From the NCBI RefSeq assembly GCF_002309535.1, contig NZ_CP023275.1, forward strand, positions 1,860,001 through 1,924,000: a stretch of DNA of 64,000 nt, read 5' to 3'. The position numbers and the translations under genes are program-made. How positions within the stretch are numbered: position 1 is the first letter of the stretch; each line of letters begins with the position of its first letter. The notes beneath the pieces are model-generated. The model searched no databases and had not been told where the DNA came from. It worked only from the letters and a program-made list of their open reading frames with translations. Positions 1 to 64,000 of the stretch are shown piece by piece. This DNA comes from Sulfurospirillum diekertiae (lineage in GTDB: Bacteria > Campylobacterota > Campylobacteria > Campylobacterales > Sulfurospirillaceae).

Positions 1-905
1 GTCGCCACAAGCACGCGAATGGAGTTTTCTTTAAAAGCGGCAACGGCTTTGGTGCGTTGTGAGTGTGCTTTGTCACCATGCAAGACCAATGTTTTCAAGC
101 CACTTTTACTAAGGTAATCCCCAACCTCATCAGCACTCTGTTTCGTTTTGGTAAAGACCAACACTTGATGCCAGTTTTCCGTACCGATCATGAAAGAAAG
201 CATCTCGCATTTGCGTTCTTTGTCCACCATGTAGATGGTCTGCTGTACGTTTTTGGCAAATTCGCCTTGATTGTTAATCGCAACCGTGACGGGCTTTTTC
301 AAGCTCACTTCAGAGAGGCGTTTGACCGACTTGGAAACACCGACGGAAAAGAGTAAAGTTTGACGTTTTTTAGGAAGCAACGAGAGCAATAACTCGACCT
401 CATCCCAAAAACCCATATCAAGGATTCTATCGGCTTCATCAAACACTAAAATTTCAACACGGGAGAGATCAACACTAGAGATTTTAATGTGCTCCAAAAG
501 CCTTCCCGGAGTAGCGATAAGCACATCAATGCCCTTTTCCAATTTTTTCACTTGCGGCGTAAACTTCACTCCACCGTAAATCGCCCCGATGTTTAACTCA
601 AGGTTTTTGCCATACTCTTGCACGTTCATATTCACTTGGGAAGCAAGCTCACGCGTTGGCACTAAAATGAGTGCGCGTACGACTTTTTTCGTGGTCGATT
701 TTTGGGTTTTTTTGCTCAAAATCTGTAAGAGTGGCAATGCATACGCCGCGGTTTTTCCCGTCCCCGTTTGCGCCGTTGCCATGACATCTTTGCCCTCTAA
801 TACCAAGGGAATGACCTTATTTTGCACAGGCGTTGGTTTCGTGTACCCAAGTTCAGTGACTGCTTCTTGTAATGGTGCGCTCAAGCCTAGCTTTTCAAAT
901 AACAT
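1..905 (-). CDS. DEAD-box ATP-dependent RNA helicase, RhlE-like (3' end cut off)
   Basis: This gene runs off the left edge, so only the first 301 codons are visible. The translation shows helicase motifs in order: a Q-motif region near residue 25, Walker A AQTGTGKT near 45, PTRELA near 83, TPGR near 132, DEAD near 155 and the start of the second RecA lobe. It probably unwinds RNA duplexes in ribosome assembly or mRNA turnover, as RhlE-type proteins do. The start is ATG at 903-905 with AAGGA upstream. Motif III, normally SAT, reads SVG here (LLFSVGVSKS), which is unusual because this motif couples ATP hydrolysis to unwinding. Family assignment is firm; the RhlE subgroup is an inference from the compact N-terminus. 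Confidence 0.9.
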   Translation of the reverse strand, partial: MLFEKLGLSAPLQEAVTELGYTKPTPVQNKVIPLVLEGKDVMATAQTGTGKTAAYALPLLQILSKKTQKSTTKKVVRALILVPTRELASQVNMNVQEYGKNLELNIGAIYGGVKFTPQVKKLEKGIDVLIATPGRLLEHIKISSVDLSRVEILVFDEADRILDMGFWDEVELLLSLLPKKRQTLLFSVGVSKSVKRLSEVSLKKPVTVAINNQGEFAKNVQQTIYMVDKERKCEMLSFMIGTENWHQVLVFTKTKQSADEVGDYLSKSGLKTLVLHGDKAHSQRTKAVAAFKENSIRVLVA

Positions 906-998
906 CTCTATCCTTTATGTATCTTAATGATACGATTGTATCTAAGTTTTATTTAAAGAATCGAATGGGATATGTGGAGGTGTGCGCTAGTGAACCTT

Positions 999-1010
999 TT
1001 TACATGTAAA
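999..1010. repeat. First copy of the dispersed palindrome TTTACATGTAAA
   Basis: This is the first of 34 copies of TTACATGTAA counted by eye. Starts of the 24 perfect 12-base copies: 999, 6933, 10617, 10827, 14799, 15723, 20292, 21509, 21531, 25564, 25586, 31511, 32766, 38086, 38108, 39831, 39889, 43021, 49400, 51098, 55524, 56514, 60808, 60928. Starts of ten copies with one outer base changed: 2540, 3196, 10855, 13615, 13983, 20314, 26397, 36066, 55576, 60111. Fourteen lie inside genes (read as LHVx or xTCK) and twenty between genes. Confidence 0.9.
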
Positions 1011-1046
1011 GATTTTGTTTGCAAAAATTATAGAAAACGAAGAAAT

Positions 1047-1074
1047 GAGTTATGAAAATTAAGTTTCATAACTC
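1047..1074 (-). terminator. Hairpin downstream of the flgO-like gene
   Basis: The arms GAGTTATGAAA and TTTCATAACTC form a long stem with a short AT loop, 14 bases past the stop codon of the FlgO-like gene. On the minus strand it is followed by ATTTCTTCGTTTTC, a moderate U-rich tail, so it could act as a Rho-independent terminator. Confidence 0.6.
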
Positions 1075-1087
1075 ACTTAACAGTAGA

Positions 1088-1630
1088 TTAAAAGAGTCGA
1101 GTTCTTTTTCCAAGCATATCTTCAATGTCGCTATTCATTGGTAAAATGTAGTCCGTTGCAGATAGCGCAACATTGGTTCTAGGGTCAATTATTTTAAGAT
1201 TGACATATACAGCTGAATTCCCAATAGCATATGTTCCTACAATAACAGCATTTGCACTATAGCTTCGGGCAAGTTTACCAATTTCACGTGTCAGCATCAT
1301 TTCGCCTTCATTTTGTTTCATATAGACATTTTCGCGAAATTTCATTTCGATTACATTCATACCTTTATGGACAAAATGCGTTGAAATTTGCTCAGAAATA
1401 AGACGTCCTAATGTTGAAGATTTTTCAATTTCATCAATATTGACAACAGTCGCCATAATAATAACAGACTCTTGTTGTAACCCTGATGCAATCACCAATT
1501 TCTCCGCAGCTTTATAGTTTAGCTCAGTTATATCAAATTTTGGTTTATCAGGATTAGGTTGGGAAGACGCTACACAACCTGATAAAAGAAATGTCATGAG
1601 TAGAATGGAGAGGGTATATAAAACTTTCAT
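1088..1630 (-). CDS. FlgO-family lipoprotein
   Basis: The 180-residue product begins with a lipoprotein signal ending in the lipobox LSGC, so it is probably anchored by Cys19 in the outer membrane. The rest matches the FlgO family pattern: a helical start, then ATVVNIDEIEKSSTLGRLISE-like sequence, IEMKFR, and a late segment on constitutive forms of the protein (ALSATDYILP). FlgO is needed for flagellar function or outer membrane stability in Vibrio; the role here is not known. Its ATG overlaps the stop codon of the upstream lipoprotein gene by one base, so the two genes are surely cotranscribed. Confidence 0.8.
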   Translation of the reverse strand: MKVLYTLSILLMTFLLSGCVASSQPNPDKPKFDITELNYKAAEKLVIASGLQQESVIIMATVVNIDEIEKSSTLGRLISEQISTHFVHKGMNVIEMKFRENVYMKQNEGEMMLTREIGKLARSYSANAVIVGTYAIGNSAVYVNLKIIDPRTNVALSATDYILPMNSDIEDMLGKRTRLF

Positions 1631-2313
1631 TATTTCTCTCCTTCAATTTCAATTTTATAACCTTTTGAAACACTATTGTAAAGAGCTTTGTCAGTATCTG
1701 CAATATAATAAACGTTGCTTAAGCTACTAATATATTTTTTTGCATCTGAAACATTGACCGTTACGATGATTTCATGTTGAGGAATTTCATCATATTTTGA
1801 GCCAAACCAGTTGTAAGCATCTAGTCCTAAAGCACCAGCTGTTGCACCCACTCCAACCGTGTTAGCTGTTGTATTCGCTGCACCAACACCTATCATCGTC
1901 CACACACCAGCTGCTAAAAGAGTAGGTGCACCAAATGAATTTCTAAACGTAGCTCTATCAGGTGTAAATTTGAGAACCTGTGTTTTTATGTCTATCGTTG
2001 CATTTGCTGTTGCAGGTGTCTTAGCAACAGAGATATTGTTTTTTACGAGAGCACTAAGGAGAAGTGTATGCAAGGCAGTATTGAATTTTGATTTCTCTTG
2101 AGGTTCGTTAATGTAGACAATGCGTTCTTTATTGATAGTGTTAGCAATACTTGTAGCAAGATGATTGGCAATAATATCCCAATGTGCGCCGGCCTGAAGT
2201 TTTTGTTGTTCAGTATTTTCAAAATTAGTAGCAAGCGGTGCTTCCGAATAAGGGGTAGCACAACCAATAAAAAATAGCCCCAAAAGTAGTGATAATAAAA
2301 AGCTCTGTTTCAC
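1630..2313 (-). CDS. Conserved lipoprotein, partner of the FlgO-like protein
   Basis: The 227-residue product starts with a signal sequence and lipobox FIGC (Cys18). Residues around 130-170 are rich in Gly, Ala and Thr and look like a loop or membrane-inserting hairpin. The first part holds an IVYINEPQ-like stretch common in proteins that sit beside FlgO or FlgP-type lipoproteins. It is the first gene of a two-gene operon with the FlgO-like protein. I do not recognise a specific family, and its function is open. Confidence 0.7.
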   Translation of the reverse strand: MKQSFLLSLLLGLFFIGCATPYSEAPLATNFENTEQQKLQAGAHWDIIANHLATSIANTINKERIVYINEPQEKSKFNTALHTLLLSALVKNNISVAKTPATANATIDIKTQVLKFTPDRATFRNSFGAPTLLAAGVWTMIGVGAANTTANTVGVGATAGALGLDAYNWFGSKYDEIPQHEIIVTVNVSDAKKYISSLSNVYYIADTDKALYNSVSKGYKIEIEGEK

Positions 2314-2415
2314 AATGAATCTCCTTTTGTAATTTCCACAATTCTACTAAAACAATTCTTAATAAATATCAATTAAATAAGAATTTAAAATAAAGAAGTC
2401 ACAAAGACATTATTT

Positions 2416-2463
2416 GAAAGTTTGGTTGTCATTGATGAAGTAAGGTGTCAGGACTAAACTTTC
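2416..2463. repeat. Imperfect inverted repeat, possible MITE or REP-type remnant
   Basis: GAAAGTTT at 2416-2423 is the inverse of AAACTTTC at 2456-2463, and the inner bases (GGTTGTCA against GGTGTCAGGACT) are partly complementary. The piece GTGTCAGGACTAAACTTTC resembles ends I associate with small REP/IS200-type elements, but that is from memory. It lies between the lipoprotein operon and the kinase gene and contains no gene. Confidence 0.35.
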
Positions 2464-2503
2464 AACTTTCATTCATCAACGCCATCAATAAGCACAGTGA
2501 AAC

Positions 2504-3721
2504 TCATGTAAAACGCAGTGAAAAGCTATTCCACCCCTCTTTACATGTAAGCTCAAATCCAAACCCGTGCTTTTGAACGATTTTTTTGACAATACTAAGC
2601 CCCAGTCCAAATCCCTCCACACCTCTAGCATCATCACCTTGGGCAAACGGTTCGCAGTAATAATCCAACGCGTGTTCGAGCACTTCGCCTCTGCTTTTAA
2701 CGCTGATCGTGTGCTCTTTGACTTCGATGATGATGGGCTTTTGCGTGGTGTATTTCAGAGCATTATCGATGAGATTTTTCAGCGCAATGGAGAGGTAAGT
2801 CAGATCGCCCTTGATCTCAAAACTCTCTTCGATGCACAGTTCCACCACGCTTTCATCTTCGATCAGGGCGCGGGAAAGGGACTCTGAGATGAGCGTTTCA
2901 GCATCAAAAGTGCTTAGGTTTAGTTGTTCCATATTGGCATTGAGCCGTTCGATCTCTAAAAGCTCTTTGGTCAGTTCATCGATCTGCGAAATCGCCTTTT
3001 TAAGACTTTGTTGATATTTCCCTTCGCCTAACATCTCTAAAGCAAGTTTGGATTTAGCAAGCGGTGTGCGAAGTTCATGCCCGATGTCACGAAGCAGACG
3101 TTGGCGTGAGAGAATCAGCGCTTCGATGTTTGATGCCATCGCATTAAAGGTGTCGCAGAGCTTTCCAAGCTCATTGGAGCCAAGGCGTTTCATTCTTACA
3201 TGTAAAGCACCTTCGCCAAATTTTTGAAGCGTTGAGGCGATCTCTTTAAGCGGGAAAATCAGTTTAATGACCATCAAAAACGTCAAAACAAGCACGAAAA
3301 TATCGGCGAAAATGAGGTAGCTCACGGTTTCAAAATGGTAAAAACCCTCTTGTTGGGCACGATCGCGTACCAACAAGCTCTCATCCAAATAACTTAGGAG
3401 CAAAAGGTATCTGCCTTTGGCCTCTCTCAAGATTTTCACTTCACCAAAAGAGCTGCTTTTCTCATAAATCGTTTGAGAGCCCTCCAACACACTTTGTGAC
3501 TCGGCAATCACTTCAAAGTTAAAAGATTGAAGCCTTTTGGTAAGCGCTGTTTGGTCGTTATTGGCAAGGTCACGAAAGAGCTCGGTGGAAGCTTGAAGGT
3601 ACTTCTCTTTTAAAAGCATCTCTATTTTAGCTTGGGTGAGCTGGTTCGTCTCACGCGAAACAAAGAGCATCAGCGAAAGGCTGACTAAAAAGAGTAAAAA
3701 GAGTTTGGTAAAAATGGACAT
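2504..3721 (-). CDS. Sensor histidine kinase, ArsS-like
   Basis: This 405-residue membrane kinase has a transmembrane segment at about residues 4-24, a periplasmic sensor part of roughly 110 residues, a second membrane segment (about 135-160), a HAMP-like linker, the H-box GHELRTPLAKSK near residue 210, and an ATPase domain ending in GFGLGLSIV. The H-box and overall shape match the ArsS/acid-response kinases of Helicobacter and Campylobacter. I chose ATG at 3719-3721 because it sits 1 base after the regulator stop and precedes a standard membrane segment. The signal is unknown; the neighbouring cytochromes suggest redox, oxygen or nitric oxide stress. Two copies of the TTACATGTAA palindrome lie in the coding sequence (2540, 3196). 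Confidence 0.88.
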   Translation of the reverse strand: MSIFTKLFLLFLVSLSLMLFVSRETNQLTQAKIEMLLKEKYLQASTELFRDLANNDQTALTKRLQSFNFEVIAESQSVLEGSQTIYEKSSSFGEVKILREAKGRYLLLLSYLDESLLVRDRAQQEGFYHFETVSYLIFADIFVLVLTFLMVIKLIFPLKEIASTLQKFGEGALHVRMKRLGSNELGKLCDTFNAMASNIEALILSRQRLLRDIGHELRTPLAKSKLALEMLGEGKYQQSLKKAISQIDELTKELLEIERLNANMEQLNLSTFDAETLISESLSRALIEDESVVELCIEESFEIKGDLTYLSIALKNLIDNALKYTTQKPIIIEVKEHTISVKSRGEVLEHALDYYCEPFAQGDDARGVEGFGLGLSIVKKIVQKHGFGFELTCKEGWNSFSLRFT

Positions 3722-3722
3722 C

Positions 3723-4391
3723 TTAGCCAACCATTTTGTAGCCGATGCCCCAAACGGACTTGATGTATTTGGGATTTTTAGAATCATCGCCGATTTTAGC
3801 GCGAAGGTTGCTAATGTGCATATCCACCGTGCGATCTTTGGAGTTATACCCAATGCCGTTAATCGCGTTAAAAATCACTTCACGCGAAAAGACTTTGCCT
3901 TGATTGGAAAGCAACAGCAACAAGATGTCAAACTCGATTTTGGTAAGGTCTAAAAGATAACCGTCCAACGTGATCTCCATCTTCGCTTCATCGATTTCAA
4001 ACTCCCCTACTCTTTTTTTAGAGAATGTATTTCTGCGCAAATGGGAGTTGATCTTAAGCACCAATTCGCGTGGCTCATACGGCTTTGCGAGGTAATCATC
4101 CGCACCCACGCCATAGCCTAAGATTTTATCACTAAGTTCATTGCGGGCTGAGGAGATAATAATATGCGCATCACTCATCGAGCGAATGGCTTTACACACA
4201 TCAAACCCATCCATTTGTGGAAGCATCAGATCAAGCACGATCACTTTGTACTGCGGGTTTGCTTTGAGATGTTCCAGTGCCTCTTTAGGTTTGTCAAAAG
4301 CCTGCACGTCAAAGTCATAATTTTGTAAATAATCCGCAATCAGTGATTGCATCTCCAAATCATCTTCGATAAGTAAAATTTTCTCGCTCAT
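3723..4391 (-). CDS. OmpR/PhoB-family response regulator, ArsR-like
   Basis: The 222-residue product has a receiver domain (acidic pair EDD near residue 8-10, phosphoacceptor in VLDLMLPQ near residue 54, Lys in LAKPYEP near 104) and a C-terminal winged-helix DNA-binding domain ending in IKSVWGIGYKMVG. It is cotranscribed with the kinase gene just downstream and overlaps the end of the Spy-like gene by 4 bases. The ATG at 4389-4391 is preferred over an in-frame GTG four codons upstream. It probably controls the cytochrome operon it belongs to. Confidence 0.9.
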   Translation of the reverse strand: MSEKILLIEDDLEMQSLIADYLQNYDFDVQAFDKPKEALEHLKANPQYKVIVLDLMLPQMDGFDVCKAIRSMSDAHIIISSARNELSDKILGYGVGADDYLAKPYEPRELVLKINSHLRRNTFSKKRVGEFEIDEAKMEITLDGYLLDLTKIEFDILLLLLSNQGKVFSREVIFNAINGIGYNSKDRTVDMHISNLRAKIGDDSKNPKYIKSVWGIGYKMVG

Positions 4392-4765
4392 TCCACTTCC
4401 CACTCTTCAAGATTCTGCGCAAATTTTTGGCGCTGTTCGGGTGTCAAAATAGCGTGCATTTGCACTAAAAAATGCGTTTCAATCATGGTGGCTTTTTGGT
4501 TAATCGCTTGGTTCAGCTTCTGTAAATCGTCTTCATTCACGCTCTCTTGCAAAAGTGCATTCTCTTTTTGATCTTTCATCTTCTCTTTAAACTCACGAAA
4601 CCCCTTCAAATCCACACGGTACTGTTTCAAAATGCCTTTAATACGCTCTTTTTGATCGTGTGATAATTCCAAATAGGAGAGGTCTTTGCTGAGTTGATGC
4701 TCTTTTTTGCCATCATGGTCAGCATAGAGTGAAAGGGTGAGAAGGAAGATCAAAAGTAATTTCAT
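4388..4765 (-). CDS. Spy/CpxP-like periplasmic protein
   Basis: The 125-residue product has a short signal peptide (cut after about residue 16, LYA-DHD) and then an all-helical, charged body. It contains two copies of the LTxxQ-like motif, LSHDQKERI near residue 33 and LTPEQRQKF near 107. These features mark the Spy/CpxP/heavy-metal-sensor family of periplasmic chaperones that often modulate a nearby sensor kinase. Its place between the cytochromes and the two-component genes supports a sensory accessory role, which is an inference. Confidence 0.7.
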   Translation of the reverse strand: MKLLLIFLLTLSLYADHDGKKEHQLSKDLSYLELSHDQKERIKGILKQYRVDLKGFREFKEKMKDQKENALLQESVNEDDLQKLNQAINQKATMIETHFLVQMHAILTPEQRQKFAQNLEEWEVE

Positions 4766-4773
4766 CCCTTTTC

Positions 4774-5877
4774 CTATATAGGTTTAATGTCACGATTGTT
4801 CAGGAGTCCATTTTCAATATTATCATGGCACGCCTTACAATTCGATGGTTTTCCAATATCGGCTCTTTTAAACACCGCTTTGTCAATCTCTTTGTGGCGG
4901 TTTTTCCAAAAAGGCGTTTCAGTAATGGCAAGGTACGTTTTCTCTTTGTCCAAACTGGCAAGAATCCTCATAGAAGACTCTTTGGTCGATGTCTCAGCAC
5001 TGTTTTTCACTAAAAATGCTTTAATAGATTCTGTGGTAGCAGCGTCCAGTGAAGCATCATCGCCAAAATGGTTTTGCAAGGTATCCATCATACTCACCCA
5101 CGATTTTGAAGGCAGTAAAAAGGGCGGATAGAGTGTATGACAACTGATACACTCTTTGTAAAACGCAGGATTTTCTTTGGCATAATCCATTTTTTGATTG
5201 CCATCGGCGATTAGAAGGCTATTAGGGGCAACGAGCATGTAAACAAATGCGAAAAGGGAAAGAGTAATGGCAACAACGCCAAAGGCTTTTTGCACCCATG
5301 TGAGTTTAACTCCCTCTTCATTGCCTATCTTATAGCCATCGACCATCGACTCTAAGGCACGTGATTTGTGAAGAAATTTATCGAGTAAAACACCTGCAAT
5401 ATGCGCAAAAATGACTGCCATAAGGACGTTGGAGAAAAGCTCATGCACCTCTTTAAAGAGTTTCATGTCTCGAAACAGCGTGTGGTTCATAAAGGAAAAG
5501 ATGCCCATTCCCTCTTTCACGCCATACGTTAAAGCCCCTGTTGCAACGGTCAAAAACGTCAAAACAATCATCGCTACAATGGCGTAACTTGACGCTGGAT
5601 TGTGCCCAATATGCTCTTTTTTGTTGCCAAAAATGGAGAACATATACGCTTTTAAATCGCTCAGACTAAAGTTAAAATCTTTAAATTTAGAATACTTGAC
5701 ATCCATAAATCCCCACAAGATTCTAAAGAGAAAGAGCAGTGCGAGCGTATATCCAAGCGCTACATGTAAACTCAGCAATCGTTTCACTTCGGGGGTTAAA
5801 AACACCGCCAGCATCATGACCATCAAAAGGACATGTGATACTCTCGTATAAAGCCCCCACACGAATATTTTTTTCAT
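4774..5877 (-). CDS. Cytochrome b561-type membrane protein fused to a diheme cytochrome c domain
   Basis: The 367-residue product joins two parts. Residues 1-220 hold several membrane segments with conserved His residues (SLHVALG, VHELFSN, FAHIAG) typical of cytochrome b561/Ni-Fe hydrogenase b-type subunits. Residues 230-367 are periplasmic and carry two heme c sites, CISCH and CKACH, as in the DHC family. The second part resembles the separate diheme protein encoded just upstream, so this is a b-type to c-type electron conduit in a single chain. The start ATG at 5875-5877 overlaps the upstream stop codon (ATGA). Known SHP/DHC clusters in Rhodobacter and Shewanella have the same partners. Confidence 0.85.
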   Translation of the reverse strand: MKKIFVWGLYTRVSHVLLMVMMLAVFLTPEVKRLLSLHVALGYTLALLFLFRILWGFMDVKYSKFKDFNFSLSDLKAYMFSIFGNKKEHIGHNPASSYAIVAMIVLTFLTVATGALTYGVKEGMGIFSFMNHTLFRDMKLFKEVHELFSNVLMAVIFAHIAGVLLDKFLHKSRALESMVDGYKIGNEEGVKLTWVQKAFGVVAITLSLFAFVYMLVAPNSLLIADGNQKMDYAKENPAFYKECISCHTLYPPFLLPSKSWVSMMDTLQNHFGDDASLDAATTESIKAFLVKNSAETSTKESSMRILASLDKEKTYLAITETPFWKNRHKEIDKAVFKRADIGKPSNCKACHDNIENGLLNNRDIKPI

Positions 5878-6329
5878 TCCCATCTCCCGTAATTTGGTAT
5901 TTTAATCGCACGTTCCGAATAATTACCTTGATCGGCCAAGGTATGGCAAGCACTGCAATTGGAGAGTGAACCAACCTCTTTTTGTGTTATCAACCGAGCA
6001 GGTACTTCGCGGTGCTCTTTGATAAACTTAGGCGACTCGGTAATGCGCATGGAATTGTTATTCGCCGCTATTTTACCACTTCCTGCATTACTTACCAGAT
6101 ACGCTAAAATCTGATCATGCTCAGCCTTGCCCAAAGAGGCATCGGTTCCGAAGTGATCGCTCAGATTTCCCATCACTTTTTCCCATGATGTTTTGCTTAA
6201 AAGGGCTGGTTGATAGCCAAAGTGGCAACTCGCACACTCTTTTTGATACAAGGCATTATTCACCGGTGCAACGCTACCTGCAAACGCAACAGTGAGTCCA
6301 AGTGCTGTCATTAAAAATATCTTTTTCAT
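5874..6329 (-). CDS. Diheme cytochrome c (DHC family), periplasmic
   Basis: The 151-residue product has a signal peptide (FAGS cleavage area near residue 18) and two heme-binding sites, CASCH near residue 32 and CSACH near residue 130. The order and spacing match the DHC family, the known redox partner of Sphaeroides heme protein. It precedes the membrane cytochrome b gene with a 4-base overlap and follows the SHP gene, so the three probably form an electron-transfer chain. The region between this gene and the SHP gene holds a copy of the dispersed hairpin repeat (6348-6404). Confidence 0.88.
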   Translation of the reverse strand: MKKIFLMTALGLTVAFAGSVAPVNNALYQKECASCHFGYQPALLSKTSWEKVMGNLSDHFGTDASLGKAEHDQILAYLVSNAGSGKIAANNNSMRITESPKFIKEHREVPARLITQKEVGSLSNCSACHTLADQGNYSERAIKIPNYGRWE

Positions 6330-6347
6330 TTTTTTCCTTTATTTAGT

Positions 6348-6404
6348 TCTGCCGATTCTATCGGCAAGCTTTAGTACCTCAGCGGTTAGCGTAGCTAAAA
6401 GAGC
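6348..6404 (+). repeat. Dispersed three-hairpin repeat, copy A
   Basis: The first hairpin is TGCCGAT/ATCGGCA, followed by AAGCTTTAG, a small second stem (ACC/GGT) and TTAGCGTAGC. The same layout is seen at 10870, 14194, 28406 and 50985 with different but still complementary arms. It lies between the diheme cytochrome c and SHP genes, in the strand opposite to them. Confidence 0.75.
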
Positions 6405-6440
6405 TTTGCTTTTTTGGCGTGTATAGACTTTGGCAAAAGT

Positions 6441-6857
6441 CTATTGGTTGATGATGTAGGTGAGCACATCGCCTTTTTCAAGCGCCGTGCCTTCACGCGC
6501 AAACACATCGTTAAAATTGCGTCTGAGCCACTTTTGCACTTCCGCAACATCGGTAAGTCTCGCAGGATTTGCGGATGGAGCAAGAGCCGTGATGGGCTTG
6601 TTGGTGTTGACATTTTGCCCGCTATTTTTGAGGTTGTTGGTATGGCATGAGGTACAACTCATCTCGCTTCCTTTTTTACCCGTCTGTTTGGAGACAAAAA
6701 GTTTCTCACCACGCGTGGCATCAAAGCCTGTAAAGTTTGGATTTTGAGCCTTTGCTTCCGCGCTTAATTCGTTCATGTAGGTTTGCATGGGGGCATTAAA
6801 CGCTTTAGCATTCAACAACGAGAGGGATAACACTATCAAATAGACTATTTTTTTCAT
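6441..6857 (-). CDS. SHP-like cytochrome c (DUF1924 family)
   Basis: The 138-residue product has a signal peptide (cut near SLLNA) and one heme c site, CTSCH near residue 69. The later sequence NPARLTDVAEVQKWLRRNF and a C-terminal GDVLTYI match the DUF1924 / Sphaeroides heme protein family. SHP is a class I-like cytochrome that can bind oxygen or nitric oxide when reduced. It is the first gene of the module SHP, DHC, cytochrome b, Spy-like protein, regulator, kinase, all on the minus strand with short gaps. Confidence 0.82.
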   Translation of the reverse strand: MKKIVYLIVLSLSLLNAKAFNAPMQTYMNELSAEAKAQNPNFTGFDATRGEKLFVSKQTGKKGSEMSCTSCHTNNLKNSGQNVNTNKPITALAPSANPARLTDVAEVQKWLRRNFNDVFAREGTALEKGDVLTYIINQ

Positions 6858-6947
6858 GATTAACTCCTAAATTGATACTGAAAGTTTAGAATAACAGTGT
6901 CAATTTAGGATTGACTTTTCCTTTACACTTTCTTTACATGTAAAGAT

Positions 6948-7898
6948 TTATTGCATATCCTCTCGTGGTTCAAACGGGGAGATATTGTTTAAAAACAGAG
7001 CACCATAGGGGGTTTGCTTTTCGATGTCATAGTAGCACTCTATGAGTGTTTTATCCGAAACAATGGCGCCTTTAATAATACGCAAAATTTTAGCGGCATC
7101 TGTTCTCGAAATGTGCGCTGGCGCTTGGGAAGCAGAGGTAAAATAACGGTGCATGCGGTAAATCAACTTTTTGTTTTGAATTTCTACAATTAAGGAGTCA
7201 ATCGGCATTTTAAAAAACATAAAATTTTGTTTGACATTAATCGAAAAGTAGGCCGTATCCATGCCATAAATCTTCGTCGAGTGCGAGTCAAAAAAGTAGA
7301 GGCTTTTGTTGTAGTTGTCATAAAAGGTGTCGTGCATCAACTCTAAAATCTGTATTTTTTCACTCTTTGTGTAGAAATTACCGATACGCGAAAAGGCAAA
7401 ACGCAACAAGGATTCGATGGAGTACCACTCGGTGGATTCAAAGGCATAGTTTGAAATCTGATCATAGCGTAGTTTTTTTAGCGCCACCGCTTCGGCTGAG
7501 ATGACTCGTTTATAAGGTGTGGGAACCACTTTATCCCTATATGCAGGTCCAGGAAACTGCGGATGAATCACAAAACGATCTTGCGCTTCTTTATCTAAGA
7601 TATACCGAAGTCCACCCTCATAACCTTGATCGATAATGCGTATTTCATCTTTGGGAACATGTTCCAACATATCTTCAAAATCAACACCATTACACTCTTT
7701 TTCCCAAATGGTGGGGGGATAGCGAAAGAATTTAGAGATGGAAACTTTCACCTCAGGGGAAGGTTCTTTAGTCACTAACTTATCAATCCATGCCGTAAGG
7801 GTACGGCGGTCTTTATTGATGATGGCTGCAAACTTAGAGATACTAAGACCCGAACGGTTGTAAATCGCCACTATTTTTTCAATAGCATTATCGTACAT
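6948..7898 (-). CDS. HTH DNA-binding regulator, divergent from the methylcitrate operon
   Basis: The product is 316 residues. Near residues 17-40 it has a helix-turn-helix-like segment (LSISKFAAIINKDRRTLTAW), and the rest has no motif I recognise. The start ATG at 7896-7898 has a good AAGGTGG site; an in-frame ATG ten codons upstream (7926-7928) has none and overlaps an inverted repeat. Genes of this type, divergent from prp operons, are usually their regulators; here that is an inference. Family name is uncertain. A TTTACATGTAAA copy sits just after the stop codon (6933). Confidence 0.65.
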   Translation of the reverse strand: MYDNAIEKIVAIYNRSGLSISKFAAIINKDRRTLTAWIDKLVTKEPSPEVKVSISKFFRYPPTIWEKECNGVDFEDMLEHVPKDEIRIIDQGYEGGLRYILDKEAQDRFVIHPQFPGPAYRDKVVPTPYKRVISAEAVALKKLRYDQISNYAFESTEWYSIESLLRFAFSRIGNFYTKSEKIQILELMHDTFYDNYNKSLYFFDSHSTKIYGMDTAYFSINVKQNFMFFKMPIDSLIVEIQNKKLIYRMHRYFTSASQAPAHISRTDAAKILRIIKGAIVSDKTLIECYYDIEKQTPYGALFLNNISPFEPREDMQ

Positions 7899-7922
7899 AG
7901 AGCCCACCTTGGTACTTTTTTG

Positions 7923-7935
7923 ATACATTTTGTAT
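7923..7935. promoter_or_regulatory. Inverted repeat in the regulator/prp divergent region
   Basis: ATACA-TTT-TGTAT is a perfect inverted repeat in the 157-base region between the regulator and prpE. Further GTAC-containing half sites follow (CTGTAC, AGTACA, TTGTAC). It is a possible operator for the divergent regulator. No experiment or comparison supports this yet. Confidence 0.35.
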
Positions 7936-8020
7936 AAAAACTGTACGAGTCTAGCATCTATGTCTGAAAATTGTATTAAAAAATCAAAACTAGTACACTG
8001 AATTAAACCTTAAGTCGTTA

Positions 8021-8026
8021 TATAAT
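8021..8026 (+). promoter_or_regulatory. Probable -10 box of the prp operon
   Basis: TATAAT lies 30 bases ahead of the GTG start at 8056 and is preceded by T-rich DNA, as is usual for Campylobacterota sigma-70 promoters. The site ACAGGAG at 8045-8051 is the ribosome binding site of the original GTG start. Confidence 0.55.
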
Positions 8027-8055
8027 TGTTCAAAATTTGTACTACAGGAGATCAC

Positions 8056-8208
8056 GTGTCATCGAAGTATGAGTCAACTTACAAAGAATCCATTGAAAAT
8101 CCCGAAAAGTTTTGGGCACAAGCGGCGACAAAAGTGCATTGGTATCACTAATGGGACAAAGTCTTAGATGTCGTCGATAACCACTATAGATGGTTTGTTG
8201 GCGGATGT
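8056..8208 (+). pseudogene. prpE: N-terminal 51 codons of prpE, interrupted by an in-frame TAA
   Basis: A GTG start with a good ribosome binding site opens a frame that matches the N-terminus of propionyl/acetyl-CoA synthetases (NPEKFWAQAATKVHWYH, then WDKVLD and RWFVGG). The frame is broken by TAA at 8149-8151, codon 32, where family members usually have a charged residue. After the stop the same frame continues straight into the rest of prpE. Either translation restarts at ATG 8209, the stop is read through, or the base is a sequence error. Confidence 0.8.
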
Positions 8209-9966
8209 ATGAACAGCTGTTACAATGCGCTGGATTTACATATAGACAACGGTAGAGGTGACCAACTTGCTATCGTTTATGACTCACCTGTCACCGATAC
8301 CAAACGCACCTATACCTATAGAGAACTTCGCCAAAGAGTCTCTAAAACGGCGTCCATTCTTGTGAACAAAGGTGTGGTTAAAGGTGATCGTGTCGTTATC
8401 TATATGCCGATGATCCCCGAAGCGGTCATTGCGATGTTAGCCTGTGCGCGCATTGGAGCGATTCACTCGGTTGTGTTTGGTGGATTTGCAGCACATGAGT
8501 TGGCTACGCGAATAGACGATGCGAAACCTCGTGTCATCATCAGCGCGTCGTGCGGTATTGAGATCAGTAAGCTCATCAAATACAAACCGCTTTTAGATGA
8601 AGCCATCAAACAATCCACCCATAAACCTACGACGTGCCTTATTTGGCAACGTCCACAAGAAAGAGCTAATATGCTTCCATGGCGTGACATAGACTGGGAG
8701 ATGGAAGAGGAAAAAGCAGGCTTAGTCGAGTGCGTTCCTGTGGATGCTACCGATCCACTTTACATTCTCTACACCTCAGGAACCACAGGCAAACCTAAAG
8801 GCGTTATACGAAGCAATGGCGGTCACTCGGTTGCGATGAAATGGTCAATGGACAATGTTTACAACGCCAAACCGGGTGATGTTTTCTGGGCAGCCAGTGA
8901 TGTCGGTTGGGTTGTAGGACACTCGTACATTGTCTATGGTCCTTTGATGAACGGATGTACGACTATTGTTTATGAAGGAAAACCTGTACGAACGCCAAAT
9001 CCAGGGGCGTTTTGGAGAGTCTGCGATGAGTACAAAGTCAATATACTTTTTGCTGCTCCTACTGCATTTCGTGCCATTAAAAAAGAGGACAGCAAAGGTG
9101 AATGGGTCAAAAAGTATGACTTAAGCGCACTCAAAAGCATCTTTCTAGCCGGCGAGCGCTGTGACAGCGATACGCTAGAGTGGATCACTAAAATCACCAA
9201 TAAACCAGCGATTGATCACTGGTGGCAAACCGAAACGGGTTGGGCAATCGCCGCTAATCCTATGGGACTTGACCCAATGCCTATTAAAGCAGGATCACCC
9301 ACTAAACCCATGCCGGGATTTAACCTCAAAGTCCTTGATGAACAAGGCAATGAGTGCAAACCCAATCAACTGGGAAATTTGGTACTCAAACTCCCGCTTC
9401 CGCCTTCGTGTTTAATGAGCATTTGGTCAGATGATCAACGCTATAAAAAATCCTACCTCAACTTCTACCCCGGTTACTATCTCACGGGTGATAGCGGCTA
9501 CATCGATGAAGATGGCTATGTGTGGGTTATGGGACGAATGGATGGTGTCATCAATGTTGCAGGACACCGCCTTTCCACAGGAGAGATGGAAGAAGTCATT
9601 TCTAAACATCCCGATGTGGCAGAGTGTGCGGTGATTGGCGTAGATGATGAACTTAAAGGCGAAGTACCGATGGCATTTGTGGTGCTCAAAGACGGCATCG
9701 AGCGTGACAATCGTTCCATCGCAGATGGCGTTATACAACTGGTGCGTGAAGAAATCGGTGCGGTGGCAGGACTGAAGCTGGCTACTGTCATTGAAAAGCT
9801 TCCTAAAACCCGTAGCGGTAAGATTTTACGAGCCACTATGCGCTCAATGGTAGATGGTAAAGAGTGGAGTATGCCCTCCACCATTGAAGACGAAAGTGTT
9901 TTAGCAGGTATTCAACAATCAATCGAAAAACTGGGATACCCCATCCCTAAAAAAGGAAAAAAATGA
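8209..9966 (+). CDS. prpE: Propionyl-CoA synthetase (AMP-forming), N-terminus cut off by a stop codon
   Basis: The open part gives 585 residues. It carries the acyl-adenylate motif [10 protein letters not shown] near residue 190, WWQTETGW near 339 and the C-terminal catalytic lysine region [10 protein letters not shown] near 530. It activates propionate to propionyl-CoA using ATP, the entry step of the methylcitrate cycle; its place ahead of prpB, prpC and prpD favours PrpE over acetyl-CoA synthetase, which is encoded at 26420-28366. Family members have about 50 more N-terminal residues, found upstream but cut off by a TAA at 8149-8151. Its stop overlaps the prpB start (ATGA). Confidence 0.85.
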
Positions 9967-10850
9967 GTATGATCAGTGCAGGTTCACTCTTTAGAAAAGC
10001 GGTCAGCGAGAACCATCCACTTCAAATTGTTGGTGTTATTAACGCCTACAGCGCGATGCAAGCAGAGCGTGTTGGGCATAAAGCGCTCTACCTTAGCGGT
10101 GCAGGCGTTGCCAATGCGAGTATTGGGCTTCCCGATCTGGGCATGACCAACTTAGAAGATGTGTGCATTGATGTCAGACGTATCACCTCTGCTTCTTCTT
10201 TGCCTCTCTTAGTCGATGCGGACACCGGTTGGGGTGGCGCTTTTAACATCGCTCGTACCATCAAAGAACTGACCCGTGCAGGTGCGGCGGCATGTCACAT
10301 TGAAGACCAAGTCGCACAAAAACGTTGTGGTCATCGTCCGAACAAAGAACTCGTCAGTAAAGAAGAGATGTGTGACCGCATCAAAGCTGCGATGGACGGT
10401 AAAATAGACGATGAATTTGTCGTCATGGCGCGCACCGACGCACACGCGATGGAAGGTCAAGCCGCAGCACTTGAAAGGGCTCAAGCATACGTTGAAGCAG
10501 GAGCGGATATGATCTTTGCAGAAGCCATTCATACGCTTGCAGAGTATAAACAATTTACCAAAATTATTAAAGTGCCTGTGCTTGCCAACATCACCGAATT
10601 TGGTCAAACACCGTACTTTACATGTAAAGAGTTAGAGTCTGTCGGCATTGCTATGGTGCTCTACCCACTCTCAGGGTTTCGCGCGATGAATCAAGCTGCA
10701 TTGACGGTCTTTAAAGATATTTTGAAAAATGGCAGTCAGAAAAATTCGATTCCTCTTATGCAAACGCGTACTGAGCTTTACGATATGTTGAACTACCATT
10801 CTTTTGAAGAGAAAATTGACGCACTCTTTACATGTAAAGATAAAAAATAA
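9963..10850 (+). CDS. prpB: 2-methylisocitrate lyase
   Basis: The 295-residue product has the isocitrate lyase/PEP mutase family signature KRCGHRPNK near residue 119, the metal-binding DADTGWGG near 84 and MARTDAH near 155. It cleaves 2-methylisocitrate to pyruvate and succinate in the cytosol. It overlaps prpE by 4 bases. Two TTTACATGTAAA copies fall in the reading frame, both read as FTCK (10617, 10827), the second at the extreme C-terminus. A third copy and a hairpin repeat follow the stop codon. Confidence 0.93.
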
Positions 10851-10869
10851 TCGCTTACATGTAAAACTT

Positions 10870-10922
10870 TCTGCCAATACCGTTGGCAAGCTTTAGCGCC
10901 CTAGTGGCTAACGTAGGTAAAA
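10870..10922 (+). repeat. Dispersed three-hairpin repeat, copy B
   Basis: The first stem is TGCCAA/TTGGCA with a short loop, then AAGCTTTAG, a second stem GCC/GGC and CTAACGTAGG. It sits between prpB and prpC, in the same strand as the genes. A palindrome copy (10855) lies 5 bases before it, as also happens at 15723. Confidence 0.75.
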
Positions 10923-10939
10923 ATGAAAAAGGATAAAGA

Positions 10940-12067
10940 ATGCAAGCAAAAGAGACAAAAAAAACGGGTGGTCTTGCGGGAATTGTGGCAGGACGTTCAG
11001 CCATTTGCACCGTTGGAACGGGTCATGGGCTCAATTATCGAGGCTATGATATTTACGATCTGGCTCAAAATGCAACCTTTGAAGAGGTATCGTACCTTCT
11101 AACTAAGGGTATTTTGCCCACACAAAGCCAGCTTGATGCTTATAAAAAAGAGCTTATCAAAGCACGTGCCTTACCTGAGGCACTTAAGGTCGTACTTAAA
11201 AATTTACCTAAAAATGCTCATCCGATGGATATTATGCGTACAGGCTGTTCAGCACTCGGGTGCTTAGAACCTGAAGCCGATAATTTTAGCGATCAAGATG
11301 CGAAGATTACCCGTTTGATGGGCATTTTCCCTTCCATTTTACTTTACTGGCATCATTACCATATCAATGGCAAAGAAATCGACACGAATAGCACGCAAGA
11401 TACGATTGGTGGTTATTTTTTAGAAAAATTGCACAACAAACAACCTAGCGAACTCTGGATTAAAGCGATGCATGTCTCGTTAATTCTCTATGCGGAGCAC
11501 GAGTTTAACGCTTCCACGTTTGCAGCGCGCATTGGAGCCTCTACGCTCTCCGACATCTACTCTGCAATTACCGCGGCGATTGGTGTGCTTCGAGGCCCTT
11601 TACACGGTGGAGCAAACGAAGCAGCGATGGAACTTATCTCAGAGTACACTTCAGCATCGCAAGCGACTACGGGTATTCACGCAAAACTGGAAGCAAAAGC
11701 TAAAATCATGGGCTTTGGACACCGTGTGTATGTCAGCAACGACCCACGTAATATTGTCATCAAAGAGTGGTCACGCAAACTAGCGGATGATGTGGGAAAT
11801 GCTACCATCTTCCCAATTTCCGAGGCGATTGAAAAAGTGATGTGGGATGAGAAAAAACTCTTTCCCAATCTTGATTTTTACAGCGCATCAACCTACCATT
11901 TTATGGGCATCCCCACAGCGTATTTCACGCCTATTTTTGTGATGAGTCGAACCGCAGGTTGGGCAGCACATGTGGTCGAACAACGTGGAGACAACAAACT
12001 GATTCGTCCAAGCTCCGAGTACATAGGACCAGAGAATCGAGCCTACGTTGACATTAAAAACCGATAA
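10940..12067 (+). CDS. prpC: 2-methylcitrate synthase
   Basis: The 375-residue product belongs to the citrate synthase family. Catalytic features are LHGGANE near residue 221, GFGHRVY near 258 and the late RPSSEYIGP arginine region near 354. It joins propionyl-CoA and oxaloacetate. It has the short N-terminus (GLAGIVAGRSAICTVG) typical of PrpC rather than the long type of GltA. The ribosome binding site is AAGGA at 10930. The gene lies between prpB and prpD in one operon. Confidence 0.93.
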   Translation: MQAKETKKTGGLAGIVAGRSAICTVGTGHGLNYRGYDIYDLAQNATFEEVSYLLTKGILPTQSQLDAYKKELIKARALPEALKVVLKNLPKNAHPMDIMRTGCSALGCLEPEADNFSDQDAKITRLMGIFPSILLYWHHYHINGKEIDTNSTQDTIGGYFLEKLHNKQPSELWIKAMHVSLILYAEHEFNASTFAARIGASTLSDIYSAITAAIGVLRGPLHGGANEAAMELISEYTSASQATTGIHAKLEAKAKIMGFGHRVYVSNDPRNIVIKEWSRKLADDVGNATIFPISEAIEKVMWDEKKLFPNLDFYSASTYHFMGIPTAYFTPIFVMSRTAGWAAHVVEQRGDNKLIRPSSEYIGPENRAYVDIKNR

Positions 12068-12080
12068 GTAAAGGAACATT

Positions 12081-13535
12081 ATGAGTATAGATATGGGTAT
12101 TTTAGATACCAAGCGACCCGAATTTGACCCACTTTTAACCGACATTGCACGTTACGCTTTTGAATTTAAGATCCAAAGTGAAGATGCGTATGAGACAGCA
12201 CGTTACTGTTTAATGGATACCCTAGGATGCGGGCTTTTAGCACTTAAATTTCCGCAATGTACCAAACTTTTAGGGCCTGTCGTTCCAGGCGCTTCCATGC
12301 CCTATTTGGGGGCAAAAGTGCCGGGTACTTCCTACCAGCTCGACCCAGAGCGCGCCGCGTTCAATGTCGGTGCAATGGTGCGATGGCTTGATTTTAACGA
12401 CACTTGGTTAGCCGCAGAATGGGGACATCCAAGCGATAACTTAGGCGCTATTTGGGCGGTGGGTGATTACATCAGCCGTCGCAATATCAGCGAGGGCAAA
12501 GCACCTCTAAAAGTCAAAGACATTTTGACCGCAATGATCAAAGCGCATGAAATTCAAGGTATTTTAGCGCTTGAAAACTGCTTCAATAAAGAAGGCATGG
12601 ATCACGTACTTTTAGTCCGTGTGGCTTCCACAGCGGTTGCGGCGGCAATGCTCGGAGGCACATTGGAAGAGATCAGAAATGCGGTTTCGCATGCATGGAT
12701 TGACGGTGGAGCACTTCGTTGTTACCGTCATGCGCCCAATACGGGTTCACGCAAATCATGGGCGGCAGGCGATGCTAGTAGTCGCGGTGTGAATCTAGCG
12801 CTTAAAGCACTGGCAGGGGAAATGGGTTATCCATCCGCTCTCAGTGCTAAATTTTGGGGTTATGAAGATGTCAAAATGGGAGGTAAGAAACTGACCATTC
12901 CACAACCGTTTGGCAGTTATGTAATGGAGCAAGTGTTGTTTAAAATCAGCTTCCCTGCCGAATTTCACGCACAAACAGCGGTTGAGTGTGCGGTAAAATT
13001 GCACAATGAAGTGAAAGACAAGCTGGATAAAATTGAAAGCATTGTCATTACGACTCAAGAGTCAGGGCATCGCATTATCAACAAAGTAGGACCTCTTGCT
13101 AACCCTGCCGATCGTGACCACTGCATTCAATACATGGTTGCCATTCCCTTGATCCACGGAACGTTAGTAGCAGAACATTATGAAGATACGTTTGCGAATG
13201 ATCCTCGTGTTGATCAGCTTCGCAATAAAATGGAAGTGGTCGTCGATCCTCGCTACACCAAAGAGTACCTTGAGGCCGATAAACGCTCCATCGCCAATGC
13301 AGTGCAAATTTTCTACAAAGATGGCACACAAAGTGAAAAAGTCGAAGTTGAGTACCCTATTGGGCATAAACGAAGACGCGTCGAGGGCATTCCGCTTCTC
13401 ATTTCAAAATTCAAGCACAATCTATCAGGAAGACTTAGTCCAAAACAGTGCGCGACGATAGAGCGTGCGTGTGCGGATCAAGCCAACCTAGAAGCCATGA
13501 ATTTCAATGAATTGAGTGACCTCTTTGCGCTTTAA
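12081..13535 (+). CDS. prpD: 2-methylcitrate dehydratase
   Basis: The 484-residue product is a full-length member of the MmgE/PrpD family, with the family segment [11 protein letters not shown] near residue 52, [25 protein letters not shown] near 110 and [28 protein letters not shown] near 205 (quoted in part). It dehydrates 2-methylcitrate to 2-methylaconitate. No acnD or prpF is in the operon, so the PrpD route with a general aconitase is the likely one. A terminator follows directly. Confidence 0.93.
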
Positions 13536-13541
13536 GCGCTA

Positions 13542-13563
13542 AAAGCCCTTTATTAAGGGCTTT
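13542..13563 (+). terminator. Rho-independent terminator after prpD
   Basis: AAAGCCCTT and AAGGGCTTT form a perfect 9-base stem with a TATT loop, followed by ATTCTTTATCTTTTT. It starts 6 bases after the prpD stop codon. Confidence 0.85.
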
Positions 13564-13634
13564 ATTCTTTATCTTTTTCGTTAACATTTCTAATGTACAA
13601 TAGCATATCTCGTTTTTACATGTAAGGACTTTTT

Positions 13635-14117
13635 ATGCGTACACTTATAACGACCATCCTTCTGTTTGCTACATTTTTGCTCAGTGGCTGTGCCCCCAAA
13701 GAGGTCAATTTAGCCACCATTAATCCTGTCTTTAAACCCATGCCAGATCAAATTATTGCCGTGTATAATCCAGACCAAGATACGATTATATTCCACGAAT
13801 TTTCACTTAAAAATGCTATTTTAGTTGAACAAACATGGGGAAAAGTCTTGCCCTTTCGCGTTGAATTTATGGATTTGTGGGTAACAGGACTCGGACATGA
13901 TCTTCGCCGCCTTACCAATGGTAATGCCGAAACGATCAAAGATGCCCTCATGTACAATGCAGGTTTGCAAGGAATGCAAACGTTACATGTAAACGAAAAA
14001 GATTATATTATCAATTATGAATTCGCACGCGATATGGTCACCGCCATTGATCGCTATGAAGAAAAGGTCAAACGCTATGAAAGAGACCGTGAGTTTCCCT
14101 TTCTTTTAAGGCGCTAG
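13635..14117 (+). CDS. Lipoprotein of unknown function
   Basis: The 160-residue product has a signal sequence with lipobox LSGC (Cys19). The remainder has mixed sheet and helix character and a basic C-terminus (RDREFPFLLRR). I recognise no family. The ribosome binding site AAGGA is formed by the end of a TTACATGTAA copy at 13615, and another copy is within the gene (13983, read as LHVN). It stands alone after the prp terminator. Confidence 0.7.
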   Translation: MRTLITTILLFATFLLSGCAPKEVNLATINPVFKPMPDQIIAVYNPDQDTIIFHEFSLKNAILVEQTWGKVLPFRVEFMDLWVTGLGHDLRRLTNGNAETIKDALMYNAGLQGMQTLHVNEKDYIINYEFARDMVTAIDRYEEKVKRYERDREFPFLLRR

Positions 14118-14193
14118 AGACTGTTTAGCTTTTTTTGAGGCGAGCTTTGGCATACTTATTTTAAAAGAGCTCTGCAAGAACTCTTTATATCAC

Positions 14194-14264
14194 GGCTTTT
14201 AGGCAAAGCCTAAAAGCCTACGCTAAGCCGCTGTGGCGCTAAAGCTAGCCTCTTGCGAGGCAGA
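14194..14264 (-). repeat. Dispersed three-hairpin repeat, copy C
   Basis: On the plus strand, GGCTTTTAGGC and GCCTAAAAGCC form a perfect 11-base stem (14194-14204, 14208-14218) with an AAA loop. A GCC/GGC stem follows, then GCCTC/GAGGC ending in CAGA. The region 14118-14292 between the lipoprotein and phnA has no other feature I can see. Confidence 0.75.
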
Positions 14265-14292
14265 AAAATTCTAATAATGAAGCGAGAATATT

Positions 14293-14631
14293 ATGCAACT
14301 ACCTGCCTGCCCTAAATGTAACTGTGAATATACCTACGAAGATGGCGAGATGATCATCTGCCCTGAGTGTGCCCATGAGTGGTCTAAAAATGGCGCTTCA
14401 AGTGAAGAGAGTGTCAATGTCATTAAAGATGCACATGGTACTATTTTAGCGGATGGTGACACCGTTGTGGTCATTAAAGACTTGAAACTCAAAGGCTCAT
14501 CTGCCGTCATCAAAGGTGGCACCAAAGTGAAAAATATCCGTTTAAATTTCGAGAGCGACCACAATCTTGACTGTAAAGTCGATGGTATTGGCGCAATGGG
14601 ACTTAAATCGGAATTTGTCAAAAAAGCTTAA
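14293..14631 (+). CDS. phnA: PhnA/YjdM-family zinc-ribbon protein
   Basis: The 112-residue product starts with a zinc ribbon (CPKC near residues 6-9, CPEC near 23-26) and continues with the family block [20 protein letters not shown] and [12 protein letters not shown]. It matches the short PhnA/YjdM family, whose members were once linked to phosphonate use but whose biochemical role is unsettled. Length is standard. It is a single gene; the next gene is convergent. Confidence 0.92.
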
Positions 14632-14725
14632 CAAATATCTATTCAGGATGGATTTTAAAGGATTTCAAGGAGGATTCGCGAAGGTTTAGCTATTCTAAAT
14701 CGAGCGAGTCTAACGATGAAAGCGT

Positions 14726-15049
14726 TTAAAAGACATTCTGAATAAGAACCATATACGTCAGTGTTGCGATAAAAATGCTTAACAGTGCGTTTTTAAACTT
14801 TACATGTAAAGCGATCGCAACACACACACCAATGATTTCTGCCAAACCATATGGGTAACTTTCCCACTTCACATCTTTAAGCGCGTAAAACACTAAAATC
14901 ACCATAATCATGAGCGGCATATTGAGTTCGATATACTTAATGAGTGGCGAAGGCTCACGTGTACGGAAAAGTAAGAAAGGAATGATGCGGGTTGCATACG
15001 TCGCAAGGGCTGCTATGATGATGCTTCCGATGATGTAACTACTTTCCAT
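14726..15049 (-). CDS. azlD: AzlD-family branched-chain amino acid exporter subunit
   Basis: The 107-residue protein has three to four membrane segments and the family start YIIGSIIIAALATYATRIIPF. With AzlC it forms an exporter of branched-chain amino acids in the inner membrane. The ATG at 15047-15049 overlaps the end of azlC by 11 bases, and a longer in-frame start upstream is unlikely. A TTTACATGTAAA copy (14799) is read as LHVK. Confidence 0.88.
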   Translation of the reverse strand: MESSYIIGSIIIAALATYATRIIPFLLFRTREPSPLIKYIELNMPLMIMVILVFYALKDVKWESYPYGLAEIIGVCVAIALHVKFKNALLSIFIATLTYMVLIQNVF

Positions 15050-15713
15050 TTTCCATACTCCTCTTAAAAACAATCAATACAAACGCAGCGGCACAAAGCG
15101 ATAAAATAAGCATCTTTTGCGGCGGAAATAAAATCATGCCAAACAACCCAATAATAAGGGCGACAAAGAAAGGCTTATGCAATCTATTTTTTTTGTATAG
15201 CTCAATGGAAAGTACCACAAACAGTGCTGTCAATGAAAACTCAATGCCTTTGTAATTAAACGGCACAATATTACCAAGCACAGCACCTACAACACTACCA
15301 ATGATCCAATAGCATTGGTTTAAAAAAGTAATCCAAAGATACGCACGTTCGCGATTTTCTTCAGGAACTTCACTGGTTTTCAACAGTGCAAACGTCTCAT
15401 CCGTGAGTCCAAAAATGAGGTAATGTTTTTTCCATGAAAACGCTTTAAAAGTTGAAATCATCGAAAGCCCATAAAAGGTATGGCGAAGGTTCAGCAAAAA
15501 GGTCGCAATACCAATTTCTAAAATGGTCGCTTGTGAAGCAAAAAGTGTGAGGGCTAAAAACTGACCCGAACCTGCAAAGATAAAAACGCTCATAAAAAAA
15601 GCATAATACCACGGAATCAAAAGTTTAGACAGTAAGAGTCCAAATGCCATTCCAAGAGGAATGTAGCCCATCATAACAGGAATGGTGAGTTTAAAAATTG
15701 CTAAAAAATTCAT
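15039..15713 (-). CDS. azlC: AzlC-family branched-chain amino acid exporter subunit
   Basis: The 224-residue membrane protein has the AzlC pattern: GYIPLGMAFGLL near residue 16, FAGSGQFLAL near 46, LLNLRHTFYGLS near 74 and LTDETFAL near 101. It has about six membrane segments. It is the large subunit of the exporter, translated together with azlD through an 11-base overlap. Confidence 0.92.
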   Translation of the reverse strand: MNFLAIFKLTIPVMMGYIPLGMAFGLLLSKLLIPWYYAFFMSVFIFAGSGQFLALTLFASQATILEIGIATFLLNLRHTFYGLSMISTFKAFSWKKHYLIFGLTDETFALLKTSEVPEENRERAYLWITFLNQCYWIIGSVVGAVLGNIVPFNYKGIEFSLTALFVVLSIELYKKNRLHKPFFVALIIGLFGMILFPPQKMLILSLCAAAFVLIVFKRSMENGK

Positions 15714-15738
15714 TCATTTTCTTTTACATGTAAAGTAT

Positions 15739-15758
15739 TCTGCCTCAAAAGAGGCAGA
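15739..15758. repeat. Single hairpin related to the dispersed repeat
   Basis: TCTGCCTC and GAGGCAGA form a perfect 8-base stem with an AAAA loop, identical in arms to the first hairpin of copy D apart from the loop. The rest of the repeat is missing. It follows a TTTACATGTAAA copy by 4 bases, and ends 12 bases beyond the stop codon of the small membrane protein gene. Confidence 0.65.
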
Positions 15759-15770
15759 GCCATCAATAGA

Positions 15771-15941
15771 CTATTTTTTGATGTAGCGATCCAAATATTT
15801 TTGTGTTGCGTTGCTATCACTGGCTTTTTGATGCAACTCTTTTTTAGAAGCTGTATCATTGGGTTTAACATCACTAAAATAGATCTGATCGATCGCAACA
15901 ACCAGTGCGACCAAGATCAGAATGGGGAGCAAGAAAAGCAT
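15771..15941 (-). CDS. Small membrane protein downstream of flgG
   Basis: This 56-residue frame begins with ATG at 15939-15941, 12 bases after the flgG stop codon, and has GAGG as a ribosome binding site. Residues 2-18 form one hydrophobic segment (LFLLPILILVALVVAI), followed by a polar tail rich in Lys, Asp and Ser. It is probably a single-pass inner membrane protein cotranscribed with flgF and flgG. I know no family for it. The position and the ribosome binding site make it likely to be real. Confidence 0.65.
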   Translation of the reverse strand: MLFLLPILILVALVVAIDQIYFSDVKPNDTASKKELHQKASDSNATQKYLDRYIKK

Positions 15942-15953
15942 AATGACCTCAAA

Positions 15954-16742
15954 TCACGTTTTGAGAGCATTAACGGTTTGCAGCATTTGATCACTCGTCG
16001 TAATCGCTTTGGAATTCGCTTCATACGCACGTTGACCCGTAATAAGATCGGTCATCTCTTCTACTAACTGAACGTTACTCATCTCAACAAAATTTTGTCT
16101 GGTTTGACCAAGACCATTTAAGCCAGGATTGCTCACAATAGGATCGCCTGAAGCATTGGTGTTGATGTAATTGTTATCCCCTAAAGCATGAAGACCCGCG
16201 GGATTAATGAAGTTAGCAAGCTCAATTTGACCAATTTGTTGCGTTGCGGTTTGTCCTGCTTGAAGCACAGAAACCATACCGTCAACGCCAATAGTAATCT
16301 GCGTTGCATCGGCAGGAATAACCAGTTGTGGAATCATTTGATACCCATCGCTGTTGATGACATTGCCATCGGCATCGAGTTTAAACGAACCATTACGGGT
16401 ATAGCCTGTTGTTCCATCGGGGAGCAAAATTTGGAAAAAGCCATTTCCCGTAATTGCCATATCTAATGAATTGCCGGTCTCTTTAAAGTTACCTTGCGTA
16501 AACATCTTTGCAATCGCCGTAGGACGCACACCCAGTCCCACTTCAATACCCGTTGGAGAAACCGTTGTGCCACTGGTTGAAGTTCCAGCATACGTCATGG
16601 TTTGGTACATCAAATCCGCAAACTCGGCACGTTGCTTTTTATAACCAATCGTATTAACGTTTGAAATATTGTTTGAAGTAGTATCGATCTGTGTTTGTTG
16701 AGCGATCATACCCGTAGCGGCTGTATAAAGTGATCTGATCAT
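15954..16742 (-). CDS. flgG: Flagellar distal rod protein FlgG
   Basis: The 262-residue product starts MIRSLYTAATGM and contains the rod/hook family signature TTSNNISNVNTIGYK. It ends with the FlgG block FVEMSNVQLVEEMTDLI and ITGQRAYEANSKAI. It polymerises into the distal part of the flagellar rod. It follows flgF with a 19-base gap, and the pair is arranged as in other Campylobacterota. Confidence 0.95.
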   Translation of the reverse strand: MIRSLYTAATGMIAQQTQIDTTSNNISNVNTIGYKKQRAEFADLMYQTMTYAGTSTSGTTVSPTGIEVGLGVRPTAIAKMFTQGNFKETGNSLDMAITGNGFFQILLPDGTTGYTRNGSFKLDADGNVINSDGYQMIPQLVIPADATQITIGVDGMVSVLQAGQTATQQIGQIELANFINPAGLHALGDNNYINTNASGDPIVSNPGLNGLGQTRQNFVEMSNVQLVEEMTDLITGQRAYEANSKAITTSDQMLQTVNALKT

Positions 16743-16761
16743 GCGTTATTCCTTACCTAAT

Positions 16762-17565
16762 TTATGCTTTTGTTGATGCAAGTTTAGAAATTGCTTCGGT
16801 GTTGAGATCGTTCATATGTGATTTCATCACTTTTTGATACATATCGACAAGCCTATTGGTTTCAATCAAACCTACCATCTCACTGACAGGATTAATATTA
16901 CTGGTTTCCAAAAAGCCTTGTGTTACTAAATTACCCTCTCCAAGTTGTGTTAATTCATCAGTGCTTTTAAATTTGTAGAGGTTATTACCCTCTTTGAGCA
17001 ATGATTTAACATCATCACTTTGAACAATGTACAAACTTCCCAACTGATCTTCACGATTATAAACGCCACCACTCTGATCAACACGAAGTTCACCGTCTTC
17101 TGGAATGGTAATGTACTGTTTGTTTTGGAAATACGTCGAAGGCAAAACAGGATAACCCTCTTTGGTGGTTAAGACACCATCATTATTGATAGAAAAAGAG
17201 CCATTTTGCGTTAAGCGAATGCCATTGGGAGTTTCAACCATAAAAAAAGCATCTTCCCGTTTAAGTGCAAAATCCAAAGGATTGCCTGTATTTTTAACAC
17301 CACCTTGATCGTATTTCGTATACTGCTCAACGATCTGTGGAACTCTGACAACAGAAGCATTCATAAATTTACTTGCTTCTTTCGTATTGTCCTTAAGTGG
17401 CATCTCATCTTTATATTCTTGAAAAATTCTTTTAAAATCACCTACAACCACATCATCACGTTTATACGCTGTGGTATTTAAGTTGGCAAGGTTATTAGAG
17501 ATGACATCCAGCCTATTAAACTGAGTAACCATTGCTCCGGTAACGCCATAGTAGCTATTTTGCAT
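16762..17565 (-). CDS. flgF: Flagellar rod protein FlgF (FlgG2-like)
   Basis: The 267-residue product has the flagellar rod N-terminus (VISNNLANLNTTAYKRDD) and a C-terminus ending in VGLIETNRLVDMYQKVMK. It is more divergent than the neighbouring FlgG and matches the protein called FlgF or FlgG2 in Campylobacter and Helicobacter. The start ATG at 17563-17565 has GGGA upstream; a GTG four codons earlier is possible. It is divergent from rpoD. Confidence 0.9.
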   Translation of the reverse strand: MQNSYYGVTGAMVTQFNRLDVISNNLANLNTTAYKRDDVVVGDFKRIFQEYKDEMPLKDNTKEASKFMNASVVRVPQIVEQYTKYDQGGVKNTGNPLDFALKREDAFFMVETPNGIRLTQNGSFSINNDGVLTTKEGYPVLPSTYFQNKQYITIPEDGELRVDQSGGVYNREDQLGSLYIVQSDDVKSLLKEGNNLYKFKSTDELTQLGEGNLVTQGFLETSNINPVSEMVGLIETNRLVDMYQKVMKSHMNDLNTEAISKLASTKA

Positions 17566-17664
17566 CGTTTTTCCCACTAGTATTTAGAATCATGCACTAC
17601 TTAAGCAACTCCCGTTCCATTTTGAAAAAATTACCCTTTTAATACTATTTAAAAAAAAACTCGG

Positions 17665-17670
17665 TATAAT
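17665..17670 (+). promoter_or_regulatory. Probable -10 box of rpoD
   Basis: TATAAT lies 69 bases ahead of the rpoD start, following an A/T-rich stretch (TTTAAAAAAAAA). The rpoD ribosome binding site is AAGGAGAG at 17723-17730. Confidence 0.55.
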
Positions 17671-17738
17671 CCACATCTTTTATTAAGAAATTTAGAAATT
17701 CCTACCTCCACACACCTTACTCAAGGAGAGTTACACTT

Positions 17739-19595
17739 ATGGCTTCAAAAGAACTCTATACCGCATTAGAAGAACTTTTTGCAGAAAATGAAAAAGCACA
17801 TGTTACTTACGAAAATGTTATGGACCTTTTTGTAAAACCTCCAACACCTGCAAATGTCAAAAAGTTGATGAGTCTTTTAGAAAAATACAAAGTTACCTTA
17901 ATTTCTTCTGCTGAAATTGCCAAAATGCGCAACAAAGAAGAAGCACGAAAAAGAGAAGAAGAGCGTCAAAAACTCCAAGATGAAGCCCTAGAAGAAGAGT
18001 TTGACCTTGCCAGCGAAAAAGAACTTTTAGAGTGGTCACGCAGTGATAGTCCTGTGAGAATGTACCTTCGCGAAATGGGACAAATCTCACTTTTAACCAA
18101 AGATGAAGAGATCGACATCAGCAAAAAAATTGAATTTGGTGAAGATATCATCATCGATGCATTCTGCTCCGTTCCTTACCTTATCGACTTTATTTTAGAC
18201 TATAAAGAAGCGCTGATTAACCGCGAACGCCGGGTCAAAGAGCTTTTCAAAACTTTTGAAGACGACACGGATGATGATAGCGAAGAAGATGAATTTGACG
18301 ATGAAGAAGGTGAAGAAGGCGAAGAGAAAAAGACCTTCTCTAAAAAAGACAACACACGAACTGAAAAAGTTATTGAGAGCTTCAAATCGTTAGAAAAAGC
18401 GAAAAAAGATTGGCTCAAAAGTCTTACCAGACCACCGGAAGAAAACCTTGAAGATCCTGAAGAGATGATGAACTACGATCTAGGACTTGCGTATAAAAAG
18501 AAACTTCTTAAAGATGCACTTATGGATCTAGGACCTACAAGTAAGTTGATTAATGAGCTTGTCAAATCTATGGAAACAGCGCTTAAAAGTGACTTTGAAT
18601 TCGATAAAGAGCTTAAACGTTTAGAGTATCGTTTACCTCTTTTTAACGAGACATTGAGAGAAAATCACGTCAAACTACTTGTGAATATTGTTGATCTTAA
18701 CAAAGAAGACATTACGACGATGGTTCCTGAAGCCACGATGGTTTCGACCTACATGGAGATCAAAAAACTGTTCCAAACCAAGGAAGCGAGTAAACAAGGC
18801 TTTGATCTTGATCCTGAAAAACTTAAAGAGGTTTTAGAACAGATCAAACGGGGTAAAAAAATTGCTGACGAGTCTAAAACACGTATGGCAAAAAGTAACC
18901 TTCGTCTGGTTGTTTCTATCGCAAAACGTTATACAAACCGTGGTTTACCATTCTTGGATCTCATTCAAGAGGGCAACATTGGTTTGATGAAAGCCGTTGA
19001 TAAATTTGAGTACAAAAAAGGATACAAATTTTCAACCTATGCGACATGGTGGATTCGTCAAGCGATTTCACGTGCCATTGCCGATCAAGCCCGTACCATT
19101 CGTATTCCAATCCACATGATCGAGACGATCAACCGTATCAACAAAATCATTCGTAAACACCTTCAAGAAGAAGGTAAAGAGCCTGACATCGAAACGATTG
19201 CATTGGAAGTGGGCTTGAGTGCCGATAAAGTCAAAAACGTCATCAAAATCACTAAAGAGCCTATTTCGTTGGAAGCGCCTATTGGTAATGAAGATGATGG
19301 TAAATTTGGCGATTTTGTTGAAGATAAAACTTCTATTGCACCGATTGATTACATTCTAAAATCCGATCTTAAAGATCAAATTGATGAAGTACTTGATCAA
19401 CTCAATGATCGTGAAAAAGCCGTCATTCGTATGCGTTTTGGTTTGATGCACGATGAAAGCGATCGAACGCTTGAAGAGATCGGTAAAGAGCTTAACGTTA
19501 CACGAGAGCGTGTTCGTCAAATCGAAAGCTCTGCGATTAAAAAACTAAAACATCCAAAAGTTGGACGAAAACTTAAAAACTATATTGAGAGCTAA
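17739..19595 (+). CDS. rpoD: Primary RNA polymerase sigma factor RpoD
   Basis: The 618-residue protein has region 1.1 at the N-terminus, region 1.2 with [12 protein letters not shown] near residue 105, a very acidic stretch near residues 180-200, region 2 with [13 protein letters not shown] near 430, region 3, and region 4 with [20 protein letters not shown] near 575. This is the full housekeeping sigma-70. It is followed after 3 bases by a PAS-like gene, so the two are probably cotranscribed. Confidence 0.97.
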
Positions 19596-19598
19596 GCA

Positions 19599-20285
19599 AT
19601 GAGTAGTTTTGCAGAAGCGTGGATTGAACATGATTACAATCCTTTTATTGTTTTTGACAACACGGGTAAGATTGTTTCCCTCAACCAAGAAGCACAATAC
19701 CTTCTTGGTGAGGTGAACCATAAAAAAATCTTTGACATTGCCCAAACCTATGCGAGTATGACCTATGGGTTTAAAACAACCATTGTAGACATCTCGTTTA
19801 GTTCGTACAAATTCTATGCCATTACGGTGGGGTATGATGATGAAACATCTATTGGTATTAAGCTTTACAAGAGCGCTACAAAGAAATTTGCTAACGTTGA
19901 AGAATATGGCGAAAGTGTCAACATCTACGCACTTTTAGATCTTTGCATTAGTGCTTCTTCTACCAACGCTAATATCAAGTTCAAAAAAGAGTTTGACCCG
20001 ACGTTTCCAGATGTTCGCCTCAAAGTCGAAGACTTTATGAAACTACTGACTAAAGTTTACCAATCACACCTCAATGCACCTATTATCACCACGCGCTTAG
20101 CGCTGATTACAGGTGAATATATTCGCTTTAATACTAAAAAGTACCCTATTTTTTCAATCTCCATCAAAGGCGAAAGCAGAGATAGAAACTACGAAAAGAG
20201 TATTGAAGAAATTGGTATTAAAAGTAACTGTACGATTCATTTTGAACAAGACGAAACACTGATCCACGCGGCATTAGTCTCCTAA
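19599..20285 (+). CDS. PAS-like protein cotranscribed with rpoD
   Basis: The 228-residue product opens with a PAS-like core (YNPFIVFDNTGKIVSLNQEAQYLLG) near residues 13-37. The second half (VNIYALLDLCISASS, then VRLKVEDFMKLLTKVYQSH) resembles the dimerisation and ATPase region of histidine kinases but lacks the H-box and the glycine-rich motifs. It starts 3 bases after the rpoD stop. It may be a degenerate kinase or a sensor that acts by protein contact. No function is known to me. Confidence 0.65.
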   Translation: MSSFAEAWIEHDYNPFIVFDNTGKIVSLNQEAQYLLGEVNHKKIFDIAQTYASMTYGFKTTIVDISFSSYKFYAITVGYDDETSIGIKLYKSATKKFANVEEYGESVNIYALLDLCISASSTNANIKFKKEFDPTFPDVRLKVEDFMKLLTKVYQSHLNAPIITTRLALITGEYIRFNTKKYPIFSISIKGESRDRNYEKSIEEIGIKSNCTIHFEQDETLIHAALVS

Positions 20286-20291
20286 AAAATC

Positions 20292-20324
20292 TTTACATGT
20301 AAAGTTTAAAATCTTTACATGTAA
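20292..20324. terminator. Palindrome pair with a 10-base spacer between convergent genes
   Basis: TTTACATGTAAA at 20292 and TTTACATGTAAG at 20314 have a period of 22 bases and can pair to a stem of about 12 bases with a short loop. It lies between the ends of the PAS-like gene (+) and the hxlR-type gene (-). On the minus strand it is followed by GATTTTTTAGG, a good U-rich tail, so it can terminate hxlR transcription. Confidence 0.6.
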
Positions 20325-20335
20325 GATTTACTTCT

Positions 20336-20710
20336 TTACGCATTCATACACGATCCATCATCAAATACTTCGCTCTCTACCCTATGCTCCTTCCCCCATT
20401 CGTACATCAAACTCAGGATAGGAATGACCGATTCTCCCTCTTTGGTGAGCGAATATTCTACCTTTGGTGGAACTTCATTGTACTGTTCTCTGTGAATAAT
20501 ATTGTTGCTCTCCAGCTCTTTAAGTTGTTGACTTAATGTCTTATGCGCAATCGGTTTAAGTAACTCTCTGAGCCTATTGTATCTTATGACACCTGCTCTA
20601 CTAATTTCCCACAAGATAATCCACTTCCATTTTCCCTCAAGAATCGACATCGTATAATACATTGGACATTTTTCGTATTTATCCGTGAAATTTTGCACTG
20701 TTTTCTCCAT
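20336..20710 (-). CDS. HxlR-family transcription regulator
   Basis: The 124-residue winged-helix protein has the HxlR pattern: CPMYYTMSILEGKWKWIILWE (Cys15 near the start), IRYNRLRELLKPIAHKTLSQQLKELE and VEYSLTKEGESV. Such regulators often respond to aldehydes or oxidants through an N-terminal Cys. It is divergent from a flavodoxin-like reductase gene, and an inverted repeat lies in the shared promoter region, so it probably controls both genes. Confidence 0.9.
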   Translation of the reverse strand: MEKTVQNFTDKYEKCPMYYTMSILEGKWKWIILWEISRAGVIRYNRLRELLKPIAHKTLSQQLKELESNNIIHREQYNEVPPKVEYSLTKEGESVIPILSLMYEWGKEHRVESEVFDDGSCMNA

Positions 20711-20719
20711 TACTTCCCT

Positions 20720-20740
20720 TTTAGTTAGTATATAACTAAA
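20720..20740. promoter_or_regulatory. Likely operator of the HxlR regulator
   Basis: TTTAGTTA and TAACTAAA form a perfect inverted repeat around GTATA. It lies in the 101-base region between the two divergent genes, 10 bases ahead of the hxlR start. A second, weaker AT-rich repeat (ACTTAAGTTATATA) follows at about 20755. Confidence 0.5.
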
Positions 20741-20811
20741 AAGTTCATTCTATACTTAAGTTATATATTACTCTATACTTCCATTTGTCAAATGATTGAG
20801 AAGGAAAAGAT

Positions 20812-21495
20812 ATGAAAATTGTAGCCATCAATGGAAGTCCTCGTAAAAATGCCAACACAGCAACCTTGCTGAAGCATGCCCTCAAAGGTGCAGAAAAACA
20901 GGGTGCTCAAACAGAGCTCGTACATCTTTACGATTTGAATTACAAAGGATGCGTGAGCTGTTTTGCATGTAAGCTCATAGGTGGAAAATCGTATGGAAAA
21001 TGTGCCCATAAAGATGAACTCAAACCGCTTTTAGAAAAGCTACGAGACGTAGATGCCATTCTTTTAGGTTCACCCATTTATTTTGGAAACATCACTGGAA
21101 TGATGCGCTCTTTCATCGAACGCTTAGCATTTCAATATACCCTTTACGATGCCAATTACTCCTCATTATTTCCCAGAAAAATACCCATAGGATTGATGTA
21201 TACAATGAATTTAGATGAAAAACGCATGCGAGAATGGGGTTATGTTGAAGCACTTCAAGGTCTTGAAAAAAGACTTGGCAGTATATTTGGCTCTTCTGAA
21301 GCACTTTATGTCACCGATACCTACCAGTTTAAAGACTATTCTAAATACGAAGTAACCGCTTTTAGTGAGGAACTTAAAGCAAAAAGACGGAAAGAAGTGT
21401 TCCCACAAGATTGCGAAAAAGCGTTTGATATGGGAGAGAGATTTGTCACCAATGGTGTTTCATCTACTTTTTGCAGTGAGCATGCTCCGCATTAA
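20812..21495 (+). CDS. Flavodoxin-fold NAD(P)H-dependent oxidoreductase
   Basis: The 227-residue protein starts with the FMN phosphate-binding loop NGSPRKNANTATLL near residues 6-19 and has GSPIYFGNITGMMRSFIER near 85. Two Cys near residues 47-51 (CVSCFAC) match the iron-sulfur flavoprotein/NADPH FMN reductase type, though the full cluster motif is not certain. Its substrate may be a quinone or other electrophile. The HxlR regulator is divergent and is probably the partner regulator. Confidence 0.85.
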   Translation: MKIVAINGSPRKNANTATLLKHALKGAEKQGAQTELVHLYDLNYKGCVSCFACKLIGGKSYGKCAHKDELKPLLEKLRDVDAILLGSPIYFGNITGMMRSFIERLAFQYTLYDANYSSLFPRKIPIGLMYTMNLDEKRMREWGYVEALQGLEKRLGSIFGSSEALYVTDTYQFKDYSKYEVTAFSEELKAKRRKEVFPQDCEKAFDMGERFVTNGVSSTFCSEHAPH

Positions 21496-21508
21496 CAGGA
21501 AATTTACG

Positions 21509-21542
21509 TTTACATGTAAAGTTATTTGGCTTTACATGTAAA
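21509..21542. repeat. Palindrome pair, left copy of a 34-base direct repeat bracketing the zinc operon
   Basis: Two TTTACATGTAAA copies (21509, 21531) are separated by GTTATTTGGC. The same 34 bases occur without mismatch at 25564-25597, on the other side of the zinc uptake genes. The bases just outside differ. Confidence 0.85.
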
Positions 21543-21570
21543 CAAAAACAAATTAAAAAAATTTACGTAC

Positions 21571-21590
21571 GACTTAGTTGCATAATGATA
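21571..21590. promoter_or_regulatory. Candidate zinc operator ahead of zevA
   Basis: GTTGCATAATGATA is nearly identical to the sequence ahead of znuA (GTTGCATAATGTTA at 24593-24606), and the preceding bases (ACTTA against ACTCA) also agree. It is about 35 bases ahead of the zevA start and may bind Zur. An in-frame TTG inside this site was not used as a start for this reason. Confidence 0.5.
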
Positions 21591-21625
21591 AACTACCCAT
21601 CATAAAAATTATAGGTAGACACTTT

Positions 21626-22189
21626 ATGCTCAAAACTCTATTTATCTTACTTCTTTCGTTCAATTTTGCCTATTCTTGCGCTCTGTGCGGTAATGGTAAA
21701 GCCTCTTTTGTCACGGTAGCCATGAACGCGTATTTTGCAGAGGATAAAATCGAAAAAATACATACGCAGTGGAAATTTGATTCAGGTACATCCAAAGACT
21801 TTAAACAATTGTACTCAGAAAAAATCCTCGCATCTGATAAAAAGAGAATGTATGATGGACTCGAAAATTTCCAAGTACCCTACTTCATGACTTCTATTAT
21901 CATTAATGGAAAAAATATCTCTTTTAAAGCTGAAAATTTTGACTTATCCTTTGATCACAATATCGTCACTATAGAATTTGATATACCCCTCAATTACAAC
22001 CTAAATGATAAAAACAGTGTCGAAATTATCTTTGTAGATTCAACCAAAGCGATCGTGTTTCTAGAAAATCTTGACAATCTTGACATTAACAATTCAACGA
22101 ATTACACCATTAAAAAGCTCAATGGCTTCAAAGTGATCAAAGAGCTCGTCGCAACCGTCAATTATATTAAACTAGAGATTTCTAAATGA
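21626..22189 (+). CDS. zevA: ZevA-like periplasmic protein (DUF1007 family)
   Basis: The 187-residue product has a signal peptide ending near SFNFAYSC and then CALCG, followed by the DUF1007 core (IEKIHTQWKFDSG near residue 45). The family partner is always a NicO-type membrane protein, encoded here with a 4-base overlap. In Haemophilus influenzae this pair (ZevAB) supports zinc uptake. The usual N-terminal His-Pro-His stretch of the family is replaced here by the Cys pair, which is of note. The ATG at 21626 has AGG(T)AG ahead and a clear signal peptide; earlier starts overlap the operator. Confidence 0.75.
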   Translation: MLKTLFILLLSFNFAYSCALCGNGKASFVTVAMNAYFAEDKIEKIHTQWKFDSGTSKDFKQLYSEKILASDKKRMYDGLENFQVPYFMTSIIINGKNISFKAENFDLSFDHNIVTIEFDIPLNYNLNDKNSVEIIFVDSTKAIVFLENLDNLDINNSTNYTIKKLNGFKVIKELVATVNYIKLEISK

Positions 22190-22956
22190 ATACCAACTAT
22201 ACAGCTGAAATGGCGCTACTGTTAAAAAATTTAGCGATTCAGCTAGGAACGTTGTTGGAAAACATTAAAAACGAGCACAGTGTATTGTCCATTATTTCTC
22301 TTTTAACGCTTTCTTTTATGTATGGCTTAGTGCATGCAGCAGGACCAGGGCATGGCAAAACACTGGTGGCATCTTACTTTACCTCTAATGACAAAAATTA
22401 TAAAAAAGCTTTGAGCTTGTCATTTATGATTGCAACCGTGCATACCTTTTCAGCGCTGATTCTAACGTACGTTTTGTATTATCTGTTTCAAAATATTTTT
22501 TCAGTCGCTATCCTTAACATTGCCGACATTGCAACGAAGATTTCAGGTGCTCTCATCATCAGTATTGGTGTGTATTTGTTGTATGGGAAATACAGACATT
22601 ACAAAAGCACAAAAACGCTGCAATGGAGCACTCAAAAAATAGCTTCATGCAATTGTGCAAGTTGCAAAACGCAAAACTCAACCGATGTGGCTTTGGTCTT
22701 AGCCGCTGGACTCATACCCTGCCCAGGTACAATCACGGTATTTTTATTTTCCATCTCACTGGGGCTGTACTGGATAGGCTTTTTAAGCGCTGTCGTGATG
22801 AGCCTTGGCATGAGCTCAATTATTGCAATAACTGCTTTAGCGAGTGTTAAAATTCGTAATAGCTCAAAAAATAGGTATTCTAAACTCTTGAAATATCTCG
22901 ATTTTGGGGCGACGTTCATTATTATTATCTTAGGACTTATCCTCATTTTAAATTAG
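22186..22956 (+). CDS. zevB: ZevB-like membrane transporter (NicO/RcnA family)
   Basis: The 256-residue protein has about six membrane segments and the family signature HAAGPGHGKTL near residue 46. A loop near residue 155 is Cys-rich (CNCASC), and AAGLIPCPGT near 178 is a second conserved family block. NicO proteins carry nickel, cobalt or zinc. Its overlap with a DUF1007 gene and its place ahead of znu-type genes point to zinc. Direction of transport cannot be read from sequence. Confidence 0.8.
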   Translation: MNTNYTAEMALLLKNLAIQLGTLLENIKNEHSVLSIISLLTLSFMYGLVHAAGPGHGKTLVASYFTSNDKNYKKALSLSFMIATVHTFSALILTYVLYYLFQNIFSVAILNIADIATKISGALIISIGVYLLYGKYRHYKSTKTLQWSTQKIASCNCASCKTQNSTDVALVLAAGLIPCPGTITVFLFSISLGLYWIGFLSAVVMSLGMSSIIAITALASVKIRNSSKNRYSKLLKYLDFGATFIIIILGLILILN

Positions 22957-23000
22957 AAGTCAGGAACATATGCAATTATTAAAATTAAAAAAGGTACAAC

Positions 23001-23750
23001 GTGGTATTAAAAAACTTTAAAGACAATGTCATTGAAGCAAAAAATTTAAACTTTAAAACCATTATTCAAAATGTGACATTTGACATTAGACGAGGCGATT
23101 ATGCGGCGATTATTGGGCCCAATGGCGGGGGGAAAAGTACGCTGGTTAAACTTCTGCTTGGGCTTATTCCCTACGACACTGGGACGATTAAACTCTTTGG
23201 AAAAACACCCACGTTGAGTGCTTTGAGAAAGATAGGCTATGTTTCGCAAGGCATCTCAAAGTTGGATGAAAATTTTCCCATCAGCGTTCACGAAGTCGTC
23301 AAACTCGGACTCATCGCCAATAAATCTCTGTTTGCAAGCATCAATCGAAGCGATTTGGAGATCATTGATCGTGCTTTAAGGAAGATGAATATCGAAGATT
23401 TGAAAGACGCCAAAATCAGCGAACTCTCAGGCGGACAGCGCCAACGCGTGATGATCGCCAAAGCGCTAGTGAATAACCCACAAATCCTCATTCTCGATGA
23501 GCCCAATACAGGCGTTGACAAGCAATCCCAAATCAATTTTTACGCCCTTTTAAAAGATTTAAATGTCAAAGAGAACATTACAATTCTTTTTATTACCCAT
23601 GATTTAGGTGTTATTGTCGATGATATCAACAAAGTTTTGTGCATTAACCAAACACTTTTAGCCTGCCACGATCCGCGCCAAATCTATCATTCAGAACAGT
23701 TAAATCAGCTCTATGGCGTTGATGCGCACATGGTTTGCCACCATCATTAA
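23001..23750 (+). CDS. znuC: Zinc ABC transporter ATPase, ZnuC-like
   Basis: The 249-residue ATPase has Walker A GPNGGGKSTL near residue 39, signature LSGGQRQRV near 139 and Walker B LILDEPNTG near 160. It ends with the His-rich tail HMVCHHH common in zinc-type ATPases. The start is GTG at 23001. The gene is followed by the permease gene with a short gap, and both fit the ZnuABC/MntABC family. Confidence 0.88.
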   Translation: MVLKNFKDNVIEAKNLNFKTIIQNVTFDIRRGDYAAIIGPNGGGKSTLVKLLLGLIPYDTGTIKLFGKTPTLSALRKIGYVSQGISKLDENFPISVHEVVKLGLIANKSLFASINRSDLEIIDRALRKMNIEDLKDAKISELSGGQRQRVMIAKALVNNPQILILDEPNTGVDKQSQINFYALLKDLNVKENITILFITHDLGVIVDDINKVLCINQTLLACHDPRQIYHSEQLNQLYGVDAHMVCHHH

Positions 23751-23758
23751 GGATTGAT

Positions 23759-24559
23759 ATGGAAATTTTTCAATACACATTTATGCTCAAAGCCTTTTTA
23801 GCAGGCACATTAATCGCCGCCATCGCCTCTTCTCTTGGCATGTTTGTGGTCGTCAAACGCTTTTCAATGCTCTCAGACGCGCTTGCACATATTTCACTCC
23901 TTGGCGTGGCAATTGGCTTTCTCACCTCCATTGCACCCAATTACAGCTCTATTGCATTTACCCTTTTAGCGTCATGGGTGATTGAGTATTTAAGACAAAA
24001 CAATAAACTCTACTCCGATTCGATCCTCTCTATCTTTTTATCGGGATCTTTGGCGCTTGCCATCATCATCGTATCGGCTTCTGCATCGTTTAACACCTCT
24101 TTGTTTGACTACCTTTTTGGCTCAATCGTTGCGATTGATGACACGGATATTATGATTATTGTGCTTTTAGGATTGATCTGTACCGTGACGTTGTATGCCA
24201 ATTTCCAACGCTTTTTATACATCGCATTTGATGAAGAGAGTGCGAAAGCTTCGGGCATTAACACCAAACTCTTAAACTACCTGCTCATTTCCTTGGTTTC
24301 GGTGGTCATTAGTGTTTCGATTAAAATCGTGGGGGCACTTTTGATTGGCGCGATGATGATTATACCTGCCATCATTGCCATGCAGTTTAGTCAAAATTTT
24401 AAAAGCTCTGTGGTTTATGCGATCATCATATCAATAGTTTCCGTCATTTTGGGTCTGTTTATCTCCTACTATGCGTCCTTGCCTAGTGGCGCGACCATTG
24501 TTGTTTTGCTCTTGTTCTTTTTTATGATTTCGCTTGTATTCAAGAGGAAACAGTATTAA
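23759..24559 (+). CDS. znuB: Zinc ABC transporter permease, ZnuB-like
   Basis: The 266-residue protein has eight or nine hydrophobic segments and the family block FVVVKRFSMLSDALAHISLLGVA near residue 28, with the conserved DALAH. The ATG at 23759 has AAGGA just after the znuC stop. Together with ZnuC and ZnuA it forms a complete importer of the metal-ion ABC-3 type. Confidence 0.9.
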   Translation: MEIFQYTFMLKAFLAGTLIAAIASSLGMFVVVKRFSMLSDALAHISLLGVAIGFLTSIAPNYSSIAFTLLASWVIEYLRQNNKLYSDSILSIFLSGSLALAIIIVSASASFNTSLFDYLFGSIVAIDDTDIMIIVLLGLICTVTLYANFQRFLYIAFDEESAKASGINTKLLNYLLISLVSVVISVSIKIVGALLIGAMMIIPAIIAMQFSQNFKSSVVYAIIISIVSVILGLFISYYASLPSGATIVVLLLFFFMISLVFKRKQY

Positions 24560-24582
24560 TTTTTTTAGAGTGACTCTTTTAT

Positions 24583-24609
24583 ATGCAACTCAGTTGCATA
24601 ATGTTATGC
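24583..24609. promoter_or_regulatory. Two overlapping inverted repeats ahead of znuA, candidate Zur site
   Basis: ATGCAACT-C-AGTTGCAT (24583-24599) and GCATAA-TG-TTATGC (24596-24609) are both perfect inverted repeats sharing four bases. The second resembles AT-rich Zur/Fur-family boxes, and part of it is repeated ahead of zevA. The site lies 29 bases ahead of the znuA start and could repress it under zinc excess. Confidence 0.55.
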
Positions 24610-24637
24610 TTTCGGTATTAAAAAGAAGGAGTCACCT

Positions 24638-25516
24638 ATGTTCAAAAATTTTGCATTAGCAGCAGCCCTCAGTTCGATCATGTTTGCAGATGTATCGGTC
24701 ACCACAACCATATTTCCACTCTACGACGTTGTCAAAACGATTGGAGGCGATAAGGTCAAACTTACTAATCTTGTTCCTTTTGGCGTTGAAGCGCATGAAT
24801 TTGAGCCTAAAGCCAAAGACATTGCTGCTCTTTCAAAGAGCGATTTTTTCATCATCAGTAGTCCCGTGTTTGAGACATGGAGCACCAAGATTATCAGCTC
24901 TTTAAAAATTCAAGATAAAACGATTGATATGAGCCAAAAAGTCAAACTTATTGAGATGAAGCATTCTGAAAATGAGCATGAACACAAAGGCAGTTACGAT
25001 CCACACTACTGGTTGAGCATCAATAATTACATGAATGTTGCCAAAGAAGTAGCAACCCTGCTGAGCACCAAAGACCCTGAAAATGCCAAATTGTATGAAG
25101 CCAATTTAGCGACGTATCTTGCAAAGCTGGAAGCATTAAAAACGGATTATGAAGTGCTTAAAAGTTGCAAAAACAAAAAAGTCATTGTCAACCATGACGC
25201 TTTTGAGTATTTAGCACATGAGTATGGCATCTCCCAATACTCCATCACAGGCATGACGCCCGAGACCAAACCGTCTCCCAAACAGATTGCACAGTTAATT
25301 GATTTGACCAAAAAAGAGAAGATTACCACCGTCTTTTTTGAAGAATTTGCCAGCGATAAAGTTGCAAAATCTATCGCTAAAGAGGCCAATGTTAAAACAG
25401 ATGCACTCAGGCCCGTTGAAAATATCACCGTGGCTGAGAGCAAAAAAGGGATTGGCTATATTGACATCATGAAAGACAACCTCATCAAATTACACGATGC
25501 CATGGATTGCCAATAA
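24638..25516 (+). CDS. znuA: Zinc ABC transporter substrate-binding protein, ZnuA-like
   Basis: The 292-residue protein has a signal peptide (cut near FADV), the cluster A-I fold block FPLYDVVKTIGGDKV, metal ligands in GVEAHEFEP (His near residue 53), a short His-rich loop (HSENEHEHKG near 108), DPHYWLS near 119 and NHDAFEYLA near 186. It captures zinc or a similar divalent metal in the periplasm. It has its own promoter with the operator described at 24583-24609. Confidence 0.9.
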   Translation: MFKNFALAAALSSIMFADVSVTTTIFPLYDVVKTIGGDKVKLTNLVPFGVEAHEFEPKAKDIAALSKSDFFIISSPVFETWSTKIISSLKIQDKTIDMSQKVKLIEMKHSENEHEHKGSYDPHYWLSINNYMNVAKEVATLLSTKDPENAKLYEANLATYLAKLEALKTDYEVLKSCKNKKVIVNHDAFEYLAHEYGISQYSITGMTPETKPSPKQIAQLIDLTKKEKITTVFFEEFASDKVAKSIAKEANVKTDALRPVENITVAESKKGIGYIDIMKDNLIKLHDAMDCQ

Positions 25517-25563
25517 TCGCCCATTCAATAGATCTAAAAGTTCAAGGTATATGTTAGAAAATC

Positions 25564-25597
25564 TTTACATGTAAAGTTATTTGGCTTTACATGTAAA
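25564..25597. terminator. Palindrome pair, right copy of the 34-base direct repeat, between convergent genes
   Basis: This is identical to 21509-21542. It can form a stem of 12-13 bases between znuA (+) and the sapC-family gene (-). On the minus strand it is followed by GATTTTCTAAC, a short U-rich tail. It could serve as a two-way terminator. Confidence 0.65.
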
Positions 25598-25605
25598 GTT
25601 CTCTA

Positions 25606-26214
25606 CTACAATCCCAAGCGTCTAATATTGCTGAGTGAAATAAGATGGGCTGTGATGAAAGGGGTCGCTCCTTTTTTGCACATGTCAAGATGTTTCTTCT
25701 CACTGAGATGGCTAAGTTTTTCTTCATTAACCGTAAAGAAACCATTGATCGTATGGGTTTTGCCCTCTTCATCGAGAAGATTGGCACTTTGTTCGACTAA
25801 TAGTCCCCATGATTCTAACTCTTTAATCAAAGCGCTACATGCTTGTAATTCGCCTTGAAAGCGAACGAGAAAGTCCAATGTATTCTTCGTCAAGTCCGTT
25901 GGTGTTTTATCTTCTTTAAAGAGCGCACGTTCTTTGTTGGATTCATTTAACGCTTCCAACGCTTCCTCTTCAATGCCTAAAGAAAAGCCTTTTTTATCTT
26001 CATTTTGAACCAAAATAAAGGGATAGCGTCTCAAGAAAGCGGGAAGGTATTTGCCTCTTTTAAAGCGACGATTTTCATCCAAGTAGACATTTTTATCGTT
26101 AAAGCCAAGAAGTGCAATCGCAAGCCAGTCTCCTTCTTGATTTTTAGTAAACAAAATCGGATAATCTTTACATGCTTCGTAAACTTCTCCAATGCCCAAA
26201 GGTACGCTTATCAT
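25606..26214 (-). CDS. SapC-family protein, N-terminus cut off by a stop codon
   Basis: The open part encodes 202 residues matching the SapC family: VYEACKDYPILFTKNQEGDWLAIALLGF near residues 11-38, KGKYLPAFLRRYPFIL near 54 and INGFFTVNEEKL near 155. The name comes from an S-layer-linked gene of Campylobacter; the function is not settled. The family has about 27 more N-terminal residues, present upstream in frame but blocked by a TAA (26272-26274). Internal starts at 26214 are possible but have no clear ribosome binding site. Confidence 0.8.
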   Translation of the reverse strand: MISVPLGIGEVYEACKDYPILFTKNQEGDWLAIALLGFNDKNVYLDENRRFKRGKYLPAFLRRYPFILVQNEDKKGFSLGIEEEALEALNESNKERALFKEDKTPTDLTKNTLDFLVRFQGELQACSALIKELESWGLLVEQSANLLDEEGKTHTINGFFTVNEEKLSHLSEKKHLDMCKKGATPFITAHLISLSNIRRLGL

Positions 26215-26295
26215 CGTTTCTAAGTTGGGGTAACTGACTGCGTCATTGACGGCTTTAGTTTGATCTTGTGGTTAGTTGATAATATGCATTGCCAT
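26215..26295 (-). pseudogene. N-terminal 27 codons of the sapC-family gene, interrupted by TAA
   Basis: ATG at 26293-26295 has GAGGA ahead and opens the frame MAMHIIN, then TAA at 26272-26274, then PQDQTKAVNDAVSYPNLET leading without shift into the SapC domain. Members of the family start in the same way, so the stop replaced one residue of a working gene. A single base change (AAA to TAA) would explain it. Confidence 0.7.
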
Positions 26296-26381
26296 AGTGT
26301 TATGTTCCTCTAATGGATAGTAATATGGCGCGTATCATAACATTTTAAGGACAAATTTTCACTTTGATGTGTTGTGAGGAA

Positions 26382-26413
26382 AAAGCGGTTACACGTTTAC
26401 ATGTAACCGCTTT
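26382..26413 (-). terminator. Terminator hairpin after acs containing a palindrome copy
   Basis: AAAGCGGTTAC and GTAACCGCTTT form a perfect 11-base stem, 7 bases after the acs stop. The TTTACATGTAA copy at 26397 sits in the loop and right arm. On the minus strand it is followed by TTCCTCACAAC, a weak U tail. Confidence 0.65.
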
Positions 26414-26419
26414 GGAGTA

Positions 26420-28366
26420 CTAAAATTCGATGAGATTTTGTATTTTTTCAACGATGCTTGGATCTTCAAGCGTTGAAATATCTTGGGTAATCGGCTCTTT
26501 TTTCGCAATGGAGCGTAAAATTCTTCTCATAATCTTACCGCTTCTTGTTTTTGGAAGCCCCGGAACGAAGCGAATCGCATCAAGCTTAGCGATATTACCG
26601 ATCTCTTTCACGATGAGTTTGTTTAACTCTTGGATCATGTAAACCTCTTCACTCATGCTATCGGCACCTTTGATGACGATGTATGCAAAAATACCCTCAC
26701 CTTTGATAGGATCAGGTCTTCCTACAACAGCAACCTCTGCTACGTTTTCATGGTTACCAAGAACTGCTTCAATCTCTGCTGTTCCAATTCTATGACCTGA
26801 AACGTTAATAACATCATCGGTACGCCCTGTAATGATGATATAGCCATCATCATCGTACATCGCTCCATCGCCAGAGAAATAAACAGGCTTACCATCTTTT
26901 TTACAATCCCCAAAATAGGACTTAACATAACGCTCAGGATCACCCCAAATGTTACGAATCATCGATGGCCAAGGTTTTGTGATACACAAGAATCCTTTTT
27001 CACCTTTTGGTGTTGGATTGCCATGCTCATCCATAATTTCTGCTTTAATCCCAGGAAGTGGGAATGTCGCAGAACCTGGTTTTATCGGCGTAGCACCAGG
27101 AAGTGGTGTAATCATATGCCCACCCGTTTCTGTTTGCCACCATGTATCGACAATCGGACAGTTTCCGCCACCGATTTGCTCATAGTACCACATCCACGCA
27201 TCAGGATTGATCGGCTCACCCACCGTTCCAAGCACTTTAAGAGAGCTTAAATCATAACGAGATGGCGCGTCAGCACCCTCTTTGTGTAATAAACGAATCG
27301 CTGTGGGAGCAGTATAGAACTGATTGACACGATGTTCTTCGATCATGCCCCACCATCTACCCACATCTGGGAATGTAGGAACACCCTCATACATAATGGT
27401 CGTTGCACCCATCGCCAAAGGTCCATAAACAATGTACGTATGTCCTGTAATCCAGCCAACATCCGCTGTACACCAAAACGTATCGTTTTCTTTGACATCA
27501 AAGACATGTTCCATCGTGTACTGCGCCCAAAGAATATACCCTGCACTACTGTGTTGAACGCCCTTTGGTTTGCCTGTACTGCCTGAAGTGTACAGCAAGA
27601 AAAGTGGGTCTTCAGAGTCCATCCACTCAGGTTCACAGTACTGAGACTCGTTCATGATGATCTCATTGTAAACATAGTCACGCCCTGGAACGTACTCAAT
27701 GTCTTCAAAGTTTCGCTGAACGATCAACACTTTTTCACAACACTCACAGCCAACACTGAGCGCTTCATCCACAACGGGCTTCAACATGTAAGGCTTACCA
27801 CGACGAAATGCACCATCAGCAGTAATCACCAATTTTGCTTCCGCATCTTGAACACGATCACGTAGTGCTTCAGCCGAAAAACCGCCAAAAACAACCGAAT
27901 GAATCGCACCAATTTTCGCACACGCTAACATCGCAAATGCCGCTTCAGGGATCATTGGCATATAAAGCACAACACGATCACCCTTTTTAATGCCAAATTG
28001 ATTGCGCATCAAATTGGCGAGACGATTGACACGGTAAAAAAGTTGAAGATAGGTAATAATGCGGCGTTTGCCGTCCTCACCTTCCCAAATGATCGCTGCT
28101 TTGTTTTTACGACTCTTGAGATGACGTCCTAGGCATTGATGCGTAACGTTTAATTTGCCACCTTCGAACCATTTGTAGAACGGAGCATTATCTTCATTTA
28201 ATACTCTGTCATAAGGCTTAAACCACTCAATTTTTTCACGTGCTAGCTTATCCCAGTATCCTTCAAAATCCTCATCCGCTTGGATACAAAGCTCTTTGTA
28301 CTCACACATGTTCTTAATTCTGGCTTCTTTGCTTAAAGCTCTACTTGGTTCGAAAAGTTGTGACAT
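26420..28366 (-). CDS. acs: Acetyl-CoA synthetase
   Basis: The 648-residue protein is full length for Acs. It has [20 protein letters not shown] near residue 258, [10 protein letters not shown] near 408 and the catalytic lysine region [15 protein letters not shown] near 605. It activates acetate to acetyl-CoA with ATP in the cytosol. It lies downstream of actP in the same direction, separated by a hairpin repeat (copy D). The N-terminal block [18 protein letters not shown] shows what the truncated PrpE lost. Confidence 0.96.
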
Positions 28367-28405
28367 GGTTACGATCCTTTTTCATATAATTATTTTATAA
28401 CGTCT

Positions 28406-28468
28406 CTTGGGCGAAGCCCAAAAGCCTACGTTGCACTATGCACTAAAGCTTGCCTCTAATGAGGCAGA
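28406..28468 (-). repeat. Dispersed three-hairpin repeat, copy D
   Basis: On the plus strand: TTGGGC/GCCCAA with a GAA loop, AAAGCCTACG, TGCA/TGCA stem, CTAAAGCTT and TGCCTC/GAGGCA with a TAAT loop, ending in GA. It lies between actP and acs, in the strand of the genes' transcription. This is the cleanest copy and serves as the reference for the others. Confidence 0.8.
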
Positions 28469-28477
28469 GATTTAGTT

Positions 28478-28511
28478 ACATTACGGCTTCTTTTAAAAAA
28501 AGCCGTAATGT
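28478..28511. terminator. Strong hairpin after actP
   Basis: ACATTACGGCTT and AAGCCGTAATGT form a perfect 12-base stem 4 bases beyond the actP stop codon (28515). The U-rich tail (TTTTTT) is on the plus strand, so on the minus strand it may attenuate or stabilise mRNA rather than end it fully. Confidence 0.6.
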
Positions 28512-28514
28512 TTT

Positions 28515-30158
28515 TTAATGGTTTGAAGCGCCTTCTGCTCCAATACCCGTTTGACTTCGAATAAACTGATGATCATAGGCAGCTCTCTCGTTTACTGCAT
28601 CTTCGCTATTATCCATTAAAGAGATAATCCAGATACCGATAAAGGCAATAGCAACTGAGAAAAGTGCTGGGTTACCGTAAGCGTAAATAGCTGTTTTATT
28701 TCCTAAAACATCAACCCAAACCGCTTTACTCAAGATAACCAACACAATCGCTGTGAAAAGTCCTAAGCCTCCACCATAAACGGCACCTTTAGTTGTCAGC
28801 TTTTTCCAAAACATTGATAAGATAAGAATTGGGAAGTTTGCACTAGCGGCAATCGCAAATGCAAGACCTACCATGAACGCAATGTTCTGTTTCTCAAACG
28901 CAATGCCTAAGAAAATCGCTACGATACCAAGAGCAATTGTTGAATACTTAGAAACTCTCATCTCTGTCATCTCATCCACACGACCTCTTGCAAAAACATT
29001 GGCATACAGATCATGACTGACCGCACTTGCCCCTGCCAGTGTCAACCCAGAAACAACTGCCAGGATTGTTGCAAACGCAACCGCTGAGATAAATCCTAAG
29101 AAAAGGTCTCCACCAATGGCATGCGCAGAGTGAATCGCTGCCATATTACCGCCACCAATCAGTGTGTTTTTAACAGCATCAAAATATTGCGGATGACCTG
29201 TTAATAAAACGATAGCACCAAATCCTATAATGAAGATTAAAACATAAAAGTAACCTATAAATCCAGTTGCATAAAAGACGGATTTTCGAGCCTCTTTCGC
29301 ATCACTAACGGTAAAAAATCGCATCAAGATATGAGGTAGTCCTGCGGTTCCCAACATCAAGGCAATCCCTAAGCTAATCGCTGAAATAGGGTCGCTGACA
29401 AGACCTCCTGGGCTCATAATCGCCGCTGATTTTTTCACAGCAACCGCTTGGGAAAAGAGTGTCTCAATACTAAAATCCATTTTGTACATAATCATCACAG
29501 CCATAAAGGTTGCACCAGAGAGCAAAAGACCTGCTTTAATAATTTGTACCCACGTGGTTGCCAACATGCCACCAAAGGTAACATATAAGATCATCAAGAT
29601 GCCCACCATAACGACCGCATACGCATAATCAAGTCCAAATAAAATTTGAATCAACTGACCAGCACCTACCATTTGAGCGATCAAATAAAGTGCCACCGTA
29701 GCAAGTGATCCAAATGCCGCAAGGGTACGAATCGGCGTCTGTTTTAAACGGTACGATGCAACATCCGAAAACGTATATTTACCTAAATTTCGTAGTTGCT
29801 CAGCGATTAAGAAAAGAATAATCGGCCAGCCAACCAAAAAGCCTATGGAATAGATCAGTCCATCAAAGCCTTTGGAATATACCAAGCCAGAAATTCCAAG
29901 AAAAGATGCTGCAGACATGTAATCACCTGCAATCGCTAAACCGTTTTGGAACCCTGTAATGCCTCCACCTGCCGTGTAAAAATCTTTGGCCGTTTTTGTA
30001 CGTTTTGCTGCCCAGTAAGTAATACCAAGCGTTCCTGCTACAAAGACCAAGAACATGACAATCGCAGACATATTGACTTCACTTTTTCCTGAAACTTCTG
30101 CAGCCCCTGAGGCAAAGAGTCCATTGGTTAATGCTAAAAGCAACCATCCCCATTTCAT
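28515..30158 (-). CDS. actP: Cation/acetate symporter ActP
   Basis: The 547-residue sodium-solute symporter has about thirteen membrane segments. Typical blocks are [30 protein letters not shown] near residues 57-86, [12 protein letters not shown] near 273 and a late [12 protein letters not shown] near 440. It imports acetate and similar short acids for Acs. It overlaps the DUF485 gene by 4 bases, as in the classic yjcH-actP pair. Confidence 0.93.
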
Positions 30159-30469
30159 TCCGCACTCCTTGCTTCTTCTTTGATTTGATTGTTTAACTCA
30201 TCAAATTCGCCATTGGCTCTTTGGATATAAACACCCGTTAAAATAAAAGACAAAATAATAATGCCAAATCCTACGGGAATACCAACGGTAGTAACGCCAC
30301 TTCCTATGGTCTGACCAAAGGTAGCAGGTGAAAAAGCAATTACAAGGATAAACGCATAATAAACAACCAACATAATGATGGTGAGTTTCCATGCGAAACT
30401 ACTTCGTTTTTGTACGAGTTCTGTAAACTTCGGATTGGCTCGTACTCTGTCATAAATATTCTGACTCAT
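30155..30469 (-). CDS. yjcH: DUF485-family membrane protein, ActP partner
   Basis: The 104-residue protein has two membrane segments and the family start [27 protein letters not shown]. It belongs to the DUF485 family, found almost always just upstream of actP. Its stop overlaps the actP start (ATGA). Function is not known beyond this link; it may be needed for ActP stability. Confidence 0.9.
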
Positions 30470-30600
30470 AAATGCTCCTTCTTTTGTTATGTGGTAGCTA
30501 TGAGAGTATTGTAAAGAAGTAACATAGCATTATCGTAGCATTTTATATTTTGAAGATTTACGCAGAATATTTTAGAAAAATATGTGTATATTTGTAACTT

Positions 30601-31278
30601 TTAGTGGTTTTTCTCAGGGAAATACTTATCAATCTTATAGCCAACACCTTTGAGATTGATAATAAAATCTTCTTTTAACAGCTTGCGAAGACGGCTTATT
30701 TCTGCCCTAATAGAGGGATTATCAATAGGTTCATCGTTCCAGACATAGGTGCGGAATTTATCGAAGTCAACTACCACGCCCATGTTCTCACACAGTAGTG
30801 TCACAATTTGTAACTGTTTTTTGGTGAGAACTTGAACATTGTTATTGTAAAAGAGCATCTGCTCTTCTTTTGAAAAGACATATTTTGAGCTTAAAATGAT
30901 GTGTTTAAGATGTTTAATCTCATACTCTTTTTTAATCTTGTCAATACGAAGCCCCAACTCTTTCAAATGGAATGGTTTTTTAAGATAATCCGAAGCGCCT
31001 AACTCAAATGCTGTGCTAATGTCATCAATGTCTACATTGGCACTAATGAAGATCGTAGGAAACGCATGTTCGATCTCATTAAGTGCTTTAAGAAGGCTCA
31101 GCCCATTCATTTTTGGGATATTGATGTCTAAGAGCAACAGATCAAACAGATCTTTTTTGATCGCTTCATACGCCTCTTCGCCGTTACCAAACGAGATGAC
31201 TTTATGCCCAAGAGCTTCCAAATACTCTTCAATAGAACTTCGTAGCATCAACTCATCTTCAAGCAGCAAAATTTTCAT
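30601..31278 (-). CDS. OmpR-family response regulator
   Basis: The 225-residue protein has a receiver domain (EDE near residues 7-9, LLLDINIPKM with Asp near 51, LKKPFHLKEL near 101) and a winged-helix domain ending in NLKGVGYKIDKYF. It starts 3 bases downstream of the kinase gene end and is its partner. Its closeness to the acetate genes (132 bases from the DUF485 gene) suggests it regulates acetate uptake or central carbon flow; that is an inference. Confidence 0.88.
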   Translation of the reverse strand: MKILLLEDELMLRSSIEEYLEALGHKVISFGNGEEAYEAIKKDLFDLLLLDINIPKMNGLSLLKALNEIEHAFPTIFISANVDIDDISTAFELGASDYLKKPFHLKELGLRIDKIKKEYEIKHLKHIILSSKYVFSKEEQMLFYNNNVQVLTKKQLQIVTLLCENMGVVVDFDKFRTYVWNDEPIDNPSIRAEISRLRKLLKEDFIINLKGVGYKIDKYFPEKNH

Positions 31279-31281
31279 AAG

Positions 31282-32763
31282 TTATCCTTTTACAAATCGG
31301 TAGCGAAAAAGTGTTTTTAATTCGTCAGAGAGAACTTCAATAGAGACCCCATTCGTCTCACAAATCTCTTTGACAATATTAAGCCCCAAGCCAAACCCAC
31401 CGCGCGCCTCATCTTCACGGTAGTAGCGATTAAACAGTTGATCGGGAGCTTTGATCATTTCTCCACAGTTTTCTACTTCAAAAACAACTTCATTTTTATC
31501 CTCAAAAAGCTTTACATGTAAAGGGTGTTTTTCGTAACTGTACTTGATGGCATTAGAAAGATTATTGTCGCAAATACGCTGTAATTCAGTCTCATTAAAG
31601 AAAATAAACAGATCGGACACAATGTCGGTACTGATGTGCAGTTTATTGCCCTCCGCCACATCTTCAAAGTAGTCCACCCGCTCGGTTAAAAACTTAGAAA
31701 AGTCAATCATTGCTTTTTCATATACCACGCGGTCTTTTTTAACCACATACGCCAAATCTTCATAGATATTATCGAGCACTTTGACGGCTGCTTCGATTTT
31801 AAGTAAATACGGATTTTTTTCGAATTTGAGATTGTAAAGATCAATATTCATTAAAATGATCGAAAGCGGTGTGTTGATCTCATGAATCGCGTTTTTGACA
31901 AACTGATCTTGCTTTTCAAGCAGCTCTTGCGTAAACTCGATAGAGCGTTTCAACTCTACTGTCTTTTGCTCAACGATTCCTTCAAGATTACTGTTAAGAT
32001 CAACCAGTGCACTGTTTTTATTTTTGATCTCTTCGATCATCACATTGGCATGCGTGACAATCTCTTGAAACTCGGTAAACTTGATCTTTTCCATATCAAT
32101 GAACTCGTAGCTGGAAGAGGCTTTCTTAAACGAATAGACAATAAAGCGAATCTCGCGCTTCATGATGTCACTGACATAGCGATACTCAATGGTACTAATC
32201 ATGTATAAAAAAAGTGTGAGCATATAGATTTTAAGAACAAAACTGATGATCTTATCTTGATATGCCTTCTTCTTCTGCGCCAACACATCTTCAATGCTAC
32301 GAGTGCTTACACCACTGCCTAAAATAAGCCCTAAGGGTTCATACGTTTGTGTAACAACAATATCTTTGCTGGTATTTTCAAGACTAAGGGCAGAAGAGCG
32401 ATACAGGATTTCACCTGAAACGAGCTCTAAAAAGAGATAGTTTTGTGCTTCGTCACCATGCTTGATCAGTGCAGAAATATCTTCTTTGAGCTTTTGATAA
32501 ATCGCTTCTTTAGGAAGTGATTGACTTTGCTGAAAACGGTACTCGGTGATATTAAGAAGAAGATTTAATTGATCCGATGCACTCTTCTTTTGCGCCTGAA
32601 TATAGCTCTCTTCAATGACTTTAATCTCTTTTTGAAATTCTAAATATTCATTGACAATGACTAAACACGCAGAGATAAAAGCAAAAAGACCTGCAAAAAG
32701 AATCGCCATAAAATTGATCTGGTTGATGCTCTTGTTATCTTTTTTCTTAAGTAGCACACTCAT
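31282..32763 (-). CDS. Sensor histidine kinase with extracytoplasmic sensor domain
   Basis: The 493-residue kinase has membrane segments at about 19-40 and 175-195 with a periplasmic domain of about 135 residues between them, which may be Cache-like. A coiled coil follows, then the H-box KNAIHEINTPLSI near residue 290 and an ATPase domain with GGFGLGLNIVKE near 462. The HEINTPL form of the H-box (Asn in place of Arg after Glu-Ile) is seen in several Campylobacterota kinases. One palindrome copy (31511) is read as LHVK inside the ATPase domain. Confidence 0.88.
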   Translation of the reverse strand: MSVLLKKKDNKSINQINFMAILFAGLFAFISACLVIVNEYLEFQKEIKVIEESYIQAQKKSASDQLNLLLNITEYRFQQSQSLPKEAIYQKLKEDISALIKHGDEAQNYLFLELVSGEILYRSSALSLENTSKDIVVTQTYEPLGLILGSGVSTRSIEDVLAQKKKAYQDKIISFVLKIYMLTLFLYMISTIEYRYVSDIMKREIRFIVYSFKKASSSYEFIDMEKIKFTEFQEIVTHANVMIEEIKNKNSALVDLNSNLEGIVEQKTVELKRSIEFTQELLEKQDQFVKNAIHEINTPLSIILMNIDLYNLKFEKNPYLLKIEAAVKVLDNIYEDLAYVVKKDRVVYEKAMIDFSKFLTERVDYFEDVAEGNKLHISTDIVSDLFIFFNETELQRICDNNLSNAIKYSYEKHPLHVKLFEDKNEVVFEVENCGEMIKAPDQLFNRYYREDEARGGFGLGLNIVKEICETNGVSIEVLSDELKTLFRYRFVKG

Positions 32764-32838
32764 CCTTTACATGTAAAAGCTAATAGAAGCTATTTTACCA
32801 ATTTTCCGCCCAAAAGAGGAGATCAAAACCATTTTTGG

Positions 32839-32844
32839 TATAAT
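32839..32844 (+). promoter_or_regulatory. Probable -10 box of the agmatine deiminase gene
   Basis: TATAAT lies 31 bases ahead of the start codon in the region divergent from the kinase gene, and GGAG at 32865 is the ribosome binding site. A palindrome copy lies at 32766. Confidence 0.5.
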
Positions 32845-32875
32845 TTAGTTTAAATACGAACTACATGGAGCTAAC

Positions 32876-33871
32876 ATGAAAATTAGAATACCAGCCGAAT
32901 GGGAAGAACAAGAGGCACTCATCGTCGTATTTCCTCCAAAACAGAGTGATTGGGCACACTCCATTGATGAAATCCATCGAACCTATTTAACCTTCATCAG
33001 CAAAATTGCACATTTTCAAAAATGCCTTGTGATCTGCGAAGATAAAAAAGCGCTGGCAACCATGTTACCAACACTCCAAAATATCGAACTGATCGAAATG
33101 GCAACAAATGATACATGGATACGCGACTTCGGCGGTATTAATATTTATAAAAACCATAAACGTCGCACGTATGACTTTATCTTTAACGCATGGGGTAATA
33201 AATTTGAAGCCAATTTGGACAACAGCATTACCAGCCAGCTCTTTGAACAAGGCTATTTAGAAGGCAAACTTAAAAGTTTAGACTTTGTCCTTGAAGGTGG
33301 AAGTATCGACAGTAACGGTCATGGCGTAATGCTTTCGACTGCTTATTGTCTTTTTGAAGAGAACCGCAATGCGCATCTTTCCAAAAAACAGATCAAAAAA
33401 ACACTCATGGAACTTTTTGGACTCAAAAAGCTGATCATCTTAGAACATGGCGCGCTCATGGGTGACGATACCGACTCGCACATTGACACCTTAGCACGTT
33501 TCATCAACAAAAAAACCATCGCCTATGTGAAATGTTATGACAAAAAAGATGAACACTATCAAGAGTTGAAAAAGATGGAAAAGGAACTTCAAAAAACAGA
33601 GTTCAATCTGCTTCCTTTACCTCTACCATCAGCTAAATACTTCAACAATCACCGTATTCCAGCGACCTATATGAATTTTGTTCTCATCAACAATGCTGTT
33701 TTAGTTCCAACCTACAGTGATCCCTACGATGCAGAAGTTTTAGCTATTTTTGCCAGATGTTTCCCCGAACGTGAAATTGTTGGTATCGAATCTTCAATTT
33801 TAATTCGCGAACACGGAAGTTTGCACTGCGCTTCCATGAATATTTATAAAGAAAGAGACAACGACGAATGA
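32876..33871 (+). CDS. aguA: Agmatine deiminase family protein
   Basis: The 331-residue protein has the guanidino-modifying enzyme fold: RIPAEWEEQEALIVVFPP near the start, TWIRDFGGINI near residue 79, LEGGSIDSNG near 140, DDTDSHIDTLARF near 198 and the nucleophile Cys in SLHCASMNI near 321. It converts agmatine to N-carbamoylputrescine. The next enzyme of the route is encoded at 37206-38078. A cation efflux gene follows with a 4-base overlap. Confidence 0.9.
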   Translation: MKIRIPAEWEEQEALIVVFPPKQSDWAHSIDEIHRTYLTFISKIAHFQKCLVICEDKKALATMLPTLQNIELIEMATNDTWIRDFGGINIYKNHKRRTYDFIFNAWGNKFEANLDNSITSQLFEQGYLEGKLKSLDFVLEGGSIDSNGHGVMLSTAYCLFEENRNAHLSKKQIKKTLMELFGLKKLIILEHGALMGDDTDSHIDTLARFINKKTIAYVKCYDKKDEHYQELKKMEKELQKTEFNLLPLPLPSAKYFNNHRIPATYMNFVLINNAVLVPTYSDPYDAEVLAIFARCFPEREIVGIESSILIREHGSLHCASMNIYKERDNDE

Positions 33872-34770
33872 CTTTACAAAAAAAAGCAACGATTATTTCC
33901 AGTGGAACGGCAACGATCCTTATTATTATCAAACTTTTTGTCGGAATTATGAGTGGCTCTGTTGCCGTTTTAGCTTCTGCGATTGACTCTGTGCTTGACC
34001 TTATCGTATCAGCATTTAATTACTTTGCTATTTCCAAAGCCGAACAACCCGCCAATAAAAAATTTAACTACGGAAAAGGCAAAATTGAGGCTTTAGCGGG
34101 CGTCATTGAAGGTACGGTGATTACCGTTTCAGGTCTTTTTATCTTCTATACCGCCATTAAAAAAGCGATCAACCAAGAACCTGTCGAATATCTCGGCTAC
34201 TCCGTTATTGTTATGGTCATCTCTTTGGCAATTACCATTGCCTTAGTTCTTTTTTTAAATTATGCTGCGAAAAAGACACGAAGTATGGTGGTCAAATCAG
34301 ATGCGCTTCACTATAAAACAGACGTTTTAAGCAATGGCGCTATCCTTATTTCGTTAGTACTCATTCAGATAACAGGATTTGAGATGATCGACTCGATCAT
34401 GGGTGTGATCATTTCCCTTTACATTATTCATTCAGCCTATCAAATTATTCGTGATGGTATTTACATCCTGCTTGACGCATCGCTTGATGAAGAGATGGTT
34501 GAAAAAATGCGTGACATTATTTTAGAAGAGAAAGAGATTAGCGATTTTCACTACCTTAAAACTCGTAAATCAGGCAATACAAACTTTGTCGATGTACATC
34601 TCGTCTTTAGTCCTGGCATTTCACTCATGCGTGCGCACCATGCGGGAGATCGCATCGAAGAGAAGATTAAAGACCTTATCCCAGATGAAGTATGGGTTAT
34701 CAACGCTCACCTCGACCCTTATGATGACTCAGAGATCAACGATCAGCAATACGTGGCAAATGAGGGTTAA
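33868..34770 (+). CDS. Cation diffusion facilitator family metal efflux protein
   Basis: The 300-residue protein has six membrane segments and a cytosolic C-terminal domain. The metal site residues of this family are visible in ASAIDSVLDLI (Asp pair, helix II) and SDALHYKTDVLSNGAI (His/Asp pair, helix V), near residues 37-47 and 145-160. The pattern fits FieF/ZitB-type efflux of iron or zinc. The start overlaps the aguA stop by 4 bases. Confidence 0.9.
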   Translation: MTLQKKATIISSGTATILIIIKLFVGIMSGSVAVLASAIDSVLDLIVSAFNYFAISKAEQPANKKFNYGKGKIEALAGVIEGTVITVSGLFIFYTAIKKAINQEPVEYLGYSVIVMVISLAITIALVLFLNYAAKKTRSMVVKSDALHYKTDVLSNGAILISLVLIQITGFEMIDSIMGVIISLYIIHSAYQIIRDGIYILLDASLDEEMVEKMRDIILEEKEISDFHYLKTRKSGNTNFVDVHLVFSPGISLMRAHHAGDRIEEKIKDLIPDEVWVINAHLDPYDDSEINDQQYVANEG

Positions 34771-34780
34771 ATCTACCCTC
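34762..34780. terminator. Hairpin across the convergent ends of the CDF gene and feoB
   Basis: GAGGGT and ACCCTC pair around a 7-base loop and overlap both stop codons (34770 and 34779). It is a compact two-way hairpin; the stem is only 6 bases, so strength is uncertain. Confidence 0.5.
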
Positions 34781-36875
34781 ACCACAAAAGCGCTATTCTA
34801 TACCCTATAAAGGCAAGTCCCCACGCCACAACCGTCGTAAAGATAAACAGATAAAACAGATACTTATAACTGCCTGTCTCTTTCGTAAAGACGATACTTG
34901 CTGCCATACACGGTAAGTAAAACATCACAAAGATAATAAAAGAAACTGCCGAAGCAAAAGGGATCTGTTTTTGAAGCTCACCAATCAAACTCTCATTTCC
35001 CTCATCCACGCCAGCTCCAAGTGCATATAAAACACCGAGCGTTGAGACCACAACCTCTTTTGCCGCTAGTCCAGACTCTAGTGCTACCGTCATCTTCCAA
35101 TCAAAGCCAATCGGTTGAAAAAGAGTATCGGTTGACTTGCCAAGCATGCCTAAAAAACTCTTTTCTAAAAGCTGTTGTGCTTTTTCATTCTCCAAGGTTA
35201 TTTTGGCTTCCGCACTTTGAGCAAGTTCAATTTTTTGTGCAAATGTTTTTTCAATATCGGGATATTTAGGGTAGTTGCTTGCAAACCAAATCAGCAAAGA
35301 AGCACCCAAAATAAATGTTCCCGCTTTTTTGAGATACATAATCGCCTTACTCACAACCGTGTGCCAAATGAGTCTCATTGAAGGCAAACGATACTTTGGC
35401 ATCTCCATTACAAATGGCTCATCAACACCTTTGAACACAAAGATTTTTAAAAATTTTGCCGCAAGAAGCCCAATGAGCGCCCCTGCTATATAGATAAGGA
35501 AAAGAACATTTCCCGCATTTTGCTTCGCGAAAAAAGCCCCAGAGAAAAGAACATACACGGGAAGCTTTGCACCGCAACTCATAAAACCGATGATAAAAAG
35601 TGTGATCAGTCTGTCTTTATTGTTTTTCAGTGTACGGGCGCTCATATACGCAGGCACGGAACACCCAAAGCCCGTCACAAGAGGAATAAAACTTTTACCG
35701 TGCAGACCAAAACGGTGGAAAAAACCATCGAGTAAAAACGCAACACGCGCCATGTAGCCCGTTGTTTCCAAAAGTGAAATCCCAAAAAAGAGAATGACAA
35801 TGTTGGGTAAAAACATTACCACCGCACCTACACCCGAAATAGCGCCATCAGCGATCATAGAGCCAAGCTCACCATCGCCGAAGATCGTTTTCGCATACGT
35901 GCCAAGCGAGACAAAGAAAAGATTGATCCAATCCATAGGAATGGAACCTAGCTCAAATGTAAGCTGAAAAAGTGCCCACATCAAGGCAATAAAAATCGGA
36001 ATACCAAAAATCTTATGGATCAATAGCGCATCGATTTTTTCGGTAATCGTTTTAGAAATACTCTTTTTACATGTAAGCACTTCCGTGACAACACCTCTGG
36101 CAAAAGAGGCTCGCTCCTCCGCAAAAATTTCGCTGACATCTTTTGTCTCATGGTGCAGATAGAGATGTTCCAATGCCTCTTTGAGCAGTGGCGACAGCTC
36201 AAGCCAAATCGGTTCATCGTGCATTTTTTGATATATTTTAGGATCATTTTGTAGCAGTTTAAGCACCAAATCACGATATGTTAGTTCTGTTTTATAGCGC
36301 TTTTGTTTCAAAAAGAATGAAAGTTTTTCGATCTCTTCTTCCACAACATCACTGTAAATCAGTTTTGATTTTTCATAGGGAAAATTGAAAATGTCAATGG
36401 TGCGATTGAGAAGTTTACCGATGCCTTTTTTCGTTGCGGCAGAGACTTTCACGCAGGGAACACCCAAAATGGAACTGAGTTGCTCATGATCAACACAGAT
36501 ACCCTCTTTTTGCGCTTCATCCATCATATTTAATGCGACGATCATCTTTTTACCCAGTTCTAAAAGCTGTGTCGTCAGGTAAAGATTGCGCTCTAGATTC
36601 GTAGCATCAACCACGTTGATGATAAGATCGTACGGCTCATTTTCCAGAAAATCTTTGGTGACTTTTTCATCTTGAGTGTAGTCGTTAAGCGAGTACGTTC
36701 CGGGTAAATCAACGATTTTAATCAAATGCTCTTGCGCGCTAAAACGTACTTCCGCTTTTTCAACGGTGACACCCGAAAAGTTACCCACTTTTAAGCGTGC
36801 ATCGGCAATGGAGTTGATGAGCATACTTTTGCCCACATTGGGCTGTCCCACCAACGCAATGACAAGCTCTTTCAT
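34779..36875 (-). CDS. feoB: Ferrous iron transport protein B
   Basis: The 698-residue protein has an N-terminal G domain (GQPNVGKSML near residue 9, DLPGTYSLND near 57, ALNMMDE near 118), then two gate regions with about eight membrane segments (GFGCSVPAYMSARTL near 400, LPCMAAS near 655). It imports Fe2+ through the inner membrane. The start overlaps feoA by 4 bases. A palindrome copy (36066) is read as LTCK. Confidence 0.96.
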   Translation of the reverse strand: MKELVIALVGQPNVGKSMLINSIADARLKVGNFSGVTVEKAEVRFSAQEHLIKIVDLPGTYSLNDYTQDEKVTKDFLENEPYDLIINVVDATNLERNLYLTTQLLELGKKMIVALNMMDEAQKEGICVDHEQLSSILGVPCVKVSAATKKGIGKLLNRTIDIFNFPYEKSKLIYSDVVEEEIEKLSFFLKQKRYKTELTYRDLVLKLLQNDPKIYQKMHDEPIWLELSPLLKEALEHLYLHHETKDVSEIFAEERASFARGVVTEVLTCKKSISKTITEKIDALLIHKIFGIPIFIALMWALFQLTFELGSIPMDWINLFFVSLGTYAKTIFGDGELGSMIADGAISGVGAVVMFLPNIVILFFGISLLETTGYMARVAFLLDGFFHRFGLHGKSFIPLVTGFGCSVPAYMSARTLKNNKDRLITLFIIGFMSCGAKLPVYVLFSGAFFAKQNAGNVLFLIYIAGALIGLLAAKFLKIFVFKGVDEPFVMEMPKYRLPSMRLIWHTVVSKAIMYLKKAGTFILGASLLIWFASNYPKYPDIEKTFAQKIELAQSAEAKITLENEKAQQLLEKSFLGMLGKSTDTLFQPIGFDWKMTVALESGLAAKEVVVSTLGVLYALGAGVDEGNESLIGELQKQIPFASAVSFIIFVMFYLPCMAASIVFTKETGSYKYLFYLFIFTTVVAWGLAFIGYRIALLW

Positions 36876-37099
36876 ATTTTTTGAACCTCTATGCTTTTTG
36901 CTTCTTCATAACGAAGGGCAAGCAGTGTTGTACCTACTTCAATTTCCATAGTGCTTTTCGCGATACTTGTTGCTTTAATTTGGAGTTGGCTTCCTTTATG
37001 AAGTCCCAAGGAAAAAAATCTTTGTTTGAGCTCTTCGTTGGCATCTATGCGTACCACGACAGCTTTGTCTCCAGCATTCATTTGTGAAAGTTTAATCAT
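36872..37099 (-). CDS. feoA: Ferrous iron transport protein A
   Basis: The 75-residue SH3-like protein has the family block GDKAVVVRIDANEELKQRFFSLGLHKGSQLQI and EAKSIEV near the end. It is a helper of FeoB, encoded just ahead with overlapping stop and start. Length is standard. Confidence 0.93.
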   Translation of the reverse strand: MIKLSQMNAGDKAVVVRIDANEELKQRFFSLGLHKGSQLQIKATSIAKSTMEIEVGTTLLALRYEEAKSIEVQKI

Positions 37100-37205
37100 A
37101 ATTGTCCTTAATTGATAATGCTGATCAAGATTGTAAGTTAAAACGTATTAAAACCATATTAATGTAGAATAAGTTATTCAAAATAACTCTTACTAGGTGG
37201 ATTTT

Positions 37206-38078
37206 ATGAAAGTCGGACTCATCCAACACGCCGTTGAAAATACCAAAGAAAAAACGATACAAAAAACCGTTTCACTTATCCAAACAGCAGCCATTGAAGG
37301 AGCACAGCTCATTGTCCTTCAAGAGCTTCACCAAGATCGTTACTTTTGCATTAACGAAGATGTTGCTTGTTTTGATTTAGCCTCTGCATGGGAAGCCGAC
37401 ATCGCTTTTTGGGCAAATGTCGCTAAAGAGAACAACGTCGTTTTAGTCACTTCTCTGTTTGAAAAACGCTCCGCTGGTCTTTACCACAACACCGCTGTTG
37501 TCTTTGAACAAGACGGCACGGTTGCAGGAAAATACCGCAAAATGCACATCCCCGATGATCCAGGTTTTTATGAGAAATTTTACTTCACCCCAGGCGATAC
37601 AGGCTACAATCCCATCCAAACCAGTGTCGGAAAACTAGGACTTTTAGTGTGTTGGGATCAATGGTACCCCGAAGCCGCGCGTTTGATGGCACTTAAAGGG
37701 GCTGACATGCTCATCTACCCCACCGCCATCGGTTGGTTCGATGAAGACATGGAAGATGAACAACGAAGGCAATGTGACGCATGGGAGACGATACAACGCG
37801 GCCACGCCATCGCCAATGGCTTACCCGTCATTAGCGTCAATCGTGTTGGCAAAGAAGAAGACAATCACGGCGTACTGGATGGCATCCGCTTTTGGGGTAA
37901 CTCCTTCGTTGCAGGTCCACAAGGCGAGATCATCGCACGCGCAAGCCACGATGAAGAAGAGATTCTCATCGTTGATGTGGACTTAGTACGAAGTGAACAT
38001 GTCAGACGCATCTGGCCATTTTTACGCGACCGAAGAATTGAGACTTACGGGGATTTGACGAAACGATTTATCGACTAA
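37206..38078 (+). CDS. aguB: N-carbamoylputrescine amidase
   Basis: The 290-residue nitrilase-family enzyme has the catalytic triad in LQELHQDRYF (Glu near residue 40), KYRKMHIPDDPGFYEKFYF (Lys near 116) and LLVCWDQWYPEAAR (Cys near 150). It cleaves N-carbamoylputrescine to putrescine, CO2 and ammonia, completing the route from agmatine. The ATG at 37206 has AGGTGG ahead; a longer start three codons upstream is less likely. Confidence 0.93.
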   Translation: MKVGLIQHAVENTKEKTIQKTVSLIQTAAIEGAQLIVLQELHQDRYFCINEDVACFDLASAWEADIAFWANVAKENNVVLVTSLFEKRSAGLYHNTAVVFEQDGTVAGKYRKMHIPDDPGFYEKFYFTPGDTGYNPIQTSVGKLGLLVCWDQWYPEAARLMALKGADMLIYPTAIGWFDEDMEDEQRRQCDAWETIQRGHAIANGLPVISVNRVGKEEDNHGVLDGIRFWGNSFVAGPQGEIIARASHDEEEILIVDVDLVRSEHVRRIWPFLRDRRIETYGDLTKRFID

Positions 38079-38085
38079 AATCTTT

Positions 38086-38119
38086 TTACATGTAAAGACT
38101 CAAAGCTTTACATGTAAAC
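38086..38119. terminator. Palindrome pair with 22-base period between convergent genes
   Basis: TTTACATGTAAA at 38086 and 38108 with GACTCAAAGC between them can form a 13-base stem. It lies just after aguB (+) and beyond the AbiEii gene end (-). On the minus strand it is followed by AAGATTTTAGTC. It is the fourth pair with this exact spacing. Confidence 0.6.
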
Positions 38120-38225
38120 CTTTTGAGTGAGCATGAAACTGGCTAAAATAGCCTATTTCAACTCCTCTAAGCTGATTTATACAAGAAAAAATAAAGACGA
38201 ACAAACGTCCATTCTTACTAATACT

Positions 38226-39179
38226 TTAGCGTTTGAGCTTAGAAGAAAACATGTTAAATTCTTCTTCCTCTTTTTTAGAGGGAACACTGTTGTCGAAGTT
38301 CTCAAAGTCAATGGTTGAAAGTGTGCGCCCTAAGTCTATCGTGGCTTTAAAAATGGAGTCAATAACCTCTGGTTTTTGCATCATTTGTACCATATCGATA
38401 TCTAAAAAGCGCTCCATTTCCTTGATAAACTGTGAACGAATGGCACCATCATCAAGAAGTTTTACTTTGTCGTCAAATTTTTTCTGAAAATCTTGAATCT
38501 GGTAATCTTTTATTTTACGATACACAAGAGACGGATTGAGCGTATTTTTATCATCAATCAGATATTTAATATCCCAAAAATCGCGTGCTTTAAAATAACT
38601 TCTTCCCGCAACAGCGATCAGTTTATCGGCAAGAATCTCCGTTTTACTCTCCACATTTAAAGCAGCCACCATAGAACCACCAACTTTTTGCGTGTAATTG
38701 TCTTTTACCATAATGATAGAATGGTCATAACTAGGAACATTGGCAATCTCAATATTGATTTTGGGTTGCCTCATTTGCGTGGATGGAAGCATAATTTTAG
38801 CTGTCCATTTTTTGACATCAACATTTTTAGTTTCATCTGATGCTTTGAGTTTTGGGGTATCGACTTGCGCTTTTAGACCATACTTTTTTTTAATGGACTG
38901 AATGAACACGTGATTGAACGCTTTCATGAGTTCAGGAGTAAACGTATTCGTATTTTTCAGCACAAAATCCAAATCTTCCGAGTAACGAAAAGCGCCATAA
39001 CACAAGCGCAATGCCGTTCCTCCTTGAAATACAATCTCTTTGGCAATCTCGGATTTATAAAGAGCTTCAATGATGTCATAATGCAAAAGCTCTTTAATAA
39101 TGGTCTGTTCAAGTGCGGGACTGTTTTGAGAAAATGCTGCTGCTTTTTGATGCAATAAATCGGTTTCTAACCTATCCAT
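38226..39179 (-). CDS. abiEii: AbiEii-type nucleotidyltransferase toxin
   Basis: The 317-residue protein has the nucleotidyltransferase core GGTALRLCYG near residue 50 and SEDLDFVL near 66, as in AbiEii/MenT toxins. The region AGRSYFKARDFWDIKYL near 210 matches the family's conserved KxRD-like block. Such toxins modify tRNA ends and act in phage defence by abortive infection. It overlaps the antitoxin gene by 8 bases. The pair is flanked on both sides by palindrome pairs (38086-38119 and 39831-39900). Confidence 0.85.
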   Translation of the reverse strand: MDRLETDLLHQKAAAFSQNSPALEQTIIKELLHYDIIEALYKSEIAKEIVFQGGTALRLCYGAFRYSEDLDFVLKNTNTFTPELMKAFNHVFIQSIKKKYGLKAQVDTPKLKASDETKNVDVKKWTAKIMLPSTQMRQPKINIEIANVPSYDHSIIMVKDNYTQKVGGSMVAALNVESKTEILADKLIAVAGRSYFKARDFWDIKYLIDDKNTLNPSLVYRKIKDYQIQDFQKKFDDKVKLLDDGAIRSQFIKEMERFLDIDMVQMMQKPEVIDSIFKATIDLGRTLSTIDFENFDNSVPSKKEEEEFNMFSSKLKR

Positions 39180-39708
39180 TTTTGTCCTCCTCTAAATCAA
39201 TGAGATCACGGCTGCGATTGGTTCTTTTGGCATCTCGAATGGCTTTTTTTGGTTCAGCAACGTAAAAACCAAAACGTTTATCAAAAGTACAATCGGTATA
39301 AAACTGAGAAACATTTCTCGCTGAATGCACAAACTCAATAATGCCATACGGAGTGGTAAACACTTGACTTCTACCCGTGGTCATAAAGACCAATCGGTTT
39401 GGCATTTGAGAGATGAGTCCATAATCGCTTAGTGCAGTTTCCAAACTCAAATAAAATTGCTCGTTTGACCGCAATAAGAAAGGCAGCGCATAAAGCGGCA
39501 TTGTTGGAAAAGAACGTGCCCTTGGATTTGCATAGTAACCACGACAAATAGCGACAATCAATCCACTGTCACAATGGCGTTTTAAAGCCATAATCAATGT
39601 TCCATTGGGAGTATCGGGAAAATATATTTTAACCAATTCAATTCCAAAAGACCAAACGCCATTTTTGTCAATTGTATCTAAGAATTGAGAAAATTTTCGT
39701 CTCGTCAT
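39172..39708 (-). CDS. abiEi: AbiEi-type antitoxin and repressor
   Basis: The 178-residue protein begins with a winged-helix-like part (residues 1-60, with IYFPDTPNGTLIMALKRHC) and continues with the AbiEi family block CRGYYANPRARSF and YGIIEFVHS. AbiEi proteins bind the promoter and control their own operon; the AT-rich region ahead (39720-39790) probably holds the operator. Length is short for the family, which may reflect a compact subtype. Confidence 0.8.
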   Translation of the reverse strand: MTRRKFSQFLDTIDKNGVWSFGIELVKIYFPDTPNGTLIMALKRHCDSGLIVAICRGYYANPRARSFPTMPLYALPFLLRSNEQFYLSLETALSDYGLISQMPNRLVFMTTGRSQVFTTPYGIIEFVHSARNVSQFYTDCTFDKRFGFYVAEPKKAIRDAKRTNRSRDLIDLEEDKNG

Positions 39709-40011
39709 GGTTTGCTCCTCTTTTAATGGATTATATCATATCTGATCATAAAGTATATATTTTTATATATTAACTGTTTATATAATTAAAAAATATCGAA
39801 AGCAATTAGAGATTATCTAGCTCAAAACCCTTTACATGTAAAGCTATTTTTTGAAGTTTTGAAGGCACAAAACATAGGCTTTCCACCTTTTACATGTAAA
39901 CGTTTTCCTGCACTAAAAACGCCCTATTTTTTGTTTAAAAAGTACTCATGCAATTTGACATCGTTATATATTTTGGTATATACTGCCACGATTATCATGT
40001 GAGGATAGAAG
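39709..40011. other. 303-base region between abiEi and exbB
   Basis: It holds the abiE promoter side (very AT-rich, with TATATTTTTATATA), two TTTACATGTAAA copies (39831 and 39889, 46 bases apart), and the exbB promoter. I see no gene in it. Confidence 0.6.
39955..39984 (+). promoter_or_regulatory. Promoter of the exbB/iron operon
   Basis: TTGACA at 39955-39960 and TATACT at 39979-39984 are spaced by 18 bases. Inside lies CGTTATATATT (39962-39972), which recurs exactly at 43205-43215 ahead of the receptor gene. AGGA at 40002 is the ribosome binding site. Confidence 0.6.
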
Positions 40012-40431
40012 ATGGGCGAAACAAGATTATGGGTAGATATAGGAGTTATGGCAGTCCTTGGCATCATGAGCATTGTAGCGTTAACGATCATTTTTGAGCG
40101 CTATTTTTTCATTACAAAGACCGATATTATGGGCTATTCTTCGATTGACAAACTTGAGAGCGATTTAACCGATTATATGAATTTACTTGCCAGTATTGGC
40201 TCTAATTCTCCTTATGTTGGTATGCTTGGAACCGTTCTTGGCATTATGGCGACATTTCATGAGATGGGACTGAGCAATACCAATGCCAACGGCGTTATGG
40301 AAGCTTTATCGCAGGCACTTTTTGCGACCGCTTTGGGACTTGTTGTTGCCATACCGACGATTTTTATTTACAACTTGTTACTGCGAAAAGTTAAAAAGAA
40401 AGTGGTTGCATGGAAGGTGCTTCATGGATGA
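40012..40431 (+). CDS. exbB: ExbB-like proton channel protein
   Basis: The 139-residue protein is a short member of the MotA/TolQ/ExbB family with membrane segments near 10-30, 65-85 and 100-125. The family block YVGMLGTVLGIMATFHEMG is near residue 65, and ALFATALGLVVAIP near 103. With ExbD and TonB it powers outer membrane transport using the proton gradient. The short form is common in Campylobacterota. It overlaps exbD by 8 bases. Confidence 0.9.
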   Translation: MGETRLWVDIGVMAVLGIMSIVALTIIFERYFFITKTDIMGYSSIDKLESDLTDYMNLLASIGSNSPYVGMLGTVLGIMATFHEMGLSNTNANGVMEALSQALFATALGLVVAIPTIFIYNLLLRKVKKKVVAWKVLHG

Positions 40432-40810
40432 GAAAGAGATAGGCTACATCAACACCGTTCCACTTGTTGACGTGATGCTTGTACTCCTTACCATCGCTTT
40501 AACGACGGCGACGTTTGTCAAAGAAGGCTCCTTGCCTGTTGACCTTCCCTCCGCCAAAGCGCAAACAAGAGAAGCACCCAAAGTCTTTCGTGTGACCATT
40601 ACAAAAGAGCGCACGCTGTATGTTAATGAGAGCGAAGTGAACGAGAGTACCATCAACGAAGTCTTACAAGCGTTTAGTAAAGAAGACCTTTGCGAAATCT
40701 ACGCCGATAAAACCGTGATGGTCGAAGACTTAACCATCATGATGAGCCGCTTAAACACCCTTGGCTTTTCCAAAGTTGTCATTAAGACTAAAAACACGAC
40801 CAACGAATGA
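40424..40810 (+). CDS. exbD: ExbD-like biopolymer transport protein
   Basis: The 128-residue protein has one N-terminal membrane segment with the proton-pathway Asp in VPLVDVMLVLL near residue 15. A periplasmic domain follows (VTITKERTLYVNESEV). The ATG at 40424-40426 overlaps the end of exbB. It pairs with ExbB and the TonB encoded next. Confidence 0.9.
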   Translation: MDEKEIGYINTVPLVDVMLVLLTIALTTATFVKEGSLPVDLPSAKAQTREAPKVFRVTITKERTLYVNESEVNESTINEVLQAFSKEDLCEIYADKTVMVEDLTIMMSRLNTLGFSKVVIKTKNTTNE

Positions 40811-41598
40811 TGAAAAAAGCGTTTTTGGCTTCATTGTGTGTGCATAGCATAGTGATTGCTCTTGCATTTTATCTGATCAAAAAGCCCTATGAAGTAGAGG
40901 TTGTGACGATTCCACTTAGCATGGCAACGGCGTTTGAAACCTCATCACAAAATGAGCCAACACAAGAACCAAACGATACACCTGCTAAGCAACAAGAGAG
41001 TCATGTAAGCGACGTAGTAGAACCTCAAACACCTAAAGCATTCCTTGTTGAAGAGAAGCCAAAAGAGGTCGTTCACACCAAAGTGATTCCAACACCTCAA
41101 AAGCCTCATTCCGCCAAAGCACTCACACCCAGTAAATCGTCTGAACTCTCTGACACAGCGGAAGTTCCTGTACAAACAGAAGCCATTGCCTCTTCAGAAG
41201 ATGCAACTTCCGCCACATCTTCCGCATCTTCACACGATGGTTTAGCACAAGGCGGTGCATCATCTTCTGCTTCCCTAAAAAGTGCAAATGCCGAAGCGAT
41301 GGATCCTTCCATGCGTGCCAACTTTAACATCATTCGCAAAAAAACCTATGAGAGGCTTTACTATCCCAAAGCTTCACAACATGCACTTCAAGAAGGTACG
41401 GCAACTCTTATTTTTAAGCTCAACGCATCGGGCTTGGTCGAAGAGATAGAGTTAGAGCACAGCACAGGTTTTACTGAGCTTGACAAGATTGTCCTCAAAG
41501 CCGCACATTCTTTGCAAGGTGAAAAGCTCCAATCCGTTGGAAAACGCATCAACATTCGACTCTCTGTCGAATTTGTTGTACCCGACAAGGCGGCATAG
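40807..41598 (+). CDS. tonB: TonB-family energy transducer
   Basis: The 263-residue protein has an N-terminal membrane anchor (residues 5-22), a long spacer rich in Pro, Ser, Ala, Glu and Lys, and the TonB C-terminal domain (YYPKASQHALQEGTATLIFKLNASG near residue 190, HSTGFTELDKIVLKAA near 220). It carries energy from ExbBD to the receptor encoded at 43247. The start overlaps exbD by 4 bases. Confidence 0.9.
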   Translation: MMKKAFLASLCVHSIVIALAFYLIKKPYEVEVVTIPLSMATAFETSSQNEPTQEPNDTPAKQQESHVSDVVEPQTPKAFLVEEKPKEVVHTKVIPTPQKPHSAKALTPSKSSELSDTAEVPVQTEAIASSEDATSATSSASSHDGLAQGGASSSASLKSANAEAMDPSMRANFNIIRKKTYERLYYPKASQHALQEGTATLIFKLNASGLVEEIELEHSTGFTELDKIVLKAAHSLQGEKLQSVGKRINIRLSVEFVVPDKAA

Positions 41599-41601
41599 AA
41601 G

Positions 41602-42081
41602 ATGTTTGAGAAGTATTATAACGAGCTTATCGGGTACTTTTCACACTATCTCAAAGACAAAGATCGTGCTTATGAAGTGGTGCATGAGTGTTACTGTCGT
41701 GTTTTGGCGATGTCTCCGCATATGATACCCATACGAGAACCTCGCGCCTTTTTGTACAAAACCACACGCAATATCATCATCAATGAAAATCTCAAAAATT
41801 CCCGTCACAAACAGACTGACATCGACACCGAACAGATCATGGACGAGCAAGCAGAACAGCCTTTGGAAAAACTCGCATCGGAAGAGCGCGTTACCAAACT
41901 TAACGAAGCCATCAACGCACTTCCACCACGCTGCTACGAAGCCTTTGTACTTTATAAATTTGAGGGATTTTCGCATACTCAAATCGCTGAAAAAATGGGC
42001 ATATCACGAAATATGGTTGAAAAACACATTATGAATGCAATGAAAGCCTGCACGAAATGTTTAAAAGAGATAAACGAATGA
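41602..42081 (+). CDS. fecI: FecI-type ECF sigma factor
   Basis: The 159-residue protein has sigma region 2 (YYNELIGYFSHYLKDKDRAYEVVHECY near the start, FLYKTTRNIIINENL near 51) and region 4 (LPPRCYEAFVLYKFEGFSHTQIAEKMGISRNMVEKHI near 112-148). It matches the iron-starvation FecI group. It starts 3 bases after tonB and its end overlaps the anti-sigma gene. ECF sigma factors are uncommon in Campylobacterota. Confidence 0.92.
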   Translation: MFEKYYNELIGYFSHYLKDKDRAYEVVHECYCRVLAMSPHMIPIREPRAFLYKTTRNIIINENLKNSRHKQTDIDTEQIMDEQAEQPLEKLASEERVTKLNEAINALPPRCYEAFVLYKFEGFSHTQIAEKMGISRNMVEKHIMNAMKACTKCLKEINE

Positions 42082-43016
42082 CACACGAACAAGAGATACT
42101 AGAGGAACTTGCCATTACATGGTTTATGCGCACACGTGAACCGATGAGTGCGAAAGAGTGCGAAACATTTGAACAGTGGCTAAGCGTCAAAGAGCACAAA
42201 CATGCGTACGATGACGTATGCCAAACATGGAATGCTCTTGATGACTGTGCCTCCACATACAAACCAACCCCCAATACTCCAACCAACAACGTTTTTTATA
42301 CCAGACGTGCTTTTTTATACACTTCCGCTTCGTTTTTATTGGGCCTTGGCGCCTATGGGTTATACGGGCATTACCTGAGCACTCCCGTTTATGCCCGCAC
42401 ATTTGTCAGCCGGCAAGGTGAAACGATGGAAGTTACTCTACCCGATGGCACGCATGTTTCGCTCGATGCCGACACCCAACTTGAAGTGGCGTACTACACA
42501 CACCAACGAGAGACAAAGGTGTTTCAAGGGCAAGTAATGTTTTCAGTAACGTCTGATCCTCAAAAAGCCTTTCATGTCAAAGCGAGCGATACGTTGGTAA
42601 CCGTTGTAGGAACACGTTTTTCCGTGCGAAATATAGATGACATTGTCAAAGTAGCGGTTCAAGAAGGACATGTTCGCGTCACCAATACAACGCTTACACG
42701 TACTTTCGATCTTCTGCCTTCCGATGGACTCGTCGTTAAAAATACTGAAATGACTCCACTTAAAGTGACCCCTGATCTTGTAGGCGCATGGCAACAAGGG
42801 CGAGTAGCGTTTGAAGATGCGACGCTTGAAGAGACACTAAGAGAGTTTGCACGTTATGGAGAGAAAAGACTCATTGCCACTGATGAAGTAAAAGCGTTCC
42901 GCGTGACAGGTAGCTTTGACATCACTAATTCAAGCAATTTTGTCACAGCACTTCCCTCTGTTATACCTATTCGCTATATTAAAGAAGGCGAAAAACTGCT
43001 TATCGTTAAACGCTAG
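42078..43016 (+). CDS. fecR: FecR-type transmembrane sigma regulator
   Basis: The 312-residue protein has an N-terminal cytosolic part (LAITWFMRTREPMS, a known FecR block), a membrane segment near residues 78-98, and a periplasmic part with the FecR domain (GETMEVTLPDGTHVSLDADTQLEV near 118). It ends with a short STN-like domain (FALRFARYGEKRLIA-type). It relays receptor state to FecI. Its start overlaps the sigma stop (ATGA). Confidence 0.9.
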   Translation: MTHEQEILEELAITWFMRTREPMSAKECETFEQWLSVKEHKHAYDDVCQTWNALDDCASTYKPTPNTPTNNVFYTRRAFLYTSASFLLGLGAYGLYGHYLSTPVYARTFVSRQGETMEVTLPDGTHVSLDADTQLEVAYYTHQRETKVFQGQVMFSVTSDPQKAFHVKASDTLVTVVGTRFSVRNIDDIVKVAVQEGHVRVTNTTLTRTFDLLPSDGLVVKNTEMTPLKVTPDLVGAWQQGRVAFEDATLEETLREFARYGEKRLIATDEVKAFRVTGSFDITNSSNFVTALPSVIPIRYIKEGEKLLIVKR

Positions 43017-43204
43017 ATGCTTTACATGTAAAAATTTTGCATAGCTAAAAGTTGCAAATTTAGCCAAAATCTCACGAAAATAAATTTTTTCTCTCTATGA
43101 CATCAGGATTTGATCGTTAAGATTGTCTTCTTTATAACGGCATCTTTTAAACACCTCTATTTTCATCGGGCTAGATTTTGAAAATAGTGGATTTTTAGGC
43201 ATAG

Positions 43205-43215
43205 CGTTATATATT
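43205..43215 (+). promoter_or_regulatory. Motif CGTTATATATT ahead of the receptor gene
   Basis: These 11 bases are identical to 39962-39972 in the exbB promoter. They lie 31 bases ahead of the receptor start, where a promoter core would be. It may be part of a FecI-dependent promoter or an iron-regulator site. Confidence 0.4.
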
Positions 43216-43246
43216 AAAAAGCATCATGAGGCAAAAAGGAGAGAAA

Positions 43247-45607
43247 ATGCAGAGTATCAAAAGGCGGATGATACCCTTAGCGTTGAGTGCTATTATGGCA
43301 CTGAGTAGTCAAGTTTATGCGAAAGCAACACCCATTGACATCGTAGCACAACCGTTGGCATCGGCTCTGACACAGTTTGCAGAACAAGCACATGTTCAAG
43401 TCTTAGTATCGCAAGAGTTGGTAAGCGGTAAAGTCGCTCCTGAAGTACGAGGCGAATTAGAGCCAATCGATGCGTTAAAAGCACTTTTGAAAAATAGTGG
43501 TCTTGAAGCAGTCAGTCAAAACGGCACACTTGTCATCAAAAAAGTAGAAAAAGCACAAGAAGAGTCTTTGGAAAAGATCACTATGAAAGGACAGGCTGCA
43601 GAAGGCAGTGTGGAGGCAGGGTATAGAATAGATACTGTAAGTAAAGTGGGTCCATGGGGTGAACGAGAGTTACAAGATACACCGTATTCAATCAATGTAA
43701 TGTCTTCTGACTTATTAGATAATATGCAGATTCATTCAACAGCTGATCTTTTCAAATACAATCCGTATACTCAGGTGTATATACCAACAGCGCGTATCGC
43801 GGATAATATTAATATGCGTGGCTTTTATAATAATAGCCGATTACTAAATGGCCTTCAATACAATGGAGTTGTTGCGGTTGAAGATAAAGAACGTGTGGAG
43901 GTTCTAACAGGAGCTACTGGTTTTATGAATGGCATTAGCTCCCCAGCGGGTACAATCAACTATGTTATGAAACGCCCTACAAAAGAGTCTATGGCAAGTG
44001 TAGATACAGGATGTAGAGAAGGTTCTGATTGCTATGCCCATGCTGATATAAGTGGACCTTTAACTGATGATGGACGTGTCGGATATCGAGTCAATGTTGT
44101 CAAAGAGGGTGGAGAAACTTTTGTAGCTGATCAAAAAATTAACAAATGGCTCATAACGGGTGCACTTGATTATCGTGTGACCGATAATCTCAAATTAGAA
44201 TTTGATGCGTCGAGCTACTATAACAAAACAACAGGAATGCAAATTGGATTCAATCCAAGTACGGGTAATCAAAATAATTTGGATCCAAATTCGATCGATC
44301 CTAGAAAGCAGTATGGTCAAGATTGGTCATATGAAAAAGATTCCTATAATCTTGTCGATGGTAAATTGACATGGGACATCAATAATTGGCTCACTCTTCG
44401 ATCAGCAGCGATGTATAACGAAGGAACGAGTGAACGTCTCAATATTAATGCCGGTAATATCGATGTAACAACGAGAACATATACCGAAAATATCTATCAC
44501 ATATTTCCTTCAGATTTGATCACAAAATCAGCTTATACCTATCTTGATGCTAAATTTGATACGGGATCCATTTCACATAAAATTACAACCGGCTTTTCTT
44601 TGATGGACTATGAATCTGATCAATATAAAATTGGCACATATTTTCAAACAGGCATAGGCATTACATCATCTCTTGATAATCCGGTTTACACTAGTCAACC
44701 AAGTTACGCCAATGATGTTGGAGATAGAGTTCGTGCATACACAAACACCAATAAAAATATTATGCTTGGAGATGAAGTAACGTTTAACGATCAATGGTCG
44801 ATGCTCCTTGGTATCAATAATACACATATAGATACTATTTCTTATAATACAACCACGCAAGCGATTACTTCAGAATACGATAAATCAGCATCGACTCCAA
44901 CAGTGTCTTTACTCTACAAACCGATTCCTTCTTTAACGCTCTATACAACCTATCTCGAAGCGCTTGAACAAGGCGGTACGGCACCGGCTACCTATCTTGG
45001 AAATGCTGTCCATAATACCGGAGAGATTTTATCTCCAATGCTCGATAAACAGTATGAAGTTGGAGCCAAAACAAACATCGGTGGACTGTTTCTTACAGGA
45101 GCACTTTTTCAAATTGATAAAGCAAACCAATACGTAGATCCAAGTACCCTAATCTATGCACAAGATGGTCGTCAAGTTCATAAAGGAATCGAATTTACTG
45201 CTACAGGAAGTGTAACCGATAATTTTAGACTCTATGGTGGAGCAAGTTATTTAAATGCAACGATAAAAGAACAAGCCAACAATACAGCGCTTGAAGGAAA
45301 GCACCCAACTAATGTTCCAAGTGAATATGCAAAAATAATTGGAGAATACGACATTGATGCAATACACGGTTTAACATTAATTGGAGGTGCTTTTTATACT
45401 GGTAGCACATATCAGAATGCACTTAATACTGTTTCAGAGCCTAGTGTAGTCACTGAAGATATTGGAGCACGATATACAACTAAAATGGGTTCTTATCCAA
45501 CTGTTTTCCGTTTTAACGTTAGCAATATTACGGATAAACATTATTGGGTAGGCAATATTTTGGGAGATCCACGCATTTTTAGTCTCTCTGTACAAATGAA
45601 GTTTTAA
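43247..45607 (+). CDS. fecA: TonB-dependent siderophore receptor with signalling domain
   Basis: The 786-residue protein has a signal peptide (cut near VYAKA), an STN signalling domain (IDIVAQPLASALTQFAEQAHVQVLVSQELV and LKNSGLEAVSQNGTLVI, residues 28-100), a plug domain (LQDTPYSINVMSSDLLDNMQ near 150) and a 22-strand barrel ending in IFSLSVQMKF with the terminal Phe. It imports an iron complex and signals to FecR and FecI. The ligand cannot be told from sequence. The ATG at 43247 has AGGAGA ahead. No palindrome copy occurs from here to 49400. Confidence 0.92.
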   Translation: MQSIKRRMIPLALSAIMALSSQVYAKATPIDIVAQPLASALTQFAEQAHVQVLVSQELVSGKVAPEVRGELEPIDALKALLKNSGLEAVSQNGTLVIKKVEKAQEESLEKITMKGQAAEGSVEAGYRIDTVSKVGPWGERELQDTPYSINVMSSDLLDNMQIHSTADLFKYNPYTQVYIPTARIADNINMRGFYNNSRLLNGLQYNGVVAVEDKERVEVLTGATGFMNGISSPAGTINYVMKRPTKESMASVDTGCREGSDCYAHADISGPLTDDGRVGYRVNVVKEGGETFVADQKINKWLITGALDYRVTDNLKLEFDASSYYNKTTGMQIGFNPSTGNQNNLDPNSIDPRKQYGQDWSYEKDSYNLVDGKLTWDINNWLTLRSAAMYNEGTSERLNINAGNIDVTTRTYTENIYHIFPSDLITKSAYTYLDAKFDTGSISHKITTGFSLMDYESDQYKIGTYFQTGIGITSSLDNPVYTSQPSYANDVGDRVRAYTNTNKNIMLGDEVTFNDQWSMLLGINNTHIDTISYNTTTQAITSEYDKSASTPTVSLLYKPIPSLTLYTTYLEALEQGGTAPATYLGNAVHNTGEILSPMLDKQYEVGAKTNIGGLFLTGALFQIDKANQYVDPSTLIYAQDGRQVHKGIEFTATGSVTDNFRLYGGASYLNATIKEQANNTALEGKHPTNVPSEYAKIIGEYDIDAIHGLTLIGGAFYTGSTYQNALNTVSEPSVVTEDIGARYTTKMGSYPTVFRFNVSNITDKHYWVGNILGDPRIFSLSVQMKF

Positions 45608-45616
45608 CAAAAATAT

Positions 45617-46798
45617 ATGTCAATCAAAAAAATTTACAATGAGGGAAGCTGGGTCTTCCCTTTTGTAGCGATCTTACTTGCCTCTTTTTCTCTCTTACGA
45701 CCACTACCAGTTTTTATAACTCCTGCAAGTAGTCACACAGTAATTGATGCCAGAGGTGACGCGGCATATATTGACGAGCCGTTTTTGGGTGCTGCGTTTA
45801 CTTGGGGGACAGGCATCGGAGCCCTCGGATTTCTTGAAGCGACAAAAGATCCAACGTTATTGGTATTAGCAGGAACAGAAGATGAACGAAAAAATGATCA
45901 AAAATCTATTCTCGCGCGCATCTACCCAAACTTTTTTTCACAAGGCTTTCGCTGGAGCAGTAAGACTTATGAAAAAGGGTGGTATACAGATATTGAAAAA
46001 GCTCTCGCATATAACCCCGGAGTGTATCTTACGAGTAATCTTGGACCGGGAGAGTTATTACGAAAAGTCGGTCTGCCTGTTTTGTACGTAGGTTCCAAAG
46101 AGAACAAAACATGGGATACCTATCTTTTTTCTGCGGCAAGAGTGATGGCGGCAGTCACCGAGCAACCACAGCGAGCAGAAGCACTTATCAATAACTATCA
46201 TGATGCTTATCGTCAAATTGATCGAGAACTTCAGGTTAAGACGTTAACGAATCATCCTCGTATTTTGATCATGGGGAGTTCTACTCAGGATAAAAGTCAC
46301 TTCTACATTAAATCTTATAAAAATGAGTATCGGATCTACTTTCCACCTGCGGGGGTAGATAATGCCTCTAAAGGGTGGACAGGAGAGAGAGTGGAAACTG
46401 AGCGAATTTTGGCAATGGATCCAGATTATATCTTTTTAATGGCAGATTCAAAAAATCAAACACCTGATACATTTATGCATGATCCGCGCTGGAGAGGGCT
46501 CAAAGCAGTACGAGATAAACGGGTATATCGTATGTTGGATGGCTCTGGCGGTGGATTGCTCGGTCTTGTCTTACAGCCTATATCTGTTCGCTGGATGGCT
46601 GAGATCACACATCCAGATAGAATGAAATCAGGAATAAGAGAAATGCTAAGAGAGACCTATATAAGAGAGTTTAATTATCATCTAAGCGATCAAGAGATAG
46701 ATGATGAACTGCATATCAGTGATAATCTTCACTCACAAGGCTATGAACGCTTTTTACGTGATTATAAACAAGGAACAAACAAGGAGTCTTTACAGTGA
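45617..46798 (+). CDS. Iron-complex ABC transporter substrate-binding protein
   Basis: The 393-residue protein has an N-terminal hydrophobic segment (residues 15-30) and the BtuF/FecB-type fold (IDEPFLGAAFTWGTG near 51, LASKNPGVYLTSNLGP-like block near 135, LAMDPDYIFLMADS near 275). It binds the imported iron complex in the periplasm. It starts 9 bases after the receptor and overlaps the permease by 4 bases. Confidence 0.85.
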   Translation: MSIKKIYNEGSWVFPFVAILLASFSLLRPLPVFITPASSHTVIDARGDAAYIDEPFLGAAFTWGTGIGALGFLEATKDPTLLVLAGTEDERKNDQKSILARIYPNFFSQGFRWSSKTYEKGWYTDIEKALAYNPGVYLTSNLGPGELLRKVGLPVLYVGSKENKTWDTYLFSAARVMAAVTEQPQRAEALINNYHDAYRQIDRELQVKTLTNHPRILIMGSSTQDKSHFYIKSYKNEYRIYFPPAGVDNASKGWTGERVETERILAMDPDYIFLMADSKNQTPDTFMHDPRWRGLKAVRDKRVYRMLDGSGGGLLGLVLQPISVRWMAEITHPDRMKSGIREMLRETYIREFNYHLSDQEIDDELHISDNLHSQGYERFLRDYKQGTNKESLQ

Positions 46799-47847
46799 CA
46801 AAACGCAACCATTCATTGACAAAAAGATATGCAACAATAACTTCAATCCTACTTGGGATAGCAATTATTTTTGCTATTTTGGCATCACTGTGTATCGGGG
46901 CTTATCCTTTGTCGTTTTCACGTGCAGCTTATATTGTTGGACATCTGTTCTTGCCGGGAAGTTTGCCGCAAGAAACATTGGAGCAAATAAAAGAGCTTAC
47001 TGTTGTGCAAGTAGTTCGTCTACCTCGTGTACTTGTAGCAACCTTAGCAGGAATGGGTCTTGGAATGTCAGGTGCCGCACTTCAGGGGATCATGCGCAAT
47101 CCTCTCGTAGGACCGGATTTGGTAGGTGTGACATCGGGTGCCGCATTTGGAGGTGTATTAGCGATGATGTTTGATTACTCACCTTATGGCATTGTAGCAA
47201 TGGCATTTATCTTTGGATTGACTGCGATGGTACTCACGTTTGGACTTGCTAAACTAGCACACAATAGCGGTAATGGAATGGCACTGATATTGGCAGGAGT
47301 ATTCGTAGGAGCTTTTTTTATTGCTTTAGTCGGGTTGATACAATTTGTTGTGACGGATGCTAAATTGCCTGGAATTGTTTATTGGCTTTTAGGTAGTTTT
47401 ATCGGTGCCGATGCACAAAAAGTTATGATGATCGGTATACCTACTCTTGCAGGAGGAGCAATATTGATGATGCTTCGTTGGCGTATTAATCTTTTATCTT
47501 TAGGTGATATAGATGCTGCTTCTTTGGGAATTAGTGTCTCAAAACTTCGTTGGGGTGTTATAGCGCTTGTATCATTGATAGTAGCGGCACAAGTCTCTGT
47601 TGTTGGTATCATCGGCTGGGTTGGGCTTGTTGTTCCTCACTTAGCTCGTATGCTTGTGGGTCCGGATCATCGTCGGTTACTCCCTGCTTCCGCACTGATA
47701 GGCGGACTTTTTGTTCTAGGTTTGGATGATTTCACACGCACAATCGTTCAAGCGGAAGTCCCTGTTGGAATACTAACAGCATTGGTAGGCACACCAATAG
47801 TATGCTTCTTGTTTTGGAAAACCCAGACAAAAGGATGGAGTGAATAA
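46795..47847 (+). CDS. Iron-complex ABC transporter permease (FecCD family)
   Basis: The 350-residue protein has about ten membrane segments and FecCD blocks: RLPRVLVATLAGMGLGMSGAALQGIMRNPL near residues 76-105, GFIGPDLVG-like PLVGPDLVGVTSGAAFG near 104, and GWVGLVVPHLARMLVG near 270. A single gene forms the homodimeric pore. It abuts the ATPase gene with one shared base. Confidence 0.93.
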   Translation: MTKRNHSLTKRYATITSILLGIAIIFAILASLCIGAYPLSFSRAAYIVGHLFLPGSLPQETLEQIKELTVVQVVRLPRVLVATLAGMGLGMSGAALQGIMRNPLVGPDLVGVTSGAAFGGVLAMMFDYSPYGIVAMAFIFGLTAMVLTFGLAKLAHNSGNGMALILAGVFVGAFFIALVGLIQFVVTDAKLPGIVYWLLGSFIGADAQKVMMIGIPTLAGGAILMMLRWRINLLSLGDIDAASLGISVSKLRWGVIALVSLIVAAQVSVVGIIGWVGLVVPHLARMLVGPDHRRLLPASALIGGLFVLGLDDFTRTIVQAEVPVGILTALVGTPIVCFLFWKTQTKGWSE

Positions 47848-48602
47848 TGGAAAATGCACTATCATTTACAGAGTTAGGTCATGCGTATAATCCCAATCAA
47901 TGGATTTTAAAAAATTACAATGCCGATATTTCCAAAGGAAGTATTTTTGCTCTTTTAGGACCAAATGGCAGAGGAAAAACAACTCTGCTAAAGATTTTGT
48001 TGGGAATTCTCAAGCCAAGCGAAGGAAAAGTCTATCTTAATGGTCACATGGCTTTTGTTCCACAACTCTTTCAAGTCAGCTTTGATTACTCTGCATTAGA
48101 TATGGCACTTATGGGCAGAGCCAATAAAGTTGGAATGTTTTCACAGCCCTCGATAGAGGACGAAGAAGCTGCTATGAATGCACTTGAGCGTTTTGGATTG
48201 GCACATTTGGCACACCGACCTTTTCATGAACTCTCAGGTGGACAACGCCAAATGGTCATCATCGCACGAGCGCTTGTCGCCGAAGCAGATATCCTAATAC
48301 TCGATGAACCAACTTCTGCACTCGATATGAAAAATCAAGCTTTAGTGCTCTCATGGATGCACCGGCTTTCCAAAGAAGATGGGCTAACCATCCTTTTTAC
48401 TACACATCATCCCCATCATGCGCTTGCTATTGCCGATAATGCACTTTTGATGATGGATAAAGAGCATTTTGAATGTGGCAACACAAAAAAAGTTCTTACC
48501 GAAGAAAATCTTTTTGTACTTTATGGCGTAAATATGAAACACGTCTCATTTGAATTTGAAGAACAAATGATAGAGAGTTTTGTTCCAATATTGATACAAT
48601 AA
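47847..48602 (+). CDS. Iron-complex ABC transporter ATPase (FecE-like)
   Basis: The 251-residue protein has Walker A GPNGRGKTTLL near residue 36, signature LSGGQRQMV near 132 and Walker B LILDEPTSALD near 152. It powers the permease encoded upstream. It is the last gene of the 8.5 kb iron-uptake run; no clear terminator was seen. Confidence 0.93.
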   Translation: MENALSFTELGHAYNPNQWILKNYNADISKGSIFALLGPNGRGKTTLLKILLGILKPSEGKVYLNGHMAFVPQLFQVSFDYSALDMALMGRANKVGMFSQPSIEDEEAAMNALERFGLAHLAHRPFHELSGGQRQMVIIARALVAEADILILDEPTSALDMKNQALVLSWMHRLSKEDGLTILFTTHHPHHALAIADNALLMMDKEHFECGNTKKVLTEENLFVLYGVNMKHVSFEFEEQMIESFVPILIQ

Positions 48603-48667
48603 TTATGATACATCGTTTATGATGAAAAAGAAATCACCCTATCATTATATTTTTATAAATACTACGA

Positions 48668-48673
48668 TATACT
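48668..48673 (+). promoter_or_regulatory. Probable -10 box of the small membrane protein gene
   Basis: TATACT lies 28 bases ahead of the ATG at 48701, and GAGGAG at 48689-48694 is the ribosome binding site. Confidence 0.45.
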
Positions 48674-48700
48674 TTACTCAATTTATTGAGGAGTATTAAG

Positions 48701-48892
48701 ATGAGTGAAGTTTATTCTATCTTTTTATCAGCCGTTTTCTCAAGTTTCATCGTTACAACAGGCATTATTGCGGTTATTGGCAGTATCTATTACCTGACGT
48801 ATAAATGTTTTGCATCGTATATTTCCTTTGACAAAATTGCTCAGGCAGAGCGACAGATGTCTGCAGCAAAAAAAAATACCGTTAGCAATTGA
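48701..48892 (+). CDS. Small single-pass membrane protein
   Basis: This 63-residue protein has one long membrane segment (residues 5-32, FLSAVFSSFIVTTGIIAVIGSIYYL) and a basic, polar tail (AQAERQMSAAKKN). A strong ribosome binding site and a promoter-like element support it. I recognise no family. It stands between the iron genes and the Mop-domain gene. Confidence 0.65.
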   Translation: MSEVYSIFLSAVFSSFIVTTGIIAVIGSIYYLTYKCFASYISFDKIAQAERQMSAAKKNTVSN

Positions 48893-48918
48893 CATTACAT
48901 AACACTTAGTGACATACT
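48889..48918 (+). promoter_or_regulatory. Promoter of the Mop-domain gene
   Basis: TTGACA (48889-48894) overlaps the stop of the small gene and CATACT (48913-48918) follows with an 18-base spacer. AAGGAG at 48932 is the ribosome binding site. Confidence 0.5.
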
Positions 48919-48943
48919 TTTAATAAATATCAAGGAGCATGTT

Positions 48944-49369
48944 ATGAAAATCAGTGCAAGAAATCAAATTACGGGGAAAGTAGCAGAGATTAAAAATGGT
49001 CCTGTGAACAGTGAAATTGTTGTTGCAACTCAAGGTGGCGATAAAATCGTTTCTGTCATTACACATGGTGCTGTTGAGTCACTGGGTTTAAAAGTTGGTT
49101 CTGAAGCCCTTTGTATTTTTAAAGCGCAAAGTGTTCTTCTTGCAAAAGCAGACATCGCTTTAGCCGTTAGTGCACGCAATAAAATCAAAGGCACGGTAAC
49201 TGAGATCAAAGATGGCGCTGTTAATTGTGAAGTCGTCCTCTCTACTCCTGCTGGCCTAACGGTTACAGCAATCGTGACTGAAGATGCAAAAAAAGAGCTT
49301 TCCCTTGCAAAAGGCGATAGCGTTTATGCTATCATCAAAGCTTCAAGCATTTTAGTAGGTGCAAACTAA
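48944..49369 (+). CDS. Molybdenum-pterin binding protein with two Mop/TOBE domains
   Basis: The 141-residue protein is a direct repeat of two Mop domains, each starting SARNQITGKVAEIKNG or SARNKIKGTVTEIKDG (residues 3 and 74) and followed by VNSEIVV/VNCEVVL and a hydrophobic block. It binds molybdate or tungstate and stores or senses it, as Mop and ModE C-terminal domains do. No molybdate transporter gene is in the window. Confidence 0.92.
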   Translation: MKISARNQITGKVAEIKNGPVNSEIVVATQGGDKIVSVITHGAVESLGLKVGSEALCIFKAQSVLLAKADIALAVSARNKIKGTVTEIKDGAVNCEVVLSTPAGLTVTAIVTEDAKKELSLAKGDSVYAIIKASSILVGAN

Positions 49370-49377
49370 ATCGTAGA

Positions 49378-49398
49378 CAAACCCCTTCGTGGGGTTTG
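49378..49398. terminator. Rho-independent terminator after the Mop-domain gene
   Basis: CAAACCCC and GGGGTTTG form a perfect 8-base stem with a TTCGT loop, 8 bases past the stop. A TTTACATGTAAA copy (49400) follows. The convergent Nudix gene ends at 49413, so it can serve both strands. Confidence 0.8.
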
Positions 49399-49412
49399 CT
49401 TTACATGTAAAA

Positions 49413-49982
49413 CTATTTCTCGTAATTTTTAAAATACCACATCAATGCGAACATCAAACCTGAGGTCGTCGCAATACTCTCATCAAACATAAATTCAAGT
49501 GTTTCTTCGCGTTTAAGGTAAATGACTTCGATATTTTCATTTTCGATACCACCACCCTCACTCACTTTCATACTGTCATCCAAAATTGCATAGTAGAGCG
49601 TTTGCCTGCCACCTGCAAAACCAACAGCGGTATAAAAGGACGATATTTTATCAAGTTTATCAAGCGGAACATCGTAACCTGTCTCTTCCAATACTTCTTC
49701 TTTGGCAATTTCGATGAGACTCTTGTCTTTATCAACAATACCAGCACACAGCTCATAGGTAAAACCATCATGATTTTTAACATAGATAGAAGGACGAAAC
49801 TGTTTTACAAAGACAAACGAATCCAAATCTTTGTGGTACAAAAGAATGGCAACACTGTTATGTGTATCGACGATATCCCAGCGCTTTTCTACACTATTGT
49901 GCAGATAGTACATACTTTTAGGTTTAATATAATCTGAGTGTAGACACTCTTCAACTTTAATGACCTCAATGGTATGTTTCAT
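49413..49982 (-). CDS. Nudix hydrolase, ADP-ribose/nucleotide-sugar diphosphatase type
   Basis: The 189-residue protein has the Nudix region ELCAGIVDKDKSLIEIAKEEVLEETGYD near residues 97-124 (quoted in part). The box departs from the textbook form: the first Glu is Lys and the Arg before EE is Glu, though the core EEVLEETG is kept. A following FYTAVGFAGGRQTLYY block matches the ADP-ribose/NUDT14-like group. The corA gene lies 3 bases upstream in the same direction. Confidence 0.82.
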   Translation of the reverse strand: MKHTIEVIKVEECLHSDYIKPKSMYYLHNSVEKRWDIVDTHNSVAILLYHKDLDSFVFVKQFRPSIYVKNHDGFTYELCAGIVDKDKSLIEIAKEEVLEETGYDVPLDKLDKISSFYTAVGFAGGRQTLYYAILDDSMKVSEGGGIENENIEVIYLKREETLEFMFDESIATTSGLMFALMWYFKNYEK

Positions 49983-49985
49983 CGC

Positions 49986-50948
49986 CTAAATCCACCCTTT
50001 TTTCTTGAAGTACAAGATCGGCGTTACGGCAGAGAGAACCATCAAAATAAGCGAAAAGGCATATCCATAATCCCAATGAAGCTCTGGTAAAATCTCAAAG
50101 TTCATCCCGTAAATACTTGCAATCAACGTCGGTGGTAAAAAGATAACGTTCATAATGGTAAAGATTTTGATGACTTTATTTTGCTCAATGTTCAAAACAC
50201 CCAAGAAGATATTTTGCAAGTAATCGAGTCGTTCAAAATTAAACTCAATGTAATCAATCAACGACTTAATATCTTTGAGCATGATAACAATATCGGCACG
50301 AAGAGCGCTGTCATCGTATTTATTTGATTTGATAAATGCGGTCAAGATGCGTTGTTTATCCATAAGGTTTTCGCGGATGTTCATATTCAAATCTTCAAAA
50401 GAGGAGATTTTTTCCAACATCTCAGCATCATCATTCGTATAGTCCGTAAAAACGTGTTTACGCAAGCGTGTAATGTCTTTAGAGAGCTTTTCAATAACGT
50501 CCGCATCCGCATCAATCCTGATGTCGATGAGCTGGGAAAAGATGTAATACCCATTTTTAAATTCACGCGGAGCATAGTAAAAACGCTTACTAAACTCATC
50601 AAAGGTTTTCAACTCTTTATAACGAATAGAGATAAGTACATTGCCTTGTAAAATGAACGAAACCGTCTCATTGTGAGCATTTTCATCTTCAGAGATCAAG
50701 AAAAAACTGTTAATCTCAATCTTTTTGTCCTCTTCCCAGTAACGTGAAGATATCTCAATCTCTTCACTCTCTTGCTTTGTAGGAAAATCGATACCAAAGG
50801 TCTTTTCAACAAAAGAGATCTCTTCAGAGCTAGGGAGAAGCATGTCAAGCCAAACAACTTTGCTCTTTTTATCTTCATTGCCATCAAATTCACTCAGATC
50901 GGTAATGACTTCTAATTTATTACTATTTTTAAAAAAACATTTTATCAT
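49986..50948 (-). CDS. corA: CorA-family magnesium transporter
   Basis: The 320-residue protein has a long cytosolic helical part and two C-terminal membrane segments with the selectivity motif YGMN near residue 280. The tail ends with FKKKGWI, as CorA proteins do. It moves Mg2+ (possibly Co2+ or Ni2+) through a pentameric pore. It is followed after 3 bases by the Nudix gene. Confidence 0.94.
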   Translation of the reverse strand: MIKCFFKNSNKLEVITDLSEFDGNEDKKSKVVWLDMLLPSSEEISFVEKTFGIDFPTKQESEEIEISSRYWEEDKKIEINSFFLISEDENAHNETVSFILQGNVLISIRYKELKTFDEFSKRFYYAPREFKNGYYIFSQLIDIRIDADADVIEKLSKDITRLRKHVFTDYTNDDAEMLEKISSFEDLNMNIRENLMDKQRILTAFIKSNKYDDSALRADIVIMLKDIKSLIDYIEFNFERLDYLQNIFLGVLNIEQNKVIKIFTIMNVIFLPPTLIASIYGMNFEILPELHWDYGYAFSLILMVLSAVTPILYFKKKGWI

Positions 50949-50984
50949 GGTAGACTCTTTTTTTGATCATTTTGTCATTATTTT

Positions 50985-51040
50985 TAGGCAAAACCCAAAA
51001 TCTAAGCTGTTATGGCTTTAACACTTACCTTCAAAAAGGT
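50985..51040 (-). repeat. Dispersed hairpin repeat, degraded copy E
   Basis: Read on the minus strand it has ACCTT/AAGGT with a TTTG loop, then AAGTGTTAAAGCC, CAGCTTAG and TTTTGGGTTTTGCC, in the order of the other copies. The sequence has drifted, but the first stem is kept by paired changes. It lies between csd3 and corA. Confidence 0.5.
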
Positions 51041-51111
51041 TAAAAGCTATTGCCATTTTGCAAGAAATTTATTTTATCGCAAAATAGTTTCATTTTGTTT
51101 ACATGTAAAGA

Positions 51112-52284
51112 CTAACTCGAACTTTTTTCAAGAGGCGAAGAAAGATTAAAATTTTCCTCTCTCATCGGCGGTGTTTCGTTTTCCAAAGCACTTTCAACTT
51201 TTTTTCTAAGCTCCGTAGTATAATCTATAAAAGCTTTAAGTTCATGCCCGCTCAATGCACTTTTCGCTATTTTAACAACACTTGCTGGATCAATGGCTAC
51301 ATTATTGCGATAGAGACCAAAATGGAGATGAGGACCGGTGCTAAGTCCTGTATTACCTACATAGGCAATCACTTGACCTTGCTTGACACTCTGCCCACCA
51401 CGAAGTCCTTTGGCAAAACCATTTAGGTGCCCATAAAGCGTTTTAAAACTACTATCATGGTTGATCTCAATCGTATTTCCATACCCACTTTTTTCCCCGA
51501 CAAACAGAACTTTTCCATTGCCTGCTGCTTTAACAGGAGTACCTACACTTGCAGCATAGTCAATACCTAAGTGTGCACGATACTTCTGTAAAATAGGATG
51601 CCAACGCATTTGCGTAAAGGGAGAAGAGATACGTGTGTAATTTACAGGATTGGAGAGTAAAAAGCTATCAAGTTCTTGCCCTTTTGGATCGTAATAGTTT
51701 TCTTTATAAAAGTAGATATAGTTTTTCTTTTTCGATGTTTCGACCATGGAAACATTGATTTTCAGCGAACCAAAAAGTTTGCCAAGCCGCCTTTTTTGTT
51801 CATACAGCAAGACCAATTTATCACCTTTTTGAAGATTACGAAGATTGACTTCTCCTCTAAAGGACTGGGCGAATTCATTGGCTAGAGCATAGCTATTGGT
51901 TGCATTTAAAATATCAACATACGGAGAATTATGAATTTCAATCGCTAAGGTACGCTTTTCATTTTGCAGCACAATTGGAATAATCTCCATGACAAATTTG
52001 TCATCTTTTTTCTTGATGTGCATCTGGAGTTCTTCACCAATAGGGATTAAAACTTGCTCTAGCTGATTGTCTTCACTTTTAAGAACATAATACTTAACCC
52101 CTGCCACAATCTCTGCTGCGAGTTCTTGTTCTTCTTTATCTAATGTGTAATAAATCGATGATGGTAAATGGTTTCTATCCAAAAACGAGAGAAAGGTTTC
52201 ACCCTTAGGCCACTTAAGCTCTTCCACAGAAGAAGCTGACATAAACGATAAAAAAAGTAATAATAATGATAGAATTTTAGCCAT
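51112..52284 (-). CDS. M23-family peptidoglycan endopeptidase, Csd3/HdpA-like
   Basis: The 390-residue protein has a signal peptide (cut near SASS), two N-terminal regulatory domains and a LytM/M23 domain with zinc ligands in RAHLGIDYA (near residue 238) and GPHLHFGLYR (near 320). It matches Helicobacter Csd3/HdpA, which trims peptide crosslinks and shapes the cell. The C-terminus has a Ser/Glu-rich tail. It is a single gene. Confidence 0.87.
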   Translation of the reverse strand: MAKILSLLLLFLSFMSASSVEELKWPKGETFLSFLDRNHLPSSIYYTLDKEEQELAAEIVAGVKYYVLKSEDNQLEQVLIPIGEELQMHIKKKDDKFVMEIIPIVLQNEKRTLAIEIHNSPYVDILNATNSYALANEFAQSFRGEVNLRNLQKGDKLVLLYEQKRRLGKLFGSLKINVSMVETSKKKNYIYFYKENYYDPKGQELDSFLLSNPVNYTRISSPFTQMRWHPILQKYRAHLGIDYAASVGTPVKAAGNGKVLFVGEKSGYGNTIEINHDSSFKTLYGHLNGFAKGLRGGQSVKQGQVIAYVGNTGLSTGPHLHFGLYRNNVAIDPASVVKIAKSALSGHELKAFIDYTTELRKKVESALENETPPMREENFNLSSPLEKSSS

Positions 52285-52383
52285 TCTTCCCCCTAGTTCT
52301 TTTTCGATTTTATCTGAACAAATCTTACAAAATGCCTAAAACACTTCACTTGCAAAAAAGAAGTTTTTTTAAAACAGTTATAG

Positions 52384-52389
52384 TATAAT
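52384..52389 (+). promoter_or_regulatory. Probable -10 box of the PgbA-like gene
   Basis: TATAAT lies 50 bases ahead of the TTG start at 52440, in the 155-base region divergent from the peptidase gene. AAGGAG at 52427 is the ribosome binding site. Confidence 0.5.
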
Positions 52390-52439
52390 CCCTATTATAA
52401 AAATAAAAGGGGTGTCATGTACCCTTCAAGGAGTTCCCG

Positions 52440-53249
52440 TTGAACAAGCTATTTTTGGTTGTGTGTCTATTTTTGTTTGGCTCTTTTGCAGAGGCCCAAT
52501 CTTTTTTTAAAGAGTATAAAACAACTGTTTTAGAATCAAATGAGAAACAAATAGTGATTGCTGATTCACCCGAATTTGTCGTTGGTGCGAGTGGTGTTGT
52601 CAACCATAAATTTGATGCAACACATGCAACTATTATTGCGCGAGTTGATGTTGTCAGTAAAGATGGTACTAAAGCTGTTTTAAACATTGAAAAATTTGAG
52701 ATGCTTTCCCAAGGTGCCTTCCCCGATACAGGTGTCAAGCCAGCTGCGGGAGATCAAGTCATCATTAACTATCTTTATGACCGTGCGCTTATCATTGCAC
52801 CAAACCAAAATGTCTATAATGAAGTCACTAAAAATTTTGACACGATTACATGGATTCATCCTGATATCGTTGCTGCCTATTTAGCAAAACTGTATCGCCC
52901 AAACCCCGATAAAAAAATCTTTCAACAAGCATGTTATCAAAATGCTGCATCGATCATTTTCTTTGGTATAGAAAACAAAGGCTTTTTTGTCGATTGTCAT
53001 AACTTTCATATTGTTCAAAGCATTGATGTTAAAAGCAGTGGTGAAACAATGCTTCCATTTTATTCACGTATCAATAAACAAATTGACTCTTCTTGGTTTA
53101 ATTGGAGCAGTGGAAAAATTGCAGAATATGACAATTATTATGCGTATCTCTTAGGTCAAACCAATACACTAAAAGGTGCTGGTATTGATGGTATTCTTAT
53201 AAACTTACCATTTGATGTTGTAGAAAGAAAAGACTCACTATGGAAATAA
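52440..53249 (+). CDS. PgbA N-terminal-domain protein
   Basis: The 269-residue protein has a signal peptide (cut near SFAEA) and a conserved body that matches the N-terminal domain of plasminogen-binding protein PgbA of Helicobacter. The Lys-rich C-terminal tail that binds plasminogen there is missing, so the shared domain must have another role. The start is TTG with a strong AAGGAG site. The end overlaps glcD by 10 bases. Confidence 0.78.
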   Translation: MNKLFLVVCLFLFGSFAEAQSFFKEYKTTVLESNEKQIVIADSPEFVVGASGVVNHKFDATHATIIARVDVVSKDGTKAVLNIEKFEMLSQGAFPDTGVKPAAGDQVIINYLYDRALIIAPNQNVYNEVTKNFDTITWIHPDIVAAYLAKLYRPNPDKKIFQQACYQNAASIIFFGIENKGFFVDCHNFHIVQSIDVKSSGETMLPFYSRINKQIDSSWFNWSSGKIAEYDNYYAYLLGQTNTLKGAGIDGILINLPFDVVERKDSLWK

Positions 53250-54619
53250 AACACATTGACTATTTTAAAACTCTTTTGGGAAACGACAATGTTTATGATG
53301 ATAAAGCGCACCTAATCGCTTATTGTTATGATGCGACACGTACACGTTATCAGCCTGATGCCGTACTTTTTCCTCGCGATGAGCAAGATGTCAGCGACAT
53401 TTTAAAATACTGTAATGAACACCGCATCATCATCACACCACGAGGGGCTGGAAGTGGCTTTACGGGTGGCGCATTGCCTGCAAACGGGGGCATTATTTTA
53501 GCCTTTGAAAAACACATGAACAAAATTTTAGAAATTGACATGGAAAACATGGTTGCCGTAGTGCAACCGGGTGTTATTAATATGCAGTTACAAAAGACAG
53601 TAGAAGCACAAGGTCTCTTCTATCCGCCAGATCCTGCCAGTGAAGAGTACTCAACCATCGGTGGCAATGTCAGTGAAAATGCGGGTGGTATGCGTGCGGC
53701 AAAATATGGCATTACCAAAGACTACGTGATGGCACTTCGTGCGGTACTTCCTAATGGGGAGATTATCCGTGCAGGAAAACGTACCATAAAAGACGTTGCA
53801 GGGTACAACATTGCAGGAATTCTTATCGCTAGTGAAGGCACACTTGCTTGTATCACTGAAATAACGCTCAAACTTATTGCAAAACCTAAAATGTCTCAAA
53901 CAGCCATGGGCATTTTCCCCAGTGTTGAAGACGCAATGAATGCCGTGTATAAAACGATGGCTGCGGGCGTAACACCTGTAGCCATGGAATTTTTAGACAA
54001 CCTTTCGATTAATGCCGTTGAACAAAAATACAATAAAGGGCTTCCAAAAGATGCTGGTGCCATTCTCATCACCGATGTTGATGGCAATACACAAGAAGAG
54101 CTTACGCAACAACTGGATGTCATTGAAAAAGCATTCGCTGAAAATGGATGCAGTGGCTTTAAGCGAGCAGAAACGCCAGAAGAGTCTAAAAACCTCTGGT
54201 TTGCAAGACGCAATGCCAGTCAGTCTATTACGATTTATGGTAGCAAAAAACTCAATGAAGACATCACCGTTCCACGTAGCAAACTTCCTGCACTTCTAAA
54301 AGCCATTGGTGAAGTTTCAAAAAAATACAATGTTACCGTACCGTGTTTTGGACACACAGGCGATGGCAATGTTCACACCAACGTCATGGTGGATGGCAGT
54401 GATCCTAAGCAACTTGAGATCGGACATCAAGCGATTGAGGAAATCTTTAAAGCAACCGTTGCACTCGGTGGAACTTTGAGTGGTGAGCATGGTATAGGAC
54501 TCAGTAAAGCACCATTTATGCACTTAGCCTTTAGTGATGCAGAGATGGAACTTTTCCGCTCTGTCAAAAAAGCGTTCGATCCAAACAACATCTTAAACCC
54601 ATCCAAAATGGGACTTTAA
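53240..54619 (+). CDS. glcD: FAD-linked glycolate/lactate oxidase subunit GlcD
   Basis: The 459-residue protein has the PCMH-type FAD domain (ITPRGAGSGFTGGALPANGG near residue 57, PPDPASEEYSTIGGNVSENAGGMRAAKYG near 128) and the C-terminal vanillyl-alcohol-oxidase-like domain with GHTGDGNVHTN near 370 and GGTLSGEHGIGL near 413. It oxidises a 2-hydroxy acid such as glycolate or lactate. Companion subunits (GlcE/F) are not next to it. It overlaps the PgbA-like gene by 10 bases. Confidence 0.92.
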   Translation: MEIKHIDYFKTLLGNDNVYDDKAHLIAYCYDATRTRYQPDAVLFPRDEQDVSDILKYCNEHRIIITPRGAGSGFTGGALPANGGIILAFEKHMNKILEIDMENMVAVVQPGVINMQLQKTVEAQGLFYPPDPASEEYSTIGGNVSENAGGMRAAKYGITKDYVMALRAVLPNGEIIRAGKRTIKDVAGYNIAGILIASEGTLACITEITLKLIAKPKMSQTAMGIFPSVEDAMNAVYKTMAAGVTPVAMEFLDNLSINAVEQKYNKGLPKDAGAILITDVDGNTQEELTQQLDVIEKAFAENGCSGFKRAETPEESKNLWFARRNASQSITIYGSKKLNEDITVPRSKLPALLKAIGEVSKKYNVTVPCFGHTGDGNVHTNVMVDGSDPKQLEIGHQAIEEIFKATVALGGTLSGEHGIGLSKAPFMHLAFSDAEMELFRSVKKAFDPNNILNPSKMGL

Positions 54620-55423
54620 TTGTTAAGCACTAAAAATTGTGTTGAATTTTTCAGGAAATTAAGAGACGTAGAGCTCGCGCACTACGCCTCTTCCCTTAGT
54701 TTTCACACCATTTTAGCGCTGATCCCCATTCTTCTCATTACCTTTAGCATTTTTACGAAAATGCCTCTTTTTGAGGTTTACTACGAAAAGCTTCAAGGCT
54801 TTATTTTTAGCTCTCTCATTCCCACGCAACAAGATGTGATGATTGGCTATTTGCGAGATTTTATTGCCAATACCAGCAATATGGGTGTGGTAGGCATCAT
54901 CTTTGTCCTCTACATTTCCATTATGTTCTTTTTAGATTATGAAAAGATTGTGAGCAAAATTTTTGAAATTCCAACGCGCAGTTTTTGGGAAGCACTTTCT
55001 ACCTACTGGACAATGGTGACATTGATGCCACTTGGGCTTATTATCTTTTTTTACAGTTCAGCGGTAGTTCAAGAGTTATTAGAAAAAAATGTCATTACCA
55101 ATTCGATCAATCTAGTGCGTTTTTCGCCCTATTTTATCATCTGGCTTTTGTATTTCATCATGTATTTCATCTCTGCCAAGACAAAAATTCACCTCAAAAG
55201 TGCTCTACTTTCCTCTTTTGTCGCTTCGCTCTTTTGGTATGTTTCTAAAATTCTTTTTGTCTACTATGTCACTTACAACAAAACCTATTTGAGCATTTAT
55301 GGCTCTTTTAGCATTCTACTTTTCTTCTTTTTATGGATCTATTTTTCATGGTTTATCTATCTCTATGGTTTAAAATTCTGCTTCTTATTGAATGAAAAAG
55401 AGACTGAGAAACGCAAAGCCTAA
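54620..55423 (+). CDS. YihY-family inner membrane protein
   Basis: The 267-residue protein has six membrane segments and the family start RDVELAHYASSLSFHTILALIPILLI near residue 14. The family was once named RNase BN by error and its true role is unknown. The start is TTG directly after the glcD stop. Its last 39 bases overlap the convergent comEC gene. Confidence 0.88.
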   Translation: MLSTKNCVEFFRKLRDVELAHYASSLSFHTILALIPILLITFSIFTKMPLFEVYYEKLQGFIFSSLIPTQQDVMIGYLRDFIANTSNMGVVGIIFVLYISIMFFLDYEKIVSKIFEIPTRSFWEALSTYWTMVTLMPLGLIIFFYSSAVVQELLEKNVITNSINLVRFSPYFIIWLLYFIMYFISAKTKIHLKSALLSSFVASLFWYVSKILFVYYVTYNKTYLSIYGSFSILLFFFLWIYFSWFIYLYGLKFCFLLNEKETEKRKA

Positions 55424-56650
55424 ACAGCCATAAAGTGCCAGTTTAGAGCGTATTGCCATGAGTGAAACACCCACGTATAAAACCAACATCCACCACGGAA
55501 AACTCAGCATGTAACTTTGTGCATTTACATGTAAAAAGTCAAGTAAGTAGGTATCTAAAATTCCTCCTAGATGGATTACATGTAAAAGTACGCCCAATGG
55601 GTAAAATACAATAAACACCAGACTAGAAATCGGTGATGTCAGCTGTAAAAAGGTAAATACAGGGAAAAATGTATGCACTATTGGAACCATTAAAAGAAAA
55701 ATACCCAAATCAATGATGCTGAGCAATACCCAGCGATTGAGACTTTCAAAATGGTGCAAAAAAAGAAAAAGGTAAAAAACACCCGCAACGGAAAACCAAA
55801 AAGAGAGTGAAAAAACAAGCGTTGGAAAGAGTGCTAAAAGCCCAAGCGAGGTGAGTCCTAGCATCTCATACGAAAGCACTTTAATGCCTCTAGAATAGAA
55901 AAAAAAGCCTAAAACACTCATCGCAAATGCTCTTAAAAACGATGGTACAAAATCGATCACAACCATATACGCAAATAAAACGACCAACACTATCATCGTT
56001 AAATCCGCCGTAAGATTTCGGTACGGGAAATAGCGGCTTTGAAAAAATTGATAGAGTGGTTTTAAAAAGAAAAAAAGCAGAAATGAGATGACACCCACAT
56101 TGTAGCCACTAATGGCAATCAGATGTGAAATACCCCACTTTTGGACTTCATCACGAAGCTCCTTCGAAATAGGCGTGGCAAAAAGCAGTGTTTTATAAAG
56201 TTCTGCTATTTTTTCATTGTCGTGTTGATTGTCAATCCAACGATAAAGTGGCTTCACATCAAGTAAGGGAGGATTATCTTCATAGATTTCATACACGCTC
56301 AATGATGGGGCAAAAAAACCTTGTAAGTAGGCTAAAAACGTGACTTTTTCAACGTTCAGTTTTACCTTTACACGGCTTTTAATAGGAAGAGAAGAGATGC
56401 GCCATGAAGTCGTATAAACCTCTGCACTGTTGCCATCGAGTTTGAGCTTGAAAACATCGTAGCTTCGCCCTTTTTCATTCGTTTTCGTGTAATGATTTAG
56501 TACCGTCGCTGTGTTTACATGTAAAGTATTTTTGGTGAGTTCTTTAAACTGATAATATTCAATTAACAGAGAGATAAACGCAATGCAAAGCACCACTGCC
56601 AATGTCAGAAAAAATTCCTTTTTGCTGACAAAGAGTGGTACGCTTAACAT
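55385..56650 (-). CDS. comEC: ComEC/Rec2-family DNA uptake channel
   Basis: The 421-residue membrane protein has the Competence domain with HLIAISGYNVGVISFLL near residue 178 and FLRAFAMSVLGFFFYSRG near 238. It lacks the C-terminal metallo-hydrolase domain found in longer forms, as is usual for this phylum. It passes single-stranded DNA through the inner membrane. Three palindrome copies occur in its frame (55524, 55576, 56514), read as LHVx each time. It overlaps dnaB by one base. Confidence 0.88.
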   Translation of the reverse strand: MLSVPLFVSKKEFFLTLAVVLCIAFISLLIEYYQFKELTKNTLHVNTATVLNHYTKTNEKGRSYDVFKLKLDGNSAEVYTTSWRISSLPIKSRVKVKLNVEKVTFLAYLQGFFAPSLSVYEIYEDNPPLLDVKPLYRWIDNQHDNEKIAELYKTLLFATPISKELRDEVQKWGISHLIAISGYNVGVISFLLFFFLKPLYQFFQSRYFPYRNLTADLTMIVLVVLFAYMVVIDFVPSFLRAFAMSVLGFFFYSRGIKVLSYEMLGLTSLGLLALFPTLVFSLSFWFSVAGVFYLFLFLHHFESLNRWVLLSIIDLGIFLLMVPIVHTFFPVFTFLQLTSPISSLVFIVFYPLGVLLHVIHLGGILDTYLLDFLHVNAQSYMLSFPWWMLVLYVGVSLMAIRSKLALYGCLGFAFLSLFFIQ

Positions 56651-58080
56651 TAAAGTGCTGGCATACTGATTTTCGCCTCTTTGGTATCCAAACTGGCTTC
56701 TTTATAGACAATTTCTATTGGAATTTTGCCACCGCCATCGACAAAGCGCGTACACGCTTTTTGGAAAACAAGATTGGCAACGCCAACAGGTCCATTTCTG
56801 TTTTTACCCACAATGACTTCGGCAAGCTCTTCTGGTTTCTCAAAGAAGTTACTTTTGTACTCTTTGCCTTCTGTGCGTGCTTTTTGCTCTTTCTCTTTCT
56901 CTTCGCGAATGCGGTAGACATCATCGCGGTACACAAACAAAATCATATCAGCATCTTGCTCAATCGCGCCCGATTCCCTTAGATCGCTCAGCATTGGGCG
57001 TTTATCGCTTCGACTTTCAAGTCCACGGTTTAACTGCGAAAGAGCGATGATCGGGATGTTCAATTCACGCGCTAAAAGCTTTAACCCACGGCTAATATCA
57101 CTCACTTCCAAGTGACGATCTTTATTCCCCGCTGAGTTCATCAACTGCAAGTAGTCAATAATCGCCATTGATATCTCAGGGTGTTGGCTTTTAAGTTTAC
57201 GAAGTTTTGCGCGCACTTTATGAATATCCACCGAGCCATTATCGTCCACAAAAAATTTACGTTTGCTCATCTCATCCGCCGCACTCGTAAGTCTTCCCCA
57301 CTGCTCATCACTCATATCACCTACTTTGAGCTTTTGAAGCGGTATAGAGGTTTTAGCACTTAGCATCCTCAGCATCAACTGCTCTGCTGGCATTTCGAGT
57401 GAAAAGATCGCAACACCACGACTGTGATCGAGTGCATTTTGTGCCAAGTTAAGACAAAATGCTGTTTTACCCATTGCAGGACGCGCCGCAACGATAACAA
57501 GGTCACCCTCTCCAAAACCAGAGGTGAGACGATTGAGCTCAGCAAACCCTGTATCGACACCTATGACTCCTGAATTGCCACGCTTTTTCATCTCATGAAT
57601 GTGCGCGATGGTCGCATGCGTCATTTCAGGCGATTCACGAAACTCTTTACTTCCATTCTCTTGTGTAATCTGATAAAGCTTTTGTTGTACCAGATCCACC
57701 ACTTCATTCGAAGGTAAATCTTTCTCAACGGCAATCTCTTTGATGTCACTGGTGAGTTGCACCAACTCACGTTTGATTGCTTTTTCACGAATCTCTTCGA
57801 CATACGCTTTGGTGGCAGGAAGAGGATTTGTAGAGAGAATTTCCAACATCGCATCTTCATCAAAACGACCTAACTGATTGAGCTTTTTCTTGATAAATTC
57901 CTCATCAATCGGTAGATCTTCACGCTCGCATGCCTCCATCGCTTCGTAAATATAACGATGGCTGGGTAGATAAAAATCTTTCGCAGATATAACAGCAGCA
58001 ATATCTTCAAACGTTGCTGGATTAAATAAAATCGAGCTTAAAACGGAACGCTCTATGTTGACATTGTGCAGATTATTCAT
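56650..58080 (-). CDS. dnaB: Replicative DNA helicase DnaB
   Basis: The 476-residue protein has an N-terminal domain ([14 protein letters not shown] near residue 8), Walker [14 protein letters not shown] near 205, Walker [10 protein letters not shown] near 305 and [16 protein letters not shown] near 370. It unwinds DNA at the replication fork. It is followed by comEC with a one-base overlap and preceded by ispG with a 4-base overlap. Confidence 0.96.
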
Positions 58081-59141
58081 GCTTTATACTCCTTGGCGGC
58101 AAGCTCAACGGCTTCTAAAAATTTATCCACAAGGTCTTCTTCTTTGAGTTTTGCAATAACTTCGCCTTTGACCATGACCAGTCCTTGCCCTTTTCCAAAA
58201 GCAATGGCGACATCGGCATGTTTGGCTTCTCCAATGGCATTGACCACACAGCCCATTACCGAGATATTCAGAGGGACTTTAATGTGTTTCGTACGACGTT
58301 CGACTTCGGCTACAGCATTGACAAGATTGGCTTCTAAACGTCCGCAGGTTGGGCATGAAATGATATTGATACCTTCCGCTTCCACACCGCTATCTTTCAA
58401 AATAGCACGTCCAACTTTGATCTCTTCTTCAAGCTCCCCTGTAATCGAAACACGCATCGTATCGCCAATACCATCCAATAAAAGAGAACCCAAAGCGATG
58501 GAAGATTTAATAGTGGAGTGAAACAACGTTCCTGCTTCTGTGACACCCAAATGAAAGGGGTACTCAACAAGAGGCCTCAGCATACGGTACGCTTCAACCG
58601 TACGCGCAACATCACTCGCTTTTAAAGAGACTTTCATATTGGTAAAGCCTAGATCCTCTAGGTATTTGATGTTATACAAAGCCGATTCCACCATACCTTT
58701 AGCCGTAGGGCCATACTTCTCATCAAACTCTTTTTCTAAACTTCCACTGTTTACGCCAATACGAATGGGGATTCCCCGTTCATTGCATGCTTTGACAACC
58801 TCTTTAACGCGATCTTTATTGCCAATATTGCCAGGATTGATGCGAATACAATCCACCACTTCCGCAGCAATCAGTGCCAAACGGTAATTAAAGTGAATGT
58901 CCGCAACAATCGGCAACGTGGAGCGCTCTTTAATCGCTTTAAGCGCGTGGGCATCATCGTAATCAGGCACTGCCACACGCACGATGTCACAGCCTGCAAA
59001 ATGAAGCCGTCTAATTTGCTCTACCGTTGCTTCCACATCATGGGTTTTGGAAAAGGTCATCGACTGTACGGGAATTTTAGCATTGCCACCGATGGGCACA
59101 TTGCCTACAAAAATTTGTTTGGTTGGGTATCGTTTTATCAT
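58077..59141 (-). CDS. ispG: 4-hydroxy-3-methylbut-2-enyl diphosphate synthase
   Basis: The 354-residue protein has the IspG start ([23 protein letters not shown]) and three Cys for the 4Fe-4S cluster in ISCPTCGR near residue 260 and VMGCVVN near 300. It acts in the MEP route to isoprenoids. The ATG at 59139-59141 has GGA at a good distance; an in-frame ATG five codons upstream has none. Confidence 0.95.
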
Positions 59142-59218
59142 TTTAAAATCCAACATATAGTTTTAGAAGATTATACAACGAGTAGATTTAAGAACTAATG
59201 TTAAAAATGCATCATTCT

Positions 59219-59245
59219 CATAAAACAAGTTTTATGAAGCTTTAG
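59219..59245 (+). repeat. Hairpin followed by AAGCTTTAG, possible fragment of the dispersed repeat
   Basis: CATAAAAC and GTTTTATG pair around AA (59219-59236), and AAGCTTTAG follows directly, as after the first hairpin of copies A, B and D. The later parts of the repeat are not recognisable. It lies between priA and ispG and could also be the priA terminator. Confidence 0.4.
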
Positions 59246-59276
59246 GGGGTGTCGTGGATATATCCCTTAAAATACG

Positions 59277-61112
59277 TTAAGAAAAGGATAACGGATCGAT
59301 ATCCGCTTCTACATGTAAGAGTTTAACCGCATGTGCCAATTCAAGTAACGCTTTACTGGAGTCACTGCGTGCTAAAAGTTCATAGCGGTATTTGTTCGCA
59401 ATTTTTGCAATGTTCGCTTTGCCAAATCCCACCACTTCGACTTGAGGAAAATTTTGCGCGATGAGCGCAACTTGGTCGATCAATGCTTTGGCTTTTTCAT
59501 CTTTAACATGAGCACTCATGAGTCTGAGCATCTTTTTAAAGGGTGGGTAAAGTCCTTTTCGAAATACCAATTCATCCTTTAAAAACTGTTCAAAGTCGCT
59601 CAAATACTGTTTGAAGAAGTCGCTGTTTTTACTCTGAATCAGCACTTCACCGTACCCTTTTCGCCCTGCCCTTCCTGCAATTTGGAGTACCAAGGCAAGC
59701 GTTTTTTCACGTGATCTAAAATCATTCATACCTAAAAGTGCGTCCACCCCAAGAATGACGGCAAGCCCAACTCCGTGATAGTCATGCCCTTTACTGAGCA
59801 TCTGAGTCCCAACCATAATGTCGATCTTATGCTCATTAAAATCACTTAAAATCTCAGAGAGTTTTTTTTCTGTTCGTACTTCATCACGGTCAAACTGTTG
59901 CACAACATGTTCAGAAAAATGCTCAGAGAGTTTTTGACTCACTTCCGCCGTTCCCATGCGTGTTGCGACAATATCTTCACATCCACATTTAGGACAGACT
60001 TTGGGGATGACTTCGGTGTAGTTGCAGTAGTGGCATTTGAGTGCGTTCATATTATGGTGAAGACTCATGCCAACACTGCAAAACGGGCACTCGACATTCG
60101 CGCCACAGTTTTTACATGTAATGTACTTAAAGTTCGCGCGTGTTGGCAAAAAGACGATAACTTGCTTGTGTGCATCGAGCGCTTTTTGAATTGCCTGTGT
60201 CATCTTAAAACTAAGTCCATGCTCGCCATCATCGTACATGATGTAACTTTGCGACTCAAAAAATGTGCCCTTAAGCCTAAAAGTTGGAATCTTATGAAAG
60301 CTACCCAACGTGGGCGTTGCAGAGCCTAAAAGCACTTTGCAGCCCAGTTTTTGCCCAAAAAGGAGTGCCAAATCTTTAGCATTGTAACGAGGGCGATTAC
60401 CTGACTTGTAACTTTCATCGTGCTCTTCATCGACCACAATCAAGCCTAAGTATTCCAACGGCAAGAAAAGTGCGGAACGCGTTCCTGCAATGATGGAAAT
60501 TTTGCCCTCTGCAAGGGCACTGAGTATCTGCTCTTTTTTCTTTGCGCTAATCTTTGAGTGCCAAATAGCAACGTGTGTACCAAAATGATGCTTCAAACGG
60601 TTTTTCATCTGAGGTGTCAACCCAATCTCTGGAAGTAAGAAGATAGCCTGTTTGCCCTCATTGACCGTTTTTTCAAAGAGCTTCATATAGATTTCGGTTT
60701 TGCCACTTCCTGTATCGCCAAAAAGCAGTGACGTAGGATGCGCTTCGATAAAGTCATATGCCTTGTGTTGTTCGGTGGAAAGTGTTATATCTATCGTAAT
60801 TTTTTCGTTTACATGTAAAGCATTGTGAGTATACGGTACAAAAAGGCTTAGTGCTTCACCCAATGAACAGACGTAATACTCGGCGATAAAACGAGCAAGT
60901 TCAAGTGTTTTGGGAGGGTAAAAGGTTTTACATGTAAACGAAATAGTTTCACATTCAAACGAGGGTTTTTCAACTTCGGCTATCACCACACCTTGTGTGG
61001 TTCGCTTGGAAAGTGTGACTTCAACGATAGCACCTAAAGGAAGTGATTGCTCCGACTGATAGGTTAAAGGAGAAAGAGGAGATTTTAAAAGAGCAATATG
61101 GTAGTAAAACAC
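59277..61112 (-). CDS. priA: Primosomal protein N' (replication restart helicase PriA)
   Basis: The 611-residue protein has an N-terminal DNA-binding domain, Walker A FGDTGSGKTEIY near residue 133, DEEH (VVDEEHDESYK) near 225, eight zinc-binding Cys near 335-375 (CKNCG, CPFC, CHYC, CPKC) and helicase motifs QIAGRAGRKG near 480. It reloads the replisome at stalled forks. I chose GTG at 61110-61112 because it matches the family start FYYxIALLKSPL; earlier starts overlap the pseudopilin gene. Three palindrome copies lie in frame (60111, 60808, 60928). Confidence 0.9.
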   Translation of the reverse strand: MFYYHIALLKSPLSPLTYQSEQSLPLGAIVEVTLSKRTTQGVVIAEVEKPSFECETISFTCKTFYPPKTLELARFIAEYYVCSLGEALSLFVPYTHNALHVNEKITIDITLSTEQHKAYDFIEAHPTSLLFGDTGSGKTEIYMKLFEKTVNEGKQAIFLLPEIGLTPQMKNRLKHHFGTHVAIWHSKISAKKKEQILSALAEGKISIIAGTRSALFLPLEYLGLIVVDEEHDESYKSGNRPRYNAKDLALLFGQKLGCKVLLGSATPTLGSFHKIPTFRLKGTFFESQSYIMYDDGEHGLSFKMTQAIQKALDAHKQVIVFLPTRANFKYITCKNCGANVECPFCSVGMSLHHNMNALKCHYCNYTEVIPKVCPKCGCEDIVATRMGTAEVSQKLSEHFSEHVVQQFDRDEVRTEKKLSEILSDFNEHKIDIMVGTQMLSKGHDYHGVGLAVILGVDALLGMNDFRSREKTLALVLQIAGRAGRKGYGEVLIQSKNSDFFKQYLSDFEQFLKDELVFRKGLYPPFKKMLRLMSAHVKDEKAKALIDQVALIAQNFPQVEVVGFGKANIAKIANKYRYELLARSDSSKALLELAHAVKLLHVEADIDPLSFS

Positions 61113-61117
61113 ATAAA

Positions 61118-61585
61118 TTATTTTGTTAGATTTGCACAATCATTGTCATTTGCGGCATTATGAGCACAATCAAAATTTCCAGTTGCACGAGTATAATTAA
61201 AATCAACATACCGCGAATCACTCAAATAATAACGATACTGCGTCGTTGCTCCATTATCTGATTTTTTCATCCAAAATCCACCACTTGCTTTAGAATAAAG
61301 TGGATATTGAAGAATAGACACTGTAGCATTACCATCAAATAAAGATTCTCCTGACGTATCTTTAGCAGCATCATCAAGGATTTGAGGAAAGGCGACAACA
61401 CCATTAAGCATATTTTTACCACGTTCATTACTAATAGCAGAACGAATTGCAGCAACATTGCTTTGCCCTCGCGCCATCTTAGCATCTTCGATAAAAGGTG
61501 CCATCTTTGGAAAAGCTACAGCACCTAAAATACCAAGAATCACAATAACAAAAACAAGCTCTATCATTGTAAATGCTAATTTCAT
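61118..61585 (-). CDS. Type II/IV pseudopilin-like protein
   Basis: The 155-residue protein has a prepilin start KLAFTMIELVFVIVILGILG, with Ala instead of Gly before the cleavage point, which prepilin peptidases often accept. A variable C-terminal domain has two Cys (CAHNAANDNDC) that may form a disulfide. It lies between priA and a second pseudopilin and is probably part of a type II secretion or competence pilus. Confidence 0.82.
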   Translation of the reverse strand: MKLAFTMIELVFVIVILGILGAVAFPKMAPFIEDAKMARGQSNVAAIRSAISNERGKNMLNGVVAFPQILDDAAKDTSGESLFDGNATVSILQYPLYSKASGGFWMKKSDNGATTQYRYYLSDSRYVDFNYTRATGNFDCAHNAANDNDCANLTK

Positions 61586-61643
61586 AAACTATGACCCTTT
61601 TAAAGTAGAGAGCACAAGACTGCCCTCTATACTTAAACACATA

Positions 61644-62144
61644 TTAGAATGAAGATTTAGAAACATTAAAATCGTTGTCTGCGCCAGATTTTTTACTACT
61701 ATACCAGAAGCGAGGCGCCTCCGTAGAGTTTCCATCACGTCCAAAGATATAAATTGAATTTGTAGAATCCGCTAATATTTGGCAAGTCTCTAATGGTTGT
61801 ATAGCAGTAGCTACACAATGTCCTAATGCTGTTCCTAAATCTGTATTAACTACTTTAAAGTTACTTGGAATTTCCATGTAATAAGATAATTGAATTCTTT
61901 CATCATTGGCATTTGCCGTTTTCATTTTTCCTAATGTAACGCTGACATTACCATCATCTGCCATTTGTGCTTTTCCCCAAAGTCCAGGAACAACAACACT
62001 ATTGAGTTGCGCGACCAATTCTCCCGCTTTTGCCAAACGTGCTTGCTCTTGTACCCCTACCATTCTTGGCAAAGCCACGGCTGCTAAGATACCTAAAATA
62101 ACGATAACGAAGATAAGTTCGATCATCGTGAAACCTTTTTTCAT
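61644..62144 (-). CDS. Type II/IV pseudopilin, GspG-like start
   Basis: The 166-residue protein has the classic prepilin motif KKGFTMIELIFVIVILGILAAVALPRM and a variable globular domain with two Cys (residues near 112 and 123). The ATG at 62142-62144 has AAGGAG ahead; a GTG two codons earlier is weaker. It precedes the other pseudopilin by 58 bases and shares its N-terminal helix. Confidence 0.85.
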   Translation of the reverse strand: MKKGFTMIELIFVIVILGILAAVALPRMVGVQEQARLAKAGELVAQLNSVVVPGLWGKAQMADDGNVSVTLGKMKTANANDERIQLSYYMEIPSNFKVVNTDLGTALGHCVATAIQPLETCQILADSTNSIYIFGRDGNSTEAPRFWYSSKKSGADNDFNVSKSSF

Positions 62145-62226
62145 ATTCACTCCTTGTTTTTTTGTTAGTCAATACACTTATTGACCACGTAAAAGCCATT
62201 CTAGTACAATATTTTTGAAGCTCGAC

Positions 62227-62445
62227 TTAAATCTCATCCATTTGATGTAACAGCTTGGTAACCTCTTGTTCGAGAACGAAATTATCATAACATTTTCCCA
62301 CGTACGCAAACAGAAGTTCTTTGGGGTCAATGGTGCTTTTTTCTTTAAATTTCTCTTTAAAATCCGCTTCAAACTGCACGGCGAAATCACCCTCTAACTT
62401 GATGTCAAAGTCTTTGCCACCAAGGCTAATGGTTATTTTACTCAT
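62227..62445 (-). CDS. Small conserved protein, possibly ZapA-like
   Basis: The 72-residue protein starts with a beta-rich block (KITISLGGKDFDIKLEGDF), then an acidic/basic helical part. The beginning recalls ZapA cell-division proteins but the match is weak. It follows the coiled-coil gene with a 4-base overlap, which fits a ZapA/ZapB-type pair in arrangement only. Function is open. Confidence 0.55.
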   Translation of the reverse strand: MSKITISLGGKDFDIKLEGDFAVQFEADFKEKFKEKSTIDPKELLFAYVGKCYDNFVLEQEVTKLLHQMDEI

Positions 62446-62675
62446 TTGCCAAGCACTGCTTCGATTTTGCTGAGTAAATCATCAGAATTGACGTTTTTAC
62501 TAATGAGGTCTTGCTCCAATTTTGCAATCTGCACATTTTTAGCTTCTGCCAACGCTTTGGCCTTGACCACTTCTTGACGTAGGGCTTCATTTTGTGCCAG
62601 AAGATCTTTGTATTTTTCCAAAAGTTCCGTTATCTTTTGGCTTAATGTGCTAATGTTTCGCTCTTCTTCAAACAT
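62442..62675 (-). CDS. Small coiled-coil protein
   Basis: The 77-residue protein is one heptad-rich helix ([43 protein letters not shown], quoted in part by position 13-55) with no membrane segment. It may act with the next small protein through the helix. A divergent promoter region separates it from uvrB. Confidence 0.6.
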
Positions 62676-62701
62676 TTAGGACTCCATTGTGGTCTGTTTG
62701 G

Positions 62702-62707
62702 TATAAT
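62702..62707 (+). promoter_or_regulatory. Probable -10 box of uvrB
   Basis: TATAAT lies 31 bases ahead of the ATG at 62738 in the 62-base region between the coiled-coil gene and uvrB. The preceding bases (TCTGTTTGG) fit the T-rich region seen ahead of other promoters here. Confidence 0.5.
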
Positions 62708-62737
62708 TGTAACAAAATAATGGGAAAAGTATCAACT

Positions 62738-64000
62738 ATGAGCGAATTTTATTTAGAAAGTCCCTATCAGCCATCCGGCGATCAACCGCAAGCCATCGAT
62801 AAACTGGTTGCGTCCATCCAAAAAGGAAGTCGTTATCAAACGTTGATTGGTGTGACGGGTAGCGGTAAAACCTATACAATGGCACAGATCATTCAAAAAC
62901 TGAAGATGCCAACCCTCGTCATGACGCACAACAAAACCCTTGCAGCGCAACTTTACAGTGAATTTAAGGGCTTTTTTCCTAAAAATCATGTGGAGTATTT
63001 TATCAGCTATTACGACTACTATCAACCTGAGGCGTATATTCCAAGAAGTGATCTTTTCATCGAAAAAGACAGTTCTATCAACGAAGAGTTAGAGCGTTTA
63101 CGCCTCAGTGCGACAGCATCACTGCTTAGTTTTGATGATGTCATCTGTGTCGCTTCCGTCTCGGCAAATTATGGTTTGGGCGATCCAAGTGAGTATAAAG
63201 AGATGGTGCAAGTCATCGAAAAAGGCGAAAGTATCAACCAAAAAAAGCTTCTTTTGCGCCTTGTCGACATGGGTTATAAACGCAATGACACCTTTTTTGA
63301 TCGCGGTTGTTTTAGGGTCAGTGGCGATGTCATCGACATTTACCCCGCCTACAGTGAAGAAGAGGCGATTCGTGTGGAGTTTTTTGGTGACGAAGTGGAG
63401 AGCATCAACTATTTTGAAGTGTTTCTTAATAAAAAACTGCAAAACCTAAACAAAGTCGTCATCTATGCCGCCAATCAGTTTATCGTCGGGCACGAGAGGC
63501 TTCAAAAAGCGATCAAATCCATCGAGCAAGAGTTAGATGAACGCCTCGAATACTTCAAAAAAGAGGACAAATTGGTCGAGTATCAACGCCTTAAACAACG
63601 TGTTGAGTTTGACCTAGAGATGCTTCAAAGCACCGGAGCATGTAAAGGCGTTGAAAACTATGCACGATATTTGACAGGGATAGAGCCTGGTGGTACACCC
63701 TACTCGTTGTTTGACTACTTTGAAGCCATGAATAAAGAGTATCTGGTCATCGTCGATGAATCCCATGTCAGTCTTCCACAATTTCGCGGTATGTTTGCGG
63801 GAGATCGCAGTCGTAAAGAGGTGCTTGTCGAGTATGGATTTAGACTTCCAAGCGCACTAGATAACCGTCCTTTAATGTTTGATGAGTTTATCCATAAAGC
63901 ACCACGTTACCTTTTTGTCAGTGCCACACCTAAGGATTTGGAGCTGGAACTTAGTGGTGATAACACCGCCGAACAGATCATCCGCCCGACGGGGCTTCTT
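62738..64000 (+). CDS. uvrB: Excinuclease ABC subunit B (3' end cut off)
   Basis: The first 421 codons are present. They include [12 protein letters not shown] near residue 10, Walker [12 protein letters not shown] near 38, the beta-hairpin region [15 protein letters not shown] near 91 and [13 protein letters not shown] near 330. UvrB checks DNA damage and works with UvrA and UvrC in nucleotide excision repair. The ATG at 62738 has GGGAAAAG upstream; an earlier in-frame ATG at 62720 has no binding site. Confidence 0.97.

Follow-up and report, generated by a model that had tools for sequence, protein, structure and literature searches.

The two perfect 34-base repeats flanking the zinc acquisition operon of Sulfurospirillum diekertiae are, very probably, two instances of a chromosome-wide, highly iterated palindrome (HIP-like, with the core TTACATGTAA), and the znu operon between them is a variable block. 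This confidence covers the identification of the palindrome and the reading of the operon as variable; it does not extend to the reader of the palindrome that we propose below. The palindrome is abundant, conserved, largely restricted to one family, and enriched between genes, chiefly at convergent gene ends, with close pairs that fold as hairpins. The znu operon is patchily distributed among relatives and occupies two positions, empty sites exist, and its borders coincide with palindromes.

The window is the whole 64,000-nucleotide stretch of the source genome (G000) that was analyzed, and its features around the zinc genes are listed in Table 1. The original prediction held that a perfect repeat brackets the zinc operon, and it does: the 34-mer TTTACATGTAAAGTTATTTGGCTTTACATGTAAA occurs on both sides as an exact match in direct orientation, the bases outside the two copies are unlike, and the copies enclose zevAB-znuCB-znuA, five genes with Pfam assignments (zevA-like just under the cut-off). 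By gene content and Pfam, the block consists of these five transport-related genes only, with no recombinase or transposase. Both copies fold into hairpins with energies far below those of shuffled controls (left, -19.4 kcal/mol, z -6.5; right, -21.8 kcal/mol, z -6.3).

Table 1. Zinc genes, palindromes, and neighboring features in the window.
Feature	Position	Strand	Evidence or remark
Palindrome pair, PAS-type gene/HxlR junction	20292..20325		Same element type, spacer differs
HxlR regulator (-) and NADPH-dependent FMN reductase (+)	20336..21495		Pfam PF01638, PF03358; order relative to znu swapped in G023
Left palindrome pair	21509..21542	+	TTTACATGTAAA + 10-base spacer GTTATTTGGC + TTTACATGTAAA; centers 22 bp apart
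zevA-like gene (DUF1007)	21626..22189	+	Pfam PF06226, E 1.2e-5, just below cut-off; absent in G022
zevB-like gene (NicO)	22186..22956	+	Pfam PF03824, E 1.5e-19; absent in G022
znuC, ABC ATPase (ABC_tran)	23001..23750	+	Pfam PF00005, E 2e-31
znuB, ABC-3 permease	23759..24559	+	Pfam PF00950, E 1.3e-70
znuA, periplasmic zinc-binding protein	24638..25516	+	Pfam PF01297, E 1.9e-75; close orthologues only in G015, G022, G023
Right palindrome pair	25564..25597	+	Identical to left pair
SapC family gene, right neighbor of operon	25606..26214	-	Pfam PF07277, E 4.6e-51
Palindrome variant within hairpin, between SapC and AcsA	26396..26407		Sequence
Further exact palindrome pair	38085..38118		Spacer different again

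A search of the whole 2.81 Mb genome (a complete chromosome) returned these two exact copies of the 34-mer only, and no exact copy was found in the fetched loci of relatives; the spacer is not common genome-wide. The genome-wide element accounts for 26 of the 34 bases, which leaves the inner 8 bases, TTATTTGG, as the only informative part. For the 12 pairs spaced 22 bp apart, chance alone predicts ~0.025 identical pairs. Another identical-spacer pair, GGATTTTTCC, exists in the genome, with copies 1.02 Mb apart and no evident cassette role, and a pair at 1,301,097, 0.58 Mb away, carries GTCTTTTGGC, which differs from the zinc-operon spacer by one base. The match between the two copies is less remarkable than it first appears, and the common 8-base spacer is weak evidence for the shared origin that had been proposed for them. 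It had also been proposed that recombination keeps the copies alike. Recent homogenization by gene conversion between the two 34-mers may have occurred but is not required, because the two spacers are already 1 to 2 bases apart in relatives (GCTATTTGGC and GTCATTTTGGC in G015, a genome of the same species). The bracket around the zinc operon is real, but it is not special to the zinc operon.

The unit of the repeat, TTTACATGTAAA, is a 12-mer with 774 exact copies in the 2.81 Mb genome, whereas its reversed control has none; allowing one mismatch raised the counts to 1220 and 23. Over-representation and gene location were computed from a 464 kb sample of the chromosome. In this sample the core 10-mer occurred 202 times against ~0.67 expected under a third-order model, making it ~300-fold over-represented and the most over-represented 10-mer of all. 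Enrichment is confined to the full symmetric form: 339 of the 374 half-sites TTTACATG extend to TTTACATGTA, and the leftover 35 are close to the 31.6 expected. Copies are evenly spread (mean 8.65 per 20 kb, variance 7.6), and most of the one-mismatch sites listed deviate at an end base. CATG is the exact center of the palindrome. Among the matches listed for the viral contigs scanned for the 14-mer, most were single.

Location was computed with gene calls from a simple ORF heuristic, which placed 64 of the 139 exact sites in the sample between genes (1.46/kb) and 75 within them (0.18/kb). Gaps between convergent genes were the densest, at 2.99/kb, compared with 0.61/kb between divergent genes. 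Within genes, the palindrome is read as Leu-His-Val at 60 of the 75 sites and as Phe-Thr-Cys-Lys at the other 15; the third frame contains a stop. There are 24 close pairs in the genome, 12 of them with 22-bp spacing; the hairpins that were folded have z scores of -6 to -7.

The palindrome is strongly conserved at individual positions. At the window's 14 sites inside genes, and with in-frame 10-mers from the same genes as controls, the 10-mer was intact at 14 of 14 sites in G012 (controls 20%, p ~2e-10), 12 of 14 in G016 (20%, p 3e-7), 13 of 14 in G022 (39%, p 4e-5), and 14 of 14 in G015 (66%, p 3e-3). The changes seen at orthologous in-gene sites were substitutions, with no sign of insertion. 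Copy number nevertheless varies across the genus, from 14 to 792. Sites in G021 have loosened to forms like CTGACATGTAAG, with ACATGT still enriched (56 vs 9.7 expected), and G020 has lost the element (10 copies of the 10-mer in 400 kb; ACATGT 93 vs 69 expected). Outside the family, practically none of 249 genomes of the order carried the palindrome, apart from a few genomes of f17, another Campylobacterota family, with 86, 21, 14, and 8 copies; 33 of the 35 sites sampled in one of these, G161, lie in genes. The palindrome is thus largely confined to its family and sporadic in the other.

Strong selection or biased drive probably keeps the palindrome intact across the Sulfurospirillum chromosome. 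Because isolated half-sites are not enriched, we infer that its putative reader is symmetric, for example a protein that binds DNA as a dimer, or methylation machinery. Our tentative preference, which we hold as a possibility rather than a probability, is that CATG methylation by an orphan D12 methyltransferase would make the palindrome a mark of self or of genome maintenance. A somewhat doubtful alternative is that the palindrome is the binding site of a chromosome-organizing or global regulatory protein. Its symmetry, even spread, and conservation within genes would suit such a site, as would the 22-bp pairs, which equal two helical turns. Its complete loss in G020 and sporadic gain in f17, however, are hard to fit with an essential architectural role, and we found no candidate protein.

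The methyltransferase behind our preferred reading is a putative adenine-specific enzyme of ~325 aa (PF02086) with no recognized restriction gene beside it in G000. Orthologues are present in most copy-rich congeners and absent from G020. Within the genus, the median copy number was 668 in genomes with the enzyme and 112 in those without it (Mann-Whitney p 6e-4; 14 vs 5 genomes, each at least 90% complete, with p ignoring phylogeny). As the sole driver of the palindrome the enzyme was rejected, since G024, G035, and G161 keep 271, 283, and 86 copies without it and G010 has the enzyme and no copies. Distant phage relatives are annotated as ulcer-associated adenine methyltransferase, the name also used for the CATG-specific hpyIM (PMC4687069), and the orphan enzyme is plausibly CATG-specific as well. 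This specificity is a guess, because other relatives are annotated as FokI- or LlaI-type; an NCBIfam search gave no specific family, and no solved structure matched by sequence.

The same enzyme enters a reading that we consider doubtful, namely, that the palindrome is a mark for DNA uptake or self-recognition, possibly set by methylation, with inverted pairs doubling as terminators, as inverted uptake sequences do elsewhere. The known DNA uptake sequences are, to our knowledge, not palindromic, which counts against it. In its favor are the association of the enzyme with high copy number, the CATG-type annotation of some relatives, and a 39.9-kb plasmid of G015 that carries 0 exact 12-mers and 4 ten-mers. 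The phylum also offers a precedent for a methylation-defined self mark: Campylobacter jejuni takes up only DNA that is methylated by CtsM at RAATTY (PMC10046745). The competence domain ComEC was present in 30 of 30 genomes tested, but these include the palindrome-less G020 and G010, so ComEC does not discriminate and was rejected as a discriminating gene. The FokI and LlaI annotations and the genomes that keep the palindrome without the enzyme weigh against this reading too.

The znu operon was compared across 24 congeneric genomes. It is present in 4 of the 24, with close ZnuA orthologues only in G000, G015, G022, and G023; the remaining congeners have only a protein that is ~30% identical. 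In G000, G015, and G022 the operon lies between the FMN reductase and SapC genes, and in G023 it lies between the PAS-type gene and HxlR. G012, G016, G017, and G019 lack it and share the order RpoD, PAS-type gene, palindrome pair, HxlR, FMN reductase, palindrome pair, SapC, palindrome, AcsA; their junctions are uninterrupted, empty sites with a single palindrome pair. The locus is therefore not strictly conserved, and empty sites of the kind envisaged in the original prediction do exist. Its suggestion that the repeats could flip the operon found no counterpart, as no inversion of the block was seen among the compared congeners.

Relative to the empty PAS/HxlR junction, the palindrome itself bounds the G023 insertion on both sides; when the two G023 junctions are compared with the empty site of G012/G016, the overlap between left and right is precisely the palindrome TTTACATGTAA. 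The spacer at the empty PAS/HxlR junction in G012, G016, G017, and G019 is GTCATTTGGC, and the right-end znu spacers of G015 (GTCATTTTGGC), G022 (GTCATTTAGC), and G023 (GTCATTTGGC) are identical to it or one change away; the right-end spacer in G000 is GTTATTTGGC. These resemblances suggest that the right-hand pair traveled with the operon. Convergence could also explain them, because the one-base variant of the zinc-operon spacer 0.58 Mb away belongs to a separate pair. Between SapC and the right pair, G015 carries an additional ~0.8 kb that contains a reading frame of 234 codons and ends at a palindrome.

Judged from gene order and junctions, the znu operon behaves as a variable or mobile block that was probably gained and relocated. 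It may have been acquired and later moved next to palindromes, which could have acted as short homologies promoting recombination or could simply be present at nearly every local gene boundary. The same palindrome stands at most neighboring boundaries, also around blocks that have stayed in place. With palindromes at every junction of the region, a break in gene-free DNA would land near one anyway, and the coincidence of palindromes with breakpoints may be trivial. The proposal that the zinc module moved as a cassette thus survives in its mobility (patchy occurrence, two positions, empty sites with one pair) and not in the role of the repeat, which is no cassette-specific end. The 34-mers are unlikely to be the termini of one particular mobile cassette, whether as a target-site duplication or as recombination sites: the overlapping G023 junctions and the traveling right spacers would fit such ends, but the palindrome has hundreds of copies, some inside genes, the block has no recombinase, and the left spacer is different in G022 and G023. 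Of similarly low probability, in our estimate, is a fuller version of our preferred reading, in which the orphan CATG-type methyltransferase and a symmetric reader would give DNA with TTTACATGTAAA an advantage in repair or natural transformation, the chromosome would have filled with the palindrome, and gene boundaries would have become preferred exchange points for blocks like znu.

Two further readings fare worse. A methylation-linked by-product of mutation or repair, the origin proposed for cyanobacterial HIP1, is a very unlikely explanation of the palindrome. One-base deviations mostly at the ends, as in HIP1 (PMC4390886), and a methyltransferase in most copy-rich genomes would agree with such an origin. 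The model needs MutS/MutL, however, and a search for the MutL C-terminal domain detected it in none of 30 genomes but in 11 of 14 control genomes. We therefore rejected a MutL-based repair origin here, and the HIP1 mismatch-repair model, as stated, cannot be a general explanation. Plain intrinsic transcription terminators of related sequence are quite improbable as well, since the strong hairpins, often self-complementary spacers, and enrichment at convergent gene ends are offset by the 75 of 139 exact copies that lie inside genes and by the lack of a clear T-run behind either 34-mer.

We consider this well-conserved, highly iterated palindrome of Sulfurospirillum, here at the edge of a block that was probably gained and relocated, to be newly noticed: a literature search, subscription literature aside, found no description of it in bacteria of this group. 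A 12-bp palindrome at ~300-fold its expectation in a Campylobacterota family, with congeners in which it has been lost or loosened, provides a natural comparison for the function of HIPs, a long-open question.

Several known systems resemble the palindrome in part. REP/BIME-type intergenic repeats are also palindromic units that lie at gene ends and are sometimes paired. Unlike them, the Sulfurospirillum palindrome has in-gene copies that are conserved in position without indels and so were not dispersed by insertion. The DNA uptake sequences of Neisseriaceae and Pasteurellaceae share copy numbers in the hundreds, occurrence in and outside genes, and inverted pairs at gene ends; the Sulfurospirillum unit differs in being itself palindromic. 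The CtsM/RAATTY system (PMC10046745, PMC8627207) appears similar in its phylum, its adenine methyltransferase, and its palindromic site. RAATTY, however, is a short degenerate site with 28,482 copies in C. coli, whereas the Sulfurospirillum element is a rare 12-mer.

The closest comparison is with cyanobacterial HIP1, GCGATCGC, and the alternate HIPs (PMC4390886). Both they and the Sulfurospirillum palindrome are extremely over-represented, occur in coding and intergenic DNA (75 and 64 sites in 464 kb here), deviate mostly at their first and last positions, and have been lost in some lineages. An association with orphan methyltransferases may be shared as well: the D12 enzyme tracks copy number within the genus but not in G024, G035, G161, and G010, and its CATG specificity is conjectural. 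The Sulfurospirillum palindrome is unlike HIP1 in its 12-bp length, AT-rich composition, CATG core, and occurrence in Campylobacterota, and in its strong preference for gene ends and its 22-bp pairs. The MutL C-terminal domain (0/30) is a further difference, which concerns the mismatch-repair mechanism proposed for HIP1 (PMC4390886) and not the pattern. HIP1 has also been linked to site-specific recombination (PMC4390886), a link that is relevant to the palindromes at the block borders described here.

Judged from protein comparisons, the zinc operon is a mosaic, because ZnuB is only 72% and 58% identical to the window's ZnuB in two congeners (G022 and G023, respectively), while their ZnuA and ZnuC retain 87-98% identity. 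The word shared by the regions upstream of zevA and znuA may be an operator at which a regulator of the zinc or iron type binds. The G015 segment beside SapC is absent from the genome containing the window (G000), which is of the same species as G015. In G000, a second set of palindrome pairs with an identical spacer is separated by 1.02 Mb.

Coordinates of features at the zinc locus and elsewhere
Feature	Location
G022 zinc locus: znuCBA present, zevAB missing	L115:7957-9637
Word AGTTGCATAATG, upstream of zevA and of znuA	window 21582-21601; 24588-24611
Strain-specific segment (~0.8 kb, 234-codon reading frame), G015, between right palindrome pair and SapC	L114:9660-10490
Two palindrome pairs, same spacer GGATTTTTCC	G000:C1:1701443-1701472; 2721901-2721930
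Orphan D12 adenine DNA methyltransferase	L317:5752-6729 (G000:C1:2537757-2538728)

The orphan D12 methyltransferase is conserved in most palindrome-rich congeners, and an S. diekertiae plasmid (L336) bears a related copy; among the congeners compared, G020, G024, G028, G032 and G033 lack it. A genome of another family (G161, family f17) has no D12 orthologue despite its palindromes. The same palindrome apparently arose independently there, and nearly all of the copies sampled (L174-L183) lie within genes.
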